Shown here: piece by piece, positions 1 through 25,351 of the stretch
Layout of the letters: each line of letters begins with the position of its first letter
Position numbering within the stretch: position 1 is the stretch's first letter
IMG/VR virus record: IMGVR_UViG_3300032562_002808
Location: 1-25,351 of that record
Direction: 5' to 3' (one strand)
DNA length: 25,351 nucleotides
Origin: a virus
Notes under the pieces: model-generated
Told to the model about the DNA's origin: nothing
Databases searched by the model: none
Seen by the model: only the letters and a program-made list of their open reading frames with translations
Translations under genes and position numbers: made by a program

Positions 1-117
1 CGATAACATGCCCTGTAATTCAAGCATTAAGGGCGCAATCTTTGCCAACGTCCCCTTTTTGTATCCCCTGATGGTAATTTTTCCTTTTATGTTTAATTTT
101 TCAGCTGTTTTTTCCAT
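1..117 (-). CDS. Partial phage protein, N-terminal 39 residues
   Basis: An open frame starts at an ATG at 117 and runs off the left edge of the window without a stop. The visible residues begin MEKTAEKLNIKGKITIRGYK and are lysine-rich. No Shine-Dalgarno site precedes the ATG, as in most genes here. It follows the tail hub gene on the same strand after a gap of about 70 bases, so it is probably another tail or downstream structural gene. The KGKITIRGYKKGTL pattern reminds me of short beta-strand proteins encoded after phage tail genes, but that is only an impression. Function is unassigned. Confidence 0.5.
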   Translation of the reverse strand, partial: MEKTAEKLNIKGKITIRGYKKGTLAKIAPLMLELQGMLS

Positions 118-185
118 AAATTTTTAGTGTAGCACACTTCTTTTTTAGACTTCGGAAAATAGTGTGTTATAGTTTTCCGAATCGA

Positions 186-1634
186 TTAATACCAAGTAAA
201 AAGTGACCAGACTATTGCCGGAGTGTATCCGGGTCCCCATTTGTATGGTGGCGGTTCGCAATTTGCGGCCGCCGAGTCTGTTAAATTTAATGTTTCGGTT
301 ATGGCTTGTAAAACTTCTATAATTGTCGAGTCGTCCACCGGGTTGTCCTGATTTTCTTTTTGCAGAATAGTCGCCATTAAGTCCACGAATGTCACCTGAT
401 CTGACCCGTAGGCTTCCACCTGCCATTCAATTTGCGTTGGCGAGTATCCGTTGCCGGTCAGTCGTCTTATCGTCAAGGGTATGTTTGTGTATCCAAGCAG
501 TGTGCTGTTTAACAAAATGGTCTGACCTACTGCCAGTCCGGGTTGCAGGGTGTTGAATTTAACCGTATAAACTGCGTGGCCATACATTGCTATTTCCGCT
601 TGCGCTCTTGCGTGGGCTTCCGGCGTTGTTGTTATTTGTTTGTCTACAATGCTGTCCTGAATTTCTCCGTATGCTGAAATTGCCGCCGAGTCTTGGGCTT
701 GAGCTACAATCGGAATAGTCGCGTTTCCATAAACTACCAGCGATTGTCCGGCAGTCGGTGCTCCGGCTGTAAAAATAATATACCGTCCGGCAGGGTTCCA
801 CAAAACTTGAACCGACGATGGATTAGTAACTTGATTTTCAATTCCAACTGTCTGTATCACTCCATTAAGTTTTACTGTAAAAGCCGAGTCGTTTGCGTAG
901 GTGTAATAAAGTCCGTAACCTTTTTTTACTCCGTCTGTCTGGTAAACATCGTTTGTATTTCCTGCGGTAAATGTCTGCTTTCTATTTCCCCCTATAACCA
1001 CCACGCTGTTTTTCATGTTTGTTAAATCCATATCAATTTCTAAGCTCGGCCATTCAATCATTCCCGAATTGTCATCTATATTAAAAGGTGCTAAAACCTG
1101 CTCGGTTAAGAAAAAATGCACGTCCTTACTCGGGTCAACATACCAATCCCAACCAATCATACTGGCCAGCTTCTGAATGCATTTTGTCACCGGCTCATAA
1201 TTAAATTTAATGCTCGGCACAAGGAAGTTTCCGCGTTGGACGTTTGTATGCGTATATGTGCCATTCGTAAAATTCGCCAAAATGTCAATTATAATATCCG
1301 CCGGGTCCATTTGTGCATAAGTCTTTTTGACGAGCTTGGTGTCCATTTTAAAACTCCAGTCTGTGCAGGTAACCAATACCTCCGGCAATATACCGGCTCC
1401 TCCGGCGATAGTAGTGTCTTTTTCGGTAACCGTTCCGCCAAATATATGCGTGCCGTTTTGATAAACATCAATCTGGTCGTTTAAAGATACGGTCGGGTCT
1501 GATGGGGTTTTATGGATATAAAATTGAACCTTAGATACCTCTTTCGTTAAAACCAAAGTCACCTGCAAACTGTCCCAATGCACGCTGGAAGATATATCTG
1601 TGCCATTTTTTTTGACTTGTAGTGTTGTTGGCAT
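186..1634 (-). CDS. Phage tail hub / baseplate-like protein
   Basis: This 482-residue protein directly follows the tape measure gene, where siphovirus distal-tail or tail-associated (gp27/Tal-like hub) proteins are encoded. The N-terminal 90 residues look like a beta-rich distal-tail domain. Around residues 95-175 the alternating pattern with IIIDILANF and IQKLASMIGWDWYVD resembles gp27-type hub domains, in which a helix precedes the recurring W-x-W/Y-hydrophobic strand. The region near residues 205-225 (DLTNMKNSVVVIGG) and the C-terminal QPGLAVGQTILL and IPLTIRRL segments also recur in phage hub proteins. Its ATG at 1634 is 8 bases from the tape measure stop. It probably closes the tip of the tail tube and carries receptor-binding proteins. 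The family call rests on motif style and position, not a database match. Confidence 0.7.
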   Translation of the reverse strand: MPTTLQVKKNGTDISSSVHWDSLQVTLVLTKEVSKVQFYIHKTPSDPTVSLNDQIDVYQNGTHIFGGTVTEKDTTIAGGAGILPEVLVTCTDWSFKMDTKLVKKTYAQMDPADIIIDILANFTNGTYTHTNVQRGNFLVPSIKFNYEPVTKCIQKLASMIGWDWYVDPSKDVHFFLTEQVLAPFNIDDNSGMIEWPSLEIDMDLTNMKNSVVVIGGNRKQTFTAGNTNDVYQTDGVKKGYGLYYTYANDSAFTVKLNGVIQTVGIENQVTNPSSVQVLWNPAGRYIIFTAGAPTAGQSLVVYGNATIPIVAQAQDSAAISAYGEIQDSIVDKQITTTPEAHARAQAEIAMYGHAVYTVKFNTLQPGLAVGQTILLNSTLLGYTNIPLTIRRLTGNGYSPTQIEWQVEAYGSDQVTFVDLMATILQKENQDNPVDDSTIIEVLQAITETLNLTDSAAANCEPPPYKWGPGYTPAIVWSLFTWY

Positions 1635-1642
1635 TTCATTTT

Positions 1643-3397
1643 TTAATAAGTCCTCAGCTTGTTCGATTTGTTTATCTCTCTTGCCATCTGGTTGAAAAGT
1701 TTGCGCGTGCTGTTAGGGTCGGTAAATTGTCCGCCATTTATTATAATGGTTACCCCGCCACCGCCTCCGTATCCTCCGCCTCCGCTCAACGGCACAACGG
1801 CTTCCGGTCCGGCTTCTCCAATTAAAGCCAAAGTCGGGCTGTTTACTATTCCGCCCGATGCCAAATGGATTGAAGTTAAAGCTCCTAATGCGGAGCTTAG
1901 CCCTGAGCTGACACCTTTTGTCGCCGAGCTTACCACGCTTCCTATCGAGTTAGCCACGTTCATTAAAGGCTGTATTAAATTACTGACAAAGCTGATCAGG
2001 TTTTGGAATCCCGATTTTATTCCGTTAATAATGTTGTCAAAAGTTTGTTTAATCCCACCCCATATTGCGGTAAAGAAATCGCTCATATTCTGCCACAAAG
2101 TATTCCAAGCTCCACTCAGCCATTCAAATGCCGGCTTCAAAAAGTTCTGCACGTCAGTCCAAACCTTAACCACAGTATCTTTTACTTGTTGCCAATGCGT
2201 AACCATCAAAACTATAATTGCTATCACCGCGACAATGGCGGCGATAATCAAAATAATCGGGTTGGCGGCTAAAAAGTCCAAGGCTGTGCCAAAGGCACCC
2301 ACAACCATCGAACCTATTTTCAATAAAGATATAAAAGAAGAAACTATCTGTGCCACACCGGCAATCGCACCGGCCAGCAGACCTACCGCGGCCAAAGTCC
2401 CCATTATTCCTGCCGTCAAATTTGGATGTGCCTTTGCCAAATCATTTATTGTCTGAAGCACCGGCTCTAAGGCTTTTAAAACATTGGTCAAAGCCGGGAC
2501 AAGCGTATTCCCAAATGTCACGCTCAGCTCGTTTGTTTCTGCGGCCGCTATTTTCATTTGTCTGTCCAAATCCTGAGACATTTTTTTCGCGTCTCCGCCA
2601 AATCTCTGGTTTAATATTTCCAAAGCTTCCATCTGAGTCAGATTGTCCTTTGCGGTTATGCCCACGCTCTTTAAGGCCATGCTCATCTGTCCGTTATAAA
2701 TCTTGGAGACTGCTGTGGCGGCCGCTCCCAGCTCCATGTGTTTTCCCACAGCCAAATCCATAGCAGTCGATAAGGCCTGCGTTGATTGCTGAGTAGTAAG
2801 TCCGGCTTGGCTGAATGCTGTCAGGGCGTTGTATGTATCGGTCATTGTAAATCCGAGATCAACGTTCTTTTCAGCCAGTCCGGTAAATGATTTTACCGTT
2901 TGCTCCACGTTCATCGACACCGCCGCCATCCTGCCATTTATGGTGTCCAACTGTTGTTGCAACTTGTCGTCTGTCTGGTTAAGTTTATCAACCTGAGACG
3001 TATAATCCGCCCATGATATTTTTCCCCTGTCCACCTCGCTGGTCAGTTTTGTTATCTTAGCTTGGTTTGCTTCTATCTGGTCTGTCAGTCTTTTTTTCTG
3101 GTCGGCTACCGTTGAGTCTGCGTTTCCGGATGCTATGGCGGCATCTTTTTCGTTCTGCAAGGTCACCGTCAAAAGTTCCAATGCGCTATCCTGCTCAGAC
3201 GCGGCGTTTACCATCAAACCTATCGGTGCCAATATCGCCACAGACATCAAGCCAAACGTATTCCTTACGTCGTCGGCTGATTTTTTTACGCTGTCCAAAG
3301 ACTTGGCAGTGTTCTGCATATTGCCTCCCATCTGTTGCAATGCCGACGAGGCATTATCCACCAGCGATGCGACTATTTGTAGATTTGTGTCTGCCAT
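1643..3397 (-). CDS. Tail tape measure protein
   Basis: The tape measure protein sets tail length and is ejected with the DNA. The 584-residue protein shows the usual order: a helical, coiled-coil-rich N-terminal half with long heptad-like stretches (residues 75-160); an alanine-rich region; two hydrophobic segments (about 327-359 and 380-399); a tryptophan-containing amphipathic region (402-470); and the tape measure C-terminal signature ASGGIV (513-518) followed by GEAGPEAVVPL (527-537) and a glycine-rich run. At under 600 residues it is short, so the tail should be short for a siphovirus. Its ATG at 3397 is only 3 bases from the -35 box of the divergent moron, and the leader has no Shine-Dalgarno site. 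The chaperone genes that normally sit next to it are displaced by the moron. Confidence 0.93.
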   Translation of the reverse strand: MADTNLQIVASLVDNASSALQQMGGNMQNTAKSLDSVKKSADDVRNTFGLMSVAILAPIGLMVNAASEQDSALELLTVTLQNEKDAAIASGNADSTVADQKKRLTDQIEANQAKITKLTSEVDRGKISWADYTSQVDKLNQTDDKLQQQLDTINGRMAAVSMNVEQTVKSFTGLAEKNVDLGFTMTDTYNALTAFSQAGLTTQQSTQALSTAMDLAVGKHMELGAAATAVSKIYNGQMSMALKSVGITAKDNLTQMEALEILNQRFGGDAKKMSQDLDRQMKIAAAETNELSVTFGNTLVPALTNVLKALEPVLQTINDLAKAHPNLTAGIMGTLAAVGLLAGAIAGVAQIVSSFISLLKIGSMVVGAFGTALDFLAANPIILIIAAIVAVIAIIVLMVTHWQQVKDTVVKVWTDVQNFLKPAFEWLSGAWNTLWQNMSDFFTAIWGGIKQTFDNIINGIKSGFQNLISFVSNLIQPLMNVANSIGSVVSSATKGVSSGLSSALGALTSIHLASGGIVNSPTLALIGEAGPEAVVPLSGGGGYGGGGGVTIIINGGQFTDPNSTRKLFNQMAREINKSNKLRTY

Positions 3398-3400
3398 AAC

Positions 3401-3428
3401 TTGACAACTATTTTAAATTATGTAAAGT
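3401..3428 (+). promoter_or_regulatory. Sigma70-type promoter of the moron gene
   Basis: A perfect -35 hexamer TTGACA (3401-3406) is followed after 16 bases by TAAAGT (3423-3428), a 4/6 match to TATAAT. The sequence between is A/T-rich. It lies immediately upstream of the only rightward gene and directly abuts the start of the leftward tape measure gene. The TTG of this -35 box is also the first possible start codon of the open frame, but its use as a promoter is the simpler reading. Confidence 0.6.
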
Positions 3429-3457
3429 TAATGTATATTATTAAAATTATAAAAAAT

Positions 3458-3991
3458 ATGTTGGATATAATATTTTTTGCTCTTGCCGGTTTATTTTTAA
3501 TATTAGCTATCGTAGGCGGAGTAAAACCGGAGCTGTTTAAAGATAAAAAAGGCGGTGTTGCGGATAAAAAACAAATCATAACTGGGTTTACTACCTTTGC
3601 CGTAATCTTATTTATTTTAGGAGCTGTTTTTACCCCGTCAGATAATTCTTCTAAAAAAATAGCGCAGATGGATATGTCTATTAAGCAGGTTACCTCTATG
3701 GAAGCTTTTAAAGATGACCCCAATGCAGCCGGCGGATGGGTCTTTGCTATCAAAAATAATAATTCCTTTGAATGGAAAGACTGCGATTTGAAACTTAACG
3801 ACACCTACAATAATCACTTAGACTCTATAAATATTCCAAAAGATAAAAATGATTTTGTTTATCTTTATGAAAGCAGTTTCTACAAAACAGACGGGATACC
3901 TTTCAATCCAATTTCTCAAAGACCATTAAAGCTAAGCATTTGTTGCAACACTCCGACAATCGATTGCTATGTGGGAGGCTGGACTAATTAG
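3458..3991 (+). CDS. Two-helix membrane protein, moron-like, sole plus-strand gene
   Basis: The frame is open from 3401 (TTG); ATGs occur at 3431 and 3458. I chose 3458 because it places a hydrophobic segment (MLDIIFFALAGLFLILAIVGG) at the N-terminus and leaves room for the upstream promoter. The 177-residue product has two membrane segments, at residues 1-21 and about 43-59, joined by a charged KPELFKDKKGG loop, then a roughly 115-residue soluble C-terminal domain with two adjacent cysteines near the end. It is transcribed against all neighbouring genes and has its own promoter and terminator, the definition of a moron. A role in altering the host envelope or excluding other phages is possible because of its membrane topology, but this is inference. 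No family was recognised. Confidence 0.75.
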   Translation: MLDIIFFALAGLFLILAIVGGVKPELFKDKKGGVADKKQIITGFTTFAVILFILGAVFTPSDNSSKKIAQMDMSIKQVTSMEAFKDDPNAAGGWVFAIKNNNSFEWKDCDLKLNDTYNNHLDSINIPKDKNDFVYLYESSFYKTDGIPFNPISQRPLKLSICCNTPTIDCYVGGWTN

Positions 3992-4499
3992 CCACCCTGA
4001 TCCCTTTTAATTTTCTCTGCCTCACTGCTTAAATATGCAGTGAGGTTTTGTATTAACCAAAGTGGCTGGTCTCTAAATTCTTGGTGCGTCCATTTCATCT
4101 CTCGACATAAAATGGTTTCAATCATAATCTCCGGATATTCCAACGTTCCATGAAAATTAAAATATCTGTCCCAAGCGGCGGCTACTTCGCCGTCGGAAAA
4201 CCCGCTTTGAAAATTTCAATTGATGCCTGCTGGATTACAAATGCCTCTGCTGACGGCAAATCAAGGATATTCTCAATCACTTTTTCTGTTTTGTCGTCCA
4301 TGGAAACCACAACTGCCCTCATGACCTCTGTTGTAAATTCCATCGCCAAACCTATCGGCAAGTTGGCTGTATTTATCGAGCTGATGTCTTTTAAGCTCTC
4401 TTTTTTTGTTATAGAGTTTGTTTCGCGCTGGGTCAGGTATGTTTTTAAAACTACCTTATGCCCTCCCGGAGTTTCGATTGTTTTTGTTTCTCTTTCCAT
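3988..4499 (-). CDS. Tail assembly chaperone GT, made by -1 frameshift
   Basis: The 0-frame gene (4499-4182) contains the heptamer GGGTTTT at 4203-4197 on the minus strand, in the phase G GGT TTT required for tandem -1 slippage, 4 sense codons before its TAG stop. After slippage the next codon is TCC (4197-4195) and the frame stays open for about 70 codons (for example EYPEIMIETILC, REMKWTHQEFRDQPLW and LTAYLSSEAEKIKRDQGG) to a TAA at 3988-3990. This extension has no suitable start codon of its own near its beginning. G and GT proteins produced in this way bind tape measure protein before tail assembly in lambda and many siphoviruses. The GT stop overlaps the stop of the convergent moron with a 1-base offset. 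Confidence 0.82.
4020..4049 (+). terminator. Rho-independent terminator of the moron
   Basis: A perfect 9-bp stem CCTCACTGC / GCAGTGAGG (4020-4028 with 4037-4045) encloses an 8-base loop and is followed by TTTTGTATT on the plus strand. It sits 29 bases after the moron stop codon. On the minus strand the stem is followed by CAGAGAAAATT, so it should not stop leftward transcription. The same bases encode the -1 frame extension of the tail chaperone on the minus strand. Confidence 0.8.
4182..4499 (-). CDS. Tail assembly chaperone G (0-frame product)
   Basis: This 105-residue protein begins MERETKTIETPGGHKVVLKT and is followed by a helical region, the usual shape of a G-type tail chaperone. It lies downstream of the tail tube gene and upstream of the tape measure. 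The frame can be opened further to a TTG at 4529, but that codon lies inside a strong hairpin, so the ATG at 4499 is preferred. The start is preceded by AACAAAT rather than a Shine-Dalgarno site, and by the double dyad described separately. The stop (4182-4184) is read only when ribosomes do not slip at 4203-4197. Confidence 0.85.
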   Translation of the reverse strand: MERETKTIETPGGHKVVLKTYLTQRETNSITKKESLKDISSINTANLPIGLAMEFTTEVMRAVVVSMDDKTEKVIENILDLPSAEAFVIQQASIEIFKAGFPTAK

Positions 4500-4503
4500 A
4501 TTT

Positions 4504-4543
4504 GTTAGACGGGCGCTGGTGTCTAACAAGCTCCAGCGCCCGT
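4504..4543 (-). promoter_or_regulatory. Interleaved inverted repeats in front of the tail chaperone
   Basis: On the minus strand an 11-bp perfect stem (4543-4533 with 4519-4509, core GGGCGCTGG / CCAGCGCCC) has the heptamer GTTAGAC (4527-4521) in its loop. That heptamer is complementary to GTCTAAC (4510-4504), 4 bases before the ATG. The arrangement is a-b-a'-b'. No spacer separates the 3' arm of stem one from the partner of stem two, so the two helices are more likely alternatives than a full pseudoknot. No U-run follows, so it is not an intrinsic terminator. Confidence 0.7.
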
Positions 4544-4560
4544 TGTTAGATAAATAATAC

Positions 4561-5556
4561 TTAGTAAGTAGCGTTTGTATTCGTCAGAATTGCTTTGATC
4601 ATCAAAGCATCTGTCAGCGAATATGCGCCGGTGAATTTGACTGTCTGGTAAACCAATTCTTTCGGTGTTCTCTTTACCGATATTTCAGTAAAGAATGCCT
4701 TTGCCAAGCTGACGTTCAATTCAGGATGGCTTGGGACTGTTCCGATATTTACATCGGTGTTTTTTACATCGATAGAAATGGCTTTGTAAGTATTCGCCAA
4801 TGAGGCTGTTTTAAAATCAGCCTCGCTTTGGAATATAGCCTCAATTGTCCCCTCCACTTTAAATTCCTTGTTTAGGAAGTCGCGCGGAGATGTACTGCCA
4901 AGGACATCGTCATCGTCTGTGTTTTGGTCTGCGGTCAGCTTCAACGATTTTACGCCGATCGTTGTGCCTCCCGACAAGCCTGCATAAGATGATGCGACCT
5001 TGAAAGTCACATATTGCGGGACAAACCTGTTTTCAGCCGTTTGGACCGGCGTTAAAGAAGAAATCTGGACCCCCTTTTGACCTTTTAAAGTAAAAGAGAT
5101 TTCCAAAAACTTCTTTAATGCAAATTCAATGTCCATCTTTGTCACGACTGCGTTAGCATGCGAATAGTCCTGACCGCTTAATGGGTCGTGGACATACGCG
5201 GACAAAGATTGGTGCTGTACAGATTGAGCGACTGTAAAAGAATGGTCATAGACTGTCGTTTCTCCGGAGTGTGCTGCGACAGAATATCCGCCGAGCAGTG
5301 AGTACAAAAGCAATCCCAAGCTGTTATCAACCAAGGGCATTTTTACCGTTCCCTCTGCCCAATTTTTGACTCTTGTTTGGTTTGCGTTATCCTCAATTAC
5401 TCCGTATACTTCCACGTCTTTGACGTTTTCGTATTTTTCCTGCAAGTCTAATTCCGACCATGCTAAATAATAGCTTGGTGTCGCCGGGGATGTTCCCCTT
5501 ACCGATTCTTTTACTATTCCGAATTGTACTTGTCGTCCTATTCCTTTTTGTGACAT
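4561..5556 (-). CDS. Major tail tube protein
   Basis: The 331-residue protein is rich in beta strands with few cysteines and lies between a tail terminator-like gene and the tail chaperones, the standard place for the tail tube protein. N-terminal features such as GRQVQFGIVKESVRG, the repeated F/Y-x-hydrophobic strand patterns and the segment GTVKMPLVDNSLGLLLYSLLGG resemble tail-tube-family proteins that polymerise as hexameric rings. Near the C-terminus VYQTVKFTGAYS resembles the last strands of that fold. The ATG at 5556 follows an A-rich leader (AACAAATAAAAAC) with no Shine-Dalgarno sequence. As the most abundant tail protein it should be strongly expressed, so the leader is worth comparing with others. 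Confidence 0.8.
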   Translation of the reverse strand: MSQKGIGRQVQFGIVKESVRGTSPATPSYYLAWSELDLQEKYENVKDVEVYGVIEDNANQTRVKNWAEGTVKMPLVDNSLGLLLYSLLGGYSVAAHSGETTVYDHSFTVAQSVQHQSLSAYVHDPLSGQDYSHANAVVTKMDIEFALKKFLEISFTLKGQKGVQISSLTPVQTAENRFVPQYVTFKVASSYAGLSGGTTIGVKSLKLTADQNTDDDDVLGSTSPRDFLNKEFKVEGTIEAIFQSEADFKTASLANTYKAISIDVKNTDVNIGTVPSHPELNVSLAKAFFTEISVKRTPKELVYQTVKFTGAYSLTDALMIKAILTNTNATY

Positions 5557-5560
5557 GTTT

Positions 5561-5659
5561 TTATTTGTTAATTATTTTTAATTTTTTGCTTTTAAAACGA
5601 CCTTTTGTTTTTATCGATTTGCTTCCTTGCATGCTTTTGTTTTTATGTTTTTTAATCAT
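5561..5659 (-). CDS. Very basic 32-residue ORF
   Basis: This tiny frame starts at an ATG 2 bases after the stop of the tail terminator gene and ends 4 bases before the tail tube start, so it fills the gap exactly. The peptide begins MIKKHKNKSMQGSKSIKTKG, and about half of its residues are lysine or arginine. The tight spacing supports translation, but A/T-rich DNA on this strand easily yields lysine codons, so it could be leader sequence. No function can be given; a nucleic-acid-binding or regulatory leader peptide is possible. Confidence 0.35.
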   Translation of the reverse strand: MIKKHKNKSMQGSKSIKTKGRFKSKKLKIINK

Positions 5660-5661
5660 TT

Positions 5662-6108
5662 TTAATCGCCAAGCTGGTAGATTGCCTTGGCATTTACTAA
5701 TATTGATGTGCAAATGTATACTTTGTCGCCGGATATAACTTTGCCGGTCACGCTTTCTACGGGCAATATGCCTCCAACTGCTGTGCCTCCGGCTGTAAAA
5801 TCTGTGTCTAAAGCGTTTAATATCGCGTCCAGCACGTCCTCAACGTCCGAATCTCCGGTCATATTCTCGGCTTTTTGCATAATGAAAACCTGAAATTGGT
5901 ATGTCCTGATGTTGTTTTGGTTGTCTGCCGCGTCTGATTTCACCTCTCCCGGGCCTATAATCGCCACCGGAAACTTGGCAATGTCCATGGAATATACGTC
6001 TGGTTTTGTCCATTCTATCGAGTCAACCTCACCTAAAATGCCATCATCTATCAATGCCTCCAAGTCCGATATTATTTTTTCTTTAATTGGCGATGCTAAG
6101 CTTTTCAT
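5662..6108 (-). CDS. Tail terminator / tail completion-like protein
   Basis: The 148-residue protein starts with a helix (IKEKIISDLEALIDDG), then strand-rich segments (IEWTKPDVYSMDIAKFPVAIIGPGEV), a strand YQFQVFIMQK and a helix DVEDVLDAILNAL. This is the alpha/beta arrangement of gpU/gp9-type tail terminator proteins, which form a ring at the top of the tail tube. It lies between an HK97 gp10-like gene and the tail tube, as expected. Its ATG (6108) overlaps the stop of the gp10-like gene by four bases (ATGA type), indicating coupled translation. The assignment is by length, secondary-structure pattern and position. Confidence 0.7.
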   Translation of the reverse strand: MKSLASPIKEKIISDLEALIDDGILGEVDSIEWTKPDVYSMDIAKFPVAIIGPGEVKSDAADNQNNIRTYQFQVFIMQKAENMTGDSDVEDVLDAILNALDTDFTAGGTAVGGILPVESVTGKVISGDKVYICTSILVNAKAIYQLGD

Positions 6109-6578
6109 TTTGTTTGTTCTGAAATTTTTTCTGTTATTTTTTCCAATGCTTGCTCAAAGTATCCCTGTATTCTCGGCGTAGCTTCCTCGGCTATGCGTTC
6201 CATAAAAGGATTTGGTTTTGTCCCGGGATGGTGGACATATTTTACTACCGGTCCGTCATCTCCCCCCCAATGCAACGCTTTTTTAACTTTCGGGAATATC
6301 ATGTGTGGTGCTGTGCCGAATTCCACGAATGCTGCATAATTTACCAATGGCGACCAAGTGAATTTCATCGGCTCCTGCAATCCCTTCCAGTTATTCAGCT
6401 TCAACAAGTTTCCTGTTTTGTGCGGAACGTTACTTGGATTGGTTGCGTTGGCTAACGCTATCTTTGAATTCAGGAATGCCCAGTCAAACTGTGTTTTTGC
6501 AACGTCCGGTGCTTGATGAAATGCGTTCATTAAGGCTTGCAGGTTCGGTATGGTTATTGAAAATGTTGTATCTGCCAT
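6105..6578 (-). CDS. HK97 gp10-like neck / head-tail component
   Basis: The 157-residue protein carries the typical sequence of the HK97 gp10 family: a helical N-terminus, PHKTGNLLKL (residues ~52-61), then VNYAAFVEFGTAPHMIFPKVKKAL and HHPGTKPNPFMERI followed by a C-terminal helix. These glycine-, histidine- and proline-bearing motifs are the family hallmark. The protein joins connector and tail during virion assembly. A G7 run (plus-strand C7 at 6262-6268) is within the WGGD codons. The gene ends in a four-base overlap with the tail terminator gene and begins 3 bases after the connector gene ends. Confidence 0.85.
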   Translation of the reverse strand: MADTTFSITIPNLQALMNAFHQAPDVAKTQFDWAFLNSKIALANATNPSNVPHKTGNLLKLNNWKGLQEPMKFTWSPLVNYAAFVEFGTAPHMIFPKVKKALHWGGDDGPVVKYVHHPGTKPNPFMERIAEEATPRIQGYFEQALEKITEKISEQTK

Positions 6579-6581
6579 GGT

Positions 6582-7415
6582 CTACATTATTGTAGGCACT
6601 CGGCGGTAACGCTTAATCGTGTCCAAATCTTGCTGATCTAACTGCCTGTCGTATCTGACTACTGTGCTTTCCAAACTCTGTTCGCTTTTACCTGCCTGTT
6701 CTCTACGTTTAAATTGTCTTATTACAATGTTTTCGCAGGTTCTCGTAATGTCTGCCGGCAATGTATGGGTTAATCCGTCTCCGGCGTTTTTCCAGTTTAT
6801 TAAATATCCTGCCCAATAATCCCCTTTCACTGTATTGTTAAAAATTGATGACATCCATCCGTAAATCCTGACTATTCCGGCTTTTGCGTCATCTACCGTC
6901 TCAAACTGTGGCGGAAAGAAGCTTGTCCAGTTCGGCTGGTCCGGTGTGCCGGCTCTGTATTGCAAACTGGTCAATCCGTTTATAAATATGTGTGCGTCTG
7001 TGCTGTTGAATATGAAGTTATTGCTTATGGTTATTACTGAGCCTGTTACGTCTGTTATTTTTGTGCCGGGAAGTATTCCGTCTCCGTAAATCGGCATACC
7101 TTTTTGGACTCCGTTTACGTTATTTAAAGTCACTGTGTTTTGTCCGCCGACGATTGTGACTATGTCTGTTAAAAAGAAAACCGGAGCGTGTCTTAGCATT
7201 CTGAATTTCTGTTTTGAACCCCATTGCGAGAATTGCTCTGAAATGTAAAAAGTCATCGCAAACCTGCGGTTGCATTCCTGCTCTAAATATTCGGTCACTG
7301 CGTTAATCTCGCGCTGTAATATAACGTCAAAATTAGAGTTGTCTAATCCAGGGATTAATGCCTTAACGCGGTCTAACGTCGTCAAAGCGTAGGGGAGTAA
7401 TTGAGCTTCTGGCAT
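6582..7415 (-). CDS. Head-tail connector protein with inserted beta domain
   Basis: The N-terminal part (LDRVKALIPGLDNSNFDVILQ, then INAVTEYLEQECNRRF) matches gp6/gp15-type connectors, which are helical adaptor proteins sitting under the portal. From about residue 95 to 145 there is a beta-rich stretch with MPIYGDGILPGTKITDVTGS and ITISNN. This pattern occurs in phage structural proteins as a small repeated beta element, so it looks like an inserted domain. The C-terminal part (TLPADITRTCENIVIRQFKRR) is helical again. At 277 residues it is longer than the usual connector of 100-200 residues, explained by the insertion. Confidence 0.75.
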   Translation of the reverse strand: MPEAQLLPYALTTLDRVKALIPGLDNSNFDVILQREINAVTEYLEQECNRRFAMTFYISEQFSQWGSKQKFRMLRHAPVFFLTDIVTIVGGQNTVTLNNVNGVQKGMPIYGDGILPGTKITDVTGSVITISNNFIFNSTDAHIFINGLTSLQYRAGTPDQPNWTSFFPPQFETVDDAKAGIVRIYGWMSSIFNNTVKGDYWAGYLINWKNAGDGLTHTLPADITRTCENIVIRQFKRREQAGKSEQSLESTVVRYDRQLDQQDLDTIKRYRRVPTIM

Positions 7416-7426
7416 TTTGGTATTGT

Positions 7427-7759
7427 TTAATATTTATGTTTTCTAAAATTATGTTTTTTATTGTATTCTGCATGGCACCTATAACACATCGCAATATAAT
7501 CCTCTAAAACTCTGCGGTAGCGATGGTCTATATTTGCCCATTGAACGTTATTCGATGGGTTTCCACAAACTTCACAAATTTTTGGTCTGCCTTTCCATCT
7601 GGCTACCCATGCATGAATTGCAACATATCCGGCGTTATCTCCTTTCCAATGTGGATTTTTTTCTCCTTTTATAGCTGGGCGACCATCGAGCCAAGCGCCC
7701 TTACACCCTTTTTTAAACCACCCTTTATTGATTCCATTTTTCGGAGTTCCTGTTGGCAT
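7427..7759 (-). CDS. HNH endonuclease 1
   Basis: A 110-residue His-Me-finger nuclease. It has the pre-motif GEKNPHWKGD (residues ~32-41), a zinc-binding CEVCG (62-66), the core WANIDHRYRR with the HNH aspartate-histidine, and the second zinc pair CYRCH followed by the terminal histidine/asparagine region. The WKG pre-motif is shared with HNH-2, -3 and -4 in this window, implying a common origin. It lies between the capsid-associated protein and the connector, splitting an otherwise compact structural operon, so it looks like a free-standing homing-type element. A structured leader with kissing-loop potential precedes its ATG. Confidence 0.88.
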   Translation of the reverse strand: MPTGTPKNGINKGWFKKGCKGAWLDGRPAIKGEKNPHWKGDNAGYVAIHAWVARWKGRPKICEVCGNPSNNVQWANIDHRYRRVLEDYIAMCYRCHAEYNKKHNFRKHKY

Positions 7760-7778
7760 TTTATTTTCTCTCCGTATT

Positions 7779-7843
7779 TCACACCCAACCTTACGAGTAA
7801 AGGTGTGAGATACGAAGCGTAAGGTTAATTTTATGCTTCGTAT
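7779..7843 (-). promoter_or_regulatory. Leader of HNH-1 with two hairpins whose loops are complementary
   Basis: On the minus strand, hairpin one is ATACGAAGC / GCTTCGTAT (7843-7835 with 7818-7810, 9 bp). Hairpin two is TCACACC / GGTGTGA (7808-7802 with 7785-7779, 7 bp). The loop of the first contains AACCTTACG (7826-7818) and that of the second CGTAAGGTT (7795-7787), a perfect 9-bp complement. This predicts a kissing-loop complex or a switch between pairings. It ends 20 bases before the ATG of HNH-1. No U-tract follows either stem. Confidence 0.75.
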
Positions 7844-7857
7844 GTTTCACAAGAAAA

Positions 7858-8307
7858 CTAAGTATTGCTGTTAGCAGTAACGGATGGAAGCTCGAAGCCT
7901 CTGCCTAATACTATTTCACCAAAAACGATACAGGCTGGTGTTGTACCTCCGACAAATGTCGGGGTGGCTACTACCCTCAAATATCTCTTTCGGTTGAGGT
8001 TGTTTAATCCCTCGATTCTGGCCTCAAGGTCAGCTCCTGCGGCTGCTGTGATGGCTGCTGTGCCTCCGATAACAACTCCTGTGTTATCTAATGCATCAGC
8101 GAAGTTTCCGTTTGATGTTGCACATTCTTGCAACTTAACGGCTACTGTTGATGGGGATGGAGAACCCGACGCGGCGGATACTCTTACCCTCAATACAGCG
8201 GTGTTAAAACCAACTGTGTCGATGGCTGAGCCATCAATCTCAGAACCTGTGTTTGATTGGCAATCAATTGATGTGCTGAATTGCACATTCTCGTATAAGC
8301 TTTTCAT
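7858..8307 (-). CDS. Capsid-associated (decoration-like) structural protein
   Basis: The 149-residue protein follows the major capsid gene and is strand-rich, alanine/threonine/glycine-rich and almost free of charged clusters. It contains MKSLYENVQFSTSIDC at the start, IDTVGFNTAVLRVRVSA (residues ~29-45), KLQECATSNGNF and KRYLRVVATPTF. I know this pattern (an N-terminal MK-L-Y-N-v-F segment followed by IDT-GYN-A) from small proteins encoded next to phage capsid genes, usually unnamed. A role in stabilising or decorating the capsid is likely from position. Its start codon follows a 167-base structured leader. Confidence 0.6.
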   Translation of the reverse strand: MKSLYENVQFSTSIDCQSNTGSEIDGSAIDTVGFNTAVLRVRVSAASGSPSPSTVAVKLQECATSNGNFADALDNTGVVIGGTAAITAAAGADLEARIEGLNNLNRKRYLRVVATPTFVGGTTPACIVFGEIVLGRGFELPSVTANSNT

Positions 8308-8474
8308 GGTTTTGTGTTTTTTTAATTGGCTTTAGGTCTTATCAGACCCCTCACAGACGACCTTTTTTATGCCTTGACAGGCATCGTTGCAAGGACGGGC
8401 CGGGCTTCCCGTTAGCGCTTAATAATTACCCGAGAATTATCCGGTGATGAGCCGGACAATCTCTCGAACAACAA
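8308..8474 (-). promoter_or_regulatory. Structured leader between capsid and capsid-associated genes
   Basis: This 167-base gap holds a series of stems on the minus strand. The first is a roughly 14-bp stem with one bulge, closed by CGAGA / TCTCG and ending TCCGG-(7)-CCGGA. Then come ATAATT-(7)-AATTAT, which shares bases with the first and so excludes it; CGGG-AAG-CCCG; ATGCCT-GTCA-AGGCAT; and GGTCT-GATA-AGACC. None is followed by a U-run, so none is a classic terminator. The final 25 bases before the ATG are A-rich and unstructured. It may lower or tune expression relative to the capsid, or be an RNA-processing site. Confidence 0.55.
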
Positions 8475-9719
8475 TTATGCGTGTGTCGAAATGTTGATGA
8501 ATGCTTTTGGCAAAGCCAAAACCAAGGCGTGTCTGTGTCTGTAGACAATACCTTGTTGATCTGCCAAGGCGATTTCCTTTCCACCAAAAGTTCCTGATAC
8601 AAACTTTTCCATGCTCATATCGCCTCTGTCACCGAAAGCCAAGGCTTTCATGTTTCCAAAGATTGCGAATTGAGTTGAAGCTGATGCTCCATTGCCGGCT
8701 GGCAATGTTGGCAACCAGCGGTTTGTATAAACAGGGTAACCCAAGATGTAGCCGGCTGGTTTTACTGGACCGCCGCCTTTTTCTTGGCTCAAGGTTTCAG
8801 GAGCCCACGCTGCATAAGGCAAAATATAATTTCCAGCTGTATCTTTTTGAGTTCTCCAAGATGCCCAGACTGTTCTATGTGTATAGAAAGCTGCACCGTC
8901 CAAAATAGATTCCTCTAATTGGCCGATTGCACTTGAACCGTCAACAAGAACCTCAAATCCGTCCGGTGTGGTTGGATTGGAGTTGCTGAATTTTGTTTTG
9001 CCAGAGTCCAACGTTAATGTTGGAACGGCGGCGTTCTTGAGAATACCAACGAATGGTCCACCAACAACGACTCCGTTTGCAGTATTGCCGGATCCTCCAA
9101 TTAATCCCTGTTGATCAACCATGTTAGCCAACGCCTCTCCGGCGATTGCTAATAGCCAATCTGCAAGGTTAACGGATGCATCAGACAATAAATCGTTTCC
9201 GACCGCGAATGCTAATTGCCATTTCTGGGCGATTAATGTTGCTTGACCAAATGTCAATCCGGTTATTACACCGGCAACATCAACTCCGAGATAACCACCT
9301 GTTAGGTATGAACCAGTGTAGTTAGGAATTCCTAACTGATCTGTTTTCATAGTCCATTTTTGAGCTTGGCTCAAAACTGTTCCTACAGATGCGGCAATTC
9401 TTAAAATGGCAGCTGCCAATTCGACTGATACTAAGTATCCGCCGCGATTGTCTTGCTGTTCAATTAAGGCTTCGTTGGATTTGGTAACGGCTCTATTCCA
9501 AGCAATTGATTTTGCTGCTTCGCACAAATCTAATTTTTGCTTTTCGTTTAAGCCAGATACGTCGCGTCCAAATGCTGCTCTCTCAAACCTCATTTTTTCA
9601 ACTTGGCTCTTGACGGCAGATGCGACTTCGGTTCCGATTGTCTTAGCAACTTTATCACCCATGATTCCATCGATGACTTCTGCTGCTAATGTTTTAATCT
9701 GTTCTTCTGTTACTTCCAT
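8475..9719 (-). CDS. Major capsid protein, HK97 fold
   Basis: The 414-residue protein follows the protease gene directly and has the layout of phage_capsid family proteins. It begins with a helical, charged N-terminal region (residues 1-75) and continues with NRGGYLVSVELAAAIL (from about 92), where the mature HK97-type chain usually begins. The middle contains LGVDVAGVITGLTFGQATL, WLLAIAGEALANMVDQQGLIGGSG and PFVGIL, and the C-terminal part contains GYILGYPVYTNRWLP and DRGDMSMEKF. It should form the icosahedral shell after cleavage by the neighbouring protease. The start codon is immediately after the protease stop, with no Shine-Dalgarno site nearby. Confidence 0.9.
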   Translation of the reverse strand: MEVTEEQIKTLAAEVIDGIMGDKVAKTIGTEVASAVKSQVEKMRFERAAFGRDVSGLNEKQKLDLCEAAKSIAWNRAVTKSNEALIEQQDNRGGYLVSVELAAAILRIAASVGTVLSQAQKWTMKTDQLGIPNYTGSYLTGGYLGVDVAGVITGLTFGQATLIAQKWQLAFAVGNDLLSDASVNLADWLLAIAGEALANMVDQQGLIGGSGNTANGVVVGGPFVGILKNAAVPTLTLDSGKTKFSNSNPTTPDGFEVLVDGSSAIGQLEESILDGAAFYTHRTVWASWRTQKDTAGNYILPYAAWAPETLSQEKGGGPVKPAGYILGYPVYTNRWLPTLPAGNGASASTQFAIFGNMKALAFGDRGDMSMEKFVSGTFGGKEIALADQQGIVYRHRHALVLALPKAFINISTHA

Positions 9720-10958
9720 TTATTTATTAGCTTTTTCCTTAATAGCCTTATTAACGCTACCAAGTTCATTGCTAATTTCTGTTGCTTTTTCTCTTAAAAC
9801 TCTGCGCAATGATACAAGGCTGTCGATAGCCTTCTCATCGGCAATGCTTTCAGAGTTGCGACCTTTTGCAGCCGAGGCATCACCCTCACCTGCGCCGTCA
9901 CCATCAGTTTTTACACTGACAGCACCGTAGACTTTCTCCAGTGTATCGGAGATAGATTTCAAAGATTTTGAGACATCGTCCTGCGTTCCGGTCGATGCCA
10001 TTTTTTCGGCATACGCATCAATCATTTTCTTATGAGCATCTTTATGCCTTGTATGCTCTGTGTCCATGGCTTTATAGCACTTTTCAAATTCGTCTTTTAC
10101 TTTTGCTGACAGTTCGTCCACACTCTTTTGTCCTGAAATTGCTTTATAACAATCCTCAACAATCGCTTTCATGCCGTTCATATGCATGTTGTGTTCGGTC
10201 TCGTATTCTCCGTCTAAAATTTCCCTTAATTCATCGGGGTCCGGGCTTACTATTTCCTGATCCTCTTTATCCTCGTCCGGGTCTTTGCTTTTTTGGGATT
10301 CCGGAACGCATACCAACTTGCCGTCTCCTTGGTCTGCCATTACTCCGGGCGTTCCATCGTCCATATTGCATGGCGAGCCAATTTCTCCTGTTTTTTCGGT
10401 TATTTTGGTTTCCACAAATTTAATACCTTTGGTAGTAAGGTAGGCTAAATCTAAATTTAATGATCTGGCTCTTACGCAGTCTGCGTTTGCCGGAACGGCA
10501 ACCATTGACCATTCCAAAAGTTCGTATTTGGTTATCTCTCCGGTTTTCTCATCAAACTCTGATGGCATAAATCCAACCGAGGCGGCCATTGGCATACCCG
10601 CTTCGTAGTATTGCCTTATCTTTTGGGCTTCCGGTGTTGGCGCAAATTTTCCCTCGGCAATCATTTGCCCATTCTCAACTGAAATTTTGTCGGTCATTCC
10701 AATCGGCAAACTGAAATAATCATGCCCCCATAAAACAACCGGATGGGAATTGTAATGGTTCAGATCAAAATTACTCAGGCTTAATGTATCGCCTTGCCTG
10801 TCCAAATTTTCGGTGGATATAATCATGCGGAACGTTCCGGTGTCGGTTCCGTCTGCTGATTTAATATCCGACATGGCTTTCTCAAAAACTACGTCTGTTA
10901 TCTTTTTAATAAAAGCGTCTTTGGCTTCTTTTGTTAATTGGAATAAATTTGTATTCAT
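9720..10958 (-). CDS. Prohead protease fused to a scaffold-like C-terminal region
   Basis: Residues 1-165 are an HK97-type prohead protease (S78/U35 family). The catalytic histidine is in WGHD (H79), the nucleophilic serine in AASVGF (S127), and the supporting glutamate in ELLEWSMVAVPAN (E149), all correctly spaced. After about residue 200 the protein turns acidic (KDPDEDKEDQEIVSPDPDEL), then becomes a long alpha-helical, glutamate/lysine-rich tail that ends in KEKANK. Such tails act as internal scaffold during head assembly and are cleaved out. At 412 residues it is about twice the size of a stand-alone protease. It lies between portal and capsid genes as expected. Confidence 0.9.
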   Translation of the reverse strand: MNTNLFQLTKEAKDAFIKKITDVVFEKAMSDIKSADGTDTGTFRMIISTENLDRQGDTLSLSNFDLNHYNSHPVVLWGHDYFSLPIGMTDKISVENGQMIAEGKFAPTPEAQKIRQYYEAGMPMAASVGFMPSEFDEKTGEITKYELLEWSMVAVPANADCVRARSLNLDLAYLTTKGIKFVETKITEKTGEIGSPCNMDDGTPGVMADQGDGKLVCVPESQKSKDPDEDKEDQEIVSPDPDELREILDGEYETEHNMHMNGMKAIVEDCYKAISGQKSVDELSAKVKDEFEKCYKAMDTEHTRHKDAHKKMIDAYAEKMASTGTQDDVSKSLKSISDTLEKVYGAVSVKTDGDGAGEGDASAAKGRNSESIADEKAIDSLVSLRRVLREKATEISNELGSVNKAIKEKANK

Positions 10959-10975
10959 ATTTTTAAAATTAATTA

Positions 10976-13360
10976 TTAATCAGGTTGAGGGACTTCTTGT
11001 GGCTGGAGTCCACAGCGGCAGTTAGGATGTAAAGGAGGCGACCCAACATCTGCGTAATCGATATTGAGCTTTCCACCGTCCGCTCCGGTGAAGTCATCGC
11101 CGTTATCTAAATAATTGTTATCAACTGATTCAACTTTACCGTCCATTTCCTTGCAAAATTCACAAGTCAAATCATCATCAAAAGCTTGCCATTTCATTTC
11201 CAAAACTCCGGCTTGTTTCCATGACTCCTTGCTGGCCATGTTGGCTACGCGGAATAGTTCTGTTTGGGCTACTGTTGCGGCCCTGGTTGTATCTGCTAAG
11301 TCGTAAATACCGCTTACCAAATCAGTTGCCTGTTGCACGCTGGCTCCGGACTGCATAGCTTCTCCCAGCTTGGCTTTTAATTGATCGAGCGTTGTCTGGT
11401 TGTATGATTCGCTCATTAATGAAATGGCTTCATCCAATGCATTCCTTGAGTTAACGTCCTCTAACAAATTTATTCCGGGCTTTCCCACTCCTGCTCCGGC
11501 AATCTCGCCTTCGTTTTTGTAAACCTCAGAAAGCACTGGTGTTAATGCATCTATGGATATTTTTATCCAGCTTTTTAAATTAAAAGGGTCTGGCATTCCT
11601 GCCTTTCTAAATGTTTTTGAAAATTTCCCGTCAATGTTATCTAAAACTTCCTTTTTCTGTTTGGCGTTAAGTTCTTTGAGTATTTTTTTGACTTCCGGCT
11701 CTTTTTTTGCTATTCGGCTATCCAAATCTTTCCAAATATAGTAATATTCCTCTTTGGTCATTTCACCCCATGCTTTCTTTTTGATTGATTTTATTTCCTT
11801 TAGTTTAGCCACAAGCAAATCAGCGGCTTTTTTCTGCATTGTTTGTCGGGCTTTAAAGTTCTGCGCAGCTCGCGTATGTATAGCTTTACCGGCTTTTTGC
11901 ATAGGTTTGACAGTCTTTTGTATAGATTCTGCTGATTTTGAAGCAGGCGCAGGTGCGTATTCTGGCGGTGGCGTTCCAACTGGCACTAAATTGTTCCCAA
12001 CCATTACATCGTCTCCGCCGTCTATCGGGCCTAAGCCTTGATACTTTTCTCTCGCCTCGTTTACCGACATTACCGGCTGGCTTCCCATGACAGCTTGCAT
12101 TTCGGTGTTGACTGCAGCTCTGTCCTCTGGTGTCGGGTCTTTAAATGAAATGTAAATGTTGTCTCCGTATCGCGGTGCCAAAAATTCGTTCAGCGTTGAG
12201 CAAATCATCTGCATCTTTGGTTTTATGGTTCTCTTAGCAAAAACATAGTCTGCGGTTTCGGCTGTGGCTCGGTTAGTGTCTGATTCGGCTGTGCCAAGAA
12301 TAGTTTTTGAAACTCTAAAACCAGCCAAGATTCTGTCTCGGGTCATTTCCAAGAGTTCTTTAAATCCCATGTCTTTCATTGTCGACTGTGTCTGCTTCCA
12401 CGACACTCCCTTTGGCAAAATGCCGGTCTTATGCGCGTTTTCCACTCCCTGATGGTTTGATTCCCAGCCTGTTTTCAATGCTAAAATCTGTTCCTCTGTT
12501 GTGTATTCTGTTTCAAATACACCGTCCATGTTCGCTCCGTTAATAAAAAACTGGCGGTTGAATTCCATCGCAAAGTTGTCGTTGTCTATCCATTCGGCGA
12601 TGGCTTGCATTGTGCCTATGCCCTCGTGCGGATTATTTAAGTCCGGCGTTTTAAAATGTATTATTTCGTACGGCTGATAGTAATATTTCCTATTATCAAT
12701 TTCGTATTGATAGCCTTTTAAAACATATGGATAAATTGTCTGGTCTAAGTCTACCGTCACAAACGCCGGATTTAACAAATAAATTGCATCGGGCTTGTCG
12801 TTATAGCTTTTTACTCCGGTCATCAAACCAAAAGCGTTCCCAGTTGCTTCCAAATGCCCTGCAAGCGTCCATCGCAATTCTGGCCCTGTTTGCTCAGGAT
12901 TTCCGGCTTCCAAAACGTCGAGCAGTTCATGTTCTGTCAGCTCAACGTGGTTGTTGTTTTTTTGTATTTGATAAACTTTGAATTCAATGCAGGCGATTTC
13001 GTCTGATATGGCTTTTATGGCCGCATAAGACCAGCCTCTAATGTTGGACATTGTCTTTATCGCGCTCACGCTTTTTGACGCGCCCGGGCGGACAATCATC
13101 AATGGGTCGTTACCTATAATATTTCCCACATCAAAACCCAAAACACCCTTAGTCAATTTAGACTTGGATTTTGTTCTAAAACCAAACATTCCCCTTTGGT
13201 CAAAGGAGATTCCGTAACTTTCTACGTTGCCGGCTTTGTTCCGGTTGGCGTGATCTTGCCCATGGTGAGCGGAGCGGATTGGTCTTACTCTTTTGAATGC
13301 GTTTGCCGCCCTCTCCCAAAATGTTTCTGCCACATCTGCCACGTTGATGTCAGAGGACAA
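10976..13360 (-). CDS. Portal protein fused to a MuF-type head morphogenesis domain
   Basis: The 794-residue frame starts at a TTG (13360). An ATG at 13189, giving 737 residues starting MFGFRTKSKSKL, is equally plausible because this resembles typical portal N-termini. The portal part contains GWSYAAIKAISDEIACIEFKV, LTEHELLDVLEAGNPEQTG, GNAFGLMTG and AIYLLNPAFVTV. The C-terminal third ends in a MuF domain with TTRAATVAQTELFRVAN, WQAFDDDLTCEFC and the signature SPPLHPNCRCGL. Fusion of portal and MuF occurs in some phages but separate genes are more common. The portal forms the dodecameric DNA gate; MuF-type proteins act in early head assembly or DNA ejection. A pseudoknot-like element lies just upstream. 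Confidence 0.9.
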   Translation of the reverse strand: MSSDINVADVAETFWERAANAFKRVRPIRSAHHGQDHANRNKAGNVESYGISFDQRGMFGFRTKSKSKLTKGVLGFDVGNIIGNDPLMIVRPGASKSVSAIKTMSNIRGWSYAAIKAISDEIACIEFKVYQIQKNNNHVELTEHELLDVLEAGNPEQTGPELRWTLAGHLEATGNAFGLMTGVKSYNDKPDAIYLLNPAFVTVDLDQTIYPYVLKGYQYEIDNRKYYYQPYEIIHFKTPDLNNPHEGIGTMQAIAEWIDNDNFAMEFNRQFFINGANMDGVFETEYTTEEQILALKTGWESNHQGVENAHKTGILPKGVSWKQTQSTMKDMGFKELLEMTRDRILAGFRVSKTILGTAESDTNRATAETADYVFAKRTIKPKMQMICSTLNEFLAPRYGDNIYISFKDPTPEDRAAVNTEMQAVMGSQPVMSVNEAREKYQGLGPIDGGDDVMVGNNLVPVGTPPPEYAPAPASKSAESIQKTVKPMQKAGKAIHTRAAQNFKARQTMQKKAADLLVAKLKEIKSIKKKAWGEMTKEEYYYIWKDLDSRIAKKEPEVKKILKELNAKQKKEVLDNIDGKFSKTFRKAGMPDPFNLKSWIKISIDALTPVLSEVYKNEGEIAGAGVGKPGINLLEDVNSRNALDEAISLMSESYNQTTLDQLKAKLGEAMQSGASVQQATDLVSGIYDLADTTRAATVAQTELFRVANMASKESWKQAGVLEMKWQAFDDDLTCEFCKEMDGKVESVDNNYLDNGDDFTGADGGKLNIDYADVGSPPLHPNCRCGLQPQEVPQPD

Positions 13361-13447
13361 AGTATTTTAATACTGTGGTATGTTGTGGTAGTTGTCCCCG
13401 ATATTTTGCCATGAGAGCTACCACACTGACCCATGACAAAATATCGG
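13361..13447 (-). promoter_or_regulatory. Portal leader with interleaved repeats (candidate pseudoknot)
   Basis: On the minus strand, CCGATATTTTG (13447-13437) pairs perfectly with CAAAATATCGG (13408-13398), 11 bp. TGTGGTAG inside that loop (13425-13418) pairs with CTACCACA downstream (13391-13384), 8 bp. Connecting segments are 11, 9 and 6 bases, long enough for an H-type pseudoknot to form. A second TACCACA copy (13380-13374) can compete, and AGTATT-TT-AATACT (13374-13361) forms a further dyad touching the TTG start. This is the densest set of dyads in the window. Confidence 0.75.
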
Positions 13448-13456
13448 AAACCCAGT

Positions 13457-13774
13457 CTAACTTTCTAACCTTTTTACTTCACCTTTTATAATTTCAAACT
13501 TAGTCAAACAGCAACTGCAAAAACATGGTTTGTTAAATGTCAGCAGTTCTCCGCGCCTGTTTAAAAGTTTATAAACTATCGCTGTAAAAAATCTTTTTAT
13601 TTTACTCGCCGACAATGGCATTGAAATTGGATTGGCGCAAAACGGACAACGCATGACAATACAATTCATTAGTCCGTTAAATGCTGTCGTTACTTTCGCG
13701 TATGCGAAGTCGCCAGCGTTTCTCAATTCTTCCGGCGTTGAAAGTTCTTTAACTAACTGTGGTATTTCGTTCAT
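13457..13774 (-). CDS. Small cysteine-rich (zinc-binding?) phage protein
   Basis: The 105-residue product begins MNEIPQLVKELSTPEELRNAG, forms one helical N-terminal half, then carries CPFC (with ANPISMP) and later CFCSCC. Four or more of these cysteines could bind one zinc ion. The frame is open further upstream, but that part overlaps HNH-2 entirely and the ATG at 13774 is preferred; it overlaps the end of HNH-2 by 26 bases. It lies just before the portal gene, where phages often encode small unassigned proteins. I do not recognise a family. Confidence 0.6.
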   Translation of the reverse strand: MNEIPQLVKELSTPEELRNAGDFAYAKVTTAFNGLMNCIVMRCPFCANPISMPLSASKIKRFFTAIVYKLLNRRGELLTFNKPCFCSCCLTKFEIIKGEVKRLES

Positions 13775-14090
13775 ATTTGTCGTTATATTTTCTATCGTAT
13801 TCTTCGTGGCATTTCTTACATCTTCCAGAATAATCCTTTGGATTTCTGCTATATTCGTGGTCCACATTTGACCAATCTATATTCCATCGACCATTAATTT
13901 TCTCTCCCGATAGACCACAATCCTCGCATTTTTGTGGATGACCAAAATGATTTATAATCCATCCATGTTTAGTTTTATTCGCACAATTGTCTCCTTTCCA
14001 ACAAGGATGATTATTACCAATCTTTCCTTTCTGGAAGCCTTGATTGGCATTATGGATATAAACCCCACTTTTACCTTTTACTCCAGGCAT
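13749..14090 (-). CDS. HNH endonuclease 2
   Basis: A 113-residue HNH protein with GNNHPCWKGD, the zinc-binding CEDCG, the core WSNVDHEYSR and the second pair CKKCHEEYDRKYN. This order matches HNH-1 and HNH-4 closely. The frame can start at 14105, but the ATG at 14090 lies in the second helix of a candidate pseudoknot and gives the N-terminus MPGVKGKSGVY that resembles the start of HNH-1. The gene separates the small zinc protein and portal from the methyltransferase block. It is probably a selfish, free-standing nuclease, though HNH proteins next to terminase/portal genes can also assist packaging (HK97 gp74). Confidence 0.85.
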   Translation of the reverse strand: MPGVKGKSGVYIHNANQGFQKGKIGNNHPCWKGDNCANKTKHGWIINHFGHPQKCEDCGLSGEKINGRWNIDWSNVDHEYSRNPKDYSGRCKKCHEEYDRKYNDKYERNTTVS

Positions 14091-14155
14091 AGTCGTTCGG
14101 ACCATTGGGCGATATTGGTGGAACGACTAAGAACGCACCAAATCACCTCCCAATG
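14090..14155 (-). promoter_or_regulatory. Candidate H-type pseudoknot covering the HNH-2 start codon
   Basis: On the minus strand, TTGGTG (14141-14136) pairs with CACCAA (14120-14115), and TAGTCGTTC (14129-14121) pairs with GAACGACTA (14098-14090). The two are interleaved with loops of 6, 0 and 16 bases, geometry suitable for a classic pseudoknot. The last A of helix two is the A of the ATG. An alternative outer stem CATTGGG / CCCAATG (14155-14149 with 14109-14103) would enclose the first helix. Confidence 0.75.
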
Positions 14156-14290
14156 TTCCCGTTAATTTCTATTTTCGAGGCAGGCTCTCAAAGATTATCC
14201 CTGCCTTGCGGCATCCCCCTAAGGGTAAGAGCCTAACCCGAGAATACAATGTCTATTTATTAATTAAGTGTAGACCCTTGGACTGTCCAA
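14156..14290 (-). promoter_or_regulatory. Further structured region upstream of HNH-2
   Basis: On the minus strand this gap contains AGGCTCT that can pair with AGAGCCT, a TGCC-GCAA-GGCA hairpin with a GNRA tetraloop between them, and AGGCAGG that can pair with CCTGCCT. The last arm overlaps AGAGCCT by three bases, so the long pairings exclude each other. At 14278-14290 there is an exact 13-base DNA palindrome TTGGAC-T-GTCCAA, too tight for an RNA hairpin and more like a protein-binding site. I see no ORF in the gap. Confidence 0.45.
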
Positions 14291-14300
14291 ACGGAAATGT

Positions 14301-14507
14301 TTAGACTTTATGAAACTCTAAATTTTGATTTTTTAAGAAGTCACAACCCTCGTGCGGACAGCACCAACAACATCTGGCGTTGCCACGTTCTTTATCAAGT
14401 CTCGTGTTACAACAAGAATGAGTTTCTCCACACTTATCAAACACCCCACGTCTTTCTAAATCCTCTCCCCATTGTTTTTCTAAATCAGATGGTTTTATTT
14501 TTTTCAT
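14301..14507 (-). CDS. Small cysteine-rich protein, 68 residues
   Basis: The product begins MKKIKPSDLEKQWGEDLERR and has eight cysteines in 68 residues, in CGETHSCCNTR and ARCCWCCPHEGC. Several pairs could bind zinc, or the protein could be a small redox or DNA-binding element. The ATG is 2 bases after the methyltransferase stop codon, so the two are probably co-translated. I do not recognise the family. Confidence 0.55.
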   Translation of the reverse strand: MKKIKPSDLEKQWGEDLERRGVFDKCGETHSCCNTRLDKERGNARCCWCCPHEGCDFLKNQNLEFHKV

Positions 14508-14509
14508 TT

Positions 14510-14860
14510 TTAGTATAAATCCTCACTAAATAATAATCTTTTTGCAATTTCTCTTATCACGTTTACTGTCACTGCATTACCGCACATTTTGTAGCGTTGC
14601 GTATCTGAAATACCCCCCCCTGTCCCTTGTGCAGTCCAGCCATCCGGGAAGCCTTGCAGGCGTTCACACTCAAGCGGTGTTAATCGTCTAATATTTGTGG
14701 GATATGCCGACCCCCCCCCTGCGGTTGCTACTGTCGGAGAGATTCCTGACTTTTTGTATACTCGGCTCGTTTGTTCGTATGAAGTCGTTGCCTCCTTGCC
14801 CGGCTTTATACCCGGCACGCAATGGATGTACTGTTTGTGTCTGCCTATTAGATTTTTCAT
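14510..14860 (-). CDS. C5-cytosine DNA methyltransferase, C-terminal part (different frame)
   Basis: This frame, open back to 15259, carries the C-terminal motifs missing from the neighbouring fragment: a SRVYKKSGISPTVATAGGG segment resembling the target-recognition/IX boundary of HhaI-like enzymes, motif IX RRLTPLECERLQGFPDGW (about 14689-14636) and motif X KMCGNAVTVNVIREIAKRLL. It is +1 relative to the N-terminal frame. It contains a G9 run (minus strand, 14719-14711) and a G8 run (14620-14613), both within glycine codons. 14860 is an internal ATG; no reliable start is visible. It probably represents the C-terminal half of one enzyme, separated by a frameshift, phase variation or a homopolymer sequencing error. 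The same frame over 15000-14870 reads WGMICNGKCLTARISESHK then SLSDILE, see findings. Confidence 0.75.
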   Translation of the reverse strand: MKNLIGRHKQYIHCVPGIKPGKEATTSYEQTSRVYKKSGISPTVATAGGGSAYPTNIRRLTPLECERLQGFPDGWTAQGTGGGISDTQRYKMCGNAVTVNVIREIAKRLLFSEDLY

Positions 14861-15416
14861 TAAAAACTTCACTGCTTTTTCCGATAGGAAATACTTTTGG
14901 TCTGGGCGTTGCTCTAAGATGTCCGACAATGAACACTCTTTCCCGATTTTGTGGGACTCCGAAATTCTTGCTGTTAAGCACTTGCCATTGCAAATCATAC
15001 CCCAGTTCTGCAAGCGTGGCGATGATGGTTTTAAAAGTGTTTCCGTTGTCATGAGATAATAACCCTTTGACGTTTTCCAGTAACAACAATCTTGGTCGTT
15101 TTTCTTTGAGTATCCGGCATATGTCAAAAAACAAAGTTCCTCTGGTGTCGGCGAATCCAAGTCTTTTACCTGCGATAGAAAAGGATTGGCAAGGGAAGCC
15201 TCCACAGAATAGGTCGAAGTCGGGCAATTCTTTTTCTTTGATTTTTGTGATGTCTCCATAATTTTTATGTTTAAAATGTTTTTCGTAAACTTGAATTGCG
15301 TATTTGTCTATTTCACTGTAACCTATACATTCCGCTTTATTTTTAGTTGCCCAATCTATACCCAGCTCGAATCCGCCGATGCCGGTGAATGTGCTAAAAT
15401 ATTTTATATGCTCCAT
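14688..15416 (-). CDS. C5-cytosine DNA methyltransferase, N-terminal part
   Basis: This 242-residue frame holds the catalytic half of a Dcm-type enzyme that transfers a methyl group from S-adenosylmethionine to carbon 5 of cytosine. Visible are motif I FTGIGGFELGI (residues 10-20), motif IV GGFPCQSFS with catalytic Cys76, motif VI LLLENVKGL (111-119) and motif VIII GVPQNRERVFIVG (153-165). Motifs IX and X follow in another frame. In this frame the chain ends soon after the G9 run as RRGGVGISHKY. Loss of one G (or gain of two) in that run would join it to the motif IX-X frame and give an enzyme of about 300 residues. The enzyme may protect phage DNA against host restriction. The ATG at 15416 overlaps the HNH-3 stop by 13 bases. 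Confidence 0.88.
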   Translation of the reverse strand: MEHIKYFSTFTGIGGFELGIDWATKNKAECIGYSEIDKYAIQVYEKHFKHKNYGDITKIKEKELPDFDLFCGGFPCQSFSIAGKRLGFADTRGTLFFDICRILKEKRPRLLLLENVKGLLSHDNGNTFKTIIATLAELGYDLQWQVLNSKNFGVPQNRERVFIVGHLRATPRPKVFPIGKSSEVFNEKSNRQTQTVHPLRAGYKAGQGGNDFIRTNEPSIQKVRNLSDSSNRRGGVGISHKY

Positions 15417-15754
15417 TTTAAGTATTCTATTATTTGACTTAATAATTCTTTGTTATCGTTAACCATCCCGAGGACTAAATTACATCTACTGCAAATCCAA
15501 CCTCTGAATTTATCTGTTTTATGGTCGTGATCGTAACAAATCTTTCCCATCGCTCCACAAATTTCACATTGCATCGGCTTTTTTCTTGGCGCACTTTTAA
15601 TTTTATATCTAAATGAAACCCCACCCTTCCATCTTGGATGATTAGCACCTCTAAAATGGCTGACTCTTTTTTCTATTGTTTCAGCCGATTGTTTCTTGCC
15701 AGTCAACTTCTGCCTTATTTTTTCTCTGGTTTCTATTGATTGTTTTCTTCCCAT
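15404..15754 (-). CDS. HNH-3, endonuclease VII-like with NUMOD3-like N-terminus
   Basis: The 116-residue protein from ATG 15754 begins MGRKQSIETREKIRQKLTGK, a NUMOD3-like DNA-binding repeat (GRKQSIETREK and GKKQSAETIEK). It continues with GANHPRWKGG, then CEICG, CYDHDHKTDKFRGWICSRCN and LGMVNDNKELLSQIIEYL. The YDHDHKT...RGWICSRCN arrangement is typical of the recombination endonuclease VII family, which cuts branched DNA. Here the NUMOD3-like segment suggests a homing nuclease with a related active site. It lies between terminase and methyltransferase, starting 6 bases after the terminase stop. Confidence 0.82.
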   Translation of the reverse strand: MGRKQSIETREKIRQKLTGKKQSAETIEKRVSHFRGANHPRWKGGVSFRYKIKSAPRKKPMQCEICGAMGKICYDHDHKTDKFRGWICSRCNLVLGMVNDNKELLSQIIEYLKWSI

Positions 15755-15759
15755 ATTTT

Positions 15760-17262
15760 TTAAATAGACCACACCTCCGGGAGGTTAATACCATCTTGTT
15801 GTAATCCCAGAAGTAGATAAACGCAGGCATCGTTAAGATCGTCGTGTGCTTCAACCCCGAAGTTAATCATCTCCGAAATTAAATCCTCGCACCCATGCAC
15901 CGGGAATTTGACTGTGCCGTTTTTAATATATTTTGCAATAACCTTTCTGCGGGCCACTTTGTCTCCGCCCGGTATCATTCTTTGTACTGCGATGCCATGC
16001 CGCTCCATGTCCTGTATGGCAACTTCCTGATATCCGGCTTTTTCCACATAAAACATATGCCCGCCACCGCTTCTTTGTTTTGCCAGCATCATAGCTTCCA
16101 AATCGGGCAACGGACAGCGCTTATGAAATGGATTTGGTAATATATATATTTTAGGATGTCCGTAGTCGTCCGGGTCGTCGTAGACATCGGCTGAAACCAT
16201 TGCGGTAAAGTCTGCGGTTTGTTTTTCTGAAATGGCCAAGTCCACGCCATGTCGCCTCATATTCAAACCAATCTGCGGAAGTTTATCATAATAGTGTATG
16301 TCTTTTTCTGTAATATCCTGTCCCTCCTCGGCGATAACTTTCAGCAACATTTCTCGGCTCCACGCAGTCTCGCCAAGCTCTTTTCGTTTTAAATCCAGCA
16401 CCGCTTTTGTCGGATACTTTGCCGGCCATGTGCATCGTCTGGTTTTCTGGTCTATAAGCGGAAACTCAAAAACTCTAAACATTCCCTTTTTCTTTTTACG
16501 AGCCATTAACGCGTCATCGTGTAGGTAGTTCCCGATTAAAATAAGTTTGCCGGTGCGCTCGTCTATGCTCGGCAGCACTTCGCCGTCTAACCACGTTTCG
16601 GTTTTAATTCGGTTTTCGCTTTGCCTGACCCATTCCAAATCCTCCGGGTCGTCTACGATGATAAGCTTCGGGCGATGCTGTCTATGCTTAAGACCACGAA
16701 CCTTTTGTCCGCGAGACCGCGCCAGTATGCGCACTCCGTTAGAGAGTAACATATTTTTACTTTGCCACTCCTCATCGCTTTCCAAACTTGGCTCCGGGTT
16801 AGGAACTTTTTTTGATATTTCTTTTGTGACACCATAGTCTTGTTTTATTAATTCGTTATTTTCCAGTTCGTTTTTTATGTTGGCAATGTTTGTCGCTGAC
16901 TGCGTTCCGGTGTCTGAAACTGGTAGAATAAAACTGTATATGTCCGGGTGTTCCAATGCTTCGTAAATCGGATACGCCAAGCTGGCTATGGTTGACTTTG
17001 CCGAACCTCTAAAACCTATAATCTCCAGCCTCAAAATTCTCGGGTCGTCTAAAGCTTCCATCAGCGTCCAATGAAAGTCCGCCGCCGGGATATTAAAATG
17101 GTGAGGCAGGTAAATAAAACAAAAGGCGTAAAATCCCAATCGCTTTACTGTGGCTCGGCGCGACTGGCTATCGCATAGCGATTGCAGGTCCTTTGTCATC
17201 AATGCTTCCGCCTCCGGCAAGCTCTCTGACGTTTGGATTTGTTGGTTCTGGTTTTGGTTCAT
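15760..17262 (-). CDS. terL: Terminase large subunit
   Basis: The 500-residue packaging motor has an ATPase part with Walker A GFRGSAKST (residues 83-91) and Walker B LIIVDDPED (200-208), a coupling-motif candidate LILIGN (240-245), and an RNase H-like nuclease with VDLAISEKQTADFTA (metal-binding D341), E407 in YVEKAGYQ and AHDDLNDACVYLL (D474/D475/D478). It pumps DNA into proheads and cuts the concatemer. The start at 17262 overlaps the small subunit gene by 95 bases, longer than usual; an internal start is possible. There are no inteins or introns within the gene. Confidence 0.95.
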   Translation of the reverse strand: MNQNQNQQIQTSESLPEAEALMTKDLQSLCDSQSRRATVKRLGFYAFCFIYLPHHFNIPAADFHWTLMEALDDPRILRLEIIGFRGSAKSTIASLAYPIYEALEHPDIYSFILPVSDTGTQSATNIANIKNELENNELIKQDYGVTKEISKKVPNPEPSLESDEEWQSKNMLLSNGVRILARSRGQKVRGLKHRQHRPKLIIVDDPEDLEWVRQSENRIKTETWLDGEVLPSIDERTGKLILIGNYLHDDALMARKKKKGMFRVFEFPLIDQKTRRCTWPAKYPTKAVLDLKRKELGETAWSREMLLKVIAEEGQDITEKDIHYYDKLPQIGLNMRRHGVDLAISEKQTADFTAMVSADVYDDPDDYGHPKIYILPNPFHKRCPLPDLEAMMLAKQRSGGGHMFYVEKAGYQEVAIQDMERHGIAVQRMIPGGDKVARRKVIAKYIKNGTVKFPVHGCEDLISEMINFGVEAHDDLNDACVYLLLGLQQDGINLPEVWSI

Positions 17263-17776
17263 CTTTTTTTGTTTCGTGTATTACTGCTTCCTCGTAAATT
17301 ACCGGCTTTACTCTTTCTTTAAATTGCATTTCTAAGCACTTGATTGCCGCGGTCACCGCAGGGTTTAGTTCGTGCGTGGTTGTAGTCTCGCCCAGCTTCC
17401 TTGTAAAAAATCCAGAGTCCATTAACGCGTCCAGCGTTGCTTTTTTCAGGTCGGCTATTTTAGACATTGCCATTAACTTGTTATGCGTGGTTTCTTTCGG
17501 GTCTGATGCTATGTCCCAGCACTTTGAAATTATCGCCTCGTTTGTATCTTCTAAATCTGAAACGTGCAGAGCCGCCAGCTTCCGGTCAACTCTCTTTTTT
17601 CTTTCGCCGATTATTTTATCGCGCAACTTCATCGCGTAGTCGTGCGATATGTTTATTCCGTTCTGCGCCAAAATCTTAGCAATGTCATTGCCGGATATGT
17701 TGGCTCCCCTCATCACCATAATCTGCCTAACCTTAGCCATGTATATTTCTTTTTGGATATCGCTGGTTTTAGGCAT
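17168..17776 (-). CDS. terS: Terminase small subunit-like protein
   Basis: The 202-residue protein directly precedes and overlaps the large terminase. An N-terminal helix-turn-helix-like region (residues ~20-60, GANISGNDIAKILAQNGINIS followed by HDYAMKLRDKII) would recognise the packaging site. A central helical oligomerisation segment (LEDTNEAIISKCWDIAS, KLMAMSKIADLKKAT) follows, then a proline/glutamate-rich flexible tail (KDEPKPEPTNPN) that lies in the overlap with the large subunit. The order HTH, coiled-coil, tail is usual for small terminases, although sequence similarity in the family is low. Assignment rests on context and architecture. Confidence 0.75.
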   Translation of the reverse strand: MPKTSDIQKEIYMAKVRQIMVMRGANISGNDIAKILAQNGINISHDYAMKLRDKIIGERKKRVDRKLAALHVSDLEDTNEAIISKCWDIASDPKETTHNKLMAMSKIADLKKATLDALMDSGFFTRKLGETTTTHELNPAVTAAIKCLEMQFKERVKPVIYEEAVIHETKKDEPKPEPTNPNVRELAGGGSIDDKGPAIAMR

Positions 17777-17971
17777 TTATAATTTCCAAATTTTGGTTTG
17801 CAATTCTTTTATTTTTTTGCTTTCTCCTTCAATCCATCTTTTAGGTATCGAACCTTTTAAATATACTTCCCCTTCGGCTATATATTTATCCAACGCCCTT
17901 TCAATTATTCTTTTTTCTTCATTGTTGAGAACTTCCTCAGTGAATACAATTAATTTTTTTGGTATTTTCAT
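17777..17971 (-). CDS. Hypothetical 64-residue protein
   Basis: The product begins MKIPKKLIVFTEEVLNNEEK, followed by a helix-rich charged chain with two tryptophans. It ends immediately before the small terminase start, so it belongs to the same transcription unit. A 6-bp hairpin (GCTGGG / CCCAGC) lies in the short gap upstream. No family was recognised. Confidence 0.55.
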   Translation of the reverse strand: MKIPKKLIVFTEEVLNNEEKRIIERALDKYIAEGEVYLKGSIPKRWIEGESKKIKELQTKIWKL

Positions 17972-18010
17972 AGTTTTATTGCTTTTTGCTGGGTGAAGTC
18001 CTCCCAGCGT

Positions 18011-18556
18011 TTAATAATTTCTCTTTAAATTATGTTTGTAATCGTAATTGCGGTGGCAGGTTGTGCATAACCTCAACCAGTCTTTTAAATTACGCTTATA
18101 CTTGTGGTCTTTGTTAGCCCATTCGTATTTTTGCTTTTTAGTCGCACCGCAAATTTCACATTTTTGAGGCGCTCCCAAATTTCTATAAATCCAATGATGC
18201 AAACCATGATAACCAACCTTGTCTCCTTTCCAAGAATGATTTTTTTCGTTTGTCGCACCAGTGCGAACCATGTTAGGCTCAATCCTTTGCTTCCAAATAA
18301 CCTCATAACATTTATGCGAGCAGTATTTTTGTTTTCGCTTTCCAAAATCTTTTACTGCTCTAAATTCTTTTCCACAAACAAGGCATTTTCTAACCTCTGC
18401 TCTTTGCAGGTGCGGATAATGTTTTCCTTTTTTCCCGCCAGTTTCTCTACCAGCATATCCGCATTTTTTACTACAAAATCTTTGTTTTAAACTTCCACTT
18501 ATTGGATAAAACTTTTTATTACATTGTTCGCAAACTAATTGTGTTTTTGTTTTCAT
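18011..18556 (-). CDS. HNH endonuclease 4 with two N-terminal zinc ribbons
   Basis: The 181-residue protein has three zinc-binding parts. The first treble-clef-like ribbon has CEQC and FCSKKC (residues ~9-32), the second CLVC and YCSHKC (~58-83), and the HNH core has NEKNHSWKGD, CEICG, WANKDHKYKR and CTTCHRNYDYKHN. The extra ribbons may help bind DNA at its target site. It belongs to the same WKGD subgroup as HNH-1 and HNH-2. It sits between HNH-5 and the terminases. A 10-bp perfect hairpin TTGATATTAT / ATAATATCAA (18591-18582 with 18569-18560) ends 3 bases before its start and spans the HNH-5 stop region. Confidence 0.88.
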   Translation of the reverse strand: MKTKTQLVCEQCNKKFYPISGSLKQRFCSKKCGYAGRETGGKKGKHYPHLQRAEVRKCLVCGKEFRAVKDFGKRKQKYCSHKCYEVIWKQRIEPNMVRTGATNEKNHSWKGDKVGYHGLHHWIYRNLGAPQKCEICGATKKQKYEWANKDHKYKRNLKDWLRLCTTCHRNYDYKHNLKRNY

Positions 18557-18559
18557 ACC

Positions 18560-18591
18560 TTGATATTATCACATCTACATAATAATATCAA
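18560..18591 (-). promoter_or_regulatory. 10-bp hairpin at the HNH-5/HNH-4 junction
   Basis: On the minus strand TTGATATTAT pairs with ATAATATCAA around a 12-base loop. Only 3 bases separate it from the HNH-4 ATG. No U-run follows, so it is unlikely to terminate transcription. It could control access to the start codon. Confidence 0.5.
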
Positions 18592-18821
18592 TATCTTCTA
18601 CTTCCATTGCACTTCGCACAAAGTAGTCTATAATTCGCCAACAAACCTCTCGCTTTTGGATTAGTGCTTTTTGGTAATTTATGGTCTATCGTTAAATTTT
18701 CTGTTGAACCACAAAATTCGCATTTCTCCGGTAAGCCTTTCAATTTAGCCAACTCCCACCAGCGGACTTTTTGATAATACTTTTGTTGGCAAGACTGCAA
18801 TAAATATCCGTATCCAGCCAT
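18588..18821 (-). CDS. HNH endonuclease 5 (minimal)
   Basis: A 77-residue HNH protein with CEFCGSTENLTIDHKLPKS and the second zinc pair CAKCN near its end, the classic C-x2-C / DH / C-x2-C-N arrangement. It lacks the WKG pre-motif seen in the other four, so it is from a different HNH lineage. It starts directly after the ParB-like gene stop, so it is probably co-translated. Its N-terminal helix (QKYYQKVRWWELAKLKG) is basic and aromatic, suited to DNA contact. Confidence 0.85.
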   Translation of the reverse strand: MAGYGYLLQSCQQKYYQKVRWWELAKLKGLPEKCEFCGSTENLTIDHKLPKSTNPKARGLLANYRLLCAKCNGSRRY

Positions 18822-18822
18822 T

Positions 18823-19290
18823 TTACAATTCTTTTTCTTTTAAATGTTTAGTGCCACAGTTCGGGCAAATGCAATCATCGGGTATAAAGCCAGAAACTTC
18901 ATCACTGGGCATAATCAAATCTTTGTTAAATCCCGTAAGGTCTAAAAGCTCCGTATCTGGCCCAAGAGATATTAACTCCTCTTTCAATAAATTGTCGTCC
19001 CACCCCGACAAAAGTCCAAGTTGGTTGTCTGCCAACCTCAAGGCTTTTACCTCGTCGTCGGTCAGCGTGTCAATCACAACGCATGGTACAGTTTCCCAGC
19101 CCATTTCCTTAACCGCCATTACTCTGCCATGTCCGGCAATGATTACGTTGTTTTGGTCAATCAGGCAGGGCGTTGTAAAACCAAATCGTATGATGTTGCG
19201 CTTTAGCAAATCAATCTGCGACTTCGGGTGCGTGCGCGCGTTGGCTTCGTACGGCTTTAGGTCGCTGATTTTTACTTCTTGTATTTGCAT
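18823..19290 (-). CDS. ParB/sulfiredoxin-like domain protein
   Basis: The 155-residue protein carries an N-terminal ParB-like domain: ISDLKPYEANARTHPKSQID (residues ~8-27), then PCLIDQNNVIIAGHGRVMAVKEMG with the GHGR nucleotide-binding signature, and LTDDEVKALRLADNQLG. Phages use stand-alone or methyltransferase-fused domains of this type near DNA modification and terminase genes; biochemical activity in these small proteins is usually untested. The C-terminal CICPNCGTKH could bind zinc together with other cysteines. The start at 19290 overlaps the upstream 52-residue gene by 19 bases. No methyltransferase is fused, although one lies 3.5 kb downstream. Confidence 0.85.
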   Translation of the reverse strand: MQIQEVKISDLKPYEANARTHPKSQIDLLKRNIIRFGFTTPCLIDQNNVIIAGHGRVMAVKEMGWETVPCVVIDTLTDDEVKALRLADNQLGLLSGWDDNLLKEELISLGPDTELLDLTGFNKDLIMPSDEVSGFIPDDCICPNCGTKHLKEKEL

Positions 19291-19430
19291 ATAATTTTTT
19301 TTAATTCTTCTTTTATATTTTCCTCAAATTCTAAATTCATTTCCTGACATTGGAATATCGTGCCAGATTCGGTTTGCAGTTCCCAATAAAAATAGTATTT
19401 ACCCTCTTTTTTTATAAGGTCTGCTTTCAT
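19272..19430 (-). CDS. Small ATGA-coupled protein, 52 residues
   Basis: A short frame starting MKADLIKKEGKYYFYWELQT and ending in a lysine-rich tail (KEELKKIICKYKK). Its ATG shares bases with the TGA stop of the resolvase-like gene (ATGA at 19430-19427), and its 3' end overlaps the ParB-like start. Such couplings are strong evidence that it is translated. The first half looks like two beta strands and the second half a helix. No family was recognised. Confidence 0.65.
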   Translation of the reverse strand: MKADLIKKEGKYYFYWELQTESGTIFQCQEMNLEFEENIKEELKKIICKYKK

Positions 19431-19720
19431 AGTTTTATAATTTCAAAATCTTTTATTTTAGAGTCGTATAGCCACAATTCTCCGGGGTGTGATAAATCAT
19501 ATAGGTTTCTGAATGCGGTTATCTTGGCTATGTGGCTGGACTTATTGCTCTTGGTTGTAAACTGTATAAATTTGGTCTGGCTTCCTTTGGCGGCGACTCC
19601 GTCCCACATTGTAAAAATATCCTGTTGCTTTCTAAACTTAACTCTTGGCGACCACCAGCACACCCAGCCGAGGTGTCCCAATTTATCTGTTATAAAATCG
19701 CGTAAGTCTTTTTCTGTCAT
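19427..19720 (-). CDS. PD-(D/E)XK Holliday-junction-resolvase-like protein
   Basis: From the ATG at 19720 the protein has 97 residues: MTEKDLRDFITDKLGHLGW, then VCWWSPRVKFRKQQDIFTMWDGVAAKGSQTKFIQFTT split by a short loop, then KSNKSSHIAKITAF and ELWLYDS. The DIFxxxDxxA strand, followed by xFIQFTT with the fold's Q/K position and a final strand, matches small restriction-endonuclease-fold nucleases such as VRR-NUC or archaeal-type resolvases. It would resolve branched DNA before packaging. The frame is open to 19864, but that part is the structured leader described next. Confidence 0.7.
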   Translation of the reverse strand: MTEKDLRDFITDKLGHLGWVCWWSPRVKFRKQQDIFTMWDGVAAKGSQTKFIQFTTKSNKSSHIAKITAFRNLYDLSHPGELWLYDSKIKDFEIIKL

Positions 19721-19853
19721 TAATTTGTGGTAGGTTAATTGTATTCTCACGCCTACCCAGACCCTGCAAGCTTCGTTCTCGCCTCGCACTCCGGCTTGCG
19801 CCGGGACAGGTCGGCAGACGCTATCTGGATAGGCGGCAGAATACGATCTGCCG
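19721..19853 (-). ncRNA. Large structured leader RNA upstream of the resolvase-like gene
   Basis: On the minus strand a long stem is formed by GTATTCT / AGAATAC (19844-19838 with 19747-19741), a 2x2 internal loop, CGCCTA / TAGGCG (19835-19830 with 19755-19750), one G-U pair and CCAGA / TCTGG (19828-19824 with 19761-19757). Inside is CCGGC-GCAA-GCCGG with a GNRA tetraloop (19804-19791). An alternative hairpin CGGCAGA / TCTGCCG (19853-19847 with 19840-19834) competes with the outer stem. The region is visibly more GC-rich than its surroundings. The 10-mer ACCTACCACA follows 6 bases before the ATG-proximal AATTA. Confidence 0.65.
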
Positions 19854-19857
19854 GTGA

Positions 19858-20040
19858 TTACCACTTACCGTTGTTCAAATGCTTTTCCTCTTGCGCGCCT
19901 CTCTGCTCTTTTTTCTTGCGTCTGCAAGTTGGGCATCTCTTTGGCTGGTTGTAGCCCTTGTCGGTGTAAAACTCCTGCTCTCCGGTTGTAAACGTAAACT
20001 CCTCGTGGCAGTCTACGCATCTTAAATAAATATCCGCCAT
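19858..20040 (-). CDS. Zinc-ribbon protein (zf-trcl-like)
   Basis: The 60-residue protein has CVDCHEEFTFTTGEQEFY followed by YNQPKRCPTCRRKKKEQ. The pattern C-x2-C-x-EFTFTxGEQxFY...PxRCxxCR matches the small probable zinc-ribbon family known as zf-trcl. Four cysteines should bind one zinc ion. The ATG is 1 base after the TAA of the upstream 33-residue gene. Its role in phages is not known; nucleic-acid binding is likely. Confidence 0.8.
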   Translation of the reverse strand: MADIYLRCVDCHEEFTFTTGEQEFYTDKGYNQPKRCPTCRRKKKEQRGAQEEKHLNNGKW

Positions 20041-20041
20041 G

Positions 20042-20143
20042 TTATATTTTTTTATAAATTGAATAAAGTAAAACTAAGCCGACCACGCCTCCAATTAGTT
20101 TTAAAACCTGCACTAAATTAAGCTCTTCAAAAATAAATTTCAT
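20042..20143 (-). CDS. Single-helix membrane peptide, 33 residues
   Basis: A short frame starting MKFIFEELNLVQVLKLIGGV and ending GLVLLYSIYKKI: one hydrophobic helix with a charged KK tail. Its ATG overlaps the TGA of the preceding 43-residue gene (ATGA at 20143-20140) and the zinc-ribbon gene starts one base after its TAA, so the arrangement supports translation. It may be a small membrane-active or accessory protein; holin function is not claimed because no other lysis gene is near. Confidence 0.55.
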   Translation of the reverse strand: MKFIFEELNLVQVLKLIGGVVGLVLLYSIYKKI

Positions 20144-20271
20144 AAAAATCTGTTACGCTGGTTAAGCATTATAATCCACATTTTTTCCTCAGGTGTTAAG
20201 CCGTCCCACCACTTCTCGTATTCAATCCAGTAGTTGTCCCACCATATTTTTATCCGTCTAAAAATATTCAT
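20140..20271 (-). CDS. Tryptophan-rich small protein, 43 residues
   Basis: The peptide begins MNIFRRIKIWWDNYWIEYEK and continues WWDGLTPEEKMWIIM, with six tryptophans in 43 residues. Its ATG overlaps the stop of the 285-residue gene (ATGA at 20271-20268), and its own TGA overlaps the ATG of the next gene. Two consecutive ATGA couplings make chance unlikely. It looks amphipathic and could lie at a membrane surface or pack against the following membrane peptide. No family was recognised. Confidence 0.6.
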   Translation of the reverse strand: MNIFRRIKIWWDNYWIEYEKWWDGLTPEEKMWIIMLNQRNRFL

Positions 20272-21125
20272 GACATTTCTTTAAACTTTTTTTTACGCTC
20301 GTCGGTGGTCATGCCCATAAAATTATAACCTCCCCAGTATGCCGGACTGCACATCCAATATTGGTCGGACTCTGTCGGTGCTATTACTTGCAGATCTAAG
20401 TTGCACACTATGTCTGTCAGCTGTTTTACCAGCTTCCGGCTTAGCATCAGCCCTATGTTCAAAGCCAGCTTTATAAAACTCCATCGCTGGTGCAAAGACA
20501 TCGGGTCGTTTTTGTCGTCGTGTTCGCGCTCGGTTAAAATATCAAACAGCCTGCTTATTTCCTTTCTCGGGTTTTTGAAAAACTGCTCTTTGTTTAACTG
20601 TGCCATTATGTCCTGAAACCTCAGCCGGTAAGCCATGTCGTATTCCAGTATGGCGCAAACAATGTCCCGGACTTTCTCGTCGGCTATGGCCTGATACATT
20701 TCCCTTGCCGGCTGGTTGTATTTGTTCTCGGGCAAATACAAATCACGCCACGCCCACCATAACCATTGCAGTAAATATTCTTTGTATAAAATTGCCGAGA
20801 CCGCTATCAGTATTTTTTGGAATATGTTTTTTTTCTTAAACTCTCCTTTACCAAAAAGGAATCTGCCAAACATCGGAATTATTCTTTTAAACTTCGCCAG
20901 CTCAATCACTTTGTCGGCTGAAATCCACGATGTCATCGGATACTCTATGCCTTGGAATCTGATCTCGCACCCCTTGTCCTTAATCACAAAGTCGTCCATG
21001 AACATATCAACCGGCGACTGCGTGTCTATGAAGTTGCTCTGGTCCTGCTGTCGTCCGTATCCGTCGTATTTGTGCTTTACAATTAGGTCTCGCAGTGTTA
21101 GTAAATAGTCACTTATTTTTAACAT
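20268..21125 (-). CDS. Hypothetical phage protein, 285 residues
   Basis: A mostly helical protein beginning MLKISDYLLTLRDLIVKHKY. It contains a tryptophan-rich segment LQWLWWAWRDLYLPENKYN (about residues 118-136), a central helical region and a C-terminal aromatic/glycine stretch YWMCSPAYWGGYNFMGM. The hydrophobic run KNIFQKILIAVSAILYK could contact a membrane but is not long enough for a confident membrane segment. It overlaps its upstream neighbour by 17 bases and is ATGA-coupled to the tryptophan-rich peptide downstream. I do not recognise it. Confidence 0.7.
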   Translation of the reverse strand: MLKISDYLLTLRDLIVKHKYDGYGRQQDQSNFIDTQSPVDMFMDDFVIKDKGCEIRFQGIEYPMTSWISADKVIELAKFKRIIPMFGRFLFGKGEFKKKNIFQKILIAVSAILYKEYLLQWLWWAWRDLYLPENKYNQPAREMYQAIADEKVRDIVCAILEYDMAYRLRFQDIMAQLNKEQFFKNPRKEISRLFDILTEREHDDKNDPMSLHQRWSFIKLALNIGLMLSRKLVKQLTDIVCNLDLQVIAPTESDQYWMCSPAYWGGYNFMGMTTDERKKKFKEMS

Positions 21126-21294
21126 TTCCGAGTTTTTTAATTACCTTTATGTCTATGCCAAATTCCAGTTCAAACAGTTTCATCGAGGCTTCGTATAAGT
21201 CCAAAAAAACTTCTTCCTTGCGATAGTCCGGCATGATAGCCGGGTCGCCGTATTTTGACTGAATAAAATTTTTAAAGTCCTCTTGGTTAAGCAT
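21109..21294 (-). CDS. Hypothetical 61-residue protein
   Basis: The acidic product begins MLNQEDFKNFIQSKYGDPAI and ends with a basic KKLGNVKNK tail; the middle is one amphipathic helix. It overlaps both neighbours by a few bases (8 upstream, 17 downstream), consistent with an operon. No family was recognised. Confidence 0.6.
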   Translation of the reverse strand: MLNQEDFKNFIQSKYGDPAIMPDYRKEEVFLDLYEASMKLFELEFGIDIKVIKKLGNVKNK

Positions 21295-21379
21295 AACTTG
21301 GTCTTTTAATTTTTTTAGGATAGTTTATACCTTTTCCTCGCCTATTTGCTTTCCCTTTTCCGTATGGTTTCTTTTTCAT
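21287..21379 (-). CDS. Very basic 30-residue ORF
   Basis: A short frame MKKKPYGKGKANRRGKGINY followed by PKKIKRPSYA, in which almost half the residues are lysine or arginine. Unlike a simple poly-A artefact it includes several glycine, arginine and proline codons. It starts 5 bases after the upstream stop and overlaps the next start by 8 bases. It could bind nucleic acid. Short length limits confidence. Confidence 0.45.
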   Translation of the reverse strand: MKKKPYGKGKANRRGKGINYPKKIKRPSYA

Positions 21380-21383
21380 AGTT

Positions 21384-21815
21384 TTATATTTTTGCCTGCC
21401 TTATTTTTTTAGCCTCGTATAACATCTTGTTGGCTTCGTTTGTCGTATAAACCACGCTCTGTTGGCGCAATGCTATCGATGGGATTACCCATTGCCCTTG
21501 TGCGTTCTTTTCTCCGTTCATCAAAGCCTTGTTTCTTTGGTCAATAGCGTTTATTTCCGCGTTGGTTGCGTCAATGTCCTCTCTTTGTTTGTCGTATGTC
21601 TCGCCCTTCATACCCTCTAAATCTGTTTTCATTTTTGCGAGTCTTTCCGTTAACTCCTGCAAATAGTCGGTATTAATTTTATAATTTTTCAAATCCTCGT
21701 CTATCTCGGCTCGGACTGACCTGACGTTTATTAGCATTTTCCATGCCGCTTCCTCTTTCTCCCGGGCTATCTTTTCTTTTAGAATCAACTTGCGAATAAT
21801 AGTTATTATATTCAT
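21384..21815 (-). CDS. Coiled-coil hypothetical protein
   Basis: A 143-residue, strongly helical protein with heptad-like patterns from about residue 12 to 95 (KEKIAREKEEAAWKMLINVR, YLQELTERLAKMKTDLEGMK). The C-terminal third contains QWVIPSIALRQQSVVYTTNEA. It lies 4 bases after the preceding gene in the same operon. Possibly a structural or replication accessory factor, but nothing specific is recognised. Confidence 0.65.
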   Translation of the reverse strand: MNIITIIRKLILKEKIAREKEEAAWKMLINVRSVRAEIDEDLKNYKINTDYLQELTERLAKMKTDLEGMKGETYDKQREDIDATNAEINAIDQRNKALMNGEKNAQGQWVIPSIALRQQSVVYTTNEANKMLYEAKKIRQAKI

Positions 21816-21819
21816 GTTT

Positions 21820-22293
21820 TTATTTCTCTTCTTCTGCCGGGAGCGTTTCTCCCATTAATATTTTGGCTTTTGTTACGGCCCATGGCATGTACATTCCCTT
21901 GTCCTCGTCAACCTCTATCTGCTTGCCGTCCGGTGTGCTTCTCTTTACCTTTTCCACCCTTTGCGTTACTTCATCCATCACCTCAAGCAAGAAATTATAA
22001 TACATGTCTTTTAACTCCACCTCTCCTTGAGCCGATAACAACGAGGCGGCGATTATCTGGATATAGAAGTTGTCCGTCTTTGTCTCCGGCTCGTATGCGG
22101 CCAAGCAACTGATTAAAAAATTACCAAGCGTTTCGTCTGGCAGATACGACTGATCCAGTACGTCCTGTCCCATTCTGTTTTTTACCTTTGGGTGCGATTC
22201 CAAGGCTCTGTACTCTTCCTTTGACGGGTTGGTCTTTGGGAACGGCCTGCCGAATAAATCTGTTAATTTTTGCGAGCAATTAAATTTTGGCAT
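21820..22293 (-). CDS. Hypothetical protein, 157 residues
   Basis: The protein begins MPKFNCSQKLTDLFGRPFPK and has a helical middle (NFYIQIIAASLLSAQGEVEL, MYYNFLLEVMDEVTQRVEKV) and an acidic C-terminus ending PAEEEK. WAVTKAKILMGE near the end is a further helix. I do not recognise a family. It is transcribed with the coiled-coil gene, 4 bases apart. A weak dyad ACCG...TTAG / CTAA...CGGT lies in the 41-base gap upstream of it. Confidence 0.65.
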   Translation of the reverse strand: MPKFNCSQKLTDLFGRPFPKTNPSKEEYRALESHPKVKNRMGQDVLDQSYLPDETLGNFLISCLAAYEPETKTDNFYIQIIAASLLSAQGEVELKDMYYNFLLEVMDEVTQRVEKVKRSTPDGKQIEVDEDKGMYMPWAVTKAKILMGETLPAEEEK

Positions 22294-22334
22294 ATGTTTA
22301 CCGTTAGTTTATTTTTTCACTAATACGGTGTTAA

Positions 22335-22637
22335 TTATACTTTTTTCCACGCTCCCTCTTTGCATATTGCAAATATTGAAGCCTTGGATATATTAAATTC
22401 TTTTATTATTTCTTTTATTGTTTTCCCGGATGCTTTGGCTTCGACAACCTTAGTCTTTATTTCATCTGATATTTTACGGTGCGTGCCAAACTTTTCTTGC
22501 AGATAGTCGTCAATCGGATCGTTGTCTTTGAATACTCTTATGTTGACCATCCTCGTTAAAACAATCGCCTCGTTTTCCTCTGAGTCATAAATTATTAAAT
22601 CCCTCGTTTTTGGGTTCTGATAATAGAAAATCCCCAT
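22335..22637 (-). CDS. Small protein with C-terminal HTH
   Basis: The 100-residue protein starts with a strand-rich MGIFYYQNPKTRDLIIYDSE region. It ends in a helix-turn-helix, DEIKTKVVEAKASGKTIKEI followed by IKEFNISKASIFAICKEG. The GKTIKEIIKEFNISKASIF arrangement is like the HTH of resolvases and transposases, where the second helix reads DNA. It may be a small transcription regulator. No catalytic residues of a recombinase are present. Confidence 0.65.
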   Translation of the reverse strand: MGIFYYQNPKTRDLIIYDSEENEAIVLTRMVNIRVFKDNDPIDDYLQEKFGTHRKISDEIKTKVVEAKASGKTIKEIIKEFNISKASIFAICKEGAWKKV

Positions 22638-22646
22638 TTATTTTTT

Positions 22647-22928
22647 TTAAATTAGCCTTAATATTCTGGCTTCTGGCTTTAGCACCGGTGCCACCATCAT
22701 CGGCTTTTTAATCCTGTACCAGCTATATTTTCCGCATACCATCGGATTATCCTTTGATCCGTAGATTCTTTCGACCAGTCCCTCTTGGGCTAATTCCTGC
22801 GCCCGGCTACGCGCGGCCACCGGCAAAAATCCGCACTCGGTGTTTTGGTTCACAAGAGACCAAATCGGTACCCACCCCTGCCTCTCCCGTAAGAGATTAA
22901 GAATAGTTTGTCGCGTTGTTGTTTTCAT
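22647..22928 (-). CDS. Winged-helix-like small protein
   Basis: The 93-residue protein begins TTRQTILNLLRERQGWVPIW, followed by ARSRAQELAQEGLVERIYG and KYSWYRIKK. Helix, recognition-like helix and a two-stranded wing in this order are typical of winged-helix DNA-binding proteins. It directly follows the initiator-like gene and may act with it. No specific family name can be given. Confidence 0.65.
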   Translation of the reverse strand: MKTTTRQTILNLLRERQGWVPIWSLVNQNTECGFLPVAARSRAQELAQEGLVERIYGSKDNPMVCGKYSWYRIKKPMMVAPVLKPEARILRLI

Positions 22929-22958
22929 GTTTTTACGCTATTTACGCTGCTTTTAAGA

Positions 22959-23600
22959 TTATTTGACTACCTCGGTATCTTTCCAAGCACGCATGTCGAA
23001 TTCCAGCCATTCTCCCCCCTCTTTCGGTATAACAAACCACTTTCCATTCTTTTGCCTCATCTCCTGTCCCCGGTACGTCCTCTTCTCCCCTCTTTCCTTT
23101 TTTTCTTTTAAAAATGAATCAGCGAATGCGTTTAGTTTAGTTAGGTTAAGTTTAGTTAGGTTAAGTACGCCCTCGCCTTCCACTGTCCCCCCACCCTGTC
23201 CCCACCCTCTCCACACCCTGCCACACCCTGTATCAAGATGTGGGGAGGCTATATCAAATTGCTCTAAAATTGGCAATGGTACGGCTAAGACCTCTCTTAG
23301 TATGCCCTCGGCTACCGATGGGCTGTTTACCTGATTTTTTATGAAGTTGATTATGTAAACCCAGCCGTCCCGGTATACTATTTTTTTGTCGTTCTCGAGC
23401 CTTTTAAAAATATTCAAAACCATATCGGAATCTATCCCCGTATCGAATGAAATCCTGCGCAAAGATATCTCATAAACACCCGAGATATTAGTCAGTGGAT
23501 TGGTTAAAAAATATAAAAATAATAGTTTCTCTGTTGGATCAAGCTTCATCACATAGGTATCGTCCCAGAATTTGACGTTTACGACCCTTTGTTTTGCCAT
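22959..23600 (-). CDS. Replication initiator / replisome organizer-like protein
   Basis: The first 100 residues resemble phage replisome organisers of the DnaD/winged-helix type: NVKFWDDTYVMKLDPTEKLL followed by FLYFLTNPLTNISGVYEISL and NIFKRLENDKKIVYRDGWVY. The central part (about 118-155) is low-complexity (GRVWRGWGQGGGTVEGEG and LNLTKLNLTKLN), which at the DNA level is a set of tandem repeats that could be the origin. The C-terminus ends with KEGGEWLEFDMRAWKDTEVV. The initiator would bind these repeats inside its own gene, as lambda O does. The ATG at 23600 lies inside the second helix of a predicted pseudoknot. Confidence 0.72.
   Translation of the reverse strand: MAKQRVVNVKFWDDTYVMKLDPTEKLLFLYFLTNPLTNISGVYEISLRRISFDTGIDSDMVLNIFKRLENDKKIVYRDGWVYIINFIKNQVNSPSVAEGILREVLAVPLPILEQFDIASPHLDTGCGRVWRGWGQGGGTVEGEGVLNLTKLNLTKLNAFADSFLKEKKERGEKRTYRGQEMRQKNGKWFVIPKEGGEWLEFDMRAWKDTEVVK
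23131..23230. repeat. Iteron-like repeats in the initiator gene, candidate replication origin
   Basis: Two exact tandem copies of the 15-mer TTTAGTTAGGTTAAG (23136-23150 and 23151-23165) follow a partial copy. About 25 bases on, four degenerate 10-mers follow, of which the last two are exact (CCACACCCTG at 23211-23220 and 23221-23230). An A/T-rich stretch (23095-23115) flanks them. Such repeats inside an initiator gene form the origin in lambdoid and several Gram-positive phages. Confidence 0.55.
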
Positions 23601-23650
23601 GATAAGTTATGTATCCCCACGCTGACCGGCGCATGGCCGAATCAGCGTGG
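23596..23650 (-). promoter_or_regulatory. Candidate pseudoknot covering the initiator start codon
   Basis: On the minus strand CCACGCTGA (23650-23642) pairs perfectly with TCAGCGTGG (23625-23617). The loop contains GCCATG (23637-23632), complementary to CATGGC (23601-23596), which includes the ATG of the initiator gene (23600-23598). Spacers are 4, 6 and 15 bases, suitable for an H-type pseudoknot. A small inner stem CGGC / GCCG could compete with the second helix. Confidence 0.75.
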
Positions 23651-23661
23651 AACACTTTTGT

Positions 23662-24072
23662 TTATGCCTCTATTTGTTTTTGAAAATCCGATCTACCGTC
23701 CTCTATCACCGGTATGTCCTCGTCGACTTTTTGGACTGAGATATAATTTCGCGCTCCTTTCCTGATGCACTCCATTGTCAGCACGTCGCCGGGTTTAAAT
23801 TCGGCCATTCTCTGGATTAAGTAATGTAGGTTGCCGTTCTTGTCTTTAACCTCTACGTCGTATTGTTTTTTCTCTCCGGCTTCCTCAAAAAAGTACCTCA
23901 TGGTGGCTACCTTTTCTCCTGTTTCGTATTGCGTTGTGTTGATTAAGGATTCGCTAATGACCGTTACCGTATGTGGTCCGGTAGCGCTTACTCCGCCTCC
24001 CGGTCTTTGCGTCGCCAGCTTTAGTGTCGGCACGATGCCGGCTTGTGTTACGAGTTCTTTAGATTTTTCCAT
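23662..24072 (-). CDS. Possible OB-fold DNA-binding protein
   Basis: The 136-residue protein is strand-rich: LVTQAGIVPTLKLATQRPGGG at the N-terminus, then GPHTVTVISESLI, KVATMRYFFEEAG, KQYDVEVKDKNGNLHYLIQR, GDVLTMECIRKG and ARNYISVQKVD. The alternation of short strands with basic and aromatic residues, and the position between nuclease and replication initiator, suggest a single-strand DNA-binding or annealing-type OB-fold. The C-terminus is acidic but lacks the DDDIPF-type tip of SSB. The assignment is tentative. Confidence 0.55.
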   Translation of the reverse strand: MEKSKELVTQAGIVPTLKLATQRPGGGVSATGPHTVTVISESLINTTQYETGEKVATMRYFFEEAGEKKQYDVEVKDKNGNLHYLIQRMAEFKPGDVLTMECIRKGARNYISVQKVDEDIPVIEDGRSDFQKQIEA

Positions 24073-24076
24073 GGTT

Positions 24077-24283
24077 TTATTTCTTTAATATTATTTCTTG
24101 GCCCGCTAAATATTGGCTTTTGCCGTATAGGTTGGCGTATACAATCATTTCCTCTGTGTCTTTTCCGCTGAGCCATTTGTCGTATGCATATTCAAAGTTG
24201 TCCTTAGTTATCGGTACTCCGCCAACTTGGTTTAGGTCGATAAACCATTGTTCTAAAAAATCCTCAAATGTTTGGTTTTCCAT
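24077..24283 (-). CDS. Hypothetical 68-residue protein
   Basis: An acidic small protein beginning MENQTFEDFLEQWFIDLNQV, with several aromatic residues and a predicted all-helical structure (DNFEYAYDKWLSGKDTEEMI). It sits between the nuclease (1 base away) and the OB-fold-like gene (4 bases), so it is part of the replication/recombination operon. No family was recognised. Confidence 0.6.
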   Translation of the reverse strand: MENQTFEDFLEQWFIDLNQVGGVPITKDNFEYAYDKWLSGKDTEEMIVYANLYGKSQYLAGQEIILKK

Positions 24284-24284
24284 G

Positions 24285-25160
24285 CTATTTGGATTTTACT
24301 TTCTTTCCTTTCGGCTCGGCCTCGGCGAAGTTTACCATTACCGGCTCGGGTTTTTTTATGGATATGATTAATGGCAGTTCGTATTGTTTCGGCTGGGTGT
24401 CGCCGTATATGTCTTTCCATGTCGGGTAGACCGCTGTCCTAAAAAAGTCATAGCAGTCCTCCACCTCGTCCAGCTTGTATCCTCTGTCCTTGCCGTAATC
24501 CAGCCTCAAAATAACCAGCTTTCTATTTTTCCATTCCTCTTCGGTTATGTTCAGACCTTTCCAGTTTATATCCATGTGGGAGTAGTCTGATATCTGTAAT
24601 TCGTATTCCCTTGAAATATTTTTGGATGTCTTTATGTCGAGGATATAAATTTGCCTTAGGGCCGGTAGCATTTCGTTTGGCGCGGCGAATATTCTGTCTA
24701 TGGTCCCGGCGGTTACTTCGCCGAAGTGTGCCTTTTCGCTTTCCAACATTTGCCAGTCTTTTTCCTTTCTGAATTTGGCGTAATTAAGCACCATTAATGT
24801 CTCCTCGGCGTTTAAGTCCTCCATCTGTCCGTTGTGCGGGTTCAAAAACTTGGACTCCCTGATGTCTATCGTTTCGCCCTTGTCCAATTCCTCGCAGGCG
24901 TTATGTACCTTTGACCCGCGTGATCCGCCCTCTTTCTTTCTCCTGTCGGCTTCTTGGCTTCCCACTTCCTCTCGCCATTTTAAAAGGAAGCTTGATTTTG
25001 GATACCCGGTGTTGCAGACCCAAGTTGTTGATGGGTATGGTTTGTATTCCGGAACCGATGTCTCCGGGTTGACAATGGGTTTAAAGTAAAACCTTTCATC
25101 GTCGGTTGTGATTCGCATCACGCCCTTTTTCTCGTCTACGATTTTAAATTCTTTTAACAT
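24285..25160 (-). CDS. PD-(D/E)XK nuclease (RecB/Cas4-like)
   Basis: From the ATG at 25160 this is a 291-residue nuclease of the RecB-like exonuclease group. Motifs in order: GSRGSKVHNACEELD (histidine motif), SEKAHFGEVTAGTIDRIF, the active-site strand YILDIKTSKN containing D-x-K, and the QxxxY motif ELQISDYSHM. The N-terminal part with YPSTTWVCN and a GYPKSSFLLKW segment is a variable DNA-contacting region. Such phage enzymes process DNA ends for recombination or replication, often with an annealing protein. The frame is open to 25199 (start not ATG), but the upstream part is the structured leader. No cysteine cluster of Cas4 type is seen. Confidence 0.82.
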   Translation of the reverse strand: MLKEFKIVDEKKGVMRITTDDERFYFKPIVNPETSVPEYKPYPSTTWVCNTGYPKSSFLLKWREEVGSQEADRRKKEGGSRGSKVHNACEELDKGETIDIRESKFLNPHNGQMEDLNAEETLMVLNYAKFRKEKDWQMLESEKAHFGEVTAGTIDRIFAAPNEMLPALRQIYILDIKTSKNISREYELQISDYSHMDINWKGLNITEEEWKNRKLVILRLDYGKDRGYKLDEVEDCYDFFRTAVYPTWKDIYGDTQPKQYELPLIISIKKPEPVMVNFAEAEPKGKKVKSK

Positions 25161-25238
25161 GTGGTAGGTACTGTTACCCCTCCCTCGCGCCCTTATCAAA
25201 ACGCTCGGGTTCTGGGGGAGGTGTAACAGTAGATAAGG
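25161..25238 (-). promoter_or_regulatory. Nuclease leader with interleaved stems
   Basis: On the minus strand CCTTATC (25238-25232) pairs with GATAAGG (25197-25191). TACTGTTAC plus CCTCCC (25231-25223 and 25221-25216) pairs with GGGAGG plus GTAACAGTA (25184-25179 and 25177-25169), 15 bp with one mismatch. The two pairings are interleaved. The 10-mer ACCTACCACA follows directly and its last A is the A of the ATG. No U-run follows. Confidence 0.7.
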
Positions 25239-25249
25239 TTTATATTTTA

Positions 25250-25351
25250 CTATTCGCTTTCGGCCGGCTCTTCACCCCACTTCTGCTCTTGGTCTAAATA
25301 TGTGTCCTGTTCGCACTCATAGCATATTCTGTCGTGGGAATCGTGCGGCAT
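25250..25351 (-). CDS. Small CxxC protein at window edge, perhaps truncated
   Basis: An open frame begins at an ATG that coincides with the right edge (25351) and reads MPHDSHDRICYECEQDTYLD, then QEQKWGEEPAESE before a TAG. One CxxC pair is visible. Because its start is at the edge it may be the C-terminal end of a longer gene. No function can be assigned. Confidence 0.45.
   Translation of the reverse strand: MPHDSHDRICYECEQDTYLDQEQKWGEEPAESE

Follow-up and report, generated by a model that had tools for sequence, protein, structure and literature searches.

A dual-coding C5 methyltransferase gene of a tailed phage with a poly-G tract that probably switches it between one-chain and split forms

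In the poly-G contingency methyltransferases of bacteria, such as those of the type III mod genes, a slip within the tract switches a single protein ON or OFF. A different use of reading frames is found in M.EcoHK31I, a two-polypeptide enzyme whose β polypeptide is encoded in another frame within the α gene. Two-polypeptide C5 methyltransferases divide the conserved motifs in more than one way: the large polypeptide of M.AquI carries motifs I to VIII and the small one carries the distal variable region with motifs IX and X, and in M.EcoHK31I motif IX is on the small polypeptide (PMC3404938), with motif X on the large one. For C5 methyltransferases cut between motif VIII and the target-recognition domain, complementation by the fragments is established (PMC3404938). 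Phage methylase genes can also harbor a second frame, as in ShiLan, where an inserted homing element places an out-of-frame HNH nuclease within the methylase (PMC11855218).

The stretch of DNA analyzed here (the window) is the 25,351-base IMG/VR virus record IMGVR_UViG_3300032562_002808, which contains tailed-phage structural genes. On its minus strand lies a C5 methyltransferase gene that had been predicted to be split, with motifs I to VIII in one frame (frame A) and motifs IX and X in the +1 frame (frame B). Profile comparisons bear out this division: the DNA_methylase profile PF00145 matches frame A over positions 2 to 190 of 324 (E value, 5.3e-72) and the end of frame B over positions 183 to 322 (E value, 1.5e-17), and motifs I to X of the family are all present across the two frames. 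The two G tracts named in the original prediction are present (Table 1) and are the sole G or C runs of at least 8 bases in the window. Frame A does run into the G9 tract, as predicted; it passes through it open and meets a stop at position 14690. Frame B contains no stop throughout, and both frames are open at the G9 tract.

Four small ORFs of the window, all on the minus strand (positions 15404 to 15772, 13749 to 14105, 7427 to 7759, and 18011 to 18556), resemble free-standing homing-type endonucleases. The first of these is endonuclease VII-like, contains a NUMOD3 motif, and shares 13 bases with the start of the methyltransferase. Of the other three, two show a weak match to an unknown PHROG and nothing else.

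Table 1. Features of the split methyltransferase gene in the window
Feature	Position	Strand	Evidence
α ORF (frame A), 242 aa; motifs I to VIII and start of the variable region	14688..15416	-	ORF list, PF00145
Frame B ORF, 249 aa, +1 relative to α; β fused here to motifs IX and X	14510..15259	-	ORF, PHROG 16143, PF00145
β core (136 aa, start ATG at 15259), a conserved overlapping gene nested in α	14852..15259	-	Stop depletion, frozen wobble, held-out HMM, alignment
Segment EQTSRVYKKSGISPTVATA in the β frame	14720..14776	-	Comparison with relatives; identity of 11 to 12 of 19 in the β frame versus 4 to 6 of 18 in the α frame
G9 tract on the coding strand; here the length differs by one base and the α and β tails are exchanged	14711..14719	-	Alignment with L249, L264, L030, and L328
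Motifs IX and X; β frame in the window, α frame in 4 of 4 compared relatives	14510..14710	-	PF00145, alignments
Third-frame stretch RHIPQILDD-stop, homologous to the β C terminus of L249 and L328	14680..14710	-	Alignments
G8 tract in frame B, separating motif IX from motif X and in phase with the two	14613..14620	-

The β frame nested within the methyltransferase gene

The second frame of the gene had been viewed as the displaced C terminus of the enzyme. As judged from its sequence conservation, its upstream part, ∼136 codons long, is an overlapping gene in its own right, which would encode the protein referred to here as β. Among relatives retrieved with frame A or motif IX as the query, conservation extends to the section of frame B lying over motifs IV to VIII (e.g., ESHKIGKECSLSDILEQRPDQKYFLSEKAVKFL), with up to 78% identity, in those whose α is complete; the β core is marked by the motifs W..GM..NG.CLTA and SLSDILE..VD.KYFLSEK. 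The window β matches PHROG 16143 (E value, 5e-26) with its residues 3 to 132 over profile positions 5 to 134 of 139, that is, over most of the profile, from the +1 frame inside a C5 methyltransferase gene. No clear ribosome-binding site was seen at the β start in the window.

Conservation of a second frame could be a passive consequence of conservation of the first one. This possibility was ruled out by synonymous shuffling, in which the α codons were permuted within each gene so that the α protein and its codon usage were kept. In 88 methyltransferases, over the region from PCQ to 32 codons beyond motif VIII, the β (+1) frame contained 81 stops, compared to 543 expected, and was stop-free in 66 of the 88 genes; the third (+2) frame of the same genes had 942 stops against 938 expected. 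The depletion was limited to codons from about −30 to +110 around PCQ, and the few genes without the effect were distant methyltransferases. Among 137 control ORFs taken from these loci, none lacked stops in the +1 frame. In the window itself, this frame has no stops, with 6.2 expected. A hidden Markov model of β, trained on 37 genes, scored all 38 held-out genes above each of their own 20 synonymous shuffles (188.6 versus 98.0 bits). The imprint of β is also seen in α, as the entropy of its four-fold wobble positions drops from 1.61 bits outside the overlap to 0.96 bits inside it, and certain α codons are invariant beneath β down to the wobble base (GGA in 76 of 76, CCT in 76 of 76, and GTA in 55 of 55 sequences). 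The tested methyltransferases are related and hence do not represent independent trials, and many of the per-gene P values are as low as the number of shuffles can resolve. With the second frame open and conserved beyond the constraint imposed by the first, these tests show that β has the signature of a conserved gene under selection, nested in the +1 frame of C5 methyltransferases.

Searches of Pfam, NCBIfam, and PDB produced no convincing match of β to a known domain; its profile matches PHROG 16143 and, weakly, PHROG 1008. A hidden HNH nuclease, as in ShiLan, was considered and rejected, as there was no HNH match. The AlphaFold model of β has a mean pLDDT of 49.5 and is confident only near the C terminus.

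Matches to β were found in 232 phage records, most of them annotated as methyltransferase only, and, in a scan with a consensus piece of β, in 45 genome loci from Bacillota, Bacteroidota, Pseudomonadota, candidate-phylum bacteria, and archaea. The idea that β forms a separate family with no more than a resemblance to the +1 frame was discarded because in 44 of these 45 bacterial and archaeal loci it is nested in the +1 frame of a methyltransferase ORF. Overall, the nested β frame was seen in about 290 loci, a count that still includes duplicates. Its range extends from Streptococcus, Lactobacillus, and Clostridioides phages to Bacteroidia, candidate-phylum, and archaeal genomes, so that nested β would be among the most widespread overlapping genes in prokaryotes, with nearly every matching record annotating the host gene alone. 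No description of a general nested β was found in the open literature searched, which does not prove that none exists.

Site of the frame change

The relatives L249, L264, L328, and L030 are one base shorter than the window exactly at the tract. At the homologous site, L249 carries G8, and its α continues through the tract uninterrupted; α is intact in L264 and L328 as well. Comparison of tract length among relatives, which had been proposed as a check, thus showed the gene to be uninterrupted in relatives of the shorter length. The tract itself is not a conserved feature of this subgroup, because no long uninterrupted G run is present in L264, L328, or L030.

The original prediction also allowed for a frame change upstream of the tract, which would make the G tracts innocent. 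Such a shift could be placed at positions 14764 to 14783, since the segment R.Y...GISPT...GG is in the α frame in 60 of the 247 relatives (RVYKKSGISPT reads in the α frame in many of them). However, this segment is in the β frame, just as in the window, in L249, L264, and L328, all with intact α and with the length difference at the tract. Together with the G8 of L249, this places the shift at the tract and not earlier, and leaves an upstream shift most improbable. In the segment that precedes the tract, the three sequences compared are identical at 10 to 12 of 19 residues in the β frame and at 3 to 6 of 18 in the α frame; at the base serving as the wobble position of α, 16 to 17 of 19 positions agree. 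This segment of the recognition region has apparently been transferred from one of the overlapping proteins to the other.

On the 3′ side of the tract, translation of the window in three frames gives SAYPTNIRRLTP (motif IX), RHIPQILDD-stop, and VGISHKY-stop. In L249, the β frame ends in RHIPQILESDD-stop and the α frame reaches motif IX; the β protein of L328 ends in RHIPQFVD. At the G9 length, the window β does not reach its RHIPQILDD tail. One extra base at the tract therefore exchanges the C-terminal tails of α and β. Given that frame B is a conserved nested gene, a slip at this site would swap the tails of two proteins and not simply truncate one of them.

Alternatively, the true tract may be one base shorter, with an intact α and a nested β as in L249, the extra base being an assembly or sequencing error. 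Assemblies commonly err by one base in runs such as G9, the sequences in IMG/VR are assembly consensuses, and the sole difference from the four relatives is a single homopolymer base, at a classic site of error. Pattern scans of IMG/VR found no second copy of the tracts of the window, L249, or L078, a locus described below. The evidence that weighs against an error comes from the methyltransferase family as a whole.

Poly-G tracts in the family and the proposed switch

Methyltransferase ORFs contain 21 runs of at least eight G's (overlapping ORFs being counted twice; these are 16 distinct tracts in 13 genes), about four times the 4.4 expected from synonymous shuffling, while the neighboring ORFs contain 3, with 3.3 expected. 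Counted by region in the fetched loci, with the window excluded, there are 14 such runs per 257 kb inside methyltransferases versus 9 per 980 kb outside. Inside methyltransferases, the G's are always on the coding strand. A tract is present in 8 of 17 split genes and in 5 of 226 intact ones (P = 1e-7, window included), a link that homopolymer indel errors could have partly inflated, although they cannot account for the enrichment itself. With poly-G enriched in the family, confined to the coding strand, and tied to split genes, an error in the window tract appears rather unlikely.

In L078 (G10), L155 (G10), L222 (G9), and the window, the tract is located where the α and motif IX ORFs are both open, with motif IX in the +1 frame relative to α. 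In L078 (IMGVR_UViG_3300035660_000426), the G10 tract at position 2281 is inside the catalytic core, exactly at the frame break; in L155, from a Clostridia MAG, the G10 tract at position 2456 is at the point where the gene breaks into an N-terminal half and a motif IX half. In a group of loci with a nested β (L211, L221, L208, L196, L242, L244, L233, and L222), the motif IX-X half is a separate downstream ORF; in some of these the halves are separated by a single stop codon, and some have G9 tracts. Insertions with HNH-like ORFs are found in the methyltransferase genes of L038 (743 to 1307 of the displayed stretch) and L057 (286 to 709), and a long in-frame insertion in the N-terminal half of L017 recalls the ShiLan element.

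The remaining 9 of the 17 split genes are free of tracts, so splitting has other causes too. The window methyltransferase might accordingly be a decaying gene inactivated by an ordinary frameshift, with the G tract simply marking where it broke: it comes from one isolate, and the split takes motifs IX and X away from α. Decay is nonetheless very unlikely, given that the gene bears no other lesion, neither frame is closed before its expected end, and α, β, and motifs IX and X are all well conserved.

The original interpretation of the gene as a poly-G contingency locus agrees with the frame change at G9, with the excess of long G tracts over synonymous expectation, with the association of tracts and splits, and with tract length deciding the frame between relatives (G8 and intact in L249, G9 and split in the window). 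It was an incomplete picture in that it left out the nested gene in the second frame. Slippage-driven switching appears, on present sequence evidence, to be the most likely reading of the tract. With moderate confidence, the gene is regarded as a dual-coding C5 methyltransferase of a tailed phage, in which poly-G slippage would switch between a one-chain and a split form.

In the proposed mechanism, α is the catalytic polypeptide, and β, in the +1 frame inside α, starts upstream of the catalytic PCQ motif and ends just past motif VIII. The poly-G tract sits close to the end of the variable (target-recognition) region, in a part where neither frame has a stop. At the shorter length (G8 in L249), α continues through motifs IX and X and would be a one-chain enzyme with a small β partner, which ends in its own short conserved tail. 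At G9, as in the window, α stops just after the tract and motifs IX and X are fused to β. Slippage of the tract during replication would then switch the gene between the two forms, presumably reversibly. The split form may be either inactive or an α plus β-IX-X complex similar to M.AquI and M.EcoHK31I. A tentative extension of this scheme is that the next tract length, by putting the C-terminal catalytic and DNA-binding half on β, might yield a two-chain enzyme whose activity or choice of target possibly differs. A single slip could in this way re-divide an enzyme between two proteins, and the resulting variable methylation would be a possible source of phage escape from restriction.

Comparison with known systems

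PHROG 1008 led to the Acinetobacter locus L157, which has two overlapping ORFs, a methyltransferase without motif IX and a second ORF that contains W..WGMTRTG and the motif-IX-like sequence LNPDWVEWLMGWPIGWT. The β N-terminal region of L157 aligns with nested β in hhalign with an E value of 4e-5 (probability, 69%), and β of the Streptococcus phage MM1 matches PHROG 1008 with an E value of 3e-4. Nested β and the M.EcoHK31I-like β proteins likely belong to one superfamily. Among Moraxellaceae genomes, the methyltransferase ORFs of L157, L159, and L160 have no clear motif IX; those of L157 and L159 are overlapped by a second ORF with motif-IX-like sequence, as in M.EcoHK31I.

These cases bear on whether the window encodes a fixed two-polypeptide methyltransferase, with a stable G9 and an active enzyme made of α (motifs I to VIII) and β-IX-X. 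M.AquI and M.EcoHK31I set a precedent, with motifs IX and X or motif IX on the small polypeptide (PMC3404938); L157 has motif IX on a β-like ORF resembling nested β, and frame B in the window is open over 249 codons. On the other hand, this layout is absent from the 243 distinct methyltransferases surveyed, except for L078, which is split at G10 in the catalytic core, and the natural β tail is still recognizable in the third frame of the window, as would be expected for a recent change. A fixed split is therefore considered unlikely, and slippage-driven switching remains the preferred reading.

In the Streptococcus phage MM1, orf13 and orf14 (DQ113772) are annotated as the α and β subunits of a C5 methyltransferase and show the same nested +1 ORF, with the β start 151 nt into α. 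Unlike in the window, α of MM1 is complete (385 aa) and there is no tract-associated split. Like ShiLan, the window has a second reading frame concealed within a phage methylase gene; the difference is that β overlaps the conserved catalytic core itself and contains no HNH. With the type III mod genes, the window shares a long coding-strand G tract in a methyltransferase ORF, one unit away from the intact frame of relatives; in contrast to the ON or OFF of one protein, a slip here would swap the C termini of two overlapping proteins.

Relative to M.AquI, the window divides the motifs in the same way (I to VIII and IX to X). Its deep overlap, with motifs IV to VIII and a second conserved protein encoded by one DNA stretch, is not described for M.AquI in the passages of PMC3404938 on that enzyme. 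As in M.EcoHK31I, motif IX in the window is carried by frame B on an overlapping small polypeptide. In contrast to M.EcoHK31I, motif X is in the β frame and not on the large polypeptide, and the intact relatives of the window keep motifs IX and X on α, with β as an extra protein. Whether β is a general subunit of C5 methyltransferases, as it is in M.EcoHK31I, has now become a testable question. The window gene would extend two known kinds, the overlapping two-polypeptide C5 methyltransferase and the poly-G contingency gene.
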